From Streptomyces sp. 71268 (lineage in GTDB: Bacteria; Actinomycetota; Actinomycetes; Streptomycetales; Streptomycetaceae), in NCBI RefSeq assembly GCF_029392895.1, contig NZ_CP114200.1, forward strand, positions 5,115,001 through 5,179,000: 64,000 nucleotides of DNA, read 5' to 3'. The first letter of the stretch is position 1. Each line of letters starts with the position of its first letter. Both the position numbers and the translations under genes were made by a program. The notes below the pieces were generated by a model. The model saw nothing but the letters and a program-made list of their open reading frames with translations. It did no database searches and was not told where the DNA came from. Below are positions 1 through 64,000 of the stretch, in pieces.

Positions 1-27
1 CTGATTGTGTGGATGGATGCCTGGCGT

Positions 28-49
28 GAGCGGGCTGATCGCCCAGCTC
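28..49. terminator. Possible terminator hairpin at the left edge
   Basis: An eight-base arm starting GAGC pairs with a complementary arm that carries one bulged A, around a five-base loop. It would fit the end of a gene lying left of the window, or a structured leader for the peptide gene. No U-tract follows, so this is weak. Confidence 0.25.
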
Positions 50-120
50 TACAGATGGGATGAAGAGGTGTAAATTAGGACATCGTGAACAGCCGTCGAG
101 AGCGATGGCCACGTCTATTG

Positions 121-126
121 AGGAGG
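121..126 (+). promoter_or_regulatory. Ribosome binding site that fixes the peptide start
   Basis: A perfect AGGAGG lies five bases before the ATG at 132. It decides for that start rather than the in-frame ATG at 60, which has no Shine-Dalgarno sequence. It is among the strongest ribosome sites in the window and suggests the peptide is made in larger amounts than the coupled proteins behind it. Confidence 0.8.
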
Positions 127-131
127 CATCG

Positions 132-308
132 ATGCTTGCTCAGCACACCGCATCCCTACTCGCCACTCCCACCGACCAAGCAGCCGTCGGTCACCTGATG
201 ACCGAGCCTGAGGCGCCGCTGAGCGACGCTCCGATGTACACGCCGCAGGCCGCGGGCGTGCTGCTGCTCCTGCTGCTCCTGTCGCCGAAGGAGCCGAAGG
301 ACAAGTGA
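132..308 (+). CDS. Small peptide with poly-leucine tail, candidate RiPP precursor
   Basis: Encodes 58 aa. Residues 1-34 are mixed and mildly acidic like a leader (TDQ, TEPE, LSD). Then come APMYTPQAAG, a run of V plus seven L at about 43-50, and a charged end SPKEPKDK. The hydrophobic run is too short for an ordinary transmembrane helix. The start is set by the perfect AGGAGG at 121-126. The stop overlaps the GTG start of the next gene (GTGA), and three further genes follow with the same overlaps, so the peptide is co-translated with two unknown proteins and a serine hydrolase. I know no family for it. A modified-peptide precursor fits the size, the leader-like composition and the context, but this is inference; a small membrane-associated protein is the alternative. 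Confidence 0.6.
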   Translation: MLAQHTASLLATPTDQAAVGHLMTEPEAPLSDAPMYTPQAAGVLLLLLLLSPKEPKDK

Positions 309-1261
309 GCCCCGATCGGTCGCAGACGGCCTACGCCGAATCGGCGGCCGACCTGGCTCGTCGTGTCCTCGGCGCCCTCCGGGGCGCCGGGGGCACGGCC
401 CTGGTCGCCGAACACGTGGAACGGGCGGGCGACCCCAAGGCCGCGCTGGCCGCCCTGCGGGTCGTGGGAGCGGACACCTTCGCCCCGTTCCTGCTGGGCG
501 ACAGCGTCTTCCACCCCCAGGACGCGGCGGCTTTCGCCACCTCCTTCACGATCTTCCCGCCCCCCGTCACCTCGCCCACCCCGCCCCCGGCGGGCCCCGC
601 CGAACCCTGGGTCGTGGCCTGGCGCGACTGGGCGATGGCCGAGTTGCTCGGCCGGTTCACCGCGCCCACGGGACCGCCGGCGGCCGGCTCCGCCGCGGCC
701 GGCCTCGCGGAGCTGACCGGCATCGACACCGCCGAGGTGACCGGGGTGCGGGCACCGCAGCCGCAGGGCGCGCCGCTGCTGGTCGACGACCGGTTGCGGG
801 CCGCGTACGGCGCGGGCGGCCCCCGCGCGCGCGAGGCGGTCCGCGTCCCCGAGGGGTCGTACGCCGCCGACCGGCTGCACGCCACCGACGCCGCGTACAC
901 GGCCGACGCCCCCGCGTCCGCCACCGAGGCCGCGGGTCTCGACTGGCAGCGCTGGTCGGTGCGGATGGGGCAGCTCTCGCCGCTGGCCCTGCCCGGCCTC
1001 GACGGACCCGTGCACCGCGCGGCGCGCGCCGCCCCGCTGGCCCTGGCCCGTGGTGCCAGCCGCGCCCTGCTGCGCCGCGACCACCCCACCGCCGCCCGCA
1101 TCGTGCGCTGGCTCGCCCTCCTCGGCTCCGACGGGGTGCCGCTGCCGCTGGAGCTGCCCCCGCTGATCGAGCACCTGGAACTGCTCGGTGGCGGCGGCCC
1201 CCGGATCGCCCTCGACCTGACCATCTCCCGCCGACTGCTCGCACTGGAGCCCTCCGCATGA
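305..1261 (+). CDS. Unknown protein A of the peptide cassette
   Basis: A 318-aa protein starting at GTG, overlapping the stop of the peptide gene by four bases (GTGA); its own stop overlaps the next start (ATGA). No signal peptide or membrane segment is visible, so it is probably cytosolic. A proline-rich break (FPPPVTSPTPPPAGPAEPW) near residues 80-98 separates an alpha-helical N-terminal part from a longer C-terminal part containing WVVAWRDWAMAELLGRF and LDWQRWSVRMGQLSPLALPG. I recognise no catalytic motif or named family: no HExxH, Walker or SAM motif. The coupling on both sides suggests it works in fixed stoichiometry with protein B and handles the peptide, which is inference from context only. 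Confidence 0.65.
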   Translation: MSPDRSQTAYAESAADLARRVLGALRGAGGTALVAEHVERAGDPKAALAALRVVGADTFAPFLLGDSVFHPQDAAAFATSFTIFPPPVTSPTPPPAGPAEPWVVAWRDWAMAELLGRFTAPTGPPAAGSAAAGLAELTGIDTAEVTGVRAPQPQGAPLLVDDRLRAAYGAGGPRAREAVRVPEGSYAADRLHATDAAYTADAPASATEAAGLDWQRWSVRMGQLSPLALPGLDGPVHRAARAAPLALARGASRALLRRDHPTAARIVRWLALLGSDGVPLPLELPPLIEHLELLGGGGPRIALDLTISRRLLALEPSA

Positions 1262-2199
1262 CGGCGTCCGTCACCCAGACCGCCCACCAGGTCAGCTCCA
1301 AGGCGCTGGCCTGGCTGCACGCCCACCACCAGCGCGGAGCGCTGCCCGACGACACCACGGCCGACCTCGGCGACCCGAACAGCGTGTACAAACCGCTGGG
1401 CGAGACCGCCCTGGCGGGCACGCTCGTGCTGCGCGAGGCCGCGGCCGGCACCACCGAACTGCGCGTCGCCCGCGAGCTGATCGACTACTGCTGGCGGCAG
1501 TTCCGCGAGGGCGACATGCTCTACGAGCGGCTGCTGCGCTACCCGATGATGAGCGACCCGCTGGAGACGTACTCCCACTTCACCCGGGTCGGCTACCGGC
1601 ACGAGCCGCTGGAGCGGCTGCTCGCGCACACCACGCGACTGCGCACGGTGCGTGGCGTGGAGCAGGTGCCCAACCGCAAGCTCGCGGTCGCCAACGCCAC
1701 CCGCGTCGTCGGCCTCGACGCGGGGCCGCACGCCTACGACTGGGACGCGCTCGCCCGCGCCACCTGGCTCGGCGGCACCCCCGAGCCCTGGCTCATCGAC
1801 TGGATGACCGGCTACTCGCTGACCCACGCGGTCTTCCACCTCACCGACTGGGGCGCCCGCCCCACCGGGCTCTCGCTCGAGCTGACCGAGTACGTCTCGA
1901 CCTGGCTGCCGGTGTGGATCGACATCTGGGCCGAGATCGAGCAGTGGGACCTGGTCGCCGAGTTGATGATCGTCGGGTGCTGCCTGGAGCGGCCGTACTG
2001 CGACGCGGCCGACTGGGAGCTGCTGGCCCGGGTGCAGCACGCCGACGGCCTGATGCCACGCGACGGCGACCCGGTCTCCGACGACCCCGACGAGCGCTTC
2101 GAGCACCACCAGCACACCGCCGTGGTCGCCGCCGTCGCGGGCACCCTCGCGGTCTCCCGCACGCTCGGCGGCAGTCAGCCCGTGCCGGCGGGCCGGTGA
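1258..2199 (+). CDS. Unknown helical protein B of the peptide cassette
   Basis: A 313-aa, mostly helical, probably cytosolic protein. It starts at the ATG overlapping the stop of protein A, and its stop overlaps the GTG of the hydrolase gene. Landmarks are WLHAHHQR near the start, KPLGETALAG, WLGGTPEPW followed by GYSLTHAVFHLTDWG in the middle, and ARVQHADGLMPRDGDP with EHHQHTAVVAAVAGTLA at the end. The last segments look like an alpha/alpha-toroid repeat. From memory the overall pattern resembles the uncharacterised Streptomyces family DUF6895, which I cannot verify here. No zinc-ligand set of the LanC type is seen. The role is unknown; a modifying or binding partner for the small peptide is the simplest contextual guess. 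Confidence 0.65.
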   Translation: MTASVTQTAHQVSSKALAWLHAHHQRGALPDDTTADLGDPNSVYKPLGETALAGTLVLREAAAGTTELRVARELIDYCWRQFREGDMLYERLLRYPMMSDPLETYSHFTRVGYRHEPLERLLAHTTRLRTVRGVEQVPNRKLAVANATRVVGLDAGPHAYDWDALARATWLGGTPEPWLIDWMTGYSLTHAVFHLTDWGARPTGLSLELTEYVSTWLPVWIDIWAEIEQWDLVAELMIVGCCLERPYCDAADWELLARVQHADGLMPRDGDPVSDDPDERFEHHQHTAVVAAVAGTLAVSRTLGGSQPVPAGR

Positions 2200-3404
2200 G
2201 CGGCCGCAAGGACGCGGAGCCGGCGGTCGCCGGCCGGGCGGACGCGGGGCAGCGGGGGGTGGGACCGGGGGACGGGCACCGGCGCACCGGCCGGGGCGCG
2301 CGCGGGGGCGCGCGGACGGCGCCCGCGCCCATGGGGGCCGAGCCGGCGTGGGCCACCGAGACCCTGGTGCCGCTGTTGCGCGCGGCTCCGGGCGCCAGCG
2401 GCGTCGCGGTCGCCGCCCGACGCGGAGCGGACCGGGTCTTCCTCGCCGACGGGCGCACCGCCTGGGGCGACGGCCGCCCCGTGGACGCCGACACGCGCTT
2501 CGAACTCGGCTCGCTGACCAAGACGTTCACCGCGCTGCTGCTGGCCGAGTCGGTGGCGCGCGGCGAGGTGCGGTACGAGGACCCGATCACCCGCTTCCTG
2601 CCGCGCGTCGCGGCCCCCCGGGTGCCCGGCGGCCCGATCACGCTGCTGCACCTGGCCACCCACACCTCCGGGCTACCCCGGCTGCCCCCCGGCCTCCTCA
2701 CCCGCGCCGCCCCGGAGTGGTTCACCAACCCGTACGCCACCTTCCGCACCGAGGACCTGCTCGCCTCCCTCGGCCACACCCGCACCCGGACCCGCCCCGG
2801 CCACCGGTTCCGCTACTCCAACTTCGGTGTCGGGCTCCTCGGCCACCTGCTGGCCCGGGCCGCGTCGCCGGGGCGCGGCGCCTACGGCGACTACGGGGAA
2901 CTCCTGGCCGGCCGGGTGCTGCGCCCGCTCGGGCTGCGCCGTACGACGTGCACGCCCGAGCTTCCGCAGGCCACCGGCTACTGGCACGGCCGGGCCCGCC
3001 CCCCGTGGGAGATCCCGGGGCTGCCCGGTGCGGGGGCCCTGCGCTCCAGCACCCGCGACGTGCTCGACCTGCTCGACGCGCTCGCCGACCCGGCCACGGC
3101 GCCGGGCACGGTGCCGGCGCGGTTGACCGAGGCCCTCGCGGACGTGACCCGGCCCCGGCTCGTGGTGCCGCGGAGCACCGCCCGGATGGCGCTGGTCTGG
3201 AACATCCGCCCGCGCCCCGGTTTCGACCTCTACCACCACTCGGGCGGCACGCGGGGCTTCACGGCGTTCGCCGGCTTCAGCCCGCAGGCGGGCGTCTCGC
3301 TGGTGGCGCTGGCCAACCGGGCGCCGGCCCCGAACGGGGCGTTCATCCAGCGGGCGTACGGCGCGTTGCGGGGGTTGGCGACGGGGTGTGTGGAGGGCGC
3401 GTAG
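2196..3404 (+). CDS. Serine hydrolase, class C beta-lactamase-like
   Basis: A 402-aa penicillin-binding-protein/beta-lactamase-fold hydrolase. Visible motifs are SLTK (nucleophile S106, K109), YSN (Y207) and a C-terminal HSGG in place of KTG, the usual set of class C/esterase relatives (CubicO type). There is no signal peptide, so it should act in the cytosol rather than on cell wall. I chose the GTG at 2196 because it overlaps the preceding stop exactly like the other junctions of this operon; an internal ATG at 2331 would remove a low-complexity Gly/Arg stretch and is also possible. In this setting it may cut, acylate or release the small peptide. The fold is clear, the substrate unknown. 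Confidence 0.75.
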   Translation: MSGRKDAEPAVAGRADAGQRGVGPGDGHRRTGRGARGGARTAPAPMGAEPAWATETLVPLLRAAPGASGVAVAARRGADRVFLADGRTAWGDGRPVDADTRFELGSLTKTFTALLLAESVARGEVRYEDPITRFLPRVAAPRVPGGPITLLHLATHTSGLPRLPPGLLTRAAPEWFTNPYATFRTEDLLASLGHTRTRTRPGHRFRYSNFGVGLLGHLLARAASPGRGAYGDYGELLAGRVLRPLGLRRTTCTPELPQATGYWHGRARPPWEIPGLPGAGALRSSTRDVLDLLDALADPATAPGTVPARLTEALADVTRPRLVVPRSTARMALVWNIRPRPGFDLYHHSGGTRGFTAFAGFSPQAGVSLVALANRAPAPNGAFIQRAYGALRGLATGCVEGA

Positions 3405-3456
3405 CGGCCCGCCCCCGGACCCGGGCCCGCTGTGACGCGTGATGCAAGATGGCCGC

Positions 3457-5440
3457 ATGGCACGTAACGGGGGCAACGCCCGGCTGATCGCCGGGCGTTA
3501 TCGGTTGGTGGGGCAGTTGGGGCGCGGTGGCATGGGCACCGTGTGGCGGGCCGACGACGAACTGCTCGGCCGCCAGGTCGCGGTGAAGGAACTGCACCTG
3601 GACGAGGGCCTGTCCGCGCTCGACGCCCAGGCGCGGCGCGAGCGCACGCTCCGCGAGGCGCGCACCGTGGCCCAGCTCAAGCACCCGCACGTCATCGTCC
3701 TGCACGACGTGGTGGAGCAGGACGAACGCCCGTGGATCGTGATGGAGTTGGTCGACGGCCGCTCCCTGGCCGACCAGATCGCCGAGAGCGGCCCGGTCGG
3801 CCAGCGCGAGGCGGCCCGTATCGTGCTGGCCCTCCTCGACGCGCTGGGCGCGGCGCACGCGCGCGGCGTGCTGCACCGCGACATCAAGCCGGCCAACGTG
3901 CTGATGGAGGCGGGCACCGGGCGCGTCGTACTGACCGACTTCGGCATCGCCCAGGTCGCCGGGGCCACCACCATCACCGAGACCGGCACCTTCGTCGGCT
4001 CGCCCGAGTACACCGCGCCCGAGCGCATGTCGGGCCGCAGGACCGGCCCCGAGTCCGACCTGTGGTCGCTGGGGGTGTTGCTGTGCACGCTGGTCAGCGG
4101 CGAGTCGCCGTTCCGGCGCGACTCGTTGGGCGGGGTGCTGCACGCCGTCGTCTTCGACGAGATACGCGCGCCGGCGCAGGCCGGCCCGCTCGCGCCGGTC
4201 GTCCTCGGGCTGCTGGAGCGCGACCCGGCGCGCCGGCTCACCGCGGCCAGCGCGACCTCGTTGCTCCGCGCGTACGGCGCGCACCCCACCTCCGACGACG
4301 GCCTCCCGCTGGCCCCCGCCGCGCACGCCCCCCGCCCCGGGCCCTCCGCGACCCGCGCCCGGCCCACACCCGTCGGGCCACTCGCGACAGGACCAGGTCG
4401 CGGGCGGCGCCACACAGGACGGGGTCGGCCCCGTGGGTCACGGCCCCGCCCGGGGGAACGGCGCCCCGCCGGGGCAGGGGCAGCCGGTGCCCGTGGCCCA
4501 CGGGGCGCACCAGCAGGCCGGCCCCGGCCACCCGCCGACGGTCGACTCGCCGGCCGCTGCCCATGTCCCGCACGCCACCCACGCCCCTGGCGCGGGCCAC
4601 GCCCCGCCCGGGGGTCACGGCCCGCCCGCCGGTCACGCCCCAGCGGCCGGACAGGGCGCGCCCGCGCCGGCCACCCCCGACGGGACGCCGCCCGGCGGCG
4701 CCGGCCCGGGGCGCCCGGCGCGCGGGTCGCGCGGGCGCACCGTGGCCCTGGCCGTCGCCGCCGCCGTCGCGCTGGCCGGGCTCGTGGCCGGCACCGTGGT
4801 GCTGCTGGATCGGGGTGACGACGGCGCGTCCAACAGCGCCCAGGACGGCGACAAGGGCGGCGACGAGGGCGGCCGGGGCGAGCGGACCAAGGGCCCGGGC
4901 GGTGCGGAGGACCAGGTAAGGGAGCGGGACGACGCGCCCACCGACCAGCCGCCGACGGGGCCCACCACGGTGCCCACGGCCGCGCCCGACGGATACGAGC
5001 TGATCACCGACCCGGCCGGGTTCCGGGTAGCGGTGCCCAAGGGGTACACCCGCTCGTACGAGGCGCCGCGCGTGTACTACTACTCGCCGGGCAAGGCGTT
5101 CCGGATCGGCATCCACCCGCAGACCCTGGACCCGCGCGGCGCGGTGCGCGTGATGCGCGAGGCGCACGCCGAGGGCTCGCAGCGGTACGAGGGCTACCGC
5201 GACGGCCGGGTCACCGAGACCACGCACAACGGCCGGCCGGCCGCGCTGTGGGAGTTCACCTGGAACGGGGCCCAGGACGACGGCGGGGCGCGGCGGACGT
5301 ACGACCTCAGTTGGGACGAGGGTGGCCGGATGTACGACGTGTGGGTATCGGCGCCCGTGGCGGAAAAAGACGAGGGTAGGCGACATTTCGCCACCGTTGT
5401 GGATACCTTCGACCTCCCCGGCGGCGGTAACCAGCCCTAG
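3457..5440 (+). pseudogene. Transmembrane Ser/Thr kinase broken by a frameshift
   Basis: A PknB-type kinase followed by a membrane helix and an extracytoplasmic domain, split over two frames. From ATG 3457 the kinase frame shows GRGGMGTVW, catalytic K44, HRD (140-142) and DFG (161), and runs on as arginine-rich nonsense to 4818. The continuation (GHSRQDQVAGGA, a helix near 4740-4806, then an extracellular domain ending GGGNQP at 5440) lies one base ahead. The switch point is near 4328-4345, where a run of six C sits in the linker; removing one C restores a single protein of about 660 aa. As read, the kinase loses its membrane anchor and sensor. A possible -10 (CAAGAT) six bases before ATG 3457 suggests a leaderless transcript. 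An assembly error is the likeliest cause. Confidence 0.75.
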
Positions 5441-5520
5441 CGGCAACGGCTTTGTCACATCGGTCGCCCGCACCCGAGGCCGGTGGAAATGTGCCACTGG
5501 CGCGAGGTAATGATTAAGCC

Positions 5521-7365
5521 ATGAATAACCATGGGGGACGGGCGGACGAGCCCACGAGTTACGGACTCCAGCCACCGCGCGGCGTAAGACCTCCGGCCGC
5601 CCCGGAGCCGACCCCCGGGCAGGACGCCGGAGCGGTCGCCGGCCAGGGCCAGCAACAAGTCCAGTACCAGGGCCAGTCACCCGCGGGGCGGCAGCGCGCG
5701 TACGAGCCGACGCATTTCGCGGGTTCCGCGGGTCCTGCTGGTTCTGCCGGCCCCGCCGGCCCTCCCAGCCCTCCCGGCGCGGCGGCGGGCGCCGGCTCGC
5801 CGACCACCGCGGGCGCCGCAGCCGCATGGGCCGCGGCGGCCGACCCGGACGCGGGCCGGCTGATCGGCGGTCGCTACCGGCTGGTGTCCCGACTCGGGCA
5901 CGGCGGCATGGGCACCGTGTGGAAGGCGCACGACCAGATCGTGGACCGCGACGTCGCGGTCAAGGAGCCGCGCGTCCCCGACAGCCTGCCCGAGCGCGAG
6001 CGGCAGACCGTCTACCAGCGGATGCAGCGCGAGGCGCGCGCCGCCGCCCGGATCGACCACCCGGCGGTGGTCACCGTGCACGACGTGGTGGTCGAGGACG
6101 GCCGCCCGTGGATCGTGATGGAGCTGGTGCGCGGCCGGTCGCTGGGCGACGTGCTCGCCGACGGCACCCTCGACCCGCGCGAGGCGGCCCGGATCGGCGT
6201 CGAGGTGCTCGGCGCGCTGGCCGCCGCGCACGAGGCGGGCGTGTTGCACCGCGACGTCAAGCCGGACAACGTGCTGCTCGGCCGTGTCGGCGGCGGCCAG
6301 GGCGAGGGGCCCGGCGGCCGGGTCGTGCTGACCGACTTCGGGATCGCCCAGGTCGAGGGCGAGCAGGGGCTCACCGAGACCGGCGCGTTCATCGGCTCGC
6401 CCGAGTACATCGCCCCCGAGCGGGTGCTCGGCCAGCGGCCGGGGCCCGAGTCGGACCTGTGGTCGCTGGGCGTCGTGCTGTACGCCGCGGTCGAGGGCAT
6501 GTCCCCGTTCCGCCGCACCAACCACCCCGCCACCCTGCAGGCGGTCCTGTCGGCCGAGCCGCAGGTGCCCGCCCGTGGATCCGGCGCCCTGGGCGCGCTG
6601 ATCATGCAGTTGCTGCGCAAGGAGCCGGGGGCGCGGCCCACGGCGGCCGAGGCCCGGCAGACGCTGGAGTCGGTGGCCCGCCCGGCGCCCCAGCTCCCGC
6701 CGCTGATCGCCGCGGGTTCGGGCGCCGGCTCACCGGCCACCGGCCCGTCCCGGATCCCCGGCTGGCTGCGCGGCCGCAAGGGTCAACTCGGTCTCGGTGG
6801 CGGCGTGTTGGCGCTCGCGGTCGCGGTGGTCATGGTGGTGGTCAACCCCTTCGGTGGCAGCGGTGACGACGCGCCGGCCGGCTGGAAGACGGTCGACGCC
6901 GAGCAGCGCGTACGAGCCGAACTCGCCGCGCCCGAGGACTACACGCTCAGCGAGGACGACGACGAGATCACGCTGCTCGACCCGGGCAAGGTCTTCACGA
7001 TCACCCTGAACCGGGACCCGGTCACCGACGAGTCGGACACGCCCACGGCGCTCCAGGAGGCCAACTCCTACCTGGACGACTACCAGGAGAACTCCTACGA
7101 GTACGGCTGGACCAAGGACTCCGTGGACGGCTCGGTGCGGGCGACGACGTACCACGGCGAGAAGGCCGCTGAGCTGACCGCCACGTACACCACCAACGAC
7201 TCCGACAACCCGGAGGACCTGCGCCGCCGCGAGTTCCACTACATGAACGACTCCAAGGTGCAGTGGCAGCTCAGCGTGGAGATGCCCGCGGGCGGCAAGC
7301 CGCGCGCCGAGGGCGAGCGGATCTTCAAGGACGTGGTCAAGCACCTGCGGATCAAGGACCTGTAG
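5521..7365 (+). CDS. Transmembrane Ser/Thr protein kinase
   Basis: A 614-aa receptor-type kinase that phosphorylates proteins on Ser/Thr in response to an envelope signal. Residues 1-115 are a Gln/Pro/Ala/Gly-rich tail. The kinase domain runs from about 118 to 390, with GHGGMGTVWK, K148, HRD 243-245, DFG 272 and SPEYIAPER. A single membrane helix lies near 421-442, followed by about 170 extracytoplasmic residues with no PASTA repeats. The outer domain shares a pattern with the kinases at 3457 and 26477 (a GYEL/DYTL-type opening strand, then a later strand with AALWEF or AAELTA), so the three are likely paralogues. It stands 80 bases after the broken kinase, probably with its own leaderless promoter (TAATGAT before the ATG). 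The ligand is unknown. Confidence 0.9.
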   Translation: MNNHGGRADEPTSYGLQPPRGVRPPAAPEPTPGQDAGAVAGQGQQQVQYQGQSPAGRQRAYEPTHFAGSAGPAGSAGPAGPPSPPGAAAGAGSPTTAGAAAAWAAAADPDAGRLIGGRYRLVSRLGHGGMGTVWKAHDQIVDRDVAVKEPRVPDSLPERERQTVYQRMQREARAAARIDHPAVVTVHDVVVEDGRPWIVMELVRGRSLGDVLADGTLDPREAARIGVEVLGALAAAHEAGVLHRDVKPDNVLLGRVGGGQGEGPGGRVVLTDFGIAQVEGEQGLTETGAFIGSPEYIAPERVLGQRPGPESDLWSLGVVLYAAVEGMSPFRRTNHPATLQAVLSAEPQVPARGSGALGALIMQLLRKEPGARPTAAEARQTLESVARPAPQLPPLIAAGSGAGSPATGPSRIPGWLRGRKGQLGLGGGVLALAVAVVMVVVNPFGGSGDDAPAGWKTVDAEQRVRAELAAPEDYTLSEDDDEITLLDPGKVFTITLNRDPVTDESDTPTALQEANSYLDDYQENSYEYGWTKDSVDGSVRATTYHGEKAAELTATYTTNDSDNPEDLRRREFHYMNDSKVQWQLSVEMPAGGKPRAEGERIFKDVVKHLRIKDL

Positions 7366-7666
7366 CCGGCCGGGCGGCGCGCGGGAGCGGGCGCGCGGGC
7401 GCCCGGTCCGCGCCCGTCGCGGCCCCCGGGGACGGGGCGCGGCGGCCGGGTTCGCGGCCGTCGTCGAATCCGGTCGCCGAGTCGACTCGACCCGACTCGA
7501 CCTGTCTCGGCCGTCCCGTCGCCGGGTGCAACGCCCCTGACCAGGGCAGATGTCGCCAGCGTTTACTGGCGCGGTGAGGCGGGCGGGAAACGTGGCCGTG
7601 TCCATGCGGTGAAAAGGGGTTACCGTCGGGTACCCAAACGGCCGTCGCGGGAATACGCTCACCCGC
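7366..7666 (+). other. Intergenic region before the dehydrogenase gene
   Basis: No gene seen. It holds GC-rich imperfect repeats just after the kinase stop and a string of GACTCGACC-like repeats around 7480-7505. Two small inverted repeats lie closer to the next gene: CCCTG-AC-CAGGG at 7535-7546 and CGCCAG-N6-CTGGCG at 7554-7571. The latter could be an operator for the dehydrogenase, whose probable -10 (around AATACGCT) lies just before the ATG. Confidence 0.4.
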
Positions 7667-9304
7667 ATGACGGACTCGAAGGGCACCACGCAGGCCACTG
7701 TCAGCACGCTTCCCGCCGCCGCGGACAACCCGGTCTTCGCCGCCCCGGCGGGCACCCGCACGGTGGCCGACGTGGTGACCCCCGAGCTGGTGGCCCGGCT
7801 CACCCGGGACGTCGTCGGCAGCGGCAAGACCCGCAGCCACGCGCCCGCCACCGGCGCCACCCTCGCCGACCTGCCCGAGTCCACACCCGACGACGTGGCC
7901 ACCGCCTTCGACCGGGCCCGCCAGGCGCAGTACCTGTGGGCGCGGACCCCGGTGCGCCAGCGGGCCGCCGTCCTGCTGCGCTTCCACGACCTGGTGCTGC
8001 GCCGCCAGGCCGAGGTGCTCGACCTCATCCAGGCGGAGACCGGCAAGGCCCGGCTGCACGCGCACGAGGAGGTGCAGGCCGTCAGCGTCGCGGCCCGGCA
8101 CTACGGCCGCAAGGCGCCCAGCTACCTCGCCCCCAAGCGGCACACCGGCGTCACGCCCACCCTCACCCGGGTCACCGAACTGCGCCAGCCGCGCGGCGTC
8201 GTCGGCCAGATCTCGCCGTGGAACTACCCCTTCGAGCTGTCGGTCGGCGACGCGCTGCCCGCCCTGGTCGCGGGCAACGCCGTGGTGATGAAGCCGGACA
8301 CGGAGACCGCGCTGACCGCGCTGTGGGCGCGCGAGCTGCTGATCGAGGCCGGGCTGCCGGCGGGCGTGTGGCAGGTGGTGCTCGGCGACGGACCGGTGAT
8401 CGGGCCCGCCGTCGTCCAGCACGCCGACTTCGTCTCCTTCACCGGCTCCACCCGCACCGGCCGCGAGGTCGCCCAGGGCGCGGCGGCCCGCCTGGTGGGC
8501 TGCTCCCTCGAACTCGGCGGCAAGAACGCCATGCTCGTCCTGCGCGACGCCGACCTCGACAAGGCCGCCGCCGGCGCGGTGCGCGGCTCGTTCTCCTCGG
8601 CCGGCCAGCTCTGCATCTCCATCGAGCGGCTGTTCGTGCACGAGTCGGTCGCCGACGCGTTCGTGGAGCGCTTCGCGGCCCGCACCCGCGCCATGCGGCT
8701 CGGCGGCGACCTCGCCTACGGCGCCGACATGGGCTCGCTGGTCTCCGAACACCAACTGGCCACCGTGCGGCGGCACGTGGACGAGGCCGTCGCCCAGGGC
8801 GCCAAGGTCGTCACGGGCGGGCGGGCGCGGCCCGACATCGGCCCCTACTTCTACGAGCCGACCATCCTGGACGGCGTGCTGCCGGAGATGGCCGTCTGCG
8901 AGGAGGAGACCTTCGGCCCGGTCGTGTCGATCTACCGGTTCACCGACGAGGACGACGCCATCGCACGGGCCAACGCCACCTCGTACGGGCTCAACGCCAG
9001 CGTCTGGACGCGCGACGGGGCCCGCGGCCGGGCCGTCGCCGCCCAGCTGCGCGCAGGCACCGTCAACGTCAACGAGAGCTACGCCGCCGCCTACGGCAGC
9101 GCCCAGGCGCCGATGGGCGGCATGGGCGACTCCGGGCTCGGGCGCCGGCACGGCAGCGAGGGCATCCTCAAGTACACCGAGGCGCAGACCGTCGCCCAGC
9201 AGCGACTGGTCCCGCTCGCCCCCTCCTTCGGCCTCTCGCACGAGCAGTACGCCCAGCTCATGACCCGCGGCCTGCGCGCCATGAAGGCCATCCGGCTCCG
9301 CTGA
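7667..9304 (+). CDS. gabD2: Succinate-semialdehyde dehydrogenase (NAD(P)+)
   Basis: A 545-aa aldehyde dehydrogenase oxidising succinate semialdehyde to succinate, the last step of 4-aminobutyrate breakdown and a side entry to the citric acid cycle. Active-site residues are visible: N186 in SPWNYPFE, E282 in LELGGKN and C316 in SAGQLCIS, plus the usual EETFGPV block. The length and the extended N-terminus (about 60 residues before the core) match the actinobacterial GabD2 group. The ATG at 7667 follows a -10-like AATACGCT by a few bases, suggesting a leaderless or very short-leader transcript. The oxidoreductase gene starts 28 bases downstream, so the two are probably co-transcribed. Exact aldehyde specificity is inferred from family resemblance. 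Confidence 0.88.
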   Translation: MTDSKGTTQATVSTLPAAADNPVFAAPAGTRTVADVVTPELVARLTRDVVGSGKTRSHAPATGATLADLPESTPDDVATAFDRARQAQYLWARTPVRQRAAVLLRFHDLVLRRQAEVLDLIQAETGKARLHAHEEVQAVSVAARHYGRKAPSYLAPKRHTGVTPTLTRVTELRQPRGVVGQISPWNYPFELSVGDALPALVAGNAVVMKPDTETALTALWARELLIEAGLPAGVWQVVLGDGPVIGPAVVQHADFVSFTGSTRTGREVAQGAAARLVGCSLELGGKNAMLVLRDADLDKAAAGAVRGSFSSAGQLCISIERLFVHESVADAFVERFAARTRAMRLGGDLAYGADMGSLVSEHQLATVRRHVDEAVAQGAKVVTGGRARPDIGPYFYEPTILDGVLPEMAVCEEETFGPVVSIYRFTDEDDAIARANATSYGLNASVWTRDGARGRAVAAQLRAGTVNVNESYAAAYGSAQAPMGGMGDSGLGRRHGSEGILKYTEAQTVAQQRLVPLAPSFGLSHEQYAQLMTRGLRAMKAIRLR

Positions 9305-9331
9305 GCCGCCCGTTCCTACGGAGGTACCCCA

Positions 9332-11248
9332 GTGTCACGGGACAACTCTGTCCACAACGGCTCCGCCCCCGGCCCCGCCCACGCCGCGCCCGGCCCCGCC
9401 CCCGACCCCACCTCCGCGCACGACGACGCCGCCTACGACTACGACGTCCTCGTCATCGGCTCCGGCTTCGGCGGCTCGGTCAGCGCGCTGCGGCTGAGCG
9501 AGAAGGGCTACCGGGTCGGCGTCCTGGAGGCCGGCCGCCGCTTCGCCCGCGCCGAACTCCCCAAGAACTCCTGGGACGTGCGCAACTACCTGTGGGCGCC
9601 CGCGCTCGGCCTCTACGGCATCCAGCGCATCCACGTCCTGGGCAAGGTCATGGTGCTGGCCGGCGCCGGCGTCGGCGGCGGCTCGCTCAACTACGCCAAC
9701 ACGCTGTACGTGCCGCCACCCGCCTTCTTCCAGGACGCCCAGTGGGGTCACATCACCGACTGGCAGGAGGAGTTGCGCCCGTACTACGACCAGGCCAGGC
9801 GCATGCTCGGGGTACGTCTGAACAAGACGCTCACCCCCTCCGACGTCCACCTCAGGGACGCGGCCGAGAAGATGGGCGTGGGGGACTCCTTCCACATGGC
9901 CCCGGTCGGCGTCTTCTTCGGCGACGGCGACGACGCCGCGCCCCAGGGCACCGGCGAGGGCGTGCGGGCCGCGCCCGGCGAGACCGTGCCCGACCCGTAC
10001 TTCGGCGGCGTCGGCCCGGCGCGGCGGGCCTGTACCGAGTGCGGCGAGTGCATGACCGGCTGCCGGCACGGCGCCAAGAACACCCTGAACGAGAACTACC
10101 TCCACCTCGCCGAACGCGCCGGGGCCACCATCCACCCCATGACCACCGTCGTGGGCCTGGGCGAACACCCCGACGGCGGCTACCGGGTCGCCACCGTCCC
10201 CACCGACCGGCGCCGCGGCACCCGCCCGAGGACGTTGCGCGCCCGCCAGGTGGTGGTCGCCGCCGGCACGTACGGCAGCCAGACCCTGCTGCACGCGATG
10301 CGCGACCGGGGCGAGTTGCCGCGTCTCTCACCCCGGCTCGGCTCGCTGACCCGTACCAACTCCGAGGCCATACTCGGCTCGCAGACCACCGACCGGCGCT
10401 ACCGGAAGATCAGCGGCGAGCGGCGGGTCGACTTCACCAAGGGCGTGGCCATCACCTCGTCCATCCACCCCAACGCCACCACGCACATCGAGCCGGTGCG
10501 CTACGGCAAGGGCTCCAACGCGATGGGCTCGCTGTCCATCCTCCAGTTCACCCACCGCGAGCGGGTGCCCAACTGGATCAGCTTCCTCGCGGCCAACCTG
10601 CGCCACCCGGTGCTCGCGGGGCGCGCGCTGTCCAACCGGCGCTGGTCCGAGAAGACCATCATCGGCCTGGTCATGCAGACCCACGACAACTCGCTGACCA
10701 CCTACCGCAAGGCCAAGGGCCTCGGCAAGGGCCTGCTCACCGCGCGACAGGGGCACGGCGCGCCCAACCCGGACCGCATACCGGAGGGTGAGGAGGCGGC
10801 GCGGCTGGTCGCGGAGTCCATCAACGGCTTCGCCGGCACCAACGTCGGCGAGCTGATGGGCACCCCGCTCACGGCGCACTTCCTCGGCGGCTGCCCGATC
10901 GGCACCAGCGCCGAGCACGGTGTGATCGATCCGTACCACCGGCTCTTCGGCCACCCCGGCATCCACGTCGTGGACGGCGCGGCGATCACCGCCAACCTGG
11001 GCGTCAACCCGTCGCTGACCATCACGGCGCAGGCCGAGCGGGCGATGTCGCTGTGGCCCAACAAGGGCGAGCCCGACCCGCGCCCCGCCCAGGGCGAGCC
11101 CTACCAGCGCGTCGCGCCCGTGGCCCCGCGTCGTCCGGCGGTCCCCGAGGGCGCGTTCGGCGCCCTGAAACTGTCCCTCCTGCCGGTGCCGACCATCCCG
11201 CCACGGCCCGCCCCGGACGGGGCGCCGGAACCCATGGCCGAGGCGTAA
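9332..11248 (+). CDS. GMC family FAD oxidoreductase with four-cysteine motif
   Basis: A 638-aa flavoprotein of the glucose-methanol-choline family. The FAD-binding fold is at the N-terminus (VIGSGFGGSVSALRL, near residue 40), GAGVGGGSLNYAN follows near 115, and the C-terminal block ends LGVNPSLTITAQAERA. It resembles the cholesterol-oxidase-like subgroup. Residues C234, C237, C240 and C244 form CTECGECMTGC, which looks like an iron-sulfur ligand set and is not found in simple GMC oxidases. GTG 9332 has a GGAGG about ten bases upstream. The position directly behind a semialdehyde dehydrogenase suggests paired alcohol-to-aldehyde-to-acid chemistry, but the substrate is not evident. No signal peptide is seen, so it is probably cytosolic. 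Confidence 0.82.
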   Translation: MSRDNSVHNGSAPGPAHAAPGPAPDPTSAHDDAAYDYDVLVIGSGFGGSVSALRLSEKGYRVGVLEAGRRFARAELPKNSWDVRNYLWAPALGLYGIQRIHVLGKVMVLAGAGVGGGSLNYANTLYVPPPAFFQDAQWGHITDWQEELRPYYDQARRMLGVRLNKTLTPSDVHLRDAAEKMGVGDSFHMAPVGVFFGDGDDAAPQGTGEGVRAAPGETVPDPYFGGVGPARRACTECGECMTGCRHGAKNTLNENYLHLAERAGATIHPMTTVVGLGEHPDGGYRVATVPTDRRRGTRPRTLRARQVVVAAGTYGSQTLLHAMRDRGELPRLSPRLGSLTRTNSEAILGSQTTDRRYRKISGERRVDFTKGVAITSSIHPNATTHIEPVRYGKGSNAMGSLSILQFTHRERVPNWISFLAANLRHPVLAGRALSNRRWSEKTIIGLVMQTHDNSLTTYRKAKGLGKGLLTARQGHGAPNPDRIPEGEEAARLVAESINGFAGTNVGELMGTPLTAHFLGGCPIGTSAEHGVIDPYHRLFGHPGIHVVDGAAITANLGVNPSLTITAQAERAMSLWPNKGEPDPRPAQGEPYQRVAPVAPRRPAVPEGAFGALKLSLLPVPTIPPRPAPDGAPEPMAEA

Positions 11249-11288
11249 CCGCGCGCCGGGCCGTGCCCCGCGCCGGGGCCCAAGGCGC

Positions 11289-11332
11289 GGGGGCCGGGTC
11301 GGCTGGTTGGTGGTCCAGCCGCCCCGGCCCCC
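11289..11332. terminator. Terminator between convergent genes
   Basis: Two 18-base arms, pairing at 17 positions, enclose an eight-base loop (TTGGTGGT). It stands midway between the end of the GMC oxidoreductase and the end of the convergent surface-protein gene, so it can serve both. No U-tract, as is common in Streptomyces. Confidence 0.75.
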
Positions 11333-11398
11333 GCTCGGCCGCCCGCCGGTGTCGCTCCGGCGGCGCGGTAGGTGGTGGTACCCGGTGAGGTGTCCGTG

Positions 11399-12526
11399 TT
11401 ACGCGGGCGTCGCCCCGGCCTTGCGGCGGCGCACGACGAGGATGGCGCCGGCGCCGGCGACCATCGCCACGCCGCCGATCATCGCGATCGTCGGCAGGTT
11501 CGAGTCCGAACCGGTGTTGGCCAGCTCACCGACCGGGTGGATCGCCTTGTCGCCGACCGGCCGCTTGGGGATCGACACCGGCAGCGGCTTCTTGCCGCCC
11601 TGCGGCTTGGCGTCCGGCACCTGCGACTCGTCGCCGCCCGGGAGCTGCGCGGCGGACTTCACGACCTCGAAGTCGTAGTAGTCGCCGCTGGAGTAGACGC
11701 AGTTGCCCTCCTCGTCGGCGAAGGCGCCGATGGAGATGGCGTAACCGAAGCCGTCGGGCGCGCCCTTGGCGACGCTCAGCCGCAGGTCGAGGCGGATCGT
11801 CTCGTGCGGCCTGACCGAGGTGTAGCCGACGTAGCCGTGGGCGTCGTCGTCCTGGTCGGTGGAGATGCTCTCCCAGGCCCCGGTGTCCGGGTTCTTGAAC
11901 TGGAGGGTCAGGTACTTGCCCGTGCCCTCCGGGTGCTCGGCGTGCGCGGTGCCCGCCAGGATGCCGAGGTCGACGCGGTGGAAGGCGCGGTCCGAGGTGT
12001 TCTTCACGCGGAAGGTGAAGCCGTGGTAGCCGCTGCCGGCCACGACCTTGGACGGCAGCCCGACGAGCGTGGTGCTCAGGTCGGGGTCCTCCGCGTACTC
12101 GTCGCTGTCCTCGCAGGGCGCGGGCGGCTCGGAGTCGGTGGGCGTCGGGCTCGGCCCGTCGGTGGGAGTGCTGGTCGGCTTGCCGGTGGGCTGGCCGGTC
12201 GGGTCGCCGGTGGGCTTGCCCGTGGGCTCGCCGGTCGGGTTCCCGGTGGGGGTACCGGTCGGGTCGCCCGTCGGGTTCCCGGTGGGCTGGCCGGTCGGGT
12301 CGCCGGTGGGCTTGCCCGTGGGCTCGCCGGTCGGGTTCCCGGTGGGGGTGCCCGTCGGGTTGCCGGTGGGGTTCCCGGTCGGCTCGCCGGTCGGGGTCGG
12401 CGTGCCCGTCGGCGTCTGCGACGGCGTCGTCGGCTCCTCGGCGTACGCACCGGGCGCGGCGAGCAGCGTCGCGGGCAGGAGGGCCGCCGTGGCCGCGGCG
12501 GCCGTGAGGGTGCGGCGAAGCTTCAT
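11399..12526 (-). CDS. Sortase-anchored surface protein with PTG repeats
   Basis: A 375-aa wall-anchored protein. Residues 1-30 form a signal peptide (MKLRRTLTAAAA to AYA). Next is a Pro-Thr-Gly stalk of 19 xPTG units (about 36-110), then a globular beta-rich domain with one cysteine near each end. The C-terminus has LANTG, a hydrophobic stretch and RRRKAG, the LAxTG sorting signal read by class E sortases of Streptomyces. The ATG at 12526 was chosen because the signal peptide begins there and AGAGG lies six bases upstream; longer in-frame starts would place about 30-45 unlikely residues before it. The stalk repeats have a higher-order pattern, T-N-E-K-D-Q at the variable position, twice. The function of the globular domain is unknown. 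Confidence 0.85.
   Translation of the reverse strand: MKLRRTLTAAAATAALLPATLLAAPGAYAEEPTTPSQTPTGTPTPTGEPTGNPTGNPTGTPTGNPTGEPTGKPTGDPTGQPTGNPTGDPTGTPTGNPTGEPTGKPTGDPTGQPTGKPTSTPTDGPSPTPTDSEPPAPCEDSDEYAEDPDLSTTLVGLPSKVVAGSGYHGFTFRVKNTSDRAFHRVDLGILAGTAHAEHPEGTGKYLTLQFKNPDTGAWESISTDQDDDAHGYVGYTSVRPHETIRLDLRLSVAKGAPDGFGYAISIGAFADEEGNCVYSSGDYYDFEVVKSAAQLPGGDESQVPDAKPQGGKKPLPVSIPKRPVGDKAIHPVGELANTGSDSNLPTIAMIGGVAMVAGAGAILVVRRRKAGATPA
12175..12405 (-). repeat. 12-bp tandem repeat encoding the PTG stalk
   Basis: Back-to-back 12-base units, each coding x-Pro-Thr-Gly, with a six-unit block (T,N,E,K,D,Q) present twice and separated by N and D units. This is a recombination-prone array inside the surface-protein gene; copy number probably differs between strains. 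Confidence 0.85.
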
Positions 12527-12628
12527 GAAGACCTCTTCTGGGTCCAAAGGAGCCGCCAAGGGAGCGGCGTCCGCGGGGTCGGCCGTCGCGGTGGGGCGCG
12601 TCATGGCCGTGCGTTTGCACGTACATGA

Positions 12629-12641
12629 CCAGTAGTACTGG
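12629..12641. promoter_or_regulatory. Palindrome CCAGTA-G-TACTGG upstream of the surface protein gene
   Basis: A perfect six-base inverted repeat around one G lies in an AT-richer island about 100 bases upstream of the surface-protein start, where its promoter should be. It could bind a dimeric regulator. No known regulator was matched. Confidence 0.4.
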
Positions 12642-12667
12642 CCAAAGGTTGCACACAGAATAATCAC

Positions 12668-13833
12668 AACTCGCGGTGATCTAGCTCACTGGCAAACCCG
12701 GCCCGCCCACGATGACCTGCGCGATCCGCTCACGGGCGCGACCCGGGCCGGCGGCCTCGCGTGGCGGAGTGTCACCCTCCGCCGGGCGGCGTACGGCTCG
12801 TGGGTACGGGCTCCGGGCGCGGCCTCCGGCGGCACCGCGAGCGGCCCGAAGGAGGTCAACTGCCTCTGCTTTACGGCGAATTGGGGGCACCCACCCAGGC
12901 TGCGGGGCGAGGTGCGGGCGGGCGTCGATGTGCGAGAGCCCCGCGGACGCCGCGGGGGGATGGCGTCCACGGGGCTCTCGGCGGTCAGCAACGGCGTCAG
13001 GGCAGCGCCGGTGCTGAGAGGCGGCGCCGGGGGATCGCGCCGCTGGCCCGGAAGGTATCGGTGTCGCGGCCCGCGCGCACCGGTCGCGGGTCTACCCGTC
13101 GCGGCTGGTCGGGCCGTCGAGGGCGGGAGCGCCACCCGGAAGGCGGGTGGTGCGGTGCGGGGGCCTCGCTTTGCATCGTGGTGGATATGCCACATCCGGC
13201 GCAACCGTTTCGACCGGATGCGGTCGGCCCCGGGCGTCCCCAGGGCCGACCGTTGGTGTGGCGACCGGGCTGCTGTCCCCTGCCGTCCGGTCGCCTGACC
13301 GAAGCGAGGTCCCACGACGTGCTCCGTTTGCGTCACCACGGGGAGCGCGTCTCATCGCTTCGGGTATCCGTCCTGCCGCTGTTGGGCGCCCGATGAACAG
13401 GTACGGAAGCCACGCGTGGAATGGGGCCGCTCCTGGCTGGCGCGGACACGTGGCCCAACGACAGGTCGCGCGAGCCGGTCACGCGCCGTACGGGTGACGG
13501 CTCGGCGTGCCGGGCGACCAAACGATTCCGCACACGCCGCAAATCGCCCGCTGAGCACCCTTCCCGACACCCGGCACGCCCTGTCGCGCCCTCGCCGACG
13601 CTCCGGCGCACGACCGCGACCCGAGCGCGCCGTACGGGCCCGCCGGGGTATTGGCGTACGCCCCCACGCGCCTGGCCGGTCGCCGGGGTGGCCGGGGTGG
13701 CCGGGCCAGCCCGACCGCCGGGGTCGCCGGGCCGCGCCGTCCGTGCCCCGCTCCCTGCGCCGCGTACGCCGGGGCGGGGCGGGCCAGGTCAAGTCGGGGC
13801 GAGCCGGGCCGCCGGCCGCCGGCCGGCGTCGGC
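12668..13833. other. Long intergenic region without a supported gene
   Basis: About 1.17 kb between the surface-protein promoter and chorismate mutase. Several open frames of 60-220 codons exist on both strands but are Arg/Pro-rich, lack ribosome sites and overlap one another, so I call none. It contains a very strong hairpin at 12934-12979, a weaker inverted repeat CATCCGG...CCGGATG at 13193-13220, and GTGGCCGGG-type direct repeats around 13685-13705. An unrecognised RNA or small gene ending at the hairpin is possible. Confidence 0.5.
12934..12979. terminator. Strong hairpin in a gene desert
   Basis: Two 18-base arms (GAGAGCCCC... and its complement) pair at 17 positions around a ten-base loop. 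It has the form of a Streptomyces terminator, but no gene on either strand clearly ends here, which makes a short untranslated transcript a candidate partner. Confidence 0.6.
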
Positions 13834-14277
13834 TCAGGCGCGGCCCCGGCACAGTTCGAGGAGGGTCATGGCCAGGGCCGTGCCGGGCTTGCCGAGCTGG
13901 TCGCGGTAGTGGTTCAGGATCTCCAGCTCGCGGGCGAGGTTCACGCGGCGCCCGCCCGACCCGATCCGCTCGCGCTGGATGGCGGCCGAGACGGCGGCGC
14001 GCTCCTGGACGAGACCGATGATCCGGCCGTCCAGGTCGTCGATGCGCCGCCGGGCGTCGTGGATGGCACCCGCCGCGGCGTCCGTGCGGGCCCCGGTGGA
14101 CTCGGCGTCGGAGGGACGGGCGGGCCGTGGGGCGACGGGTTCCGCGACGGCGGTCGCCGCGGGCCGGGGGCTGTCGGTGGCGGCGGACCCGGTCGCGGCG
14201 GCCGGGCGGGCCGGGCCGGCGGGCGGGGCGGCCGACGGGGCGAGGGGGGCGGGGGTCGCGGCGTTGGCGGTGCTCAT
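13834..14277 (-). CDS. aroQ: Chorismate mutase (AroQ type)
   Basis: A 147-aa monofunctional mutase converting chorismate to prephenate, the branch step towards Phe and Tyr. The first 65 residues are an Ala/Pro-rich extension; the helical core follows (HDARRRIDDLDGRIIGLVQERAAVSAAI, then RELEILNHYRDQLGKPG), with the R/D/E-rich AroQ pattern and GGRRVNLARE. AGGAGA lies about six bases before ATG 14277. Upstream, a 23-codon reading frame with Phe-Val-Phe-Thr-Tyr and a perfect hairpin lie between the promoter and this gene, suggesting transcription attenuation by Phe/Tyr supply. It diverges from guaA. Identification is good; the regulation is inferred. Confidence 0.85.
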   Translation of the reverse strand: MSTANAATPAPLAPSAAPPAGPARPAAATGSAATDSPRPAATAVAEPVAPRPARPSDAESTGARTDAAAGAIHDARRRIDDLDGRIIGLVQERAAVSAAIQRERIGSGGRRVNLARELEILNHYRDQLGKPGTALAMTLLELCRGRA

Positions 14278-14340
14278 GGGTCTCTCCTGGTCCTGGGGTT
14301 ACCGGCCCCCGGCCGACCACAGACCCGGCACAACGCAGGA

Positions 14341-14368
14341 CGCCCCGGGCCTTGGCTGGCCCGGGGCG
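14341..14368 (-). terminator. Attenuator-like hairpin before chorismate mutase
   Basis: A perfect 11-bp stem (CGCCCCGGGCC and its complement) with a six-base loop lies between the leader peptide stop and the chorismate mutase ribosome site. Its first-transcribed arm contains CGGGCC, which can alternatively pair with GGCCCG inside the leader-peptide coding sequence just after the Phe/Tyr codons, the arrangement expected of an attenuator. A real terminator at this position would stop every read into the mutase gene unless it were regulated. Confidence 0.6.
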
Positions 14369-14389
14369 CCTGGGAAGTCGCTTAAGTGA

Positions 14390-14461
14390 TCAAGCAGCAC
14401 GACCATGGCAGCCGGACGGGCCGGTGCCATAGGTAAAGACGAAGGTCACGTGCTTGGACAT
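14390..14461 (-). CDS. Leader peptide upstream of chorismate mutase
   Basis: A 23-aa reading frame beginning MSKHVTFVFTYGTG. Phe7, Phe9 and Tyr11 cluster in the first half, the two amino acids made downstream of chorismate mutase. A promoter (TTGGAC, 18 bases, CATACT) ends six or seven bases before the ATG, so translation would start at or near the 5' end of the mRNA. The stop is followed by the 11-bp hairpin and then by the mutase gene on the same strand. This is the layout of an attenuation leader peptide. The frame is short and could occur by chance, but promoter, start, aromatic codons, hairpin and target gene all line up. Confidence 0.6.
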   Translation of the reverse strand: MSKHVTFVFTYGTGPSGCHGRAA

Positions 14462-14468
14462 GGAGCAG

Positions 14469-14498
14469 AGTATGGGCCCGTTAGGATAGAAAGTCCAA
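14469..14498 (-). promoter_or_regulatory. Promoter of the leader peptide and chorismate mutase
   Basis: On the minus strand TTGGAC (14493-14498) and CATACT (14469-14474) are 18 bases apart. The predicted start of transcription falls at or just before the leader ATG at 14461. It overlaps the divergent guaA promoter region (TAGGAT at 14482-14487 on the plus strand). Confidence 0.55.
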
Positions 14499-14529
14499 CC
14501 CCCCGTACCACCGCCGGAAGGCCGCCCCA

Positions 14530-16128
14530 GTGCCATCAGCGACTCCCTCCGCCACCGAAGCGCACGAGCCGGACCCCGTCCTCGTCGTCGACTTCGGCGC
14601 GCAGTACGCACAGCTCATCGCCCGTCGCGTGCGCGAGGCGCGGGTGTACAGCGAGATCGTGCCGTCCACCATGCCGGTGGCCGAGATGCTTGCCAAGAAC
14701 CCGCGGGCGATAATCCTCTCCGGCGGTCCCTCGTCGGTGTACGAGGAGGGCGCGCCGCGCGTCGACCGCTCCCTGTTCGAGGCCGGGGTCCCGGTGTTCG
14801 GCATGTGCTACGGGTTCCAGCTGATGGCCGAGTCGCTGGGCGGCACCGTCGACGACAACGGTGCCAGGGAGTACGGGCGGACACCGCTGGCGGTCGCCAA
14901 GTCCGGCTCCACCCTCTTCGAGGGCACCCCGGACCAGCAGACCGTGTGGATGTCGCACGGCGACGCGTGCTCCGCCGCGCCCGAGGGCTTCACCGTCACC
15001 GCCTCCACCGACGTGGTCCCGGTCGCCGCCTTCGAGAACGACGAGCGGAAGCTCTACGGCGTGCAGTACCACCCCGAGGTCATGCACACCACGCACGGCC
15101 AGCAGGTGCTGGAGCACTTCCTGTACCGGGGCGCCGGCATCGAGCCCACCTGGACCACGAAGAACGTGGTCGAGGAGGCCGTCGCGGCCATCCGCGAGCA
15201 GGTCGGCAGCAAGCGCGCGATCTGCGGGCTCTCCGGCGGCGTGGACTCGGCCGTGGCCGCCGCGCTGGTGCAGAAGGCCATCGGCTCGCAGCTCACCTGC
15301 GTCTACGTGGACCACGGCCTGATGCGCAAGGGCGAGTCCGAGCAGGTCGAGAAGGACTTCGTGGCCGCCACCGGCGTGCAGCTCAAGGTGGTCGACGCCG
15401 AGGAGCGGTTCCTGACCGCGCTGGCCGGCGTGTCCGATCCGGAGCAGAAGCGCAAGATCATCGGCCGGGAGTTCATCCGGGTCTTCGAGCAGGCCCAGGC
15501 CGAGCTGGTCGCCGAGGCGGGCGAGGCCGGCGAGGACGTCGCCTTCCTGGTGCAGGGCACCCTGTACCCCGACGTCGTCGAGTCCGGCGGCGGCACCGGT
15601 ACCGCCAACATCAAGTCGCACCACAACGTCGGCGGCCTCCCCGACGACATCGAGTTCGAGCTGGTCGAGCCGCTGCGCAAGCTGTTCAAGGACGAGGTCC
15701 GGATGGTCGGCCAGGAGCTGGGCCTGCCCGAGGAGATCGTCCAGCGGCAGCCCTTCCCGGGCCCCGGGCTCGGCATCCGCATCGTCGGCGAGGTCACCAA
15801 GGACCGGCTCGACCTGCTGCGCGAGGCCGACGCCATCGCCCGCGAGGAGCTGACCGCGGCCGGCCTCGACCGCGACATCTGGCAGTGCCCCGTGGTGCTG
15901 CTCGCCGACGTCCGCTCGGTCGGCGTGCAGGGCGACGGCCGCACCTACGGCCACCCGATCGTGCTGCGCCCGGTCTCCTCCGAGGACGCGATGACGGCGG
16001 ACTGGTCGCGCCTTCCGTACGACGTGCTCTCGCGCATCTCCACCCGCATCACCAACGAGGTCGACGAGGTCAACCGGGTGGTCCTGGACATCACCAGCAA
16101 GCCCCCCGGCACCATCGAGTGGGAGTAG
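14530..16128 (+). CDS. guaA: GMP synthase (glutamine-hydrolysing)
   Basis: A 532-aa enzyme making GMP from XMP with ATP and glutamine, the last step of guanine nucleotide synthesis. The N-terminal class I amidotransferase has C93 (FGMCYGFQ) with H181 and E183 (YHPEV). The ATP-pyrophosphatase domain begins around residue 220 with the PP-loop SGGVDS at 235, and the C-terminal dimerisation domain ends KPPGTIEWE, the typical GuaA end. GTG 14530 is preceded by GGAAGG; -10 candidate TAGGAT. It is followed by a perfect terminator, so it is a single-gene unit. The length is normal for the family. Confidence 0.97.
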
Positions 16129-16155
16129 CCCCTCCCGCCTCACCGCACGTCGCGT

Positions 16156-16199
16156 AACGGCCGCGCCGCCCCCGATTCCCCGGGGGCGGCGCGGCCGTT
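16156..16199 (+). terminator. guaA terminator
   Basis: A perfect 19-bp stem (arms beginning AACGGCCGCG and its complement) with loop ATTCCC, starting 28 bases after the guaA stop. One of the strongest hairpins in the window. Confidence 0.88.
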
Positions 16200-16334
16200 C
16201 GTGGTGGTGCGCGCGATCTCGGCCGGGCGGGTCGGGCCGGGGCGGTCGGGGTGGGCCCGTGCGGGGTCGGTCGGTCCGGCCGGGGCGGGGCGGAGTGGCC
16301 GGGTTGGCCGGGGCCGGGGGCCGGCTCCGGGCGG

Positions 16335-16372
16335 TTGACTTGAATAATGGTTCAACTTTTACGGTGATCTCG
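16335..16372 (+). promoter_or_regulatory. AT-rich island with inverted repeat before the MarR gene
   Basis: Within very GC-rich DNA, TTGACT (16335-16340, a good -35) is followed by the inverted repeat TTGAA-N6-TTCAA (16340-16355) and TTTTACGG. MarR proteins commonly repress their own gene from such a site, so this is a plausible promoter/operator. It lies about 135 bases before the start codon. Confidence 0.45.
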
Positions 16373-16506
16373 TCGTCGGGAGACCGCACCGCTTCGCGGA
16401 TGCGTACGACAGCGCAGGTCACCACGTGTTCCCGAACCCGCTGTCGCGGGGCGACCGCCTTCGCGGCGGTCCGTGCGAGGTGGCCCCGACCGTGAGGAGA
16501 GGGACC

Positions 16507-16959
16507 GTGCTCAAGACGTACTCGGACGAGGAACTGCTGCGACAGCCGGTCGGCTACTGGACCGGCGTCGCCCAGGAACTCGTCGTCGGCAGCATCAACG
16601 ACACCCTGGGCACCCTGGGCATCCGGCAGCCGCAGTGGTGGGTGCTGAACCTGATCAACCGCTCCGACGACGGGCTGACGCGCGCCGAGCTGCCCGCGGG
16701 GCTGCGACACCACGTGGACTCGTCCGTCACGGACTCGGTCGCCGACGACCTCACCGGGCGCGGCTGGCTCGTCGAGGGGCGGGACCAGCGGCTGCGGCTG
16801 ACGGAGGAGGGGTCCGCCGCGCTCGCCACGCTGTGGGAGCGCGTGCCGCGGACGCTGGACCGGATCCGCGCCGGCTTCTCGGACGCCGAGTACGTCCAGC
16901 TCATCAACCTGCTGCGGCGGGTCGTGGACAACCTGGACGGCCACAGCGACCTGGACTGA
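16507..16959 (+). CDS. MarR-family transcriptional regulator
   Basis: A 150-aa winged-helix DNA-binding protein. The dimerisation helix comes first (LLRQPVGYWTGVAQ), then QWWVLNLINRSDDGLTRAEL (helix-turn-helix entry), the recognition region HHVDSSVTDSVADDLTGRGWL, the wing RDQRLRLTEEG and the C-terminal dimerisation helix. GTG 16507 has GAGGAGAGGG directly upstream, which decides against longer frames from 16426. An AT-rich inverted repeat near 16340 may be its operator. A DoxX-type membrane gene follows 123 bases downstream and is the likeliest target or partner. The ligand is unknown. Confidence 0.82.
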   Translation: MLKTYSDEELLRQPVGYWTGVAQELVVGSINDTLGTLGIRQPQWWVLNLINRSDDGLTRAELPAGLRHHVDSSVTDSVADDLTGRGWLVEGRDQRLRLTEEGSAALATLWERVPRTLDRIRAGFSDAEYVQLINLLRRVVDNLDGHSDLD

Positions 16960-17082
16960 CGCGCGCCGGACCGAGGTGCAGCCGGGCCGGGCCGCGCCGG
17001 GCGGCGGCGCGGCGCGCGCCAGCACAGGCGCGCGGCCGGCCCCGCGGGGACACTGGGGGCCCGGAGACCGAGAGGCGAGGCC

Positions 17083-17649
17083 ATGACCCAGGGACGGTGG
17101 ACGGCAGGCGGCGGCGCGACCGGCGGTCCGCCCGGCGGGCGACGGCACGGCTGGCGCTCCGCGCTCGCCCCGTACGCCCTGCTGCCGCTACGCGTCTTCC
17201 TGGGCGTGACCTTCGTCTACGCCGGCCTCGACAAGCTGACCGACGCGTCGTTCCTGTCCGACAGCGGGCCGGGCTCGATCGGCGAGACGATGCGCTTCGC
17301 GCGCCCGTCCGCGGCCTTCCCGGACCTGGTCGACCTGGCGCTGAAGGCACCCACCGGCTTCGGCTACGCCATCGCCTGCGGCGAACTCGCGGTCGGCCTC
17401 GGCACGCTGTTCGGCGTGCTGGCCCGGCTGGCGGCGGTCGGCGGGGCGCTGATCTCGCTGAGCCTGTGGCTGACCGTGAGCTGGTCGACGGAGCCGTACT
17501 ACTACGGCAACGACCTGGCCTATCTGATGGCCTGGTTGCCGCTGGTCCTGGCGGGCGCCCCGTACCTGTCCGTGGACGCCGCGCTCGCCGGCAACCACTG
17601 GCGCCGCCGAGGCGGTCGCTGGCGCCGCGGCGGCCGCGTCTTCGGCTGA
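17083..17649 (+). CDS. DoxX-family membrane protein
   Basis: A 188-aa integral membrane protein with four predicted helices: LLPLRVFLGVTFVYAGLDKL near 40-58, then segments near 105, 125 and 150. The GLDKL motif after the first helix is the usual DoxX/DoxD signature. The N-terminal 28 residues and the C-terminus are Gly/Arg-rich and probably cytosolic. RBS GAGGCGAGG lies just upstream of ATG 17083. Family members are linked to quinone or thiosulfate oxidation and to oxidative-stress complexes, but specific activities are mostly unproven. It follows the MarR gene in the same direction. Confidence 0.8.
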   Translation: MTQGRWTAGGGATGGPPGGRRHGWRSALAPYALLPLRVFLGVTFVYAGLDKLTDASFLSDSGPGSIGETMRFARPSAAFPDLVDLALKAPTGFGYAIACGELAVGLGTLFGVLARLAAVGGALISLSLWLTVSWSTEPYYYGNDLAYLMAWLPLVLAGAPYLSVDAALAGNHWRRRGGRWRRGGRVFG

Positions 17650-18328
17650 CCGGCACGGGTTCGGACGCTACCGGTCCCGGTGCCGGTCGCGGCCTTCCGG
17701 CCTTCCGGCCTTCCGGCCTTCCGGCCTTCCGGCCTTCCGGCCTTCCGGCCTTCCGGCCTTCCGGTCGAGTCTGGTCGCTGTCGCGTGTCTCTGTTACGAG
17801 CTGCCGGGCGTGCGGCCGTTACGGGCCCCGGGCGGGCTGGCCGTGGCCGCCTCCGGCCTGCCCAGCCTCGGGCGGACGAGGTCGTGGCCGCCTCCGGCCG
17901 GCCGTCGCTCCGGGCCGGTCCGAGGGCGTACCACGGCCTACCACGGCTCGCTCCACCTCGCCACGCGGACCCGGCAGGGGCGGAGGCTCGCCGCGCGGGC
18001 GCCGGGCCCCGCTCGTACCATCGCGGGCCCGCCGTGGCGCGGCGCCGTCGGGCGGGTGGCGCGGGTGGCCCGCGCCGGTGCGGCGGGGTCGGCCCGGGGC
18101 GGGTGCGGGGCGCTGGCGGGCGGGGTCGACGGCGCGTCGGCGCGGTGGCCGGCCGCCCGTGACGGGCCCCGTACGCGTGTGTGCGCCCCGGGGCGCACAC
18201 GTGCGGTCAACGGGTCACGAACGGCCTAAGCACGCCTGACGTTAATCAGCCCGTATGGGTGGGATCGACCAGGTGACCGGCGCAAGCGTCCGTGTCACTG
18301 ACCGCCGCACCTCGCGCGGCTACGCACG
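17650..18328. other. Intergenic region with octamer array and palindrome
   Basis: About 680 bases without a supported gene. It contains nine copies of an 8-base repeat (17693-17764) and, at 18179-18200, a perfect 22-bp palindrome made of GTGTGCGCCCC and its complement with no spacer. GGCCGTGGCCGCCTCCGGCC-like duplicated segments occur around 17838-17905. The palindrome is about 140 bases before the large surface-protein gene and could be an operator or the end of a transcript. Confidence 0.5.
17693..17764. repeat. Nine tandem copies of CCTTCCGG
   Basis: Seventy-two bases of an exact 8-base unit start 43 bases after the DoxX stop. The number of copies, the absence of any sequence drift between them and the intergenic position suggest slippage or recent expansion. 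Confidence 0.95.
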
Positions 18329-18337
18329 ATGCGGCGC

Positions 18338-21300
18338 ATGAGACCCATCTCCGAGCGCCTAGCCGCGCTCCGATCACGCGCCGGCGCCGCCGGCGTTGCA
18401 TGTGCCGTGGTCGCCACGGCCGTGCCCATCCTGACGTTCGGGTTGAGCGCACCGCCAGCGGCGGCCGCGCCCCTGCCGGGCGGCCTCGGCCCGTGCGTGC
18501 CGGGGTCCTGTCCCGACCCGTTCCCGCCGATCAACAACGACGCCTTCCACGGTCGGGACGACGCGATCAACATCTTCGTCGGCGACGACTTCCTGGTGCG
18601 CGGCCGGGCGGCCGAGGCCGAGGGTCGCGTGGTCGTGCTCGACAACTTCGACCAGAACAAGGACACCGCCGCCGGCGGCCTCTACAACCTCGGCATCGTC
18701 GGGGTCGGCTCGCGTGTCCCGCCGCCGGACGGCTCGGACTTCCTGAGCACCGGCGGTGACGTGACCATCGCGCCCGGGCAGGTACTGGACACGACCGGCG
18801 GCGTCGTCGGTGAGGACGGCATCGTCCGGTACGCCGGGACGCTCACCGGCACCGTCCGGGGCACGACCATCCAGGACAGTGACGCGGTCGCGCCGTACAC
18901 CGCCCTGCGGGACGAGCTCACGGCGGCCAGCCGCTGCTACGCGCGAGTGGACGGAGCGCCGAGGCCCGCCACGGGCACGGCGGTCAACCAGGGCTACCAG
19001 ACGCTGTTCACCGGCGACGGCACCTCCTCGCTCCAGGTGTTCAACGTGGACTTCGACATGGTGGGGGCGGGCGGCGGCGCCCAGGGCATCGCCTTCGCGG
19101 GCATCCCGGCCGACGCCACGATCCTCGTCAACATCGTCGGCGCCGACCGCACCATCAACACCTACAGCGGTGGCATCACCGACGACGACCCGCTGAACGC
19201 CTACCGCGAGCGGCTGCTGTGGAACTTCCCCGACGCCACGTCGGTGGACCTGGCCGGCAGCGGCCAGTTCCAGGGCAGCGTCCTGGTCGGCGAGCAGTCG
19301 TCGACGACCACGGTGACGCTCCCCGGCATCAACGGACGCATGTTCACCACCGGCTCGCTGACCCACACGAGCGCGGCGACCGGTGGCGGCGGCCAGGAGT
19401 TCCACGCGTACCCGTTCGACGGTGACCTGCCGGACTGCGGTACCGGCCCCGAGCCGCCGACGACCGGTGAGGTCAGTGTCCTGAAGACGGACGCGGCGAC
19501 GGGTGACGCGTTGGCGGGTGCGGAGTTCACGCTGTGGCGTGAGAGCAACGGTACCGAGGGGTTGCAGACCACCGGAGCCGACCCGGACACCCGGGTCTCC
19601 ACCTGCACCACCCCGGCCAGCGGTGTCTGCGCGGACACCACCAGCCTGGGGACGTACTACTGGGAGGAGACGGCGGCTCCGGATGGTTACGAGTTGCCGG
19701 CCGACCCGGTGTTTGGTCCGTTGACGTTGACGGAGGACAACGCTGATACGGGTGTGCGGGTTGTGGCGGAGAACACGGATTCGCCCGAGCCGCCGGTGAC
19801 CGGTGATGTCAGTGTGTTGAAGACCGATACGGCAACCGGTGGTCCGTTGGCGGGTGCGGAGTTCGTGCTGTGGCGTGAGAGCAACGGCGTGGCCGGGCTC
19901 CAGACCACCGGTGACGACCCGGACACCCGGGTTTCGGAGTGCACGACGCCGGCCAGCGGCGAGTGTGCCGAGACGACCGGACTCGGCACCTACTACTGGG
20001 AAGAGACCTCGGCACCCCCGGGGTACGACCTGCCCACCCCGAGCGTGTTCGGCCCGCTCACGCTGACCGAGGAGAACGCCGCCGAAGGCGTACGGGTCGA
20101 GGCCGCGAACAGCTCCACCCCGGTGCCGCCGACGACCGGTGAGGTCAGTGTCCTGAAGACGGACGCGGCGACGGGTGACGCGTTGGCCGGCGCGGAGTTC
20201 ACGCTGTGGCGTGAGACGAACGGCACCGAGGGGTTGCAGACCGAGGGCGACGACCCTGACACCCGGGTTTCCACGTGTACGACTCCCGCCACTGGCGTGT
20301 GCGCGGACACCACCAGCCTGGGGACGTACTACTGGGAGGAGACGGCGGCTCCGGATGGTTACGAGTTGCCCGCCGACCCGGTGTTTGGTCCGTTGACGTT
20401 GACGGAGGACAACGCTGACACGGGTGTGCGGGTCGTGGCGGAGAACACGGATTCGCCCGAGCCGCCGGTGACCGGTGATGTCAGTGTGATCAAGACGGAC
20501 GCGGAGACCGGTGGTCCGTTGGCGGGTGCGGAGTTCGTGCTGTGGCGTGAGAGCAACGGCGTGGCCGGGCTCCAGACCACCGGCGACGACCCGGACACCC
20601 GGGTTTCGGAGTGCACGACGCCGGCCAGCGGCGAGTGCGCCGAGACGACCGGACTCGGCACGTACTACTGGGAGGAGACGGCCGCACCCGGCGGTTACGA
20701 CCTGCCTGCCGACCCGGTCTTCGGACCGCTGACGCTGACCGAGGAGAACGCCGGCGCCGGCGTACGCGTCGAGGCGTCGAACACCGCCTCGTCCGAGCCG
20801 GAGCCGACGACCGGCGAGGTCAGTGTCATCAAGACCGACTCGGGGTCGGGTGACCCGCTCGCCGGTGCCGAGTTCGTGCTGTGGCGTGAGTCGAACGGTA
20901 CGCCTGGGTTGCAGACGGGTGGGGCCGACCCGGACACGCGGGTTTCGGACTGCACGACGCCTGCCAGTGGTGTGTGTGCCGACACCACTGAACTCGGTAC
21001 GTACTACTGGGAGGAGACCGCTGCTCCCGACGGGTACGACCTGCCCGACCCGAACGTCTTCGGTCCGCTCACGCTGACCGCGGACAACGCCGACACCGGT
21101 GTACGGATCGAGGCGTCCAACACCGCTTCGTCCGAGCCGGAGCCGACGACCGGCGAGGTCAGCGTCATCAAGACGGACGCGGCGACGGGTGACACGCTGG
21201 CGGGCGCTGAGTTCACGCTGTGGCGTGAGAGCAATGGCACCGAGGGGTTGCAGACCACCGGTGCCGACCCGGACACCCGGGTCTCCACCTGCACCACCCC

Positions 21301-22927
21301 GGCCAGCGGTGTCTGTGCCGACACCACGGGTCTCGGCACGTACTACTGGGTGGAAGACGAGGCCCCCGACGGCTACGACCTCCCGGCCGACCCGGTCTTC
21401 GGGCCGCTGACGCTGACGGAGGAGAACGCCGGCGCCGGCGTACGGGCCGAGGCCGAGAACACTCCCTCGTCCGAGCCGGAGCCGACGACCGGCGAGGTCA
21501 GTGTCATCAAGACCGACTCGGGGTCGGGTGACCCGCTTGCTGGTGCCGAGTTCGTGCTGTGGCGTGAGTCGAACGGTACGCCTGGGCTGCAGACGGGTGG
21601 GGCCGATCCGGACACGCGGGTTTCGGACTGCACGACGCCTGCCAGTGGTGTGTGTGCCGACACCACTGAACTCGGTACGTACTACTGGGAGGAGACCGCT
21701 GCTCCCGACGGGTACGACCTGCCCGACCCGAACGTCTTCGGTCCGCTCACGCTGACCGCGGACAACGCCGACACCGGGGCGCGGATCGAGGCGGCGAACC
21801 ACCGCTCGTCCGAGCCGGAGCCCACCACCGGTGAGGTGAGCGTCATCAAGAGGGACGCTGAGACCGGTGACGTGCTGGCGGGTGCGGAGTTCACGTTGTG
21901 GCGTGAGAGCAATGGCACCGAGGGGTTGCAGACCACCGGTGCCGACCCGGACACCCGGGTCTCCACCTGCACCACCCCGGCCAGCGGGGTGTGCGCCGAC
22001 ACCACCAACCTCGACACGTACTACTGGGTCGAGAACGAGGCCCCCGACGGCTACGAGCTGCCGGCCGACCCGGTCTTCGGTCCGCTGACGCTGACGGAGG
22101 AGAACGCCGGCGCCGGCGTCCGGGTCGAGGCCGAGAACACCCGCGAGGTCACGCCTCCCGGCAAGGGCTCCATCAAGCTGCTGAAGAAGGACGCCAAGCA
22201 CGGGAAGCCGCTCGCGGGCGCCGTCTTCGAGCTGTGGCGGGAGACCAACGGCGTCGAGGGCCTGCAGGTCAGGGGCGACAACCCCGACACCCGTCAGGAC
22301 CGCGGATGTTCGACCGACAAGGCCGGCGTCTGCACCTTCGAGGACCTTCCGGTCGGGGAGTACTACCTCCGCGAGACGGCCGTCCCCGAGGGGTACGAAC
22401 TGCCGGACAACCCCGTCTCCGGCCCGTACGAGGTGACGAAGGAGAACAGCTCCGAGGGCGTCACCGTGGAACTGTCCAACAAGCGCGGCGAGCCGTGCAA
22501 GGGCAAGGACTGCAAGCCGCAGCCCCCGTGCGACTGCCACTGCGGGTGCTGTGACCACGGCAACCACGGCGAGCACGGCCGGAACTGCCACCACGGCAAC
22601 CACGGCAACCACGGCAACCACGGCAAGAACTGCCACCACCACAACAACGGTCACCACCACGGCAAGAGCTGCCACCACAACGGCGGCGACCACGGCAAGG
22701 ACGGCCACCACAACGACGGCCACCACGGCAAGGACGGCCGCCACCACAACGACAACCACCACAACGACGGCCATCACAGCAAGGACGGCCGCCGCGACGA
22801 CGACAAGAACCACGGTCACGACCACCACAGCACCCCCAACAAGAACGAGCGGCACGACAAGAACCACAAGGGCGGCGAGCACGGCAAGGGCGGCGAGCAC
22901 AAGCCGCACGCCGACTCGCGCTCCTGA
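18338..22927 (+). CDS. Giant secreted choice-of-anchor A / SpaA-repeat protein with Cys-His-rich tail
   Basis: A 1529-aa exported protein. The first 45 residues are a twin-arginine-free signal peptide ending AAAAP. About 50-365 is a choice-of-anchor A type domain ([39 protein letters not shown]). Nine SpaA/Cna-B-like beta modules of about 112 aa follow (starts near 19467, 19804, 20143, 20478, 20817, 21157, 21495, 21834 and 22160). Each has a Lys near its start (VLKTDA), a Glu (YYWEE) and a terminal Asn suited to an isopeptide bond, plus two Cys in the [10 protein letters not shown] loop. The last 145 residues are Cys/His/Asn/Gly-rich with no LPxTG or membrane segment. The first ATG at 18329 (MRRM) is the alternative start; neither has a good ribosome site. 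Probably an adhesin-like or spore/hypha surface protein. Confidence 0.85.
19456..22150 (+). repeat. Eight ~337-bp coding repeats in two-module blocks
   Basis: Modules 1 and 3, 2 and 4, 5 and 7, and 6 and 8 match one another better than their neighbours, so the array grew by copying two-module blocks of about 675 bp. Modules 5 and 7 are nearly identical in DNA. Module 9 is clearly diverged and lies outside the array. Confidence 0.85.
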
Positions 22928-22933
22928 CGCTCA

Positions 22934-22969
22934 CCGGTTCGGCCGCCCATGACTGGGCGGCCGAACCGG
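22934..22969 (+). terminator. Terminator of the SpaA-repeat gene
   Basis: A perfect 16-bp stem (CCGGTTCGGCCGCCCA and complement) with a TGAC loop begins seven bases after the stop codon. Confidence 0.88.
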
Positions 22970-23020
22970 CCCGGTGATGCACTGACAGGGCCCCGGAACG
23001 TTCTCCCAGGAGGTTGTGAC

Positions 23021-23743
23021 GTGCGCCCTGTCCGTCTCCCCCGTGCCGTGGCCGCTCTCGCGGCCACGGCACTCCTCTGTGCGGCGACGGCGCTGGCCGG
23101 CGCCGCACCTGCCTCCGCTGCCACGGCCCACGCTGACGCCGACGGCGCCGCGTGCACCGCGCCCAGCGGGCCCTATCAGCGCCCGCTGGAGAAGCACCTG
23201 GGTCGGCCCGTCGACGGCCGACAGTCAGCCGCGGACTGCCGGGCCATCCGCGCTTTCCAGGCCAAGCACGGCACCGCGCGCACGGACGGCTATGCCGACC
23301 TCGGCACGTATCGCACGCTTGTCGCGGTGCAGGCCGCGCACCGCCCGAATGCCTCTGGTCACTGCCCGGTTCGCTCCTTCCGCGTCACCTGCGTTGACAT
23401 GGACCGACAGTTGCTCTGGGTGCAGACCGGCGACCGGCTGGACTTCGGACCCGTGCCGATCCGCACCGGCCGGGACGCCCAGGAGACCCGGCCGGGCTGG
23501 CACACGATCTACTCCCGCAGCAAGGACCACGTCTCCACCCTCTACGCCAACGCCCCCATGCCGTACGCCCAGTTCTTCGACGGAGGCCAGGCGCTGCACG
23601 GCCGGCCCGGCGACCTCTTCGACGGCGGCGGCTCGGCCGGCTGCGTGAACCTGACCGTCAAGGACGCGGCGACGCTGTGGGACCTCCTACACCTCAAGGA
23701 CCGCGTCTACGTCTGGGGCACCAAGCCCGGCACGGCCGACTGA
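23021..23743 (+). CDS. L,D-transpeptidase (YkuD domain) with peptidoglycan-binding region
   Basis: A 240-aa exported enzyme that makes 3-3 cross-links in peptidoglycan or attaches proteins to it. The signal peptide is residues 1-34 (VAALAATALLCAATALAGAAPASA). A short PG-binding-like helical region (DCRAIRAFQAKHGTARTDGYADLGTYRTL) spans about 70-105. The YkuD catalytic domain carries H193 (LHGRPG) and C208 in GSAGCVNL, the SxGC motif. GTG 23021 has a perfect AGGAGG seven bases upstream. It lies 94 bases after the surface-protein gene, separated by a terminator, so it has its own promoter, but the pairing suggests related cell-surface work. Confidence 0.9.
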   Translation: MRPVRLPRAVAALAATALLCAATALAGAAPASAATAHADADGAACTAPSGPYQRPLEKHLGRPVDGRQSAADCRAIRAFQAKHGTARTDGYADLGTYRTLVAVQAAHRPNASGHCPVRSFRVTCVDMDRQLLWVQTGDRLDFGPVPIRTGRDAQETRPGWHTIYSRSKDHVSTLYANAPMPYAQFFDGGQALHGRPGDLFDGGGSAGCVNLTVKDAATLWDLLHLKDRVYVWGTKPGTAD

Positions 23744-24213
23744 CCCGCTCCTTCCTACTGCCCTGCCCTGTCTTGCACTGCTTTGCACTGCCTCGGCCCC
23801 GCCCCGGCCAGCGCTTGGCAGCCCCCGAACCGGCCCAGCCCGCTGCGGCCTGCCACGCGTCGGCCCGCCACGCGCTCGCACCAGCCCCGCTTGGATCAGC
23901 CGCTCACCTCAGGGCGCGATGCCCGTCTCGCGTCCAGCGGGTGCCCGCATCGCCTCCTTCGGGTGTCTGCTTCGTTCGGATCGGATGCCCGCATCGCCCA
24001 CGTGGGGTGACCGCTTCGCGGGTGCGTGTGCCGGACCGGGTTGGGTGGGTGCGGGTGGTGGGGGAGCGGTCACCGGCGGGCGCGCGGGCGGGTAGGCGGG
24101 TGTTGGGTGGTTGGGGTCGGTGTCGGCCCGCACGGTGGCTGGGGCCGGGTGTCGGGCGGGCCGGGCGGTGGGGCGTTGGACGGCCTGGTGGGGCCGCCCG
24201 CCCGGTGGCTGCC
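23744..24213. other. Intergenic region between convergent genes
   Basis: About 470 bases with no supported gene. It has CTTGCACTG/CTTTGCACTG direct repeats at about 23773-23793 and several GATGCCCGCATCGCC-like repeats between 23918 and 24000. I see no clear terminator stem for either neighbour. Confidence 0.4.
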
Positions 24214-24831
24214 CTACTCGCCGTCGGGGCCCTGTCCGGAGTCCCGGTTCAGGTCCGGGCGTATGTCGGCACGGGTGGTGGTGAGGTCGGGACTGGTGGA
24301 GGCCGTGTCCGTGCGGCTGGCGTTAGGGGCGTCGGTTTTCGCGGGGCCGGTGTTAGGGGAGTCGGTGTTCGCGGGACCGGTGTTCGCTGGGCGGTCGACC
24401 GGGCGGTCCGTGTGGGTGGGGTTCGTGTCGGCGGCTCGGGGGGTCGGCTCTGGTCGCGCGGTGCTCGCTGGCCTCGCTGTGTTCGTTGCTTCCGCCGTGC
24501 TGTCCGTACCGTTCGCGCCGCGTTCCGCCCCGTCCGACCGGGGCGCGTAGGCAGCGGCGTGTGCCCTGCGGTGCCAGGCCATGGCGAGTTCCTCGGGCGA
24601 CGGCGTGCTCGCCGCGGCCTCGACGCGCCGGGCGCGGTTGCGGCGGCGGCGCATCGCGTGGGTCACCGCGGTGATGAGCGCCGCGAACGCCAACCCGACA
24701 CCGAGCGCCGGCAGCAGTGCGAAGGGCGGCGGGTCCCAGGTGCCGGCGGCGTCCAACGCGTACCCGACGCCGACCGCGAGCGCCGTGGTGCCGGCGATGA
24801 GTCGGCCTGGTTCGAAGGTGTGCCGTTTCAT
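24214..24831 (-). CDS. Small membrane protein coupled to the PspC gene
   Basis: A 205-aa protein whose ATG overlaps the PspC stop (ATGA), so it is translationally coupled to it. Two membrane helices (LIAGTTALAVGVGYAL and FALLPALGVGLAFAALITAV) are followed by RRRRNRARR and a long Ala/Thr/Asp/Pro-rich tail of about 115 residues with NTGPANTDSPNTGP-type repeats. The positive cluster places the tail in the cytoplasm. I know no named family; it probably works with the PspC protein in envelope-stress sensing. Confidence 0.75.
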   Translation of the reverse strand: MKRHTFEPGRLIAGTTALAVGVGYALDAAGTWDPPPFALLPALGVGLAFAALITAVTHAMRRRRNRARRVEAAASTPSPEELAMAWHRRAHAAAYAPRSDGAERGANGTDSTAEATNTARPASTARPEPTPRAADTNPTHTDRPVDRPANTGPANTDSPNTGPAKTDAPNASRTDTASTSPDLTTTRADIRPDLNRDSGQGPDGE

Positions 24832-26177
24832 GGCCGTACCACCGCCACCTGTCCCACGCCCACGTCGAGATCGAGCACCAGCGTGCCGCGTGTCTTCGCC
24901 GCCGGCAGCGGCTTGCCGCCGGCCTGCGGCTGGATCGTCACCTCGCGCGAGCGTCGGGGCGCCACGTCCACGTCGTCCCCGCGCTCGCCCGGGAGTTGGA
25001 TGTCGCCGAAGCCCACCGCCACCGTGAGCCGCAGCTGCACGTCGGCGGGCACCGTGACCCGCAACTTGCCCGCGCCGACCGAGGCGTGCGTGCCGAGCGT
25101 ACGGCCGCGGCCCGGGCGCAGCTTGGTCAGGTCGAGCTTGGCGTACCCCGTGCCCAGCTCGTACCGATCGCGCAGCCCGGCCGGCTCGGTGGCCTGCCAG
25201 GTGCGCTCGCGCCAGTCGGCGGTCACCGACTTCGGCAGCGCCGCGGCGCCCGCGAGCAGCGCGGCCGTCAGCACCACGGAGACCATCGTGCCGCCGCTGG
25301 TGCGCCCGTACAGGCTGCTGACGGCGAGCCCGACGCCGAACACCGCCAGCGCGCACGCCAGCCCTATCTCCAGGCTGGTGCCGAGTGGCTTGGTGCTCCA
25401 GGTGGTGCTGGCACCGATCACGGCGGCGCACGTGGCCAGCAGGAACGTCCGGCCGCCGATCCCCTCGCCGCGTGGGGCGGGCGGCGGGCTGGCGGAGGAG
25501 CCCGCGCGCCGCTCGTACGGGGTGTCGTCGGGGCCCCACAGGTAGGCCGTGACCGTCACGGGGCGGGTGGCGCCCGGCAGCCCCGTCGTGCCGTCCTTGA
25601 CGATCGGGTCGCGCCACCAGGACGGGGAGCCGGGCACGGGCGGGGCCTGTGTCTCGGGCGGCGCGTCGGCGACCGCCTGCGCCGTCGCCGGGTCCACCGG
25701 GCCGTCACCCTCCGCGTGTCGCCGGTGCCGCGACCAGTACCCCGCGCCGGCCGCGGCCAGCGAGACCATCATCGCGAAGCCCACGACGCTGCCGTTGTTG
25801 AGCATCGACAGGAACAGTCCGCACCCGACCAGGGCGGCCAACACGGCGGTCAGCGCCGGGCCCTCGACGCGGCCGGACAGCAGCCGCCGGCCCTCGTTCT
25901 CATCCTCCCCGTAGCTCGGGATGAGCAGCCAGGCGAAGCCGTACGCGACCAGGCCGAGGCCGCCCGCCGCGCCGAGCACGGCGAGGACCACGCGGAAGAT
26001 GACCGGGTCCAGGTCGCAGTACCGGCCGAGGCCCCCGCACACGCCCGAGATCACCTTGTGCTCACGGCTGCGCCGCAGCGGCTCGCGCGCGGGCGGCCCT
26101 GGCTCGGTGGCCGTGGCGCCGCCGGGCGTCGCCGGGGAGCTCGCGGCGCCGTCCTCGGCGGTGGGTGCATCGGTCAT
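24828..26177 (-). CDS. PspC-domain envelope stress protein with LiaF-like C-terminus
   Basis: A 449-aa membrane protein. The PspC domain is near residues 33-90 (LRRSREHKVISGVCGGLGRYCDLDP, then a helix and WLLIPSYGE). Several further helices follow, and the C-terminal 120 residues are a soluble beta-rich domain (VGAGKLRVTVPADVQLRLTVAVGFGDIQLPG) like the cell-wall-active-antibiotic response domain of LiaF/VraT proteins. It is the inner-membrane side of an envelope stress system. It is coupled to a small membrane protein downstream and lies head-to-head with a kinase gene. A second PspC gene fused to a histidine kinase lies 3 kb away, which may be its signalling partner. Confidence 0.85.
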   Translation of the reverse strand: MTDAPTAEDGAASSPATPGGATATEPGPPAREPLRRSREHKVISGVCGGLGRYCDLDPVIFRVVLAVLGAAGGLGLVAYGFAWLLIPSYGEDENEGRRLLSGRVEGPALTAVLAALVGCGLFLSMLNNGSVVGFAMMVSLAAAGAGYWSRHRRHAEGDGPVDPATAQAVADAPPETQAPPVPGSPSWWRDPIVKDGTTGLPGATRPVTVTAYLWGPDDTPYERRAGSSASPPPAPRGEGIGGRTFLLATCAAVIGASTTWSTKPLGTSLEIGLACALAVFGVGLAVSSLYGRTSGGTMVSVVLTAALLAGAAALPKSVTADWRERTWQATEPAGLRDRYELGTGYAKLDLTKLRPGRGRTLGTHASVGAGKLRVTVPADVQLRLTVAVGFGDIQLPGERGDDVDVAPRRSREVTIQPQAGGKPLPAAKTRGTLVLDLDVGVGQVAVVRP

Positions 26178-26476
26178 GAGTCCATGGTGTCAACCCGGCT
26201 CGCCAGATGGCAGCCGCCATGACCCTGGCCGTTCCCTGAGATCCCCCCGAGCCACCCCCAAGGGGCGCTCGGATGGGTCGCGCGCCCCCGTCGATCGATG
26301 GGGGCGCGGAGGTCGAGAGGCGACCCGAGCGAGGCGGAAAGCTCGATTCCGCGTTGTTTCCCGCAGCCTGGGGAGCACTCCCAGGGGGCACGACGTGCGA
26401 CGCAACGCGGGAGTACGGCAAAGAGGCGGCTATCGTGGCCGTTCGAACGGTGCCGGGGGAAGTAGAGGGGTGTGCG
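26178..26476. other. Divergent promoter region with a hairpin
   Basis: About 300 bases between the PspC gene and the third kinase. At 26281-26308 a perfect 9-bp inverted repeat (CGCGCCCCC and complement) surrounds a loop containing the palindrome TCGATCGA. No gene is seen. The region should carry both promoters; a GCTATCGTGGCC-type -10 near 26430 is possible for the kinase. Confidence 0.45.
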
Positions 26477-28840
26477 GTGTCGGACGAGGGGCGGTTGGTC
26501 GCCAAGCGGTACCGGCTGGTGGAGCGGATCGGCCGGGGCGGCATGGGCACCGTGTGGAGAGCCGCCGACGAACTGCTGGGCCGTCAGGTCGCCATCAAGC
26601 AGTTGCACATCTCACCGCACCTGGCCGACGACGAGCTGGCCACGCTGTACGAGCGGACGCGGCGCGAGGCGCAGAGCGCCGCGCGCATCGCCCATCCCAA
26701 CGTGGTCGTGGTGCACGACGTCGTGGACGACCGCGGCGTGCCGTGCATCGTGATGGAGTACGTGCCCTCCACGACCCTCGCCGACGTGCTCAAGCGCAAG
26801 GGACGCATCGAGCCCGAGGAGGCCGCCAGGATCGGCCGCGGCATGATCGCCGCCCTGCGGGCCGCGCACGCGGCGGGCGTGCTGCACCGGGACGTCAAGC
26901 CGGGCAACGTACTCCTGGGCACCGGCGGCAGCCACGGCCCCGGCCACCACACCGACGGTGATCCCGGCGACCGCGCGGCCAGCGGCGGACACCGCGCCGT
27001 GGGCCACGGCCCGCTCGGCGACGGCCGGGTGGTGCTCACCGACTTCGGCATAGCCGTCGCCTCCGGCACCTCGACCCTGACCAAGACCGGCGAACTCGTC
27101 GGCTCCATCGACTACGTGGCCCCCGAGCGCGTCAAGGGCGGCAAGCCGGGCCCCGCGTCCGACCTGTGGGCGCTGGGCGCGACGCTCTACCAGGCGGTGG
27201 AGGGGCGGCCTCCGTTCCGTAAGGACACCGCGTTCGAGACGGCGTACGCGATCGCCGTGGACGAGCTGCCGCCGCTGCGCCACGCCGGCGTCCTCGCGCC
27301 GCTCGTCGAGGCCCTGCTCGACAAGGACCCGGACGCGCGGCCGTCGGCGGAGACGGTGGAGTGGACGCTGCGGGCCGCCGCCGCCGAGGCCGAGACGGAG
27401 CTGATGCGGTCGTCGCTGCTGCCCGAACGGGACGCCGCGCGCGCCACACCCGACGCGGCCGCACGCAGCACACCTGACGCGGCCGCGCGCGCCACACCTG
27501 ACGCCGTGGTACCAGCCGTCCCAGACACCACAGTGAATCCCACGCCGGCCACGGCACCGACCCGGATCAACGGCGACGTGGCGGCCACCGAGCCGGCACC
27601 GACCCCCGGGACGGCACCGGCCGGCACCGCGAACACGGCCTCCGGGGCGACGTCGGGCACCACCGCGCACCCCTCACGTGACACCACCCCCGATCCGGCC
27701 CACCCCCACACGCCCAACCCGGGCGGGCCGCACTCGGACGTCGGTACCGTTCCCACCCGCGTGCGGGCCGATCGCCAGTCGACCGACACACCGCAGCAGC
27801 CGAACCAGCCCCAACAGACCCAGCAACTACGGCAAACACGGCAGTCGAACCGGCCGCCTCAGGCACACCAGCCGCAGCAGTCCCACCAGCCGAATCAGCC
27901 GCCCCAAGCCAGTCAGTCGCAGCAACCGCGACAGTCGCATCAGCCCGTGCAGTCCCTCCAGCACGCGACGCCCCCGCAGCAGCCTCACCCACACGCGCAG
28001 AGCCGTTCCACGCCCGTAGGTCACGCGTCGGTAGGGCAGGCGCCGGGCGCGCACCCACACACCGGTCACGCGTCGGCGGGCAGCTCGCCCTCGCACACCG
28101 CGCCCACCTCGATCGGCGTGCCGGACGGGGCGGGTGGTGCGGGCGGGCGGCGGCGTGGGCGGGCGACGCTGTGGGGCGCGGTGGCCGTGGGGCTGATCGC
28201 GTCCGGCGCCGGTGCCGTGGTCGTCTATCTGGCGTCGAGCGACAAGGACGACGGCGGCGCGCGGACCAGCGCGCGGCAGAGCGCGTCGCAGCGGCCCGGC
28301 AGCGACGGAGCGGTCCCGGCGAAGCCCGGCGCGCCGAAGCCCAAGCCGTCCCCGGTGCCGGCCGGTTACCACTTGGTGCACGAGAAGGACCTGGGCGTCT
28401 CGTTCCCGGTTCCGGACGGTTGGACGCGCAAGTCGGGCACCGGCGAGCAGGTCGACTACGTGGACCCCACCGGCAAGGTCGGCATCAAGATCAACGTGCT
28501 GGACTTCGCCAGCTCCGACCACCTGGAGCACTTCGAGGACATCGAGGCGCAGTGGCGCGAGCGCGAGCCCACGCTCAAGCGGCTGCGCATGCAGCGCACG
28601 ACGTTCCGCGGCGACCCCGCCGCCATCTGGGAGTTCTCCTTCCGTGGCAAGGCCAGGGAGTTCCGCGGCATCGATCTCGGCTTCGGCGAGGTGGGCAAGG
28701 AGGAGTACGCCATCTACGTGTCGGGGCCGAGCGAGCAGTGGTCGGAATACCGGCCCATCTTCGACGTCATCAAGGACAGCTTCCACACGGCCGACGACGT
28801 CAAGAGGGCACAGGGCACGGCGGCCGGCACCGGCTCCTGA
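26477..28840 (+). CDS. Transmembrane Ser/Thr kinase with Gln-rich linker
   Basis: A 787-aa receptor kinase. The domain covers about 8-300 with GRGGMGTVWR, K41, HRD 137-139, DFG 189 and SIDYVAPER. Between HRD and DFG there are 52 residues rather than the usual 20 or so, owing to a Gly/His-rich insert (GSHGPGHHTDGDPGD). The linker (about 310-560) is Ala/Thr/Pro-rich and then strongly Gln-rich (QQPNQPQQTQQ...). A membrane helix lies near 565-588, and about 170 extracytoplasmic residues follow with GYHLVHEKDLGVSFPVPDGW and AAIWEFSF, shared with the kinase at 3457. GTG 26477 has GAGGGG six bases upstream. It is divergent from the PspC gene, so it probably belongs to the same envelope theme. Confidence 0.9.
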   Translation: MSDEGRLVAKRYRLVERIGRGGMGTVWRAADELLGRQVAIKQLHISPHLADDELATLYERTRREAQSAARIAHPNVVVVHDVVDDRGVPCIVMEYVPSTTLADVLKRKGRIEPEEAARIGRGMIAALRAAHAAGVLHRDVKPGNVLLGTGGSHGPGHHTDGDPGDRAASGGHRAVGHGPLGDGRVVLTDFGIAVASGTSTLTKTGELVGSIDYVAPERVKGGKPGPASDLWALGATLYQAVEGRPPFRKDTAFETAYAIAVDELPPLRHAGVLAPLVEALLDKDPDARPSAETVEWTLRAAAAEAETELMRSSLLPERDAARATPDAAARSTPDAAARATPDAVVPAVPDTTVNPTPATAPTRINGDVAATEPAPTPGTAPAGTANTASGATSGTTAHPSRDTTPDPAHPHTPNPGGPHSDVGTVPTRVRADRQSTDTPQQPNQPQQTQQLRQTRQSNRPPQAHQPQQSHQPNQPPQASQSQQPRQSHQPVQSLQHATPPQQPHPHAQSRSTPVGHASVGQAPGAHPHTGHASAGSSPSHTAPTSIGVPDGAGGAGGRRRGRATLWGAVAVGLIASGAGAVVVYLASSDKDDGGARTSARQSASQRPGSDGAVPAKPGAPKPKPSPVPAGYHLVHEKDLGVSFPVPDGWTRKSGTGEQVDYVDPTGKVGIKINVLDFASSDHLEHFEDIEAQWREREPTLKRLRMQRTTFRGDPAAIWEFSFRGKAREFRGIDLGFGEVGKEEYAIYVSGPSEQWSEYRPIFDVIKDSFHTADDVKRAQGTAAGTGS

Positions 28841-29148
28841 CCGTCGCCGTCGTCGCCGTCCCTATTGTTTGGCTGGTCGCTGGTCGCTGGTCGCTGGTCG
28901 CTGGTCGCTGGTCGCTGGTCGCTGGGCGCCGGCGGGCGGCCGAGGGTCGGCGGTGGACGGTCGCTGGTCCCCGGTGGGCGGGCTGTGGCGGCCCGGCGGC
29001 GGTCTGGGCGGGTCCCGATCGGTGCAGGTCGGAGGGGGCGCGCGGGAGGCCCTGACGAGCGCCCCTAGGTGAGCCTCCGGGTTCCGGTGTACGGGATCAG
29101 GGTCAGCCCCTGATGTCCGGGACTCGGTGCTCGTGTGACGATCAGGAC
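28841..29148. other. Intergenic region after the third kinase
   Basis: About 300 bases without a gene. It starts with a tandem heptamer array (28873-28921) and continues with decaying copies of GGTCGCTGGTC and GCGGTGGACGG-like sequence. The promoter of the PspC-histidine kinase gene should lie in its last 80 bases; no clear -35/-10 pair is seen. Confidence 0.45.
28873..28921. repeat. Seven tandem copies of CTGGTCG
   Basis: Forty-nine bases of an exact 7-base unit, then a diverged copy, 32 bases after the kinase stop codon. It is the same style of short array as at 17693, 35267 and 42842. Confidence 0.95.
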
Positions 29149-30411
29149 ATGACCACCGCAGCGCCCCCCACCGAGCCGCCCCTGCGCAAGCTGTACCGCA
29201 GCGCCGAGGGCCGGATGCTGGGTGGCGTCGCCCGGGGCCTGGCCGGCCACCTCGGGCTGCCGGTCTCCTGGGTCCGCATCGTGTTCCTCGCGCTCCTCAT
29301 GGCCGAGGGGTTCGGCGTCCTGCTCTACGCCCTGTTCTGGTTCGTGGTGCCGCTCGGCGTCGGTGGCGTGGAGGCCCCGCGACCCGCGGCAGTCACGGGC
29401 CGGGACGGCAAGCGCAGGCTGCTGGCCCGTAAGCCGGACAAGGGCCAGATATTCGCCCTGATCGCGGTCGTGGCGGGGATGGCCATCTTCGTCAGCAGCT
29501 TCCAACTCGGCCGGGCCAACGCCTACGTCTGGCCGCTGCTGCTGATCGGCGCGGGCGTGGCGCTGGTGTGGCGGCAGGCTGACAACGCGCGGCGGGCGCA
29601 GTGGGTGGAGCTCAGCCGCCGCAAGCGGCTGCTGCCGATCGCGCGCGGCGCGGCGGGCGTCGTGTTGGTCAGCGCCGGCGTGACGGGCATCGTCGTGATG
29701 CAGGGCTCGGCCCGACACCTGGGCGCCGTGCTCCAGGCGGCGCTCGCCGTCCTCGTGGGCATAGCCCTGCTCGCGGGGCCGTACCTGGTGCGCATGGCTC
29801 AGGACCTGTCCGAGGAGCGGTTGATGCGCATCCGGGCCCAGGAGCGCGCGGAGGTCGCCGCCCACGTGCACGACTCGGTACTGCACACGCTCACCCTGAT
29901 CCAGCGCAACGCCGAGGACGCGCGCGAGGTCACCCGGCTGGCCCGGGCCCAGGAGCGCGAGCTGCGCGCCTGGCTGAACCGGCCCGAGGGCCGGGGGAAG
30001 GAGGAGGCCGACGAGCCGGCGACGCTCGCGGACGCGGTCAAGAGCACTGCGGCGGAGGTCGAGGACTACCACGGCGTGCCCGTCGAGGTGGTGTGCGTCG
30101 GCGACTGCCCGCTGGACGACCGGCTGGTGGCGCAGATGCAGGCCGCGCGCGAGGCGATGGTCAACGCGGCCAAGTACGGTGGCGAGGGCGGTGCCGTGCA
30201 GGTCTTCGCCGAAGTGGAGGGGCGTACGGTCTTCGTGTCCGTGCGGGACCGGGGCCCGGGCTTCGATCTGGACGCGGTGCCGGACGACCGGATGGGCGTA
30301 CGCGAGTCGATCATCGGCAGAATGCAGCGCAACGGCGGCACGGCGCGGCTGCGCTCCGCGCCGGACGGGGGCACCGAAGTGGAACTTGAGATGGAGAGGG
30401 TCGCGACATGA
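29149..30411 (+). CDS. PspC-domain sensor histidine kinase
   Basis: A 420-aa sensor. The PspC domain is at the N-terminus (LRKLYRSAEGRMLGGVARGLAGHLGL, then a helix, residues 11-75), four or so membrane helices run to about 215, and the DHp helix carries phospho-acceptor H241 (AAHVHDSVLHTL, HisKA_3 type). The ATP-binding domain has NAAKYGG and DRGPGFD. An internal ATG at 29149 was preferred to 29113 because the PspC pattern starts just after it. It overlaps the response-regulator gene by four bases (ATGA), so the two are a coupled two-component system. This architecture is the actinobacterial MacS/LiaS-like envelope-stress type; the signal is not known. Confidence 0.9.
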   Translation: MTTAAPPTEPPLRKLYRSAEGRMLGGVARGLAGHLGLPVSWVRIVFLALLMAEGFGVLLYALFWFVVPLGVGGVEAPRPAAVTGRDGKRRLLARKPDKGQIFALIAVVAGMAIFVSSFQLGRANAYVWPLLLIGAGVALVWRQADNARRAQWVELSRRKRLLPIARGAAGVVLVSAGVTGIVVMQGSARHLGAVLQAALAVLVGIALLAGPYLVRMAQDLSEERLMRIRAQERAEVAAHVHDSVLHTLTLIQRNAEDAREVTRLARAQERELRAWLNRPEGRGKEEADEPATLADAVKSTAAEVEDYHGVPVEVVCVGDCPLDDRLVAQMQAAREAMVNAAKYGGEGGAVQVFAEVEGRTVFVSVRDRGPGFDLDAVPDDRMGVRESIIGRMQRNGGTARLRSAPDGGTEVELEMERVAT

Positions 30412-31130
30412 CCGAAGGCGTGACGGGCACCGGAGGCGGTGGCGGCACGGAGGGCGCGACGGGGGCCGAGCGGCACGTCCGGGTCGTGCTGGTGGACGAC
30501 CACCGGATGTTCCGTACGGGCGTGCAGGCCGAGATCGGGGCGACCGAGCGTACGGGCGTGGAGGTGGTGGGCGAGGCGGCCGACGTGGACCAGGCCGTCA
30601 GCGTCATCGCCGCCACCCGCCCCGAGGTGGTGCTGCTCGACGTGCACCTGCCCGGGGGCGGCGGCGTCGAGGTGCTGCGGCGCAGCGCCGCGTTGATGGG
30701 CGACGCCTCGAACCCGGTGCGCTTCCTTGCCCTGTCGGTCTCCGACGCGGCCGACGACGTCATCGGCGTCATCAGGGGCGGCGCCCGCGGGTACGTCACC
30801 AAGACCATCACCGGCACTGACCTGGTCGCCGCGATCTTCCGGGTGCGGGACGGCGACGCGGTGTTCTCGCCGCGGCTCGCGGGCTTCGTCCTCGACGCCT
30901 TCGCCTCCACGGACGCGCCGCCGGTGGACGAGGACCTGGACCGGCTGACCCAGCGCGAGCGCGAGGTGCTGCGGCTGATCGCGCGCGGTTACGCGTACAA
31001 GGAGATAGCCAAGCAGTTGTTCATCTCCGTGAAGACGGTCGAGTCCCACGTCTCCGCGGTGTTGCGCAAGCTCCAGCTCTCCAACCGGCACGAGCTGACC
31101 CGCTGGGCCACCGCGCGCCGACTGGTCTGA
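30408..31130 (+). CDS. NarL/LuxR-type response regulator
   Basis: A 240-aa DNA-binding regulator. After a 22-residue Gly/Thr-rich start comes the receiver domain with VVLVDDHRMFR and phospho-acceptor D78 (VVLLDVHLPGGGG), and a C-terminal LuxR helix-turn-helix (LTQREREVLRLIARGYAYKEIAKQLFIS-VKTVESHVS). Its ATG overlaps the stop of the PspC-histidine kinase gene, which makes that kinase its partner. The regulon is not visible; the nearby PspC gene and kinases are candidates. Confidence 0.93.
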   Translation: MTEGVTGTGGGGGTEGATGAERHVRVVLVDDHRMFRTGVQAEIGATERTGVEVVGEAADVDQAVSVIAATRPEVVLLDVHLPGGGGVEVLRRSAALMGDASNPVRFLALSVSDAADDVIGVIRGGARGYVTKTITGTDLVAAIFRVRDGDAVFSPRLAGFVLDAFASTDAPPVDEDLDRLTQREREVLRLIARGYAYKEIAKQLFISVKTVESHVSAVLRKLQLSNRHELTRWATARRLV

Positions 31131-31393
31131 GCGAGCGAGCCCCGCCCCTCCGGGCCCCCCGCCCTCTCCGGCCCCGGCCGCGCCGCCGGTACGCCGGCCC
31201 GGTTGCCGGCCCCACCGTGGCCGCGGCCCGCATCCGGTGTTCCGACGGGAGAGCCCCACCGGGTGTGCCTCGCGCGGGGGCCCGCCGTAGCGGGGCCCGG
31301 GGCGTGCTCCGGCGGCGGAGGGCCCGGGGCCGGGCCCCTGGGGTGGCGTGGGCGGGTGCTCTCACGGGTGCCCTCGGGGGCGGTGAACTCCGC

Positions 31394-32278
31394 TCAGGGG
31401 CGGTAGACCTCACCGGGCTCGGGCACGGCCGGGGCCATGAGCTGGGGCACCGTCACGAAGGTGAAGCCGCGCTTGTGCAGGGCGTCGATGATGCCGGGTA
31501 CGGCGGGCACCGTGCCGTCGTAGATGTCGTGCAGCAGGATGATGCCGTCCCGGTCGGCCTGGTCCAGGACCCGCTTCTTGATCAGCGCGGAGTCCGTCGT
31601 GGAGTAGTCCTTGGCGGTCACGCTCCACAGCACCTGGGAGAGGCCCAGCTCCTTGCTGACCTTGGAGACGTCCTTGTTGGTGCGGCCCTGCGGCGGGCGC
31701 ATGAGGGTCGGCTTGTGCCCCGTTATCTCCTCTATCGCGTCCTGGGTGAGCGCCAGTTCCTTGCGGGCCTCGTCGGGTTCGAGGTCGGTCAACCGGGGGT
31801 GCGACCAGGTGTGGTTGGCCACCTCGTGGCCCTCCGTCGCGATCCGGCGTACCAGATCGGGGTGCTTCTTCACGTGGTTCTTGCCGAGCAGGAAGAAGGT
31901 CGCGGGGACCTTCTTGTCCTTCAGCGTGTCCAGGAGTCGCCCGGTGTCCTTGCCGGGGCCGGCGTCGAAGGTCAGCGCGATGCACTTGGCCGCCGCGCAG
32001 TCCACCGATCCCTGCTTCCCCTTGGCGCCGTCGCCGGCCTTGGAGCGCGCGGACGCCGGCGATGTCGTGTCGGTCTGATCCGACGAACAACCGCTCAGCA
32101 CGAGCGCGAGGGACAGCGCGCCGGCCGCGGCCACGGCCGTACCCATCGCCCGCGCCCGTCGCCGGCTCCGGGGGCGCCGCCCGCCGGCGGACGCATCGGG
32201 GGTCGGCGCGTTGGCCTCCTCGAGGGAGGCGGAGACAACGGTGTCGGGCGCGCCGGATATGGCAGGTTCAGAGAGCAT
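31394..32278 (-). CDS. Lipoprotein polysaccharide deacetylase (NodB domain)
   Basis: A 294-aa exported lipoprotein that should deacetylate an extracellular amino-sugar polymer such as peptidoglycan. The N-terminus has an Arg-rich cytosolic part, a helix (AMGTAVAAAGALSLALVLSGC) and a lipobox ending in LSGC. The NodB domain starts at IALTFDAGPG, with motif 2 NHTWSHP and motif 3 RPPQGR. Motif 1 normally reads TFDDGP: the second, metal-binding Asp is Ala here, so metal use or activity may be altered. ATG 32278 was chosen because the -10 TACAGT lies seven bases upstream and covers the alternative GTG at 32287; the transcript is probably leaderless. A palindrome sits inside its promoter. Confidence 0.87.
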   Translation of the reverse strand: MLSEPAISGAPDTVVSASLEEANAPTPDASAGGRRPRSRRRARAMGTAVAAAGALSLALVLSGCSSDQTDTTSPASARSKAGDGAKGKQGSVDCAAAKCIALTFDAGPGKDTGRLLDTLKDKKVPATFFLLGKNHVKKHPDLVRRIATEGHEVANHTWSHPRLTDLEPDEARKELALTQDAIEEITGHKPTLMRPPQGRTNKDVSKVSKELGLSQVLWSVTAKDYSTTDSALIKKRVLDQADRDGIILLHDIYDGTVPAVPGIIDALHKRGFTFVTVPQLMAPAVPEPGEVYRP

Positions 32279-32285
32279 GCCGAGC

Positions 32286-32314
32286 ACTGTACAAGTCGTG
32301 TATACACGAAGTTC
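32286..32314 (-). promoter_or_regulatory. Deacetylase promoter with operator-like palindrome in the spacer
   Basis: The minus strand reads GAACTT, 17 bases, TACAGT, then seven bases to the ATG. The spacer is almost filled by the perfect 14-bp palindrome TCGTGTATACACGA (32296-32309). A repressor bound there would block RNA polymerase. No matching regulator is known to me. Confidence 0.6.
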
Positions 32315-32452
32315 ATACGCCCCCCTCCTGGTGTTATGCGTTCGGGGAGCGTGGCTCGCGGGCGGCGGGCCGGCTGGTTCGCGGGGCGTGCCGCGTCACC
32401 TGCCGGGGGTCGAGGGGGAGCGGGCTGCCCGGAGGTGGGGCGCTCAGCGCCG

Positions 32453-33022
32453 CTACGGGTACGTGCGGAAGTCGGTCGTGTCCACGGTCCAACTGCCCAC
32501 GGTGACGATGTCACCGAAGACGTAGTCGCCGCGCGTGCGGTAGCGCGGTCCGTCGGGCCCGCGACCGGGGTCGGAGAGCGCGGCCACGGTGCCCTCGCGG
32601 GGATCGACGAGGAGGTAGAGCGGAATGCCCATCGCCGGGTACTCCGCCATCTTGTCCAGGTAGTCGCTGGTGTGGCTGGACGGGGAGACGATCTCGGCGA
32701 CGAGCGCCACGTCCGCCGGTTCGAAGGGGTTCATGGTCCGCTCGGTGAGGACGTCGTACGGCACCACGAGCACGTCCGGCCTCCGCAGCCTGCCGATGGT
32801 GGGGTCTGCGACCTCCCCGCCGGTGTGGGCGACCAGCCGCGGAGAGGTTTCCCGCAACTGCTCTGCCAGTTGCTCGAGAATCAGCCACGCGATGAACTCG
32901 TGTGGCCGTCCGGGGGACGTCATCAACACGATTCGATCCCCGAAGATCTCGTAGCCGACGAGAGGATCGGGGGCATGCCGTGCGAGTTCTTCGCCGATCT
33001 CCCGCATGCGTGCGTAGTCCAC
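32453..33022 (-). CDS. Uma2-family (DUF820) restriction-endonuclease-fold protein
   Basis: A 189-aa protein of the PD-(D/E)xK-fold Uma2 family, widespread in Streptomyces and cyanobacteria and of unproven function. The core reads RRPDVLVVPYD, then VALVAEIVSPSS and DKMAEYPAMGIPLYLLVDP, which supplies the Asp, Glu and Lys of the nuclease-like site. GTG 33022 was taken because AGGCGG lies about eight bases upstream; an internal ATG at 33007 is the alternative. It is a stand-alone gene with no partner operon. Family members are often linked to transposons or defence, but nothing here supports either. Confidence 0.85.
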   Translation of the reverse strand: MDYARMREIGEELARHAPDPLVGYEIFGDRIVLMTSPGRPHEFIAWLILEQLAEQLRETSPRLVAHTGGEVADPTIGRLRRPDVLVVPYDVLTERTMNPFEPADVALVAEIVSPSSHTSDYLDKMAEYPAMGIPLYLLVDPREGTVAALSDPGRGPDGPRYRTRGDYVFGDIVTVGSWTVDTTDFRTYP

Positions 33023-33304
33023 CGTCGTACCGCCTGTTCGCGTGAGCCGAGGCCGGCTGGCGCCACGATTCAAACCTACGCCGGGGCGAACCGGCTCAAC
33101 CTCGGGCGGCCGGGCCCGACCTTGGGCGTGCCGGGGCGGGGCGTGGCCGTGGCGGCACTCCCCGCCCCAGCGGTTGTACCCCGAGCGCCGCCCCCGCCCC
33201 ACGCGCCCCGCCCCACGCGCCGCCCCCGCCCCACGCGCTCCATCCCACGCGCCGCCCCGCTCCCTTCCGCCGCTCCCGACTCGGTTACGCCCTCCTCCCT
33301 CCCC

Positions 33305-34513
33305 CTACCCCTCGCCCCGCCACAGGTCGGGGCCGAAGACCTCGTAGTGGATGCGGTCGGCGGGCAGGCCGAGGGCACGGAGTTGGGCGCGGGTCGCGTG
33401 GACGAAGGGGAGGGGGCCGCACAGGTAGGCGGTGGTGCGGGGGAGGTTGGGCAGTGGGACGGCGGACAGGTCGACGCGCCCGGTGCGGTCGGCCGGCCAG
33501 GGGCCGGCCGGCTCCTCGTACCAGACGTGGGCGACGGCATCCGGCAACTTCCGGACCAGCGCGTCGAGTTCCTCACGGAAGGCGTGGGTGCGCTCGGCGC
33601 GGTCGCCGTGCACGGCGACCACGGGGCGCGCCGCGCCGGTGGTCAGCAGGTGGTCGAGCATGCCGATCAGCGGCGTGCAGCCGATGCCGGCGGAGACCAG
33701 CAGGAGGGGCCCGTCGTCGCGCGCGTCGAGCGTCACGTCGCCGAACGGCAGGCTGACGCGCAGCGTGTCGCCGGCGCGTACGCGGGCGTGCAGATGTGTG
33801 GAGACCGCGCCGTCCGGCGCGCCTTCGCCCTCGCCGGCGGCGGCCTTGACCGTGAGGCGCAACCCCTCGGGGCGGGCCGCGCTCACGCTGTACTGGCGTA
33901 TCTGGCGGGCCCCGTCCTCCAGTTCGACCTGCACGGAGACGTACTGGCCGGGGCGGGACGGCGGGGGCGGCGTGCCGTCGGCGGGCCGGACCAGGAAGCT
34001 CACCACGCCGTCCGCCTCCGGCGTGCGCTCCAGTACCCGGTACTCCCGCCACACGTCGCCCTCGGCCACGCCGGCCGCCGCGTACAGCCGGCCCTCCGCG
34101 GCGATCAGTGAGTCGGCGAGCAGCCAGTAGACCTCGTCCCAGGCCGCGGCCACCTCCTCCGTGACGGCCTCGCCCAGCACCTCGGCGATGGCCGCGAACA
34201 GGTGGGTGTGCACGATGTCGTACTGGTCGCGGGTGACGCCGAGCGAGGCGTGCTTGTGGGCGATGCGACCCAGCAGTTCGTCGGGCGCGGTGGGCGATGG
34301 CCCGACCAGCGTCGTCGCGAACGCCGCGAGCGCGCCGGCGAGCGCCTGCCGCTGCGTCCCGTTGGCCTGGTTGCCACGGTTGAACAGGTCGCGCAGCAGC
34401 GCGGGGTGGGCCGCGAACAGCCGGTCGTAGAAGCGTGCGGCGATCTCGTCGAGCGCGCCGTGCACGGCGGGCAGCGTGGCACGGACCGCGACGGCCGACT
34501 TTTCGGACAGCAT
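33305..34513 (-). CDS. hmpA: Flavohemoglobin, nitric oxide dioxygenase
   Basis: A 402-aa enzyme that oxidises NO to nitrate with O2 and NAD(P)H. The globin domain (1-140) has proximal H88 in AHKHASLGV, and the FAD-binding domain contains RQYSVSAA (RxYS). The NAD domain has LLVSAGIGCTPL and YLCGPLPF. ATG 34513 has GGAG eight bases upstream. A 23-bp imperfect dyad just upstream matches the one before nsrR, so NsrR should repress it until NO destroys the iron-sulfur cluster. It lies 241 bases downstream of nsrR on the same strand with its own control site. Confidence 0.95.
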   Translation of the reverse strand: MLSEKSAVAVRATLPAVHGALDEIAARFYDRLFAAHPALLRDLFNRGNQANGTQRQALAGALAAFATTLVGPSPTAPDELLGRIAHKHASLGVTRDQYDIVHTHLFAAIAEVLGEAVTEEVAAAWDEVYWLLADSLIAAEGRLYAAAGVAEGDVWREYRVLERTPEADGVVSFLVRPADGTPPPPSRPGQYVSVQVELEDGARQIRQYSVSAARPEGLRLTVKAAAGEGEGAPDGAVSTHLHARVRAGDTLRVSLPFGDVTLDARDDGPLLLVSAGIGCTPLIGMLDHLLTTGAARPVVAVHGDRAERTHAFREELDALVRKLPDAVAHVWYEEPAGPWPADRTGRVDLSAVPLPNLPRTTAYLCGPLPFVHATRAQLRALGLPADRIHYEVFGPDLWRGEG

Positions 34514-34523
34514 GGCTACTCCA

Positions 34524-34546
34524 AATCAGATTCTGAGATTCGTCTT
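34524..34546 (-). promoter_or_regulatory. NsrR operator upstream of hmpA
   Basis: A 23-bp 11-1-11 dyad, on the minus strand AAGACGAATCT, C, AGAATCTGATT. Half-sites agree at 7 of 11 positions and the layout matches the Streptomyces NsrR box. It sits 11-33 bases upstream of the hmpA start. Confidence 0.75.
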
Positions 34547-34754
34547 TTTGGTCGAGGGTGTTCGCGGAAGGGATTGCGGGGATTCCGGCGCGAGGGCCGG
34601 TCAGGGGGGAGCGGGGAGAGGCGACGTGGGCGTGGGGCCTCGGGCGGGGTGGCGCGAGGTGGCCACGGTGAGGCGCGGGCGGGCTTGGCCGCGGCCCGCG
34701 CGGTGCGCGGTGGGCGCGGCGGGTGGTGATCAGGTGGCGGGTGGTGTTCGGGTG

Positions 34755-35195
34755 CTAGGTGGGACGGGGTGTGAGGCCCAGCAGGACGGGGCCGGTCGGG
34801 GCGGAGACGAGGTCGGCGATGGTGATCGGGTCGAGCGTGGCGTAGAAGGATTCCTGTGCCTGGCGTAGCGCGCTGCGCAGCCGGCACGCCGTGCGCAGCG
34901 GGCAGGGCGGGTCGTCCTCGCAGCCCACCACGTCACCCGCCCCCTCAAGCTCGCGTACCAGCCAGCCGAGCGACGCGGCGCGCCCGGTCGAGGTCAGCGC
35001 CAGCCCGCCGCCCCGGCCGCGCCGGGCCTCGACCACGCCGAGGTGGCGCAGCCGGGTGACGGCCTTCGCGGCATGGCTGTACGGCACGGCGACGGCGTCG
35101 GCCACCTCGCGAGTGGTCGGCGCGCTCTCCGCGTCGAGCACCGCGAGGCGCATGGCGACGCGGAGCGCCAGATCGGTGGCCTTGGTCAGTCGCAC
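34755..35195 (-). CDS. nsrR: NsrR, nitric oxide-sensing Rrf2 repressor
   Basis: A 146-aa Rrf2-family repressor. The winged helix (residues 1-70, TTREVADAVAVPYSHAAKAVTRLRHLG) is followed by three conserved cysteines C92, C98 and C104 in GCEDDPPCPLRTAC, the [4Fe-4S] ligands of Streptomyces NsrR. NO attack on the cluster releases DNA. GTG 35195 lies six bases after TAGAAT, so the transcript is leaderless. A 23-bp dyad like the hmpA one lies just upstream of that -10, so it should regulate itself. Start and cysteine spacing are one residue short of the S. coelicolor protein as I remember it. Confidence 0.93.
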   Translation of the reverse strand: MRLTKATDLALRVAMRLAVLDAESAPTTREVADAVAVPYSHAAKAVTRLRHLGVVEARRGRGGGLALTSTGRAASLGWLVRELEGAGDVVGCEDDPPCPLRTACRLRSALRQAQESFYATLDPITIADLVSAPTGPVLLGLTPRPT

Positions 35196-35210
35196 GCCGC
35201 GATTCTATGG

Positions 35211-35233
35211 AATACGCATCTGCGATTCGTCTT
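35211..35233 (-). promoter_or_regulatory. NsrR operator upstream of nsrR
   Basis: A 23-bp 11-1-11 dyad, on the minus strand AAGACGAATCG, C, AGATGCGTATT; the half-sites agree at 8 of 11 positions. The left half is nearly identical to the hmpA site. It covers the -35 region of the nsrR promoter (TAGAAT is the -10). Confidence 0.78.
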
Positions 35234-35266
35234 TGGGGGTGCCCTTGGTCCCCGCGCCCGTTCGCT

Positions 35267-35328
35267 CAGCGGTCCAGCGGTCCAGCGGTCCAGCGGTCCT
35301 CCCGCCAGCGGTCCTCCCGCCAGCGGCC
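35267..35328. repeat. Octamer array CAGCGGTC with 15-mer extension
   Basis: Four exact CAGCGGTC units are followed by two units that carry an extra CTCCCGC. The mixed period suggests slippage after a short insertion. Confidence 0.9.
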
Positions 35329-35453
35329 CGACGGACGCCGCCCCTCCCCGCGAGGCCGTGACCGGCACCGTCTTCGCCACCCTCGCCCACCCCCGGCGTA
35401 CGCCGCACCCTCCCGCCAGCGGCCAGCAGCCAGCGGAAACCGCCCCCACCGGC

Positions 35454-35493
35454 GAGCGGGCCCGCCCCCGCGCCAGGGGAGGCGGGCCCGCTC
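35454..35493 (-). terminator. Terminator of the NlpC/P60 gene
   Basis: A perfect 13-bp outer stem (GAGCGGGCCCGCC and complement) continues with an inner CCCC/GGGG pairing around GCGCCA. It begins 24 bases after the stop codon. Confidence 0.85.
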
Positions 35494-35516
35494 CGTGGGG
35501 GCGGGGGCCCGGCGGG

Positions 35517-36755
35517 TCAGGCCGGCCGCACGTTCCCGTACAGCGGCATCGTGTAGATCGACTCGACCCGCACGTTGGCCCCGGGCCTCGGCGCGTGGAT
35601 CATCTTGCCCTCGCCGACGTAGAGGCCGACATGGCTGATGTCGTCGAAGAAGAAGACCAGGTCACCGGGGGCGAGGTCGGTGGTGGCTATGCGTTGGCCG
35701 ACCTTGACCTGGTCCCAGGTGGTGCGCGGCAGGGTCACCCCGGCGGCCTTCCACGCGCCCTGCGTCAGCCCGGAGCAGTCGTACGCGTTGGGGCCGGTCG
35801 CGCCCCACACGTACGGCTTGCCGAGCTGTGCCCGCGCGAAGTCGATGGCCTGTTGCGCCTTCGCCGTGTCGGCCGGGGAAGCGGGGTCGCTCGGGCCGAT
35901 GTCGCCCGAGCCGTCGCCGCGGCCCGCGGCCCCGCCCTGGCCGCTTCCGTCGCCGCTGTCGCCGCCCGTGTCGCCGGCGTTCTCGCGCTGCTCACGCTCC
36001 CGCTGTTCCCGCTCGCGCCGCTCCCGCTCCGCGCGCTCCTTCTCGGCCTGCTCGCGGGCCAACTCCTTGGCCTTGCGCTCGGCCTCGGCCTGCTTCCTGC
36101 GCTCCAGCTCCGCCAGCCTGGCCTTCTCCTCGGCGGTCAATCTGGACAGCAGCTTGCGGGCCTCGGCCAGCTTGGTCTGTACGGACTTCTTCTTGGCCCG
36201 CAGGTCGTCCTGGGCGGCGGTGAGGGAGGCCAGGCTCCGCGCCGCCTTGCCGCGCTGGGTGGCCGCCGTCGCCCGCCGGGCCTCGTAGTCCGCCAGTGCC
36301 CGCTGCTGCCGACTGGTCATCCGGGCCAGCAGGTGCGACTGGTCGAAGAGACGCTGGGAGTCGGCGGCCAGGAGCAGCGTCGCGGTCGAGTGGGCGCTGC
36401 CGGTGCGGTACTGGGCCGCCGCGAAGGTCCCCAGCTTGCGGCGCGCCTCGTTGACTCGCTCGGTGTGCTCGGCGACGTCCCCGAGCAGTTCGTCCACCCG
36501 GGCCTGCTGCGCGTCCGTGCGCTCCTTGGCCCCGTTGTACGCCTGGGTGGCGCTGCCGGCCTCGCGGTACAGCGCGTCGACCCGCTGCCGCACCTCCTCG
36601 ACCGAGGGGCGCGGCTCGCGCGGTACGGCGGTGGCCGACGGCGCGAGCTGGACGAGGAGGGCGAGGGAGGCGAGCGCGGCCGTGGTGAGGCCGGCGACGG
36701 TACGACGACCGGACGACACGTCCAGCCGGTACCGCGACCTGCGGTGTGACGCCAA
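35517..36755 (-). CDS. NlpC/P60 peptidoglycan hydrolase with coiled coil
   Basis: A 412-aa exported D-glutamyl-meso-diaminopimelate endopeptidase. The signal peptide covers residues 1-43; a long coiled coil (about 50-265, ending in a Glu/Arg run) follows, then a Gly/Asp/Ser linker and the NlpC/P60 domain with C327 (YDCSGL) and the His residues of ISHVGLY and MIHAPR. This is the RipA/CwlO-like layout of a cell-division or growth hydrolase. TTG 36755 is the best start (AAGGAG nine bases upstream, signal peptide next). A c-di-AMP riboswitch ends 24 bases before the start, so expression should fall when c-di-AMP rises. Confidence 0.9.
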   Translation of the reverse strand: MASHRRSRYRLDVSSGRRTVAGLTTAALASLALLVQLAPSATAVPREPRPSVEEVRQRVDALYREAGSATQAYNGAKERTDAQQARVDELLGDVAEHTERVNEARRKLGTFAAAQYRTGSAHSTATLLLAADSQRLFDQSHLLARMTSRQQRALADYEARRATAATQRGKAARSLASLTAAQDDLRAKKKSVQTKLAEARKLLSRLTAEEKARLAELERRKQAEAERKAKELAREQAEKERAERERREREQREREQRENAGDTGGDSGDGSGQGGAAGRGDGSGDIGPSDPASPADTAKAQQAIDFARAQLGKPYVWGATGPNAYDCSGLTQGAWKAAGVTLPRTTWDQVKVGQRIATTDLAPGDLVFFFDDISHVGLYVGEGKMIHAPRPGANVRVESIYTMPLYGNVRPA

Positions 36756-36778
36756 GGGAGGCGACTCCTTCCGTGGAC

Positions 36779-36990
36779 CGCCTACCGGGTTAGCTGTCGG
36801 GTTCGGGCGCTCCGCGCGGCTCGGGGACGGGCGTCACCGAGCGCACGGGGAGGGAAGGGAATGCCCTACGGTCCGCACATGGGGATGCGGTCCGATTCAC
36901 CCCGGTGGTACTTCCCCCCGCCTCCGGGAGACTCCCGTAAGGCGCGGGGAACGGTGGGTCCCCGGCTCCGGCCGCCTGACAGGGCCGGAC
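36779..36990 (-). ncRNA. c-di-AMP (ydaO-yuaA) riboswitch
   Basis: On the minus strand the leader of the NlpC/P60 gene contains the conserved landmarks of the class: GGTGAATCGGACC, a hairpin around CCGCATCCCC...GTGCGGACC, TAGGGCATTCCC and the 3' block CCCGACAGCTAACCCGGTAGGC. The 5' boundary is approximate. In Streptomyces this class controls cell-wall hydrolases and turns expression off when c-di-AMP binds. The 3' end stands 24 bases before the TTG start. Confidence 0.88.
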
Positions 36991-37132
36991 TCGGCGCGGG
37001 CCGCCCGTTGCCGACGCTTTCGCCGACGGGGGTACGGGCCGCCATGACCAGGCACCGTAGCCAACGGCCCGGGTGGCTGGGAAGGCTGGTGTTCGACATG
37101 TCGGGAAGGGGTCGGGGGAAGGGCGGTGCGGG

Positions 37133-37155
37133 TTGTCAGTGGTGCCGCCTAGACT
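37133..37155 (+). promoter_or_regulatory. RecA-NDp-type (PafBC) promoter of pcrA
   Basis: TTGTCAGTG, eight bases, TAGACT, then nine bases to the ATG. This is the LexA-independent DNA-damage promoter pattern of actinobacteria. The transcript would be nearly leaderless. Confidence 0.8.
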
Positions 37156-37164
37156 CGGTTCGCG

Positions 37165-40029
37165 ATGAGCAGCCTCTTTGACGACGACTTCCTGGCGGAT
37201 CTTGCCCGGTCGGGCGGCGAGCCCCCGCCCGAGGAGCAGGAGATCCCCGAGGACGCCCCGGGTGACCCGACGGTGCCCGCGGGCCAGGCCCCGGAGCAGG
37301 TTCCGCACGACCTGTTCGAGGGCTGGGACCTCGCCCCGAGCGCGGGGCCGGGGCCGGCCGCCGGCTTCGGCGAGCGCGCCGGCCGCGCGGGGTCCGACGC
37401 GTACGGCGAGGAGCCGGAGCCGTACGGCGAGCGCGAGGCGTACTACCGCAACGGCGCGCCGCGCCCGGCCGTGGACCCGGCCGCGCTGCTTGAGGGGATG
37501 AACGAGCAGCAGCGGGCCGCCGTCGTGCACGCCGGATCGCCGCTGCTCATCGTCGCCGGCGCCGGCTCGGGCAAGACCCGGGTGCTCACCCACCGCATCG
37601 CGCATCTGCTGGGCGCCCGCCGCGCGCACCCTGGCGAGATCCTGGCGATCACGTTCACGAACAAGGCCGCGGGCGAGATGAAGGAGCGCGTCACGGACCT
37701 CGTGGGCCAGCGCGCGAACGCCATGTGGGTGTCGACGTTCCACAGCGCCTGCGTGCGCATCCTGCGCCGCGAGTCCAAGAAGCTCGGCTTCACGTCCTCG
37801 TTCTCGATCTACGACGCGGCCGACTCCAAGCGGCTGATGGCCCTGGTCTGCCGCGACCTGGACCTGGACCCGAAGCGGTTCCCGCCCAAGTCCTTCAGCG
37901 CCAAGATCTCCAACCTCAAGAACGAGCTCATCGACGAGGAGACCTACGCGGCGCAGGTGGGCGGCGACGGCGCGGGTTCCGGTGGCGGCTTCGAGAAGAC
38001 GCTGGCCGAGGCGTACACGATGTACCAGGCCAGGCTGCGCGAGGCCAACGCCCTCGACTTTGACGACATCATCATGACCACGGTGCACCTGCTCCAGGCG
38101 TTCCCGGACGTCTCGGAGCACTACCGCCGCCGGTTCCGGCACGTGCTGGTGGACGAGTACCAGGACACCAACCACGCGCAGTACACGCTGGTGCGCGAGC
38201 TGGTCGGGCCGGCCGAGTCCGCGGCCGAACTGTGCGTGGTGGGCGACGCTGACCAGTCGATCTACGCGTTCCGTGGCGCGACCATCCGCAACATCCTCCA
38301 GTTCGAGGAGGACTACCCGAACGCGACGACGATCCTGCTGGAGCAGAACTACCGTTCCACGCAGACCATCCTCAGCGCGGCCAACGCCGTCATCGAGCGC
38401 AACGAGAACCGCCGCCCGAAGAACCTGTGGACGGACGCCGGCGCCGGCGCCACCATCACCGGGTACGTGGCCGACACCGAGCACGACGAGGCGCAGTTCG
38501 TCGCGGACGAGATCGACCGGCTCACCGACGCGGGCGACGCCCGCGCCGGCGACGTGGCCGTCTTCTACCGGACCAACGCGCAGTCCCGCGTCTTCGAAGA
38601 GGTCTTCATCCGCGTCGGCCTGCCGTACAAGGTCGTCGGCGGCGTCCGCTTCTACGAGCGCAAGGAGGTCCGCGACATACTCGCGTACCTGCGCGTGCTC
38701 GCGAACCCCGAGGACACGGTGCCGCTGCGGCGCATCCTCAACGTCCCCAAGCGCGGCATCGGCGAGCGCGCCGAGGCGATGATCGACGCGCTCGCCCAGC
38801 GCGAGCGCATCTCCTTCGCCCAGGCGCTGCGCCGGGTCGACGAGGCGTACGGCATGGCCGCGCGCTCCGTCAACGCGGTCAAGCGCTTCAACGTGCTCCT
38901 TGAGGATCTGCGCACCATCGTGGAGTCCGGCGTCGGACCGGCCACGGTGCTTGAGGCGGTCCTCGAGCGCACGGGCTACCTCGCCGAACTCCAGGCCTCC
39001 ACCGACCCGCAGGACGAGACCCGGGTGGAGAACCTCCAGGAACTCGCGGCGGTGGCGCTGGAGTTCGAGCAGGAGCGCGGCGTGACATCGGGCGAGCCGG
39101 TGGACGCCGAGGCGCGGCCGGCCGCGGACGCCGGCGACACCGGCGCGGGCGAGACCGCGGCGACCGTGGCCGCGGTCGAGGAGGCGGCGGCCGCCGCGGT
39201 GGCCCAGGGCGTGGTGGCCCAGGGCGCCGAGGCCGGGGCGGGCGCGAACGCGGGGGCCGGTGGCGGACCGGCCGAGCAGGACGCCGTGGCGGCGCCGGGC
39301 GCGACGCAGCCCGCTGTCGCGGGGCCCGAGGACGTGGCGGCCGCCGGTGCCGGGGCCACGACCGGCACGCTGGCCGACTTCCTGGAGAAGGTGGCACTGG
39401 TCGCCGACTCCGACCAGATCCCCGACGAGGACGCGGAGGGCACCGGCGTGATCACGCTGATGACCCTGCACACCGCGAAGGGCCTGGAGTTCCCGGTGGT
39501 CTTCCTGACCGGCCTGGAGGACGGGGTCTTCCCGCACATGCGGGCGCTCGGCCAGGTCAAGGAGTTGGAGGAGGAGCGCCGCCTGGCGTACGTGGGCATC
39601 ACGCGCGCCCGCGAGCGGCTCTACCTCACCCGCTCCACCATGCGCAGCGCCTGGGGCCAACCCGCGTACAACCCGCCGTCCCGGTTCCTCGACGAGATCC
39701 CCGACCAGTACCTGACCTGGAAGCGCACGGGCCCGGCGACGCCGTCCGCCTCGATGAGCCAGGTGGCCTCCTCGCTCTCCTCGTCGCTGTCCGCGTCGTC
39801 ACGCTCGGGCGGCGGCCGGGGCACCAGCAACGCCTTCGCCACCCGCCGGGTCAAGGACCGACCGGTGGTCTCGCTGGCCGTGGGCGACCGGGTCACGCAC
39901 GACTCGTTCGGCCTGGGCACGGTCGTGGGGGTCAAGGGCAGCGGCGACGCGGCCGAGGCCACGATCGACTTCGGCGAGGAGAAGCCCAAGCGGCTGCTGC
40001 TGCGGTACGCGCCGGTGGAGAAGCTGTAG
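37165..40029 (+). CDS. pcrA: ATP-dependent DNA helicase PcrA/UvrD
   Basis: A 954-aa superfamily 1A helicase, 3'-5', acting in nucleotide excision repair and replication restart. Motif I AGAGSGKTR (K137), motif II VDEYQDTN (D330-E331), motif III GDADQSIYAFRGA and motif VI VGITRARERL are all present, and the C-terminal Tudor-like RNA polymerase-binding end (VGDRVTHDSFGLGTVVGV) is intact. About 110 acidic N-terminal residues precede the core. Residues 645-735 are an unusual Ala/Gly-rich insert (AAAAAVAQGVVAQGAEAG). The ATG is nine bases after a RecA-NDp-type -10. It is a single gene, back to back with the riboswitch leader. Confidence 0.96.
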   Translation: MSSLFDDDFLADLARSGGEPPPEEQEIPEDAPGDPTVPAGQAPEQVPHDLFEGWDLAPSAGPGPAAGFGERAGRAGSDAYGEEPEPYGEREAYYRNGAPRPAVDPAALLEGMNEQQRAAVVHAGSPLLIVAGAGSGKTRVLTHRIAHLLGARRAHPGEILAITFTNKAAGEMKERVTDLVGQRANAMWVSTFHSACVRILRRESKKLGFTSSFSIYDAADSKRLMALVCRDLDLDPKRFPPKSFSAKISNLKNELIDEETYAAQVGGDGAGSGGGFEKTLAEAYTMYQARLREANALDFDDIIMTTVHLLQAFPDVSEHYRRRFRHVLVDEYQDTNHAQYTLVRELVGPAESAAELCVVGDADQSIYAFRGATIRNILQFEEDYPNATTILLEQNYRSTQTILSAANAVIERNENRRPKNLWTDAGAGATITGYVADTEHDEAQFVADEIDRLTDAGDARAGDVAVFYRTNAQSRVFEEVFIRVGLPYKVVGGVRFYERKEVRDILAYLRVLANPEDTVPLRRILNVPKRGIGERAEAMIDALAQRERISFAQALRRVDEAYGMAARSVNAVKRFNVLLEDLRTIVESGVGPATVLEAVLERTGYLAELQASTDPQDETRVENLQELAAVALEFEQERGVTSGEPVDAEARPAADAGDTGAGETAATVAAVEEAAAAAVAQGVVAQGAEAGAGANAGAGGGPAEQDAVAAPGATQPAVAGPEDVAAAGAGATTGTLADFLEKVALVADSDQIPDEDAEGTGVITLMTLHTAKGLEFPVVFLTGLEDGVFPHMRALGQVKELEEERRLAYVGITRARERLYLTRSTMRSAWGQPAYNPPSRFLDEIPDQYLTWKRTGPATPSASMSQVASSLSSSLSASSRSGGGRGTSNAFATRRVKDRPVVSLAVGDRVTHDSFGLGTVVGVKGSGDAAEATIDFGEEKPKRLLLRYAPVEKL

Positions 40030-40263
40030 TCGTACGCCCCGGCGCGCGGGCCCACCGCGCGTCGGGGCCGACGCTCTGACGGCTCGGTGTGCGCGCTCGG
40101 GTGGCCCGGTATGCGAGCGGATGTGGAGCGCTCGCGCGGTTGTGGGGTGTTCGCGGCGGGGGGCGAGCGCCCGGCGCGGCGGGCTTGAGGGGCGTGCGCC
40201 CAGCCCGGCCGCGCGGGGCATGCCGTGGGTCGCGCTGTCACCGCCGGCCGGCGCGCGAGCGAG

Positions 40264-40279
40264 GCGCCGCCGGCGGCGC
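40264..40279. terminator. Palindrome at the end of the M23 gene
   Basis: GCGCCGCC followed directly by its complement lies four bases beyond the M23 stop, between two convergent genes. It could fold as a short hairpin; flanking CGCGCG repeats may extend it. Confidence 0.4.
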
Positions 40280-40283
40280 GCTG

Positions 40284-42347
40284 TCAGGTGGGGTCGAGTC
40301 CGTGCCCGCGCAGCCAGGGCAGCGGGTCGATGGCCGAACCGCCGCCGGGGCGCACCTCGAAGTGCAGGTGCGGGCCGGTGGAGTTGCCGGAGTCGCCCGA
40401 GTAACCAATGGTGTCGCCTGCCTGCACCGATCCGGTACGCACCTTCGTGCTGCCCAGGTGGCAGTACCAGGTCTCGGTGCCATCGGGCGACGTCACTATC
40501 GCCATGTTCCCGTAGGCGGTGTTGAACTGCGTCCGCACCGTGCCGTCGGTGGCGGCCATGACGGGCGTGCCGTAGTCGACGGGGAAGTCGATGCCGGTGT
40601 GCACCGACATCCAGTTGATGCCCGCCTGCCCGTACTGCGCGCTGAGTCCGTGCTGCTGCACCGGGAGCGCGTACTTGGGACGCATGGCCTCCTTGCGCGC
40701 GGCCTCCTCCGCCTTGCGCCTCTTCTCCGCGGCCTGCCGCGCCTTGAGATCGATGCGCTCCTGGGTGCGGCTGGCGCGGTTGGCGAAGTTGTCGGCCTTC
40801 TCGGTGAGCCCGGCGAGCTGGGTGTCCAGCTTGCTGTTGGCGGCGGTGGGCTGCACCATCGGGCGGTCGGGAGCGGCCTGCGTGGTCGACTCGTCCTTCT
40901 TGTCGCCGTCGCTGCCCACACCGCTGACGGACGCGGCGGCCACCGCCGCGACGCCCATGACGGCGACGGACGGTACGGCGACGGTCAGCAGCGCGGAACG
41001 TCGCGAGCGCGTGGCCGGCCGGCGCCGGCCACGGCCGCCGTCCCGGCGCGCGGGCGGGGCGGTGGCGACCGCGGCCTCGGGCTGCTGCCGACGTCGGGCT
41101 GCGCGGGTGCCGGGTTCCGCGAGGGAGGGGGCCGAGGGGCCGGAGGGGTGGGGGGAGGACGCGTCGCCGGGGGCGGCGTCGAGGTCGTACGGGGCGTCGA
41201 GATCGGCCTCGGACAAGGCCGGGAAGGCGGCCGTACGTTCAGGTTCCGCCTCGGGCGCCGGGTCGTGCGCCCGCTCGTGGGCCCTGGTGTGTTCCTCGTC
41301 GACCGACTCCGCCCCGGGGTACGGCTGCTCGTAGTCGGGAACACCGGCGAGGGTCGTCGCGAAGGAGCCGGTGTTCCAGGCGCCGTTCTCGTCGTACTGC
41401 CCTGGCGCGCCGGCGTGCGCCTCGCCCGGCAGGTCCAGCGCCGCGCCACGGGCCACGTCGCCGGCGGCGTCCGAAACCTGGAAGGAGCCGGTATCCCACT
41501 GGATGCTGCCGTACGGACCGGACCCGTGCCCTTCGGTCTCCCACTGGCCGGTGTCGTGCTGCCCGGTCTCGTGATGCCCGGCCTCGCGCGGGGCGCCGTC
41601 GAAGGCGCCGGTGTTCCACTGCGCGGCGTCGAACTGCCCGGAGTCGAACTGCCCGGTGCCGTACGCCTGGTCCGTCGCCTGGCCCGCCGCCTGGTCGGCG
41701 AAGGGGCCGACGTCGAAGGTGCCGGTGGCGAAGGTGTCGGCGGCGAAGGGCCCGCCGTCCAACTGGCCGGTATCCGCGGGCCCGGCGACGAACGGCCCGG
41801 TCGCGAACTGCCCGGTGTCGTACGGGCCGACCTCGAACTGACCGGTGTCCAACCGCGCCGCGTCAGGCTGCCCCGCGCCCCCCCAGGCGCTGGCGTCCCA
41901 CTGACCGGAGGAGTCGGCGTCCGCGCCGGTGAACGGCCCATCGGCGGGCTGCGGATAACCGGTTGCGGCCGCCCAGTTGGCCGTGGTCTCGTAGCTGCCG
42001 GTGCCATAGCCGTTCGACTGATCGTCGTACGCGGCGTTCCACTGCCCGGCGTCGTAGGAGCCGGACGACTGCCCGTCGTAGCCGGCGTCATAGGCGTCGT
42101 GCGCGGCGTGCTGCTGCCGTCCACCGTCCGAGCCGTCGGGGAGCGCGCCGTACGAGGGGTCGCTGGCTCCGTCGGCTTCGCCGTAACCGGTGGCGAACTG
42201 GTCGAAGGTACCGGTGGCGTAACCGTCGTACCCGGAATAGCCGTGCTGTGCGCTCTGCTGGTCATACGACCCGTAATGCGCTGATGAGGCATCGGGAATA
42301 TGGGCCGCCGGGTCTGGGTTCCCCGACGGGTGACGGTTGTTCACCAC
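40284..42347 (-). CDS. M23 peptidase with long disordered N-terminal region
   Basis: A 687-aa membrane-anchored zinc endopeptidase. Residues 1-470 are a disordered, probably cytosolic stretch with aromatic-spaced repeats (DTGQFEVGPYDTGQFATGPF and similar), Gln/Gly/Asp-rich. A positive cluster (RRDGGRGRRRP) and one membrane helix (LLTVAVPSVAVMGVAAVAAASV) follow, then a short coiled coil and the M23 domain with HTGIDFPVDYG (zinc ligands H and D) and HLHFEV. GTG 42347 or 42344 is preferred because AAAGAGAAG lies just upstream; the in-frame ATG at 42425 lies upstream of the predicted transcription start. It has its own promoter at 42388-42417. It cuts stem peptides outside the membrane. Confidence 0.85.
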   Translation of the reverse strand: MVNNRHPSGNPDPAAHIPDASSAHYGSYDQQSAQHGYSGYDGYATGTFDQFATGYGEADGASDPSYGALPDGSDGGRQQHAAHDAYDAGYDGQSSGSYDAGQWNAAYDDQSNGYGTGSYETTANWAAATGYPQPADGPFTGADADSSGQWDASAWGGAGQPDAARLDTGQFEVGPYDTGQFATGPFVAGPADTGQLDGGPFAADTFATGTFDVGPFADQAAGQATDQAYGTGQFDSGQFDAAQWNTGAFDGAPREAGHHETGQHDTGQWETEGHGSGPYGSIQWDTGSFQVSDAAGDVARGAALDLPGEAHAGAPGQYDENGAWNTGSFATTLAGVPDYEQPYPGAESVDEEHTRAHERAHDPAPEAEPERTAAFPALSEADLDAPYDLDAAPGDASSPHPSGPSAPSLAEPGTRAARRRQQPEAAVATAPPARRDGGRGRRRPATRSRRSALLTVAVPSVAVMGVAAVAAASVSGVGSDGDKKDESTTQAAPDRPMVQPTAANSKLDTQLAGLTEKADNFANRASRTQERIDLKARQAAEKRRKAEEAARKEAMRPKYALPVQQHGLSAQYGQAGINWMSVHTGIDFPVDYGTPVMAATDGTVRTQFNTAYGNMAIVTSPDGTETWYCHLGSTKVRTGSVQAGDTIGYSGDSGNSTGPHLHFEVRPGGGSAIDPLPWLRGHGLDPT

Positions 42348-42387
42348 CAACTTCTCTTTCGCCTCGACAGCAGGAGAATTAGCGGCG

Positions 42388-42417
42388 ACTGTACCCGGCG
42401 GTATGCGACGCCGACAA
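42388..42417 (-). promoter_or_regulatory. Promoter of the M23 peptidase gene
   Basis: On the minus strand TTGTCG (42412-42417) and TACAGT (42388-42393) are 18 bases apart. The transcript would start near 42380 and have a leader of about 35 bases. Confidence 0.45.
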
Positions 42418-42841
42418 TCTTCCACAGGTTTCTGGCTCGACGAGAACGGGCATTTGGTCGCCTTTCGGCGCGTCGATCGGCATTACTTGGCCGTGTGTTC
42501 GATATCTGTTCGATAAATTTCGCCATGATCGCGCAACCGAATCCACATCCCGAGCGTCTACGGGCCCTCTGAGAGGGGGCTCTGGGGAGCGCTGCGTGTG
42601 CCGACTCTGAGGGGTGGCGCCCGTCGGGCCGTCGTGGTGATGGCGGCGGCGCTGGCGTCGGCGTCGGGCCGCGAGATGGCGTGGTCCGTCGCGTTGTCGC
42701 CTCTGGTGTCGCTCCGGGGCGCGCCGGTTGTGCTGGGTTGCCGGGTGCCGCTCGCCGTGCGGCCCAGGTGGGGGCGAGGCGGGGCGGGCAGGTGAGGATG
42801 GCGTCGCGTAAGCCGCAATTGCCGCGCGGGTGGCCAAACTT

Positions 42842-42869
42842 GTGCCGGGTGCCGGGTGCCGGGTGCCGG
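42842..42869. repeat. Four tandem copies of GTGCCGG
   Basis: Twenty-eight bases of an exact 7-base unit in the intergenic region before the mutase subunit gene. Confidence 0.9.
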
Positions 42870-42992
42870 GTGCGCGGCTCGCGGTGTGCTGGGCGGTGGC
42901 CGTGGCGGGTGAGCCGCGCGGTGGCGTGTGGGGCGCGCGGTGAGGCGGGGGGCGGTGGCGAGCGGGGTCGGGGGAGCCGGCCGGTGTGGGCA

Positions 42993-43027
42993 GTACCCTG
43001 CGCCGGGCGGCTGACGGCGCAGGGTAC
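42993..43027. terminator. Isolated hairpin, 12-bp stem
   Basis: GTACCCTGCGCC and its perfect complement surround an 11-base loop. No gene clearly ends here, so it may end a small RNA, be part of a leader, or protect a 5' end. Confidence 0.5.
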
Positions 43028-43264
43028 GGCGACTTCACGATGGCTTACCCGGTCGTCCCGCGAGCTCGCCGCGGAGGCGGCGCGTAGCGTACGTGGTGTC
43101 CACGTGTGATTTCCCCCTCCCTCTTCACCGGGAAACGGCCGGGTGCGGGATGCTGGCGATAACGTTCGTTCACACCTATGGCCAGTGACGGCAGTCGTGC
43201 GTGGCACGTGCTGGCCGCCTGCGGGAGCAGACGGCCAGGAATCCATAAAGGCATGGAGGCAGTG

Positions 43265-43678
43265 ATGGGAGTGACCGGTCCGATCCGCGTGGTGGTGGCC
43301 AAGCCGGGGCTCGACGGCCATGATCGCGGGGCGAAGGTCATCGCGCGTGCGCTGCGGGACGCCGGTATGGAGGTCATCTACACCGGGCTGCACCAGACTC
43401 CGGAGCAGGTCGTGGACACCGCGATCCAGGAGGACGCCGACGCCATCGGCCTGTCCATCCTCTCCGGCGCGCACATGACGCTCTTCGCCAAGGTTCTTGA
43501 ACTGCTGCGCGAGCGCGAGGCCGAGGACATCAAGGTGTTCGGCGGCGGCATCATCCCCGAGGCGGACATCGCCCCGCTGAAGGAACAGGGCGTGGCCGCG
43601 ATCTTCACCCCCGGCGCCCCGACCACGGACGTCGTGGCATGGGTGCGCGCCAACGTGCGGCACCCCGCGGAGGCGTAA
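43265..43678 (+). CDS. icmB: Cobalamin-binding small subunit of isobutyryl-CoA-type mutase
   Basis: A 137-aa Rossmann-like B12-binding protein. The base-off motif DxHxxG is D17-G-H19-D-R-G22, followed by the SxL loop (GLSILSGAH) and the GG motif (VFGGGIIP). It forms the B12 half of isobutyryl-CoA mutase (isobutyryl-CoA to n-butyryl-CoA) or a related acyl-CoA mutase. ATG 43265 has GGAGG five bases upstream. The large catalytic subunit is not in the window, which is normal since Streptomyces encodes the two far apart. Assignment to IcmB rather than another stand-alone B12 subunit rests on size and resemblance. Confidence 0.85.
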
Positions 43679-43784
43679 CCCCCCCGCCCACCGGCCCCCG
43701 CGTCCATCGGCCCCGCCCCCGGCGGCGGCCGGTGGCCGGCAGCCGCTCGTCCGTCGCGTGCGGCATGGAGATGGAGTGGGGGCG

Positions 43785-43803
43785 TACGGGGGCAACCCCC
43801 GTA
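43785..43803. terminator. Hairpin between icmB and the DUF5691 gene
   Basis: A perfect 8-bp stem (TACGGGGG and complement) with a CAA loop between two convergent genes; either could use it. Confidence 0.55.
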
Positions 43804-43941
43804 GGTGACGGCAGGGGCAGGGGCCCCGGCGTGCGCACGTACGCGGCCGTGAGGCTGACCGGCCGGCGCCGGGCGCGACCGCCCGCAGGGCGTTCGGTGC
43901 GGTCCGGCGCCGTGGACCAGCCTCCGGTCCCCCGTCACTGC

Positions 43942-45810
43942 CTAACGCTCGGTGGCCTTCGTCCCTCCCGTCCCCTCCGCATCTCCCGGGCCTGGTGCGA
44001 CGGCCGGTTGGTCCGGCGTGGCGGCCAGTTCCGCCTGCATGGTGGCGCGTAGCCGCAACGTGCCGACCAGCCGTTGGAACGCCTCCGACCAGTAGCCGAT
44101 CGCCCCCGGTGCGCCGTCGCGGGGTTCCTCCGCTATCGCGGTCAGCACCTCAAGCCGATCGGCCAGCGCCGGGTCGAGGCACCGCTCGGCAAGGCCCATC
44201 ACCCCGCTGAAGCTCCAGGGGTAACTGCCCGCGTCGCGGGCGATGTCGAGGGCGTCCACCACCGCGCGGCCCAGCGGTTCGGCCCACGGCACCGTACAGA
44301 CGCCGAGCAGCCGGAACGCGTCGGACAAGCCGTGCACCGCGATGAACTCCGCCACCCACGCGGCCCGCTCCGCCGCCGGCAGCACCGCCAACAACTTGGC
44401 CGGATCGCGCCAGGACGGGCCGGCGGCCGTCGGGGACAGGTGACCGCCGAGCGCCGCCTGCGCCGCGCGGGCGCCACCGGCGGGCGCGCCTCCCGGTCGA
44501 ACGCCGGCGCCTCCCTGCCCGCCGCCCGGGTGCCCGCCGCCCTGGGGCGCGGGGGCGGGCGGGCCGGTGAGCGGCGCCGACGGGTCGGTCTCCGGGGTGT
44601 TGAGCAGGGCGCGGGCCCAGTCGGCGTTCCGCTGTCGCACGGCGGCACGGCCCCAGGCCGCGTGCAACTCGGCCTGCCAGTCGTCGGTGACCGGCAGGGC
44701 GAGGATCTGCGCGGGCGTGCGCCCGCCGAACCGCTCGAGCCAGGCGTCGAGCGGGGTCGCCTCCACCAACTGGCCCAACCACCAGGCGCGTTCTCCGCGC
44801 CCCGACGGCGGCTTGGCGATGACGCCGTCGCGCTCCATCTCGCTGTCGCAGCTCGCGGGCGGTGCCACGGCCAGTACGGGGTGGCCCGCGTCCTCGCGCA
44901 GGGTGACGCAGGCCGTCGAGCGGGCGGCCATCCGCGCGGCGAGCGCGGAGCCGGGTAGTGCCGCGAGCAGTTCGGCCGCGGTGGAGCGCACATTGCGGCT
45001 GCGGTCGGACAGGGCCTGCTCCACGAAGGGCTCGTCGGCCTGCGAGAGGCCCTCGCGCAACGAGTCGAGGAACATCAACCGGTCCTCGGCGCGCTCGGTG
45101 CCCCACGTGCTGGAGAGGAGGGCCAGCGCCGCGGCCGGGTCCCGGCGGCGCAGCGAGGCCAGCAACGCCACCCGCTCGGCGAACAGCCCCTCCTCCCAGA
45201 CGCGCTGGGTCGCCGCCGCGTCCAGCGCGGCACCGGGGGCCGCGGGATCGGACGCGCCGGCTGGTGCGCCGCCGCGCAGGGCGAACTTCCAGTCCGGGTT
45301 GAGCCGCGCCAGCCACAGCGCTCGCGGGCCCGCGAGGGTGAGCGCGGCCGGGCGCAGGTCGGTGCGCGCGCGGGCCGCGTCGAGCAGGGCGGGGAGCAGG
45401 GCCGAGGGCGCCCGGTAGCCGTGTCGATTGGCGGCGGAGAGCCACTGCGGCAGCAGTTCCGCCAGGTCGGGTGCGGTCCGCGAGCCGCTGCCCCCGGAGC
45501 TGGCGCGCTCGGTGAGCAGCATGGCCAGCCGCACGCGGGCCGCGGGCGGCAGACCCGGCCGCGGGTCGGCGGGCGCCGGGGCGGGGCCGCGCCGCGCGGC
45601 GGCGGGACGCAGCCCCGCCCGGCGCCGCACGGTACTGATCGCGGCGGCTTCCAGGAGTGCCGCCGCGGGGTCCTGGCCCGGCCGCGCGGCCACCGGCGGC
45701 GTGCGCCGGTCGGTGCCGAGGAGCGCGGCGGCCAGCAGGTCGCCCCAGTCGGCCACGGGGCGTACGCCCTCGGGCGCCGGCGGGGCAGCCGAGGTGTCGG
45801 TCAACGTCAC
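43942..45810 (-). CDS. DUF5691 protein of the MoxR-VWA module
   Basis: A 622-aa, Ala/Arg-rich, HEAT-like helical protein of the DUF5691 type, always found beside the SWIM, MoxR and VWA genes. Visible landmarks are WGDLLAAALLGTDRR at the start, AANRHGYRAPSALLPALLDAARA, LSQADEPFVEQALSDRSRNVRSTAAELLAALPGS (a HEAT-like repeat) and EPLGRAVVDALDIA. GTG 45810 has GGAGG six bases upstream. No catalytic motif is seen. It is probably a scaffold or adaptor of the AAA+/VWA machine. A terminator-like hairpin separates it from the SWIM gene, so it may have its own promoter despite sharing the strand. Confidence 0.78.
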   Translation of the reverse strand: MTLTDTSAAPPAPEGVRPVADWGDLLAAALLGTDRRTPPVAARPGQDPAAALLEAAAISTVRRRAGLRPAAARRGPAPAPADPRPGLPPAARVRLAMLLTERASSGGSGSRTAPDLAELLPQWLSAANRHGYRAPSALLPALLDAARARTDLRPAALTLAGPRALWLARLNPDWKFALRGGAPAGASDPAAPGAALDAAATQRVWEEGLFAERVALLASLRRRDPAAALALLSSTWGTERAEDRLMFLDSLREGLSQADEPFVEQALSDRSRNVRSTAAELLAALPGSALAARMAARSTACVTLREDAGHPVLAVAPPASCDSEMERDGVIAKPPSGRGERAWWLGQLVEATPLDAWLERFGGRTPAQILALPVTDDWQAELHAAWGRAAVRQRNADWARALLNTPETDPSAPLTGPPAPAPQGGGHPGGGQGGAGVRPGGAPAGGARAAQAALGGHLSPTAAGPSWRDPAKLLAVLPAAERAAWVAEFIAVHGLSDAFRLLGVCTVPWAEPLGRAVVDALDIARDAGSYPWSFSGVMGLAERCLDPALADRLEVLTAIAEEPRDGAPGAIGYWSEAFQRLVGTLRLRATMQAELAATPDQPAVAPGPGDAEGTGGTKATER

Positions 45811-46160
45811 GGTGTGCCTCCAGGGAAGGTGGGGCGGCGGGTGCGGCAGGTCGGCCGGTCACCCGGTTCGGCAGTGGTTCGGCAGTGGTTCGGCGACGCG
45901 AGGTGCTGGCCGCGCGCCCGCCGGGGCGTCCGGTCGGTGCGTCGGTCCGTCGGCGCGCCGGGCGTCGGCGCGCGGGGCGGCTCTGGTGTGGTGTCGCCCG
46001 GGCGCGTCGGCCACGGCGGGCGGGCTGACGGGGTGGGAGTGGTGGCTGTGTGGCGTGGCCACGTACCGGTTGCGCGTGCGCCCGTAACGGGGCGCACGCC
46101 TAACGCGGCGCGCACGTGGTGAGGCGCCCGCGTGGCGAGGGTGTGGCGCGGTCCGTGGCG
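45811..46160. other. Gap between the SWIM and DUF5691 genes
   Basis: About 350 bases without a gene. It contains GGTTCGGCAGT direct repeats at 45862-45893 (nearly three copies) and the SWIM terminator at 46074-46099. Confidence 0.45.
46074..46099 (-). terminator. Terminator of the SWIM gene
   Basis: A perfect 10-bp stem (GCGTGCGCCC and complement) with loop GTAACG, about 60 bases after the stop. Confidence 0.65.
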
Positions 46161-47780
46161 TCACGGTCCGGTGCGGCGGGCGCCGGAGGTGAGCGCGACC
46201 GGCGCGCCGTTCCAGGCGGTCAGCGGCACGAAGCCGCGGTGCCCGCACTCGCCGAAGACCGTGAGGGGGGCGCCGCCGGATATCGCGGTGAGCTGCCACA
46301 GGTTGCTCGTACAGCGCGGGTCGACGGGCAGGGCGAGTTCCCCGTCCGCGTCGGCGAGTTGCCAGCCGTCGTCGCCGGTCCGGGCCGCTGATCCGGTGGG
46401 GTCCGCCCCGCCGCCCCGCTGCCCGCCGCGCGGAGCGCCCGCGCCGGCGAGGGCCTCCAGGGTCGCCGCGTCCGGCACTGGGACGACCTGGGAGAGGACC
46501 ACGGGCCAGGCGTCGAGCCAGGGGTCGTCCCGCAGCGCGGTGCCGTACGCGGCCAGGGCGGTGGCGACATCCACGCCGGGCGGGGCCTGCGCGGCTGCGT
46601 CGGCCGCGCGCGTGGCGCCGGCGTGCGCCGCGGAGTCCGGGTCCGCGCCGGCGGACCGGGCCGGGGCGACGGCAGCCGCCAGTTCGGGTTCCGACAGGGT
46701 GGCGGGGGCGGGTGTGCCGCCGCCGTTCGTCGTCCCGTAACGCCGGCCGATGGCGGCGCGCAAGGGGCGGGCGGCCGGGTAGTACGCGAGGTCCGCGTCG
46801 AGCACCAGGCCGACCGGGAGGGCCAGTTCGGGGGCGCGGCCGGCGGCGCCGAAGGAGAGCAGCAGGGCCATCCGGCCCGTGCGCTCGCCGCGCAGCCAGA
46901 TCCGCCGGGTGGTCAGCTTGCCGTCGTCGCTGTCCTGCCGGCCGAGCACCAACCAGTCGTCGCGGACCGGCTCCGCCGTGGCCAGCAGCTCCGCCGTGTC
47001 CGTGGTCAGCCCGACCCGCGTGCGGGCCGTGGCGGCCAGCGGGGCGGGGAGGTCGGCCACGCGCTGGAATCCCTCGCTGAGCAGGTGCAGGAGAGCGCAC
47101 TCCTCCAGCAGGCGAGACGGCCAGCCGGCCCCCGACGTGGTGATCGCCCCCAGTTCCCGCACCCGCGCCGCGAGGCCCGGGGCCTGGGCGTCGACCATGC
47201 GGGCGGCCGTCTCCTCCCACTGCGCGTATCCGGAGCGGTCCGCGCCGGCCAGGCCGTCCCGCACGAGGTCGGTCAGCCGCTGCTCCAACTCGGTCGCGCC
47301 CGCGGCGACGCGTCGCTCGCGCTGCTCGATCCGCTCCGCGCGGCGCCGCGCCGCCGCCCCGTCGTCACCGGCCCCGGCCGCCCCCTCGCCGTCGCCCGCC
47401 CCCCGCGCGCCGGCGTACGAGGCCGCCTCGCGCTCCGCGCGCTCGCGCCGGCCGGTCAGCCACTCCGCGGCCCACGGTGGCGCCTCGGCGTCGGGCATCG
47501 GCTCCCCGGTGGCCCAGAGCAACAGCAGGCCCAGCGCGTGCTTGCACGGAAACTTGCGGCTCGGGCAACTGCACCGGTACGCCGGGCCCGAGAGGTCGAT
47601 CACGGTCTGGTACGGCTTGCTGCCGCTGCCCGAGCACAGCCCCCACAACGCCCCGTCGCGCACGCCGGTGCCCGACCACGGCGCGGGCGACGACAGCTTG
47701 CCGCCCGCCTTCTGTGACGCGGCGTCAGGAGCCAGCGCGAGCACCTGTTCCGCCGTCCATCGTTCCCCCTGCCAATTCAT
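46161..47780 (-). CDS. SWIM zinc-finger protein of the MoxR-VWA module
   Basis: A 539-aa protein with a SWIM zinc finger, C70-S-C72 then C79-K-H81 (YRCSCPSRKFPCKHALG), near the N-terminus. A long helical region and a beta-rich C-terminal part (WLRGERTGRMALLLSFG) follow. It corresponds to E. coli YehQ. SWIM fingers bind DNA or protein, and in Shu/Rad51-type complexes they act with recombinases. ATG 47780 lies seven bases after TAGCGT of a RecA-NDp-type promoter, so it is probably leaderless and DNA-damage-inducible. It diverges from the MoxR gene. The precise role is unknown. Confidence 0.85.
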   Translation of the reverse strand: MNWQGERWTAEQVLALAPDAASQKAGGKLSSPAPWSGTGVRDGALWGLCSGSGSKPYQTVIDLSGPAYRCSCPSRKFPCKHALGLLLLWATGEPMPDAEAPPWAAEWLTGRRERAEREAASYAGARGAGDGEGAAGAGDDGAAARRRAERIEQRERRVAAGATELEQRLTDLVRDGLAGADRSGYAQWEETAARMVDAQAPGLAARVRELGAITTSGAGWPSRLLEECALLHLLSEGFQRVADLPAPLAATARTRVGLTTDTAELLATAEPVRDDWLVLGRQDSDDGKLTTRRIWLRGERTGRMALLLSFGAAGRAPELALPVGLVLDADLAYYPAARPLRAAIGRRYGTTNGGGTPAPATLSEPELAAAVAPARSAGADPDSAAHAGATRAADAAAQAPPGVDVATALAAYGTALRDDPWLDAWPVVLSQVVPVPDAATLEALAGAGAPRGGQRGGGADPTGSAARTGDDGWQLADADGELALPVDPRCTSNLWQLTAISGGAPLTVFGECGHRGFVPLTAWNGAPVALTSGARRTGP

Positions 47781-47787
47781 GTCCACG

Positions 47788-47810
47788 ACGCTAGGCCACC
47801 CCACTGACAA
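47788..47810 (-). promoter_or_regulatory. RecA-NDp-type promoter of the SWIM gene
   Basis: On the minus strand TTGTCAGTG, eight bases, TAGCGT, then seven bases to the ATG. Same 9-8-6 spacing as the pcrA promoter. Confidence 0.75.
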
Positions 47811-47846
47811 TCGCGCTGACCTGCTGTTTCCCCAGCCCGAGCGGGA

Positions 47847-47869
47847 TTGTCAGAGGGGTGGTGCATGGT
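47847..47869 (+). promoter_or_regulatory. RecA-NDp-like promoter of the MoxR gene
   Basis: TTGTCAGAG, eight bases, CATGGT. One base of the -35 half and the first base of the -10 differ from the pattern. The MoxR start is 52 bases downstream, so this would give a short leader. Confidence 0.55.
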
Positions 47870-47921
47870 GGATGACGTCCCCGGCCGAAGCAGCCGGACG
47901 GGCAGGTGAAGAGGGGGATTT

Positions 47922-49100
47922 GTGACCGTGTCTGGAACCGCGAACACCGTGTCGGACACCGCGCGGGCCGCGTCGGAAGCCACCGCGACCGCCGACGCCG
48001 CACCGCAGAGCGAGGAGCGTCCGGAGGCGCTCCGACCGCACGCCGAGGACGCGTTCGCCGGGGAGTTGGCCGCCCTCGCCGCGGCCGACGACCGGCCGCG
48101 ACCGACCAACTGGCGGCTCTCGCCCTGGGCCGTGGCCACGTACCTGCTGGGCGGCACCCTGCCGGACGGCACCGTGATCACTCCGAAGTACGTGGGACCG
48201 CGCCGCATCGTCGAGGTCGCCGTGACGACGCTGGCCACGGACCGGGCGCTGCTGCTGCTCGGCGTGCCGGGCACCGCCAAGACCTGGGTGTCGGAGCACC
48301 TGGCGGCGGCGGTGAGCGGCGACTCGACCCTGCTGGTGCAGGGCACGGCTGGCACCTCGGAGGAGGCCATCAGGTACGGCTGGAACTACGCCCAGCTCCT
48401 GGCCCACGGGCCGAGCCGGGACGCCCTGGTGCCCAGCCCGGTGATGCGGGCCATGGCCGACGGCATGACCGCGCGCGTGGAGGAGCTGACCCGCATCCCG
48501 GCCGACGTGCAGGACACGCTGATCACCGTCCTGTCGGAGAAGACGCTGCCCATCCCGGAGTTGGGCGCCGAGGTGCAGGCGGTGCGCGGGTTCAACCTGA
48601 TCGCCACGGCCAACGACCGGGACCGGGGCGTCAACGAGCTGTCCAGCGCCCTGCGCCGCCGGTTCAACACCGTGGTGCTGCCGCTGCCCGCCACGCCCGA
48701 GGAGGAGGTCGAGATCGTCGCCCGCCGCGTCGACCAGCTCGGCACGTCGCTCGACCTGCCGTCCACGCCCGAGGCCATAGCGGAGATCAGGCGCGTGGTC
48801 ACCGTCTTCCGCGAGCTGCGCTCCGGGATGACCAGCGACGGCCGGACCAAGCTCAAGTCGCCGTCGGGCACGTTGTCCACGGCCGAGGCGATCTCGGTGG
48901 TCACCGGTGGCCTGGCGCTGGCCGCGCACTTCGGCGACGGCGTGCTGCGCGCGGACGACGTGGCGGCGGGCATCCTGGGCGCCGTCGTCCGCGACCCGGC
49001 CGCCGACCGGGTGATCTGGCAGGAGTACGTGGAGACGGTCGTGCGCGAGCGCGACGGCTGGAAGGACTTCTACCGCGCCTGCCGCGAGGTGAGCGCGTGA
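47922..49100 (+). CDS. MoxR-type AAA+ ATPase
   Basis: A 392-aa AAA+ ATPase of the YehL branch of MoxR proteins. Residues 1-55 are a variable N-terminus, then DRPRPTNWRLSPWAVATYLLGG. Walker A is GVPGTAKT near 117-124, and the Walker B/sensor region is around IPADVQDTLITVLSEKTLPIPELG, with FNLIATANDRDRG (sensor 1) and arginine finger candidates SSALRRRFN. It is a chaperone-like remodeller working with a VWA protein. GTG 47922 has GAGGGGG upstream. Its stop overlaps the next start (GTGA), so the VWA fusion is coupled to it. E. coli counterpart yehL. Confidence 0.9.
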   Translation: MTVSGTANTVSDTARAASEATATADAAPQSEERPEALRPHAEDAFAGELAALAAADDRPRPTNWRLSPWAVATYLLGGTLPDGTVITPKYVGPRRIVEVAVTTLATDRALLLLGVPGTAKTWVSEHLAAAVSGDSTLLVQGTAGTSEEAIRYGWNYAQLLAHGPSRDALVPSPVMRAMADGMTARVEELTRIPADVQDTLITVLSEKTLPIPELGAEVQAVRGFNLIATANDRDRGVNELSSALRRRFNTVVLPLPATPEEEVEIVARRVDQLGTSLDLPSTPEAIAEIRRVVTVFRELRSGMTSDGRTKLKSPSGTLSTAEAISVVTGGLALAAHFGDGVLRADDVAAGILGAVVRDPAADRVIWQEYVETVVRERDGWKDFYRACREVSA

Positions 49101-52100
49101 CGCACGCGCACGAGCGGGGAGCGTCCGCGTCCGACGCGGCGCGGGCGCTCCCCGAGACGGCCGGTGGGCGTGGGGGCGCGCGCACCGGCCCGGGCGCCGG
49201 GGTCGATACGGGGGCCGGCGGCCCAGCACGAGGCACGCGGTTGAGCGCGCGTGCCGGCACGGATGCAGGTTCGAGTGCGCCGTCGGGCGCGGTCGCGGCG
49301 CGGGCCGCGACCGCCCCCGGGGCGCCGTTCACGGCCGCGGGGGTGGCGATGTTCCGGCAGGGATCGGTTACGTGCGAGGAGAACGGGGTGGACGTTTCGT
49401 GGGGGAGCGCGGCGGAGGTCTCCGCCGACGCGGGAGTCGTCGCCGTAGCGGACGAGGCCGACGGCGGACCGTCCGCGGGGGAGGCACGGGCCCTGGCGCG
49501 GGCGGCCAGGGCGATCGGTGAGCGGACCGCGCGACCGGCCGGGCCGACCGCCGCGACCGACGGCGGCACGGGACCGCTGCTCCTCGGCGTCCGGCACCAC
49601 GGGCCGGGCTCGGCCCGCGCCGTGCTGGCCGCGCTGGAGCGGTGCGCGCCGAAGGCCGTGCTGATCGAGGGCCCGCCGGAGGGGGACGCGCTGCTGCCGC
49701 TGGCCGCCGACCCGCGGATGCGGCCCCCGGTCGCGCTGCTCGCGCACGTGGCGAACGAGCCGGGTCGGGCGGCGTTCTGGCCGCTCGCGGAGTTCTCGCC
49801 GGAGTGGGTGGCGATCCGCTGGGCCCTGCGGCACGACGTTCCGGTGCGCTTCATCGACCTGCCGGCGGCGCACACGCTGGCGCTCACCGGCGCGGGCGGG
49901 GAGGCCGGCGCCGACGCGCCGGGACGCGGGGGTCCCGACGCGGCGGTCGACGGTGACACCCCGGAAGATGCGGGCGACGCCCCGCGGGCCGGCGGCGCGC
50001 CGGTGCGGGTCGACCCGCTGGCGGCGCTCGCGGCAGCGGCGGGGTACGACGACCCCGAGCGATGGTGGGAGGACGTCGTCGAGCACCGGGGCGAGGCCGC
50101 GCCGGACGACGAGACCGACCGCCTCGTCGGGCCGGCGCGCGCGCTCGCCCAGGACGACGGGCCTGACGGGCACGCGACCGCCCGGGCCCGGGCGCTGGCC
50201 CCGTTCGCGGCCATCGGCGAGGCCATGGCCGTCCTGCGCGCCGAGCACGAACCCGCCGGACCGGACGGGTCCGCCGCGCAGGGCGGACCCGACAGCCGAG
50301 GCGAGCCCGATGACCGGGACGGCCGGGGCGACGAGGGCGGCCCGGGCAGCGCGGACGGCCCGGACCGGGACGCGGTGCGCGAGGCGCACATGCGGCTGCG
50401 GCTGCGCGAGGCGCGGCGCGAGTTCGGTGACGACGTCGCGGTCGTCTGCGGCGCCTGGCACGTGCCGGCGCTGACCACCAAGACGACCGTGGCCGCCGAC
50501 CGCGGGCTGCTGCGCGGCCTGCCGAAGGCCAAGGTGGAGCTGAGCTGGGTGCCGTGGACCCACCGCAGGCTGTCCCGCGCCAGCGGGTACGGCGCGGGCA
50601 TCACCTCGCCGGGCTGGTACGGGCACCTGTTCGGCGCGCCGGACCGCCCCGTGGAGCGCTGGCTGACGAAGGTCGCGGGGCTGCTGCGGGAGGAGGACTA
50701 CCCCGTGTCGACGGCGCACGTCATCGAGGCCGTACGGCTCGCGGACACCCTCGCCGTCCTGCGGGGCCGCCCGCTGGCGGGGCTCACCGAGACCACCGAC
50801 GCCATCCGGTCGGTGCTCTGCGAGGGGTCGGACGTGCCGCTGTCCCTGGTCCGCGAGCGCCTGGTGGTCGGCGACGACATCGGCGAGGTCCCCGACACGG
50901 CCCCCGCGACGCCGTTGCAGCGCGACCTGGCCCGGGCCCAGCGCGCCCTGCGCCTGAAGCCGACCGCGACCGACCGCGAGATGGAGCTCGACCTGCGGAA
51001 GGAGACCGACGCGGAGCGCAGCGCGCTGCTGCACCGGTTGGGGCTGCTCGGCATCGCGTGGGGCGTGCCGGCGCGCAACGTCCGCGCCAACGCGGGCACG
51101 TTCCGCGAGACATGGCGACTGCGGTGGGAGCCCGAACTGGCGGTACGGGTCGCCGAGGCCGGTGTCTGGGGAACCACGGTGCGCTCGGCCGCGACCGCGC
51201 GGGCGGCGGCCCTGGCCGTCGACGCGGAGGGGCTGGCCGACGTCACCGAACTGGCCGAGCGCTGCCTGCTCGCCGGGCTCCCCGACGCGCTCCCGGTCGT
51301 GATGCGGGTGCTCGCGGACCGGGCCGCGCTCGCCGCCGACGTGGGCCACCTCGCCCAGGCCCTGCCCGCGCTGGTGCGTTCCGTGCGCTATGGCGACGTG
51401 CGGGGCACGGACGCGGCGGCGCTCGGCGAGGTCGCCGTCGGCCTCGCCGAACGGGTCTGCGTCGGCCTGCCACCCGCCTGCGTGGGCCTGGACGCGGACG
51501 GCGCCGAGGAGATGCGCGGCCACCTGGACGCGGCCCACCGGGCCATCGGCCTGCTGGCCGAGACCCGCGCTCCGGCTGCCGGGCCCGCCGCCCCCGCGAC
51601 TTCGGGCACCCCACGGCCCGCCGGCCCCGTCGCCGTCACCGACGACGACAACCACGCCGACGCCGCCCCCGGCCCGGCCGGCGACGAGAGCCCGCGGGCA
51701 ACCGCCGACTCCGCAGGCACCGCGGCTCCGGGTACCCCACGGTCCACCGACCGCGTCGCCGTCGCCGACGATGACCACCACCCCGACGCCGCGCCCGGCT
51801 CGGCCGGGGACGACTGCCCACGAGCGGCCGCCGCCCCAGCCGTCCCCGCCACCCGCAGCGAACCGGGCCTGCGCACCCGCTGGACCGCCGTGCTGCGCGT
51901 GCTGGCGGAACGGGATGGCACGCCCGGCCTCATCCGGGGCCGGGCCGCCCGACTCCTGCTCGACGACAGCCAGTTGGCCGACGGCGAGGCCGCCCGACTG
52001 ATGGGTCTCGCCCTGTCGCCCGGCACGCCACCGGTCGCGGCAGCCGCCTGGATCGAGGGGTTCGTCGGTGGGGGAGCGGGCGGCGGCATGCTCCTCGTCC

Positions 52101-53866
52101 ACGACGAACGGCTGCTCGGCCTGGTGGACGACTGGCTGTGCGGCGTGGCACCCGAGGCGTTCACCGACGTCCTGCCGCTGCTGCGGCGCACCTTCTCCAC
52201 GTACGAGGAGGGGGTGCGCCGCACGCTCGGCGAACTCGTGCGCCGCGGCCCCGGCGGCGCACGCGCCGGTACCACCGCCGCCGCCCCGGCCGCGGGCTTC
52301 GGCCCGGACACCGACCTCGAGCGGGCGCGCGCCGTGCTGCCGACGCTGTGGGCCCTCCTCGGGATCGACGGCCCGGCCCCGGCGGGGCCACACCCCGCAC
52401 CGGTGGCGGCGACAGCGGCCGATCCGCAGGCCGCGCCCGGGAAACAGGCCGTGACGGGCGAACAGGTCGCCCCCCGGGAACAGGCCACGACCGGACAGCG
52501 GGCTACGGCCGAGACCGGGGAACCGGCCGGGGCGGCGGCCACGGCCGTTGCCTCGGCCGGGGCGCACGCGGCGTGCCGGCCCGCCGCCGGCCCGGCCGTG
52601 GCCGCGGCGACCACCGGGGGTGGAAGCGTCCGGGCCGAGGCGCCCGAGCGGGACGGCGACGCCGGCGCACCGGCGTCGCGCGTACCGGACGCCGAACGGC
52701 TGCGCCGGTGGCGCCTGGTGCTCGGCGGCGGCGATGGCGCCGACGGCACGGGCTGCGCGCTCGACGGACGGGACGCCGCGATGGACCGGACGTTGGAGGC
52801 GCTGTACGGGGCGAGCGGGGCCGGCGGGGCGAGCGGGCGCGGCAAGGGCGGCACGGCGGGGGGCCAGCGCTCCGCGGGGCTCGGCGACTCGGCGCCGCGC
52901 GTGGCCCGTTGGCTCGGCGACATCCGTACGTACTTCCCCACCTCCGTGGTGCAGGTCATGCAGCGCGACGCGATCGACCGGCTGGGCCTGTCCACGCTGC
53001 TCCTGGAGCCGGAGATGCTGGCGGCGGTGGAGGCCGACGTGCACCTGGTGGGCACGTTGCTCTCGCTCAACGAGGCGATGCCGGAGACGACCAAGGAAAC
53101 CGCGCGGGCCGTGGTGCGCAAGGTGGTGGAGGACCTGGAGAAGCGACTGTCCAGCCGCACGCGCGCCACGCTGAACGGCGCGCTCGACCGCTCCGCGCGG
53201 GTGAGCCGCCCCCGCCACCAGGACATCGACTGGAACCGCACGATCCGCGCCAACCTCGGGAACTACCTGCCCGAGTACCGCACGGTGATCCCCGAGCGGC
53301 TGATCGGGTACGGGCGGGCCGCGCGCGGGGTGAAGAAGGACGTCATCCTCTGCATCGACCAGTCGGGGTCGATGGCGGCCTCCGTCGTCTATGCCTCGGT
53401 GTTCGGCGCCGTGCTGGCCTCGATGCGCTCGCTCGCCACCCGCCTCGTCGTCTTCGACACGGCGGTCGTGGACCTCACGGACGAACTCGACGACCCGGTG
53501 GACGTGCTCTTCGGCACGCAACTGGGCGGCGGCACGGACATCAACCGCGCGCTGGCGTACTGCCAGTCGCAGATCACCCGGCCAGCCGACACCGTCGTCG
53601 TGTTGATCAGCGACCTGTACGAGGGCGGCATACGCGACGAGATGCTCGGGCGGGTGGCCGCGATGAAGGCGTCGGGCGTGCAGTTCGTGACGCTGTTGGC
53701 GCTGTCCGACGAGGGCGCGCCGTCGTATGACCGGGAGCACGCGGGGGCGCTCGCGGCGCTGGGCGCGCCGGCCTTCGCCTGCACGCCCGACCTGTTCCCC
53801 GACGTGATGGCAGCGGCTATCGAGCGACGTCAACTGCCCATACCAGATGGGGAGTCACATCGATAA
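49097..53866 (+). CDS. DUF5682-VWA fusion protein
   Basis: An uninterrupted 1589-aa frame. Residues 1-150 are disordered. DUF5682 (about 150-1093) opens with LLLGVRHHGPGSARAVLAALER and has IEGPPEGDALLPL and VVCGAWHVPAL. An Ala/Gln/Thr linker spans about 1093-1193. The VWA part (1195-1589) starts RVPDAERLRRWRLVLGGG and has the MIDAS set D1421-Q-S-G-S, GGTDINRAL and SDLYEGG. In E. coli (YehM and YehP), and in other Streptomyces as far as I recall, these are two proteins. A GTG at 52451 inside the linker overlaps an out-of-frame TGA (GTGA), possibly a relic start. GTG 49097 overlaps the MoxR stop. It is the metal-dependent substrate or partner arm of the MoxR ATPase. Confidence 0.82.
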   Translation: MTHAHERGASASDAARALPETAGGRGGARTGPGAGVDTGAGGPARGTRLSARAGTDAGSSAPSGAVAARAATAPGAPFTAAGVAMFRQGSVTCEENGVDVSWGSAAEVSADAGVVAVADEADGGPSAGEARALARAARAIGERTARPAGPTAATDGGTGPLLLGVRHHGPGSARAVLAALERCAPKAVLIEGPPEGDALLPLAADPRMRPPVALLAHVANEPGRAAFWPLAEFSPEWVAIRWALRHDVPVRFIDLPAAHTLALTGAGGEAGADAPGRGGPDAAVDGDTPEDAGDAPRAGGAPVRVDPLAALAAAAGYDDPERWWEDVVEHRGEAAPDDETDRLVGPARALAQDDGPDGHATARARALAPFAAIGEAMAVLRAEHEPAGPDGSAAQGGPDSRGEPDDRDGRGDEGGPGSADGPDRDAVREAHMRLRLREARREFGDDVAVVCGAWHVPALTTKTTVAADRGLLRGLPKAKVELSWVPWTHRRLSRASGYGAGITSPGWYGHLFGAPDRPVERWLTKVAGLLREEDYPVSTAHVIEAVRLADTLAVLRGRPLAGLTETTDAIRSVLCEGSDVPLSLVRERLVVGDDIGEVPDTAPATPLQRDLARAQRALRLKPTATDREMELDLRKETDAERSALLHRLGLLGIAWGVPARNVRANAGTFRETWRLRWEPELAVRVAEAGVWGTTVRSAATARAAALAVDAEGLADVTELAERCLLAGLPDALPVVMRVLADRAALAADVGHLAQALPALVRSVRYGDVRGTDAAALGEVAVGLAERVCVGLPPACVGLDADGAEEMRGHLDAAHRAIGLLAETRAPAAGPAAPATSGTPRPAGPVAVTDDDNHADAAPGPAGDESPRATADSAGTAAPGTPRSTDRVAVADDDHHPDAAPGSAGDDCPRAAAAPAVPATRSEPGLRTRWTAVLRVLAERDGTPGLIRGRAARLLLDDSQLADGEAARLMGLALSPGTPPVAAAAWIEGFVGGGAGGGMLLVHDERLLGLVDDWLCGVAPEAFTDVLPLLRRTFSTYEEGVRRTLGELVRRGPGGARAGTTAAAPAAGFGPDTDLERARAVLPTLWALLGIDGPAPAGPHPAPVAATAADPQAAPGKQAVTGEQVAPREQATTGQRATAETGEPAGAAATAVASAGAHAACRPAAGPAVAAATTGGGSVRAEAPERDGDAGAPASRVPDAERLRRWRLVLGGGDGADGTGCALDGRDAAMDRTLEALYGASGAGGASGRGKGGTAGGQRSAGLGDSAPRVARWLGDIRTYFPTSVVQVMQRDAIDRLGLSTLLLEPEMLAAVEADVHLVGTLLSLNEAMPETTKETARAVVRKVVEDLEKRLSSRTRATLNGALDRSARVSRPRHQDIDWNRTIRANLGNYLPEYRTVIPERLIGYGRAARGVKKDVILCIDQSGSMAASVVYASVFGAVLASMRSLATRLVVFDTAVVDLTDELDDPVDVLFGTQLGGGTDINRALAYCQSQITRPADTVVVLISDLYEGGIRDEMLGRVAAMKASGVQFVTLLALSDEGAPSYDREHAGALAALGAPAFACTPDLFPDVMAAAIERRQLPIPDGESHR

Positions 53867-54323
53867 GCCGACGACCGAGGGCTTGCGCGGCCCCCTGTGC
53901 AGCGTGCAAGGATCGCCCCGCACCGAGACGTTCACTGCCTCGTCCGCCGCATGGCCCGTATCCCGTAGTCCGCTGTTCTCCCTTCTCATCCCTCTCCCTT
54001 CGCACGCCTCTTCCTCATCCCTCGCGTGCACCGCGCTTCCCGGTCCGTCTCGCGCACGCGTCCGCTCCGCCCCGTGGCGGTCGGGTGGCGCCGGGGCGTA
54101 CGGAGCGCGAGAGCCGGGAGGTCCCGCCGGGCCCGGCCGGGAACGGGACGGGGTGTCGGCGGGCCCCGGGGAGGTCGGGCCCGGGGACGCTGCGGCCGGG
54201 GACGGTGGGCGGCGGGCCGCGCGGCGAGCGGGTTCGTACTCGGTGGCGGCACTCCCACGGCGGAGCGCGGCGGCCGCGCCGACCAGGCGGCCTCGGCCGC
54301 GCCGGGCGCTCCGCCCCCAAGCC

Positions 54324-54361
54324 GCCGGAGAGCCGGGCTCCGCCAGGCCCGGCTCTCCGGC
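54324..54361. terminator. Strong hairpin, 15-bp perfect stem
   Basis: GCCGGAGAGCCGGGC and its perfect complement enclose TCCGCCAG. It is 458 bases after the VWA stop, too far to be its obvious terminator, so another transcript may end here. Confidence 0.6.
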
Positions 54362-54836
54362 ACCCCCCACCGCCCGCCGCGGGGAGCCCCGGCGGGCGCC
54401 GGACCGCACGCCCACCGCGAGCGAGCCCGTCCCGAGCCGGCGCGCGTCGCACGGGGACGGTCGCCGCGCGGCACCACCCGCCCCCGCCGCGCGCCCTCAC
54501 GGCGTACGAGTCCCCCCGTACGAGCCTGCCGCCGCTGCTGCCCGGCCGGCCGTGGGCGCGCTCCGCCGCCCGGGCGCACTCCGCCACCCACCGGAGGCGG
54601 CGCTACGGATGCGGCGCTACCGAGGAGGCACGAGCGAGAGAGGGCGAGGGGCTACCGGGAGGCGTGGCGGGGGCGGTCCGGGCGGGACGAGCCGACGGGG
54701 TGGAGGCCCGGGAGGGAAGGGTTTCGACGGCGTGAACGGCCCGCGCCTGGCATGCGAAGGTCATCGGGCGACTCGGGTCCCACATCGGCCGAGCGGGTGA
54801 TCCACTGTGGTGCTCAGCCACCATTGCGTAGCGATC

Positions 54837-54852
54837 TGTGACTGTTATCACC
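54837..54852. promoter_or_regulatory. CRP-like site upstream of sucCD
   Basis: TGTGA-CTGTTA-TCACC matches the TGTGA-N6-TCACA consensus except for the last base. It lies about 220 bases before sucC. Streptomyces Crp recognises a similar GTG-N6-GNCAC site, and here one position differs (A for G). Confidence 0.5.
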
Positions 54853-55070
54853 GCCCAAGTGTGATCTGTGATTTAGGGAGCCCCGGCATGCGGGGATAAC
54901 CTGCCAGGCGGACATGCCGCGTACCCGGCTGACGCGTACAACCTCGAAGCCACCCTGTAGCGACCTTGGTGACCGCGTCGTCACGCTGCCCTTCGCGGCA
55001 CGCCCGCGCAGACAAGAACCGCGATCACTCAGACCGCCGGTGTAGTTGAGAAGCAAAGGGACGGACGCGC

Positions 55071-56243
55071 GTGGACCTGTTCGAGTACCAGGCGAGGGAC
55101 CTCTTCGCCAAGCACGGTGTACCGGTGCTGGCCGGTGAAGTCATCGACACGCCTGAGGCGGCGCGCGAGGTGACCGAGCGTCTCGGCGGCCGGGCGGTCG
55201 TCAAGGCGCAGGTGAAGGTGGGTGGCCGCGGTAAGGCCGGTGGCGTGAAGCTCGCCGCCGACCCGGCCGACGCGGTCGAGAAGGCCAACCAGATCCTGGG
55301 CATGGACATCAAGGGCCACACGGTCCACAAGGTCATGCTGGCCGAGACCGCGGACATCGCGGAGGAGTACTACGTCTCCTTCCTTCTCGACCGCACCAAC
55401 CGCACCTTCCTCGCCATGGCCTCCGTCGAGGGCGGCGTGGAGATCGAGGTCGTCGCGGAGCAGAACCCCGAGGCGCTCGCCAAGATCGCGGTGGACGCCA
55501 TCGAGGGCGTGACCGACGAGAAGGCTCGCGAGATCGTCGCCGCGGCGAAGTTCCCGGCCGAGATCGCCGACCAGGTGGCCGAGGTCCTGAAGACGCTGTG
55601 GAAGGTCTTCATCGCGGAGGACGCGCTCCTCGTCGAGGTGAACCCGCTGGTCAAGACCGGTGACGGCAAGATCATCGCGCTGGACGGCAAGGTGTCGCTC
55701 GACGCCAACGCCGAGTTCCGCCAGCCCGACCACGCCGCGCTTGAGGACAAGGCCGCGGCCAACCCGCTGGAGGCGGCGGCCAAGGCCAAGGGCCTGAACT
55801 ACGTCAAGCTCGACGGCCAGGTCGGCATCATCGGCAACGGCGCGGGCCTCGTCATGAGCACGCTGGACGTCGTCGCGTACGCGGGTGAGAACCACGGCAA
55901 CGTGAAGCCCGCCAACTTCCTCGACATCGGCGGTGGCGCGTCCGCCGAGGTCATGGCCAACGGCCTGGAGATCATCCTCGGCGACCCGGACGTGAAGTCC
56001 GTCTTCGTCAACGTCTTCGGCGGCATCACCGCCTGTGACGCGGTCGCCAACGGCATCGTGCAGGCGCTGGAGCTCCTCAAGACCAAGGGCGAGGACGTCA
56101 CGAAGCCGCTGGTCGTGCGCCTCGACGGAAACAACGCGGAGCTGGGTCGCAAGATCCTGACCGACGCGAACCACCCGCTGGTGCAGCAGGTGGACACGAT
56201 GGACGGTGCCGCGGAGCGGGCCGCCGAGCTGGCTGCGAAGTAA
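55071..56243 (+). CDS. sucC: Succinyl-CoA synthetase beta subunit
   Basis: A 390-aa ATP-grasp subunit of the enzyme interconverting succinyl-CoA and succinate with ADP/GDP phosphorylation in the citric acid cycle. It begins [19 protein letters not shown] (the typical start), has the ATP-grasp [14 protein letters not shown] and the C-terminal flavodoxin-like part with [19 protein letters not shown] 55071 has AAAGGGA at a slightly long distance. sucD follows 21 bases downstream. The length is exactly typical. Confidence 0.97.
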
Positions 56244-56264
56244 GGGACGAGGTCACCAGTAACC

Positions 56265-57149
56265 ATGGCTATCTTTCTCACCAAGGAAAGCAAGGTCATC
56301 GTCCAGGGGATGACCGGCTCCGAGGGCCAGAAGCACACCAAGCGGATGCTTGCCTCGGGCACGAACATCGTCGGTGGCGTGAACCCGCGCAAGGCCGGCA
56401 CCACCGTTGACTTCGACGGCACCGAGGTACCGGTGTTCGGCGGCGTGAAGGAGGCCATCGAGGCCACCGGCGCCGACGTCACGGTCATCTTCGTCCCGGA
56501 GAAGTTCACCAAGGACGCGGTCATCGAGGCGATCGACGCCGAGATCCCGCTGGCCGTCGTGATCACCGAGGGCATCGCCGTCCACGACACCGCCAACTTC
56601 TGGGCGTACGCGGGCAGCAAGGGCAACAAGACGCGCATCATCGGCCCGAACTGCCCGGGTCTGATCACCCCCGGTCAGTCGAACGCCGGCATCATCCCGG
56701 CCGACATCACCAAGCCGGGTCGCATCGGCCTCGTGTCCAAGTCCGGCACGCTGACGTACCAGATGATGTACGAGCTGCGCGACATCGGCTTCTCGTCCTG
56801 CGTCGGCATCGGCGGTGACCCGATCATCGGCACCACGCACATCGACGCGCTCGCCGCGTTCGAGGCCGACCCCGACACCGACCTGATCGTCATGATCGGC
56901 GAGATCGGTGGCGACGCCGAGGAGCGGGCCGCGGACTTCATCAAGGCCAACGTCACCAAGCCGGTCGTCGGCTACGTGGCGGGCTTCACCGCGCCCGAGG
57001 GCAAGACCATGGGCCACGCCGGCGCCATCGTCTCCGGCTCCTCCGGCACGGCGCAGGCCAAGAAGGAGGCCCTGGAGGCCGCGGGCGTGAAGGTCGGCAA
57101 GACGCCGTCCGAGACGGCCCGCCTGGCCCGCGAGGTCCTCGCCGGCTGA
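56265..57149 (+). CDS. sucD: Succinyl-CoA synthetase alpha subunit
   Basis: A 294-aa CoA-binding subunit that carries the phosphohistidine of the reaction. The N-terminal Rossmann fold binds CoA ([16 protein letters not shown]), [11 protein letters not shown] follows, and H251 in [10 protein letters not shown] is the phosphorylated residue. It forms an operon with sucC, ends 81 bases before a strong terminator, and uses ATG 56265 with GAGGT upstream. Confidence 0.97.
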
Positions 57150-57229
57150 CACGGTCGCCCCGTACGCGGTCCCGCCGGGCCGGCCGACCAGGCCGCCCGG
57201 GACCGCGTGGGCTGACTGAACCGCGCGAC

Positions 57230-57272
57230 GGGCGCGGGTCCACTCCCCTTTCGGGGGCGTGGGCCCGCGCCC
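57230..57272 (+). terminator. sucCD terminator
   Basis: Fourteen-base arms (GGGCGCGGGTCCAC and partner, one T:G pair) extend an inner CCCC/GGGG stem. It lies 81 bases after sucD. Confidence 0.85.
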
Positions 57273-57335
57273 GTTGTCGTATCCGGCGCCGATGGCGGCG
57301 GCCCCCGTCCGCGCGCCGGTCGCCGTGTCGGTCCG

Positions 57336-59607
57336 TCAGGGTTGTCCCCCGGGCCCGGTGGGTTCGGTGGAACGGGTGGGTCCGGTGGTGGTGGCCCCCT
57401 CCGTGGGGGACGCGGGCGTGGCGGAGGACGAGGTCGAGGGGGACGGAGGCGCGGAGGAGGCGGGGTCCGGGGACGTCGCGGCGGGGCGGGCGGGGCCCGT
57501 GGTGGGCGCGTCGGACTCCGCGCTGGTCACGAGGGTCAGCGCGGTGGCGGCGGCGATCAACGCGGTGAGCCCCACCGACGCGCGGACCATGAGGCTCGTC
57601 GTGCGCTCACTGCCGCTCCGGACGGCTTCCGCCGCGCGCACGCGTACCGGCTGCGCTACGGCCAGGGCGCCCAGGCGCTGGTGCAGGGCCGCGCCCAGGT
57701 GGTCCTGGGGGACCCGTCGCAACTCCGGCAGCCGCTCGACCAGCGCCTGCCGGGCGTGCACGAGCCGACCGGCGGTCGCGGGGGTGCTGGCCTCGGTCTC
57801 GGCCGCCGTCTCGGGCAGGTCCAGCCCCACGCCGTCGTAGAGGAGCAGGGTGCGGCGGTACGAGCGCGGCAGGCTCAGCAGCGCGTCGAGCAGCGCCGGG
57901 TCGCTGGGCGGTACGGCGCCGGGACCGGCCTCGATGGCGGCCCGGCGCACGGCCTGTCGTAGCGCGCCCAGCACTCGGCCACGGGCCCAGCGGCGGCGCC
58001 GGTCGGTACGCACGGGCGGTGCGGCGGCGCTGGCGCCCGCGTCGGTGCTGGCCTCGGCCGCGTGGGGGCGGGCCGCGGTGGCCTCGGCAGCTTCGGTGGG
58101 CTCGGCGGTGGTGTGGGTGGTGGCCCGGCTGGTGGAGCGGGCCGGTGCGTCCTGGGCCGTGGGCACGGCGGCGACGGGCCTGCGCCGGGGCAGGCGCGGG
58201 CGCGTCAGGTGCGGGCGGGGCAGGCGGAGGCGGGGCGGGCGCTCGCGCGTCTCGGGCGCGCTCTCCGTCGCGGTGGGGGAGCCGGCGGGGGGCGGGGCGG
58301 GGTGGCTTCTTGCGCTCCGGGCGGAACTGGTGCCACGGGGAGAGCGCGAACTCGTACACCGCGGCCCGCACCCAGCCGGCCGGATCGGGATCAACGGCGA
58401 CTTTCGGCCAACGTTGCCAGGCGAGCTGGAACGCGTACTCCACGGCCTCCTCGGCGAGCTGGGACCGCCCGGTGAGCAGGTACGCCTGCCGGGTGAGCGC
58501 CGGCGCGTGCCGGGTGTACAGGGCGTCGAACGCGGCGGCGGGGGTGGTCGGGGCGTCGAGCCCACCGGCCTCGGCGGCGGCCGACTCCGACCCGCCGGGT
58601 GCGGGGGCGCCACCGGGCCCGGCCTTCGCGTGGGTGGGCGGCTCGTCGGTGGCCGGCGCGGCCGTGGGCCGCGCGTCGTTGCCCGTGGTGCGTGGTGGCG
58701 CGTCGTCCGCCGTGCGGTGCGGCACGGAGTCAGAGGTTCCGCGACTCCGTACGCCGTGGCGGTTCGCGGCTTTCGCCCCGGGCTTGCCGCCGCCACGGTC
58801 CGTGGGCCTCGCGGACACTCCGGCCCGTGACCCGCGCGCTCGGCTCGGCCCCTGCCTGAGGTCCGGTCCCTTCCCGGGGCCCGGCCCCCTCCCGGGGCCT
58901 GGCCGGTCCCCGCTGGCTGGCGCTTTTCCGGGGTTCGGCTCGCTGTTCGCGCCGGCCGGCCGGTGCGGCTGGCTGGCGTCGTTCGGCCGCACTTCCCGTT
59001 CCGGGTGCTTCCAGCGGACCGGCCCGCCCGGCCGCTCCCAGCCGCGCGAGCGACCCGGCGGGGCGCCACGGTTGTGCTGGCCCCGTGGCGGTCGCCGCGC
59101 CGGCTTCGGTTGCCCCAACCGGTCCCGTCGAACTGGCCGATCCGAGTGGTTCTGGGAAGCCGTACGGGCCGGCGACCGTGGCGTACGCCCGGACTGGTCC
59201 GCTCCGGCCGAGCGTCGAGGGTGGCCGGATATCTCCGCTCGTACGCCGTCCCCGGCAGCGCTCCCCTTCCCCGCGACACCCCTTGCCGTGACGCGGTTCC
59301 CACCCGCCGTGGCGCCGTCCCCGCCCGTCGGGGCCCGGCGTGTGTCCGCAGGGGACGGGCCCTGGTCGGCCGCCTTGGCCCCGCGCGGCGCGGGGCCGCC
59401 CCTGCGGGCTGACGAATCGTTCGTACGCGCCCCCGACCTCCGCCGCCGGCCACCACCCCCACCCGGCGCCGGCGACGGCCACCGCGACGGCGATGGCGAC
59501 TGCGCGGGGGCAGGTGCGGCGTTCGATGTGGCGTCAGGCGTCGCGGCCTCGGAGGTCGTGGCGTCAGGCGCCGTGGCGTCAGGCGGCGCGGCCTTGCGGC
59601 GTCTCAT
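57336..59607 (-). pseudogene. Sigma-like membrane protein broken by a frameshift
   Basis: Two frames together form one protein of about 755 aa. From ATG 59607 the first frame holds about 360 disordered Arg/Pro/Gly-rich residues and then a sigma region-2-like segment (FDALYTRHAPALTRQAYLLTGRSQLAEEAVEYAFQLAWQRWPK). It becomes shadow sequence after PERKKPPRP. The second frame resumes with PAGSPTATESAPETRE and carries a region-4-like segment (ALLDALLSLPRSYRRTLLLYDGVGLDLPETA), a membrane helix (MVRASVGLTALIAAATALTLV) and a Ser/Thr/Pro tail to 57336. The switch is near 58287-58292, a run of six G on the plus strand; removing one base restores the frame. Membrane-tethered ECF-like proteins of this kind exist in Streptomyces. 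It is divergent from the DUF6350 gene. Confidence 0.65.
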
Positions 59608-59762
59608 GCGGGAGGCTCGGTCGCGGGGGCGGTCGTGGTGGCCGAGACGGTACGGGCAAAGCGGGTCAAAGCTCGCATATGAATATGTTGAGCGACACGG
59701 CGACCATGTGCCTGCTGCGGGGACAAAACGGGTGTTATTGGGAGCATGGCCGGGTGACCCAC

Positions 59763-62093
59763 ATGACCGACCTCAGCCTTTCGTTGTCCTCGCGGGGCCG
59801 CGTTGCCGCCCGGCGCTCGCCTGCCGCCGGACAGGCGTTGCTGAGCGGCGCGGTGGCCGCCGGGCTCGGCCTCGGCGCGCTCGCCGTCGTCGTCCTGCTG
59901 CTGTGGATCACCTCGCCGTTCCCCGACGGCAGCCCCGACGGCACATTGCGGATCGCCGCGGGCCTGTGGCTGCTGGCCCACGGCGCCGAACTCGTCCGCA
60001 CGCACACGGTGACCGGCGGCCAGACCACCATGGGCCTCACCCCTCTGCTGCTCACCGCGCTGCCGTGCTGGCTCCTCTACCGCGCCGGGCGGCATGCCGT
60101 CGAGGAGGCCGAAGCCGCCGGCGCGAGGTCGGGGCGCAGGCCGGGGCGGTGGGAGAGCGTGCCCGTCACGGGGCCCGCGACGCGCCCCGAGCACGGACGG
60201 CCGGCGGACGTGGATGCCGGCGGCCACGCCGAACAGCCCGCGGACGCCCGGCCCACCGCCCGCTCGCCGCTGCTCGGTTCGGACCGCGCGGACCACCCCG
60301 GGCGGGCGGCGCGTTCCGTGATCGGCCTGGTGGTCGGCGGGTACCTGCTGGTCGGCGTCGCGGCGCTGGTGTACGCCGACTCCGGCGCGCTGCCCGTCGA
60401 ACCCGGCGGCGCCCTGCTGCGGATGGCGGCCCTGGCCCTGGTGGCGGTGACCACCGGGGCGTGGCTGGCCAGCGGCCGCCCCGCCTGGCCGCTGCCGGCC
60501 CCCGCCCGCCTCGCGCTCGATCTGGTGCCGTCGGCCGTATGCCGCGACCTGCCGACGCCCGTGGTGGTGGCCGCGCTGCGCGCCGGCGGCTGGGCCGCGC
60601 TCGTGCTGGTGGCCGGGGGCGCGGTGCTGACCACCGTGTCGCTGGTGACCAACGCCGGCGCGGTGGAGGGCGCCTTTCCGTACCTCGCGCGCGACTGGTC
60701 GGGACGGTTCGCGGTGCTCGCGCTCTGTCTGGCGCTGTTCCCCAACGCGATGGTGTGGGGCGCCTCCTACGGCCTCGGAACCGGCTTCACCGTGGGCGCC
60801 GGCAGCCTCGTGGGGCCGGTGGAGACGACGGCGTACCCCGTGTTGCCGCACTTCCCGCTGTTCGCCGCGCTGCCCGAGGCCGGGCGGGGCGACCTCACGT
60901 TGTGGGGGCTGGTCGGGGCGGTGCCGGCGGTCGCCGGGCTCGCGTTGGGGCGCGCGGTCGCCGTGGCCGCGAGCCCCGAGCGCGGGCGGGCCGGCCGGGA
61001 CCGGGGGTGGGGCTGCGCGCGCACCGCCCGCGCGGCCGCACTGGCCGGCCTGGTCTGCGGCGCCGCGACGGCCCTGCTCGCCTGGGCCTCGGGCGGCCCG
61101 CTCGGCACGGGCACGCTGGCGGAGTTCGGCCCCGACCCGTGGTGGGCCGGACTGGCGGCGCTGGTCTGGACGGTGGTGTTCGGCGTACCGAGCGCGCTGC
61201 TCGTGCGCTGGTGGCGCCGGCACGTGTGGCGCCTGCACACGTGGCGCCTGCGGCCGGCGTGGTACGTCCGGTGGCGCAGCGCGCGGGCATACGCGGCGCG
61301 GTGGAGCGCGTACGAGGCCGCGGTGGAACGGGCGTACGAGGTCAGCGGCGTCGAGGGCGCCGAAGCCGGGCAGGACGCGTGGCACGCGACGGGCGCCCGG
61401 CGGGCGCGCTGGGCGGCGCTGCGGGAGTCGTCGGGCGGGCTGATGGCCGACTTCGAGCCCACCATCCGGAGCGACGACACCGCCGAGCCCGCCCCAACGA
61501 CCTCGCCCGCCCCAGCGCCAGCGACCTCGCCCGCCGCAGCGCCAGCCTCGTACGCGCCGCAGCCGCACCCCGCCGTCGAGCGGGACGTCTCACAGCCCGC
61601 GGCCACTACCGACGCCGCCCCGACCACGGGCGACGGTGACCCGGGCGGGCCGGAACAGGTGAGGAGCGGCGGGGTGAGCGTCGAGCCGGGCGACCGCTAC
61701 CCGCGCCGGCCGCTCGGCCCCGGCCCGAACCAGTGGGGGCCGGAGAGTCAGCCGGACCGGGAAAACCGGCCGGGCTCGGATGATCGGGGCCCGGGCGAGG
61801 GGGGCGTGATCGCCGCGCGGGGTGGCGGGGACGGCTGGCCGCTGCGAGGCCCCGTACAAGCCGGTGGGGGCCGGCCGTCGATCGGCCGGCCCCCACGGGT
61901 CGCTCGCGTCGGGCCGCTACGGGAGGCCCGATGGTCCGCTCAGTCGTCCTCAGCCGCCCTCAGTCGTCCAGGATCGGCCGGAGCGGCTCCGGCAGGTGCC
62001 GGTCGCACGTCTGGCGCGAGGACTTGGTCAGCGCGTCGTCCGTGCAGGTGTAGTAGTCGCTGTACACGAGCTGGAAGGTGTACGTCGCGATGA
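59763..62093 (+). CDS. DUF6350 polytopic membrane protein
   Basis: A 776-aa frame as read; about 682 aa likely in the intact gene. Roughly ten membrane helices fill residues 20-480 ([40 protein letters not shown] and so on), with [15 protein letters not shown] between the first two and a Pro/Ala/Thr-rich cytosolic tail. It is the Streptomyces DUF6350 protein, usually found next to purN, of unknown function. The frame runs through a perfect terminator and into the opposite gene. Deleting one G from the six at 61799-61804 gives GEGA and a stop (TGA now at 61807-61809), before that terminator. GTG 59754 is an alternative start. Confidence 0.7.
61864..61896. terminator. Terminator between DUF6350 and the convergent gene
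   Basis: A perfect 13-bp stem (GTGGGGGCCGGCC and complement) with loop GTCGATC. It ends about 60 bases before the stop of the minus-strand gene and about 55 after the corrected DUF6350 stop. Confidence 0.85.
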
Positions 62094-63243
62094 CGATGGC
62101 CAGCGCGATGCCGCCGGTCACCACGCCACTGATGGCCGCCGTCGACTGCTGCCGCGAGCCGTTGCCGTTCTTCGGCGCGGGCAGCGGCGCCGAGGTGGCG
62201 TCGGGTGCCGGCGGCGGGGCGTCCACGGCCGCCGCCGCGGGCTCCGGCCGGCGCTGCTTGGCCCGCAGCGCGCTGACGCCCCAGTACAGCGCCAGCGCGC
62301 CGAGCAGCAGGGCGATCTCCGGCAGGCTGAACAGGGCGAAGAAGAACGCCCACATGCCGGACAGCAGCGAGTAGCGGGCGCGCCGCTGGGCCGGGTCGGT
62401 GGGATCCCAGCGGGCGCCGCCCTTGCCCTTCTGACCGTTCTGGTTGCCCTGGTCACCCTGGCCGCGCTGGGCCGCGGGCCGGCCGCCGCTCGGGCTCGCG
62501 CCGAAGCCGCCACCGCTGCTGCGGTCCGGCTGCCGGCTGCTCCACTGGTTGCCCCACGCCGGCGGCCGCTCCTCCTCGCCCTGGCCCTGCCCCTGGCCCT
62601 GCTGTGAGCCCTGGTCCGGGCCGGACTGCTGGCCGTGGCCCTGGCCATGGCTCTGGCCCTGACCCATGCCCTGGGGTGGCGCGCCGCCCTGGTCCCCGGG
62701 GCGCGGGCCCCAACCCGGTGCCGCGCCCGGGCCGGTCGGGGGCCGCTGGCCGCCGTCCTGCTGGCCGTGGCCGGTGGGCTGGTCGCTGGCCGCAGGACCC
62801 CAGCGGGCCCAGCGGTCGCGCTTGCCGCGCTGTCCCGCGCCGGCGCTCGACCCGCCCGGCGCCGGCGGGCCGCCGGGCGCGGCGGGCCAGGCCGGCGGCT
62901 GCTGGCCCGGCTGCGCTGGCGGCTGCGCCGGCGCGTGCGGCTCACCGGCCGCGCCGGAGCCGCCGCCATGCTCCCCGTCGGCGCCGGGGCGCGCGTCGCC
63001 GGCGCCCCGCTCCCGCGAACCCTGTGGGTCCTGAGCCTCCTGCGAGCCGTGCGCGTCCCGAGGCTCCTGTGACTTCCGTGAGTCCTGCGGGTCGGGCGCG
63101 CCCTGCGGGTCCGAGGGGTCGCCCTGCGGGCCCGACGCGGGCCCAGTGGCGGGGTCGCTGGGGCCGTCGCCGGGGGAAGCGGGCGACGAGGGCCGCCCGT
63201 CGCGCAGCAGCGGCAGCACGCGTGGCGTGTCGACGTACCTCAT
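61960..63243 (-). CDS. Membrane protein with long Gln/Gly/Pro-rich N-terminal tail
   Basis: A 427-aa protein. Residues 1-275 are disordered, with Asp-Pro-Gln repeats ([21 protein letters not shown]) and then Gln/Gly/His repeats ([13 protein letters not shown]). Two helices ([31 protein letters not shown]) and a third ([26 protein letters not shown]) follow, with [25 protein letters not shown] at the end, where the two Cys may form a disulfide outside. ATG 63243 has a GGGGGG five bases upstream and was preferred over longer frames reaching 63741, whose extra residues look non-coding. The family is known mainly as hypothetical; function unknown. Confidence 0.75.
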
Positions 63244-63995
63244 CGCGACCCCCCCGGCACGGAGGGAAGACAGTGGGAAGTGGAGCGCCGCGCGGCGGTA
63301 TGGGTCCGGCATGTGGAGTGTGTCTTCCCCTTGTGTCGTCGTCCCGCGGGCCGGGCCTGGTGGCCCGGCTGGCGCCGTCCGGCCTGGGCGCAGACGGGAC
63401 TGTGGTTCCCACGTCGTCAGCGAATCCCCCGGTCCGTCCGCTCGACCCCGCCCCCTGGCGACCCTTCTTCCTGACGGGTCCCCCGGTGGGTTCCCGGTGG
63501 TTTTCCCGGGCCTCCGGGGCGGTTTCTCCGGCTTTCCCAGCGCATTCGCAGTCCAGACGCTACCTCTCGTGCGCGCCCCCGTCCCGTGGGGGCCGTTGCG
63601 TGTGCCGGTATCGTTGCCGACGGTCGGCCGCTTCGTAGAGTTCCCTGGAATTCCGCGTTCCGCGATCTCGTACGACCGTACAAAGCCCGGCCGCGGCGGA
63701 ATGTCCAGGTCAACCGCCGTGCCGGCGCCTGGCAACCGCATACCGCTCCACCGCGTCCGGCGCGCCCGCTCCGGTCGCCCGTCCGTTCCGCCCCGTCCGT
63801 CCCGCCGATACCGCTCGTTCCGACCGTCCGACCCGACCCGGGTCGGGGGAGCGCGCCGCCCGCCGTGGCATCGGCCCGCACCACCCGTACGACCAGCGCA
63901 CCACCCCGCACGGCCCGCACCACTCGCACCACCCGCGTGAGGAACCCCGCATGCGCGTGCGGCGCCCGTGCGCGCACCACGAGAAAGAGACCGCC
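63244..63995. other. Intergenic region before the right-edge gene
   Basis: About 750 bases. Open frames here (63146-63940 on plus, 63417-63980 on minus) lack ribosome sites and good codon pattern, so I call none. The TTCCCTGGAATTCC cluster near 63640 and CGTACGACCGTAC near 63670 are the least GC-rich part and may hold a promoter. Direct GCACCAC repeats (five copies, loosely spaced) lie at about 63878-63935. Confidence 0.4.
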
Positions 63996-64000
63996 GTGGC
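63996..64000 (+). CDS. Possible start of the next gene, cut by the window edge (purN expected)
   Basis: GTG at 63996 follows the ribosome site GAGAAAGAGA (63981-63990) at six bases. Only five bases of coding sequence are inside the window. In Streptomyces the gene after sucCD and DUF6350 is usually purN (phosphoribosylglycinamide formyltransferase), which is the basis of the guess. Confidence 0.3.

What the first reader, a model, noticed from the sequence alone, without database searches (positions are those of the whole stretch)
132..3404. Four-gene overlapping cassette with a tiny poly-Leu peptide: candidate new RiPP-like system
A 58-aa peptide with an excellent ribosome site is followed by two proteins of no recognisable function and a cytosolic SxxK serine hydrolase. 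Every junction is a four-base stop-start overlap (GTGA at 305, ATGA at 1258, GTGA at 2196). Strict coupling of peptide, two unknown proteins and a hydrolase is how peptide-modification operons look, yet none of the usual RiPP enzymes (LanM, YcaO, radical SAM, lasso) is present. This is the best candidate in the window for an undescribed system.
Basis: partly seen in the sequence, partly recalled or inferred. Interest (0 to 1): 0.78.

Follow-up and report, generated by a model that had tools for sequence, protein, structure and literature searches.

The report
Streptomyces poly-leucine peptide maturation operon
This is a compact, widely conserved Streptomyces operon that encodes a small leucine-rich peptide together with proteins that probably modify and cut it, and it looks like an undescribed kind of ribosomally made natural product.

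Summary
In detail: a 58-aa peptide gene with a strong ribosome site is followed by genes A, B and C through three 4-base stop-start overlaps. It is not a quirk of one genome. All 62 non-duplicate loci with A also encode, upstream of A, a small peptide with a short aliphatic, leucine-rich stretch; B follows in all 62 and C in 61. No other neighbouring gene family is in more than 13 of them. The peptide frame is under purifying selection (mean pN/pS 0.41). In 394 Streptomycetaceae genomes A and B occur together in 196, A alone in 5, B alone in 21.

B is Pfam DUF6895, a family for which a 2026 paper title reports a lasso-peptide epimerase; it also sits in radical-SAM and LanC-containing clusters. 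C is a beta-lactamase-family (S12) serine hydrolase with its active-site motifs and no strongly hydrophobic segment. A is predicted all-helical and matched no family.

Best reading: a RiPP-like pathway in which B makes D-residues in the aliphatic core, A assists, and C, from a fold known to act at D-residues, cuts or cyclises there. Anatomy and conservation are shown; the chemistry is inferred and no product is known.

The parts
120..126 (+). ribosome-binding site GAGGAGG, 5 bases before the ATG
   Evidence: a GGAGG/AGGAG-grade site precedes the peptide start used in 44 of 45 T1 loci, but in only 5 of 13 T2/3 loci
132..308 (+). 58-aa precursor-like peptide, subtype T1: N-terminal part, EPEAPLSDAPMYTPQAAG, then VLLLLLLL, then SPKEPKDK
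258..281 (+). aliphatic stretch VLLLLLLL (residues 43-50 of the peptide); putative core
   Evidence: a leucine-rich aliphatic stretch is seen in all five peptide subtypes
282..305 (+). conserved Pro/Lys tail SPKEPKDK (residues 51-58); putative follower
   Evidence: T1 alignment of 45 loci, consensus SPkePK
305..1261 (+). protein A, 318 aa, predicted all-helical, no named family; putative peptide-binding or scaffold partner of B
1258..2199 (+). protein B, 313 aa, DUF6895 (PF21836), predicted alpha/alpha toroid; putative peptide epimerase
   Evidence: paper title
2196..3404 (+). protein C, 402 aa as called (start unsure; M46 is one alternative), beta-lactamase-family (PF00144, S12) serine hydrolase with SLTK, YSN and HSG motifs; putative D-residue-directed peptidase or cyclase

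Best explanation
The cassette is a self-contained RiPP-like operon. The 58-aa peptide is a precursor with an N-terminal leader-like part, a short aliphatic core (here GVLLLLLLL) and a Pro/Lys follower. B (DUF6895) inverts one or more core residues from L to D by acid/base chemistry in the cavity of an alpha/alpha toroid. A, an all-helical protein that accompanies B in these operons, holds the precursor or completes B. C, a probably cytosolic S12 serine hydrolase, recognises a D-residue (perhaps D-Leu) at its acyl-enzyme site and either cuts off the follower or passes the acyl group to an amine, closing a ring. Shown: coding, order, co-occurrence, overlaps, B's family and predicted fold, C's active-site motifs. 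Inferred: that the peptide is the substrate, that B here is an epimerase, the role of A, and the D-preference of C.
For: Every A locus examined (62 of 62 after dropping known duplicates) has a small peptide gene with an aliphatic stretch upstream; B is in all 62 and C in 61. The next most frequent neighbour family is in 13 of 62, at scattered positions on both strands. In 394 genomes A and B occur together in 196, against about 111 expected from their frequencies (201 and 217) if independent. Peptide pN/pS 0.41; gene overlaps recur. [quoted passage not shown] Members also lie with a radical SAM enzyme and a 37-46-aa peptide gene (L092-L094, L096-L098; Pfam run on L092 and L098) and with LanC-like genes (Pfam run on L100 and L101). 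K45, E49, W79, E103, H190, H194, D231, E235 and H286 are kept in all 21 rows examined outside the radical-SAM clusters (window plus 20), both copies of tandem operons included. C keeps S106, K109, Y207 and H348 in 19 of 19 aligned proteins. PBP-type thioesterases act on C-terminal D-residues, D-Leu in SurE's native substrate (passages of PMC11735501).
Against: No product or activity is known. The DUF6895 epimerase paper was not held, so its residues and substrate could not be compared. No RiPP recognition element or leader peptidase was recognised among the four proteins. No exporter is a fixed part of the unit: the most frequent neighbour family (13 of 62 loci, ABC-exporter-like by eye) has no fixed place. 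Peptides are strongly conserved within a subtype, unusual for diversifying antibiotics. C is closest by sequence to class C beta-lactamases, which does not fix its substrate. B's fold matches terpene cyclases at least as well as epimerases. Loci were gathered by searching with B, so locus-level co-occurrence is conditional on B.
Confidence: 0.55

Rival explanations
1. The peptide is not a precursor but a small structural or regulatory subunit of an A-B complex, for example a docking or membrane-binding peptide, and C acts on something else such as cell-wall precursors.
For: The peptide is very conserved within subtypes, including its Pro/Lys tail; no fixed exporter or further peptidase belongs to the unit; its aliphatic stretch is short (maximum 19-residue hydropathy 1.48) but could bind a partner.
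Against: Subtypes differ widely outside the aliphatic stretch (T4 is Gly-rich, T5 has an extra tail), as precursor families do. DUF6895 members also sit in other peptide clusters, pointing to peptide modification.
Confidence: 0.22
2. It is a RiPP operon, but B here does chemistry other than epimerisation (or is a non-catalytic partner), and C is an ordinary L-specific processing peptidase or esterase.
Against: The charged and aromatic residue set is kept in both B copies of tandem operons and the family recurs with other peptide clusters, which fits one shared peptide chemistry.
Confidence: 0.3
3. C is a self-protection or product-inactivating enzyme carried along with the operon rather than a maturation enzyme.
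For: Sequence closest to class C beta-lactamases; the precursor could be matured by housekeeping proteases; C is missing at one locus, L123.
Against: C has no strongly hydrophobic segment (maximum 19-residue hydropathy 1.33) and so looks cytosolic. It is in 61 of 62 operons and overlaps B by four bases in 34 of 40 T1 loci tested.
Confidence: 0.15

Closest known systems
DUF6895 lasso-peptide epimerase (Shi et al., ACS Catal. 2026, 16:1757; title only, from the reference list of PMC13352647)
   Same: Protein B is a strong member of the same Pfam family (PF21836, E 9e-82).
   Different: None of the four cassette proteins is a lasso enzyme; the peptide has an aliphatic core and a Pro/Lys follower, and the operon adds A and an S12 hydrolase. 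The paper itself was not held.
MslH of the MS-271 lasso pathway (PMC10406935; abstract and passages seen)
   Same: A peptide epimerase acting on a ribosomal precursor.
   Different: MslH has a calcineurin-like fold with Ca(II); B is a predicted alpha/alpha toroid. Not the same family.
Penicillin-binding-protein-type thioesterases such as SurE (PMC11735501; passages seen)
   Same: A serine enzyme named for its penicillin-binding-protein kinship; SurE's native substrate ends in D-Leu, and such enzymes join an N-terminal L- to a C-terminal D-residue.
   Different: SurE works on nonribosomal peptides; C is paired with a ribosomal peptide. C and SurE were not compared here. SurE's extra C-terminal domain (recalled) has no counterpart in C.
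Plant orbitides and the PCY1 cyclase (recalled, no call)
   Same: Short hydrophobic core between a leader and a conserved follower, with a serine enzyme that cuts and cyclises.
   Different: PCY1 is a prolyl-oligopeptidase-family enzyme and no epimerase is involved (recalled).
Other clusters carrying DUF6895 (L100, L101 with LanC-like genes; L092-L094, L096-L098 with radical SAM)
   Same: Same DUF6895 family in a peptide-cluster setting.
   Different: These have LanC-like or radical SAM enzymes; the window cassette has neither, and has A and C instead.

Membership tests
RiPP pathway (general) | Conserved small precursor ORF beside candidate modifying enzymes | tested here: met
   62 of 62 non-duplicate A loci have the peptide; pN/pS 0.41 in 16 T1 sequences
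RiPP pathway (general) | Post-translationally modified product derived from the precursor | not testable with these tools
   needs mass spectrometry or reconstitution
RiPP pathway (general) | One of the usual RiPP enzymes (LanB/C/M, YcaO, radical SAM, lasso, ATP-grasp); a common mark, not a defining one | tested here: not met
   Pfam and NCBIfam scans of the four proteins name only DUF6895 and beta-lactamase-family models above weak matches
DUF6895 (PF21836) | Score above the Pfam gathering cut-off over the whole domain | tested here: met
   275.1 bits against 23.8, profile 2-288 of 289
DUF6895 peptide epimerase | L-to-D epimerisation of a peptide residue | not testable with these tools
   only the title of the reference paper is known
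MslH-type epimerase | Calcineurin-like fold | tested here: not met
   B is predicted all-helical (pLDDT 94.1, no strand of 3 or more residues); MslH is calcineurin-like
Lasso peptide pathway | Lasso cyclase and leader peptidase beside the precursor | tested here: not met
   none among the four cassette proteins; flanking genes were not scanned with Pfam
Serine hydrolase family S12 / PF00144 | SxxK, YxN and HxG motifs in a beta-lactamase domain | tested here: met
   189.6 bits, cut-off 27; S106, K109, Y207, H348 and G350 invariant in 19 of 19 aligned C proteins
PBP-type thioesterase (SurE-like cyclase) | Head-to-tail cyclisation at a C-terminal D-residue | not testable with these tools
   no activity data; no comparison with SurE was run
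RiPP recognition element (RRE) in A | Winged-helix fold with three beta strands (recalled) | tested here: inconclusive
   the model of A (mean pLDDT 85.5) has helices only, but residues of roughly 121-210 are mostly low-confidence and no RRE model was searched

The most novel reading that the evidence does not exclude
[quoted passage not shown] This would bring the SurE logic of nonribosomal peptides into ribosomal peptide biosynthesis, in about half of Streptomycetaceae genomes.
Probability: 0.18. Interest if true: 0.88.

Novelty: new variant of a known kind. Interest (0 to 1): 0.72.

Why it matters
Protein A of this cassette was found in 201 of 394 sampled Streptomycetaceae genomes, 196 of them with B, yet the peptides and A match no Pfam or NCBIfam family above cut-off, and my searches of the held papers showed no description of the operon. 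If it makes a D-residue-containing peptide, it adds a new precursor class and enzyme pairing (DUF6895 with an S12 hydrolase) to RiPP biosynthesis. The strong conservation of the peptides hints at a signalling or developmental role rather than a strain-specific weapon (inference). It offers a handle (DUF6895 plus A) for genome mining and a small reconstitution experiment.

Tried and rejected
Chance ORF: rejected, the frame is conserved and under purifying selection.

A as a diverged copy of B: profile-profile comparison gave probability 0.6% over 7 columns; not supported by sequence.

Promoter and terminator scan: no sites in 1-4000; uninformative for Streptomyces.

Literature: DUF6895 is in one held paper, PF21836 in none, 'RiPP' with 'peptidase S12' in none; some searches gave listings (titles and starts of abstracts seen; others listed not quite all hits) with nothing on this operon. 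Most subscription journals are not held.

Rows dropped or chosen: L105, L111 and L128 are duplicates of L030, L019 and L010, recognised by equal contig length; other duplicates were not looked for. Two of them (L111, L128) were A loci, hence 62 of 64. In eight loci (L017, L028, L029, L073, L076, L083, L109, L127) the automatic peptide pick was another frame and was replaced by the peptide frame seen, by eye. The 17 of 81 loci without A are not in the 62. Two T1 loci (L029, L107) show two B ORFs; they look like one broken B each. One search's overlap test did not check for stops; one search did, and peptide/A fell from 31 to 29 of 41.
Full report
OBSERVATION. Peptide: MLAQHTASLLATPTDQAAVGHLMTEPEAPLSDAPMYTPQAAGVLLLLLLLSPKEPKDK.

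WHAT THE PROTEINS ARE. Pfam and NCBIfam give nothing for the peptide and only sub-threshold matches for A. B is DUF6895 (275 bits, cut-off 23.8, nearly full length). C is in the beta-lactamase family PF00144 (189.6 bits); its closest solved relatives by sequence are class C beta-lactamases (the best 60 of 117 and of 112 were shown). S106, K109, Y207 and H348 are invariant in 19 of 19 aligned C proteins from the operons. In 66 C ORF hits, fragments included, simple patterns found SxxK in 63, YxN in 60 and HxG in 59; misses are fragments at L011 and L029, YxN at all three T5 loci, and HxG at L080, L082 and L089. C shows no strongly hydrophobic segment.

CONSERVATION. A scan of the named-genome collection for close relatives of B gave 22 loci; peptide, A and C are detectable in 21, all but L030. 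In 394 Streptomycetaceae genomes DUF6895 was found in 217 (215 over the cut-off) and the A profile in 201; 196 have both, 5 only A, 21 only B, two of these 21 (G234, G241) below the DUF6895 cut-off. A sample of 396 genomes across the phylum gave 7: six in the window's genus, the window's own genome among them, and one below the cut-off. Protein-database relatives of B (best 120 of 351 shown) also come from Saccharothrix, Thermomonospora, Embleya and others. I fetched stretches at 60 places (two were stubs). With the 22 named loci and the window this made 81 loci: B in 81, A in 64, C in 63. Dropping duplicates leaves 62 A loci, each with a peptide: 45 of subtype T1 (the window's), 13 T2/3, 3 T5, 1 T4; C is in 61.

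THE PEPTIDES. T1 consensus: MLaQ ... M.EpEA..SDAP.Y.PeA.G.LLLllLlSPkePKep. T2/3: DGVFRDSRECAALAL...LLLSPPTPRPKKG and CGGGLLLAALLLISPPTPRPK. T4 (L085): glycines and a tryptophan, then LLLLSVGKPKK. T5 (L086, L087, L091): for example GAALLLLAGALLL, then a conserved tail. The shared feature is a short leucine-rich aliphatic stretch; in T1 to T3 it is followed by Ser-Pro (Ala-Pro in L082) and a Pro-rich, mostly basic tail. Selection was measured on 16 T1 sequences (120 pairs): mean pN 0.159, pS 0.391.

OPERON STRUCTURE. In T2/3 loci the DUF6895 gene is doubled (13 of 13), with four-base overlaps at A/B1 and B1/B2 in 13 of 13 and at B2/C in 12 of 13; peptide and A overlap in none of the 13. In T1 loci the overlaps occur in 29 of 41 (peptide/A), 33 of 41 (A/B) and 34 of 40 (B/C). 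In a gene-family comparison within 7 kb of A in the 62 loci, my simple gene caller recovered B in 62, C in 59 and A in 56. The next family (ABC-exporter-like by eye) is in 13 T1 loci at scattered positions on both strands. So the cassette itself is the conserved unit. In a tree of 54 B proteins the second copy of tandem operons lies nearer to single-copy B than the first copy does, with some weak forks; the radical-SAM-cluster members stand apart; the root is for drawing only.

STRUCTURE. B is predicted with high confidence (pLDDT 94.1, pTM 0.92) as an all-helical alpha/alpha toroid, tied between terpene cyclases, GH105-like enzymes and sugar epimerases. Invariant in 54 of 54 aligned proteins: W19, K45, W79, G112, T189, H190, D231, L232, G264. 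In 21 rows outside the radical-SAM clusters (the window and 20 from loci, both tandem copies included) K45, E49, W79, E103, H190, H194, D231, E235 and H286 are all kept; of the five radical-SAM-cluster rows three have lost E49, E235 and H286. This looks like an acid/base active site (inference). A is predicted all-helical (pLDDT 85.5) with a low-confidence middle and no trusted structural match.

MECHANISM. [quoted passage not shown] that paper was not held. DUF6895 genes without A lie in clusters with a radical SAM enzyme, a glycosyltransferase-like gene (below Pfam's cut-off), an MFS-transporter-like gene (by eye) and a 37-46-aa peptide gene (L092-L094, L096-L098; Pfam run on L092 and L098), and with LanC-like genes (Pfam run on L100 and L101; L103 and L104 look alike by eye). 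The family thus looks like a tailoring enzyme of several RiPP classes. If B makes D-residues in the aliphatic core, the partner C makes sense: S12 enzymes include D-Ala-D-Ala carboxypeptidases, D-aminopeptidase and alkaline D-peptidase (recalled), and PBP-type thioesterases cyclise peptides whose C-terminal residue is D, in SurE natively D-Leu (passages of PMC11735501). This pairing is my inference; no activity has been measured.

NOVELTY. The held-paper searches showed no description of this operon, and peptides of subtypes T2 to T5 and three A variants gave no Pfam or NCBIfam hit. I rate it a new variant of a known kind (RiPP-like), the epimerase family itself being in print.

LIMITS. Loci were gathered through B, so locus counts are conditional on B; the genome counts say nothing of neighbourhood. 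Eight peptide frames were chosen by eye. The start of C is uncertain. The chemistry is inferred.

Noticed in passing
L092-L094, L096-L098 (unnamed Streptomycetaceae genomes): A different peptide cluster: a 37-46-aa peptide with a Cys and Asn/Ser-rich end, a glycosyltransferase-like gene, a radical SAM enzyme between two DUF6895 genes and an MFS-transporter-like gene. Three of the five DUF6895 rows compared have lost E49, E235 and H286.
   Followed up: partly
L100, L101, L103, L104: DUF6895-containing gene beside LanC-like genes (Pfam in L100 and L101) and an ABC transporter pair (by eye); L100 also has a LanB-sized gene and a Cys-rich 56-aa ORF, suggesting DUF6895 in class I lanthipeptide-type clusters.
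   Followed up: partly
L130:6162-8192 and L106:6624-8156: Orphan 65-66-aa ORFs (with LVNLDISLEHLV / LINLDASVKDYV) just before larger DUF6895 proteins (590 and 419 aa); perhaps another small peptide system.
   Followed up: no
window 3439-5440: The Ser/Thr kinase gene after the cassette reads in one frame up to 4818 and in another from 4433 on, which looks like a frameshift; in S. buecherae (L128) only a 73-aa remnant was called there.
   Followed up: no
L011, L029, L107: Copies of the cassette with A, B or C split over several ORFs, for example in Streptomyces philanthi (L011), apparently decaying while the peptide frame is intact.
   Followed up: no
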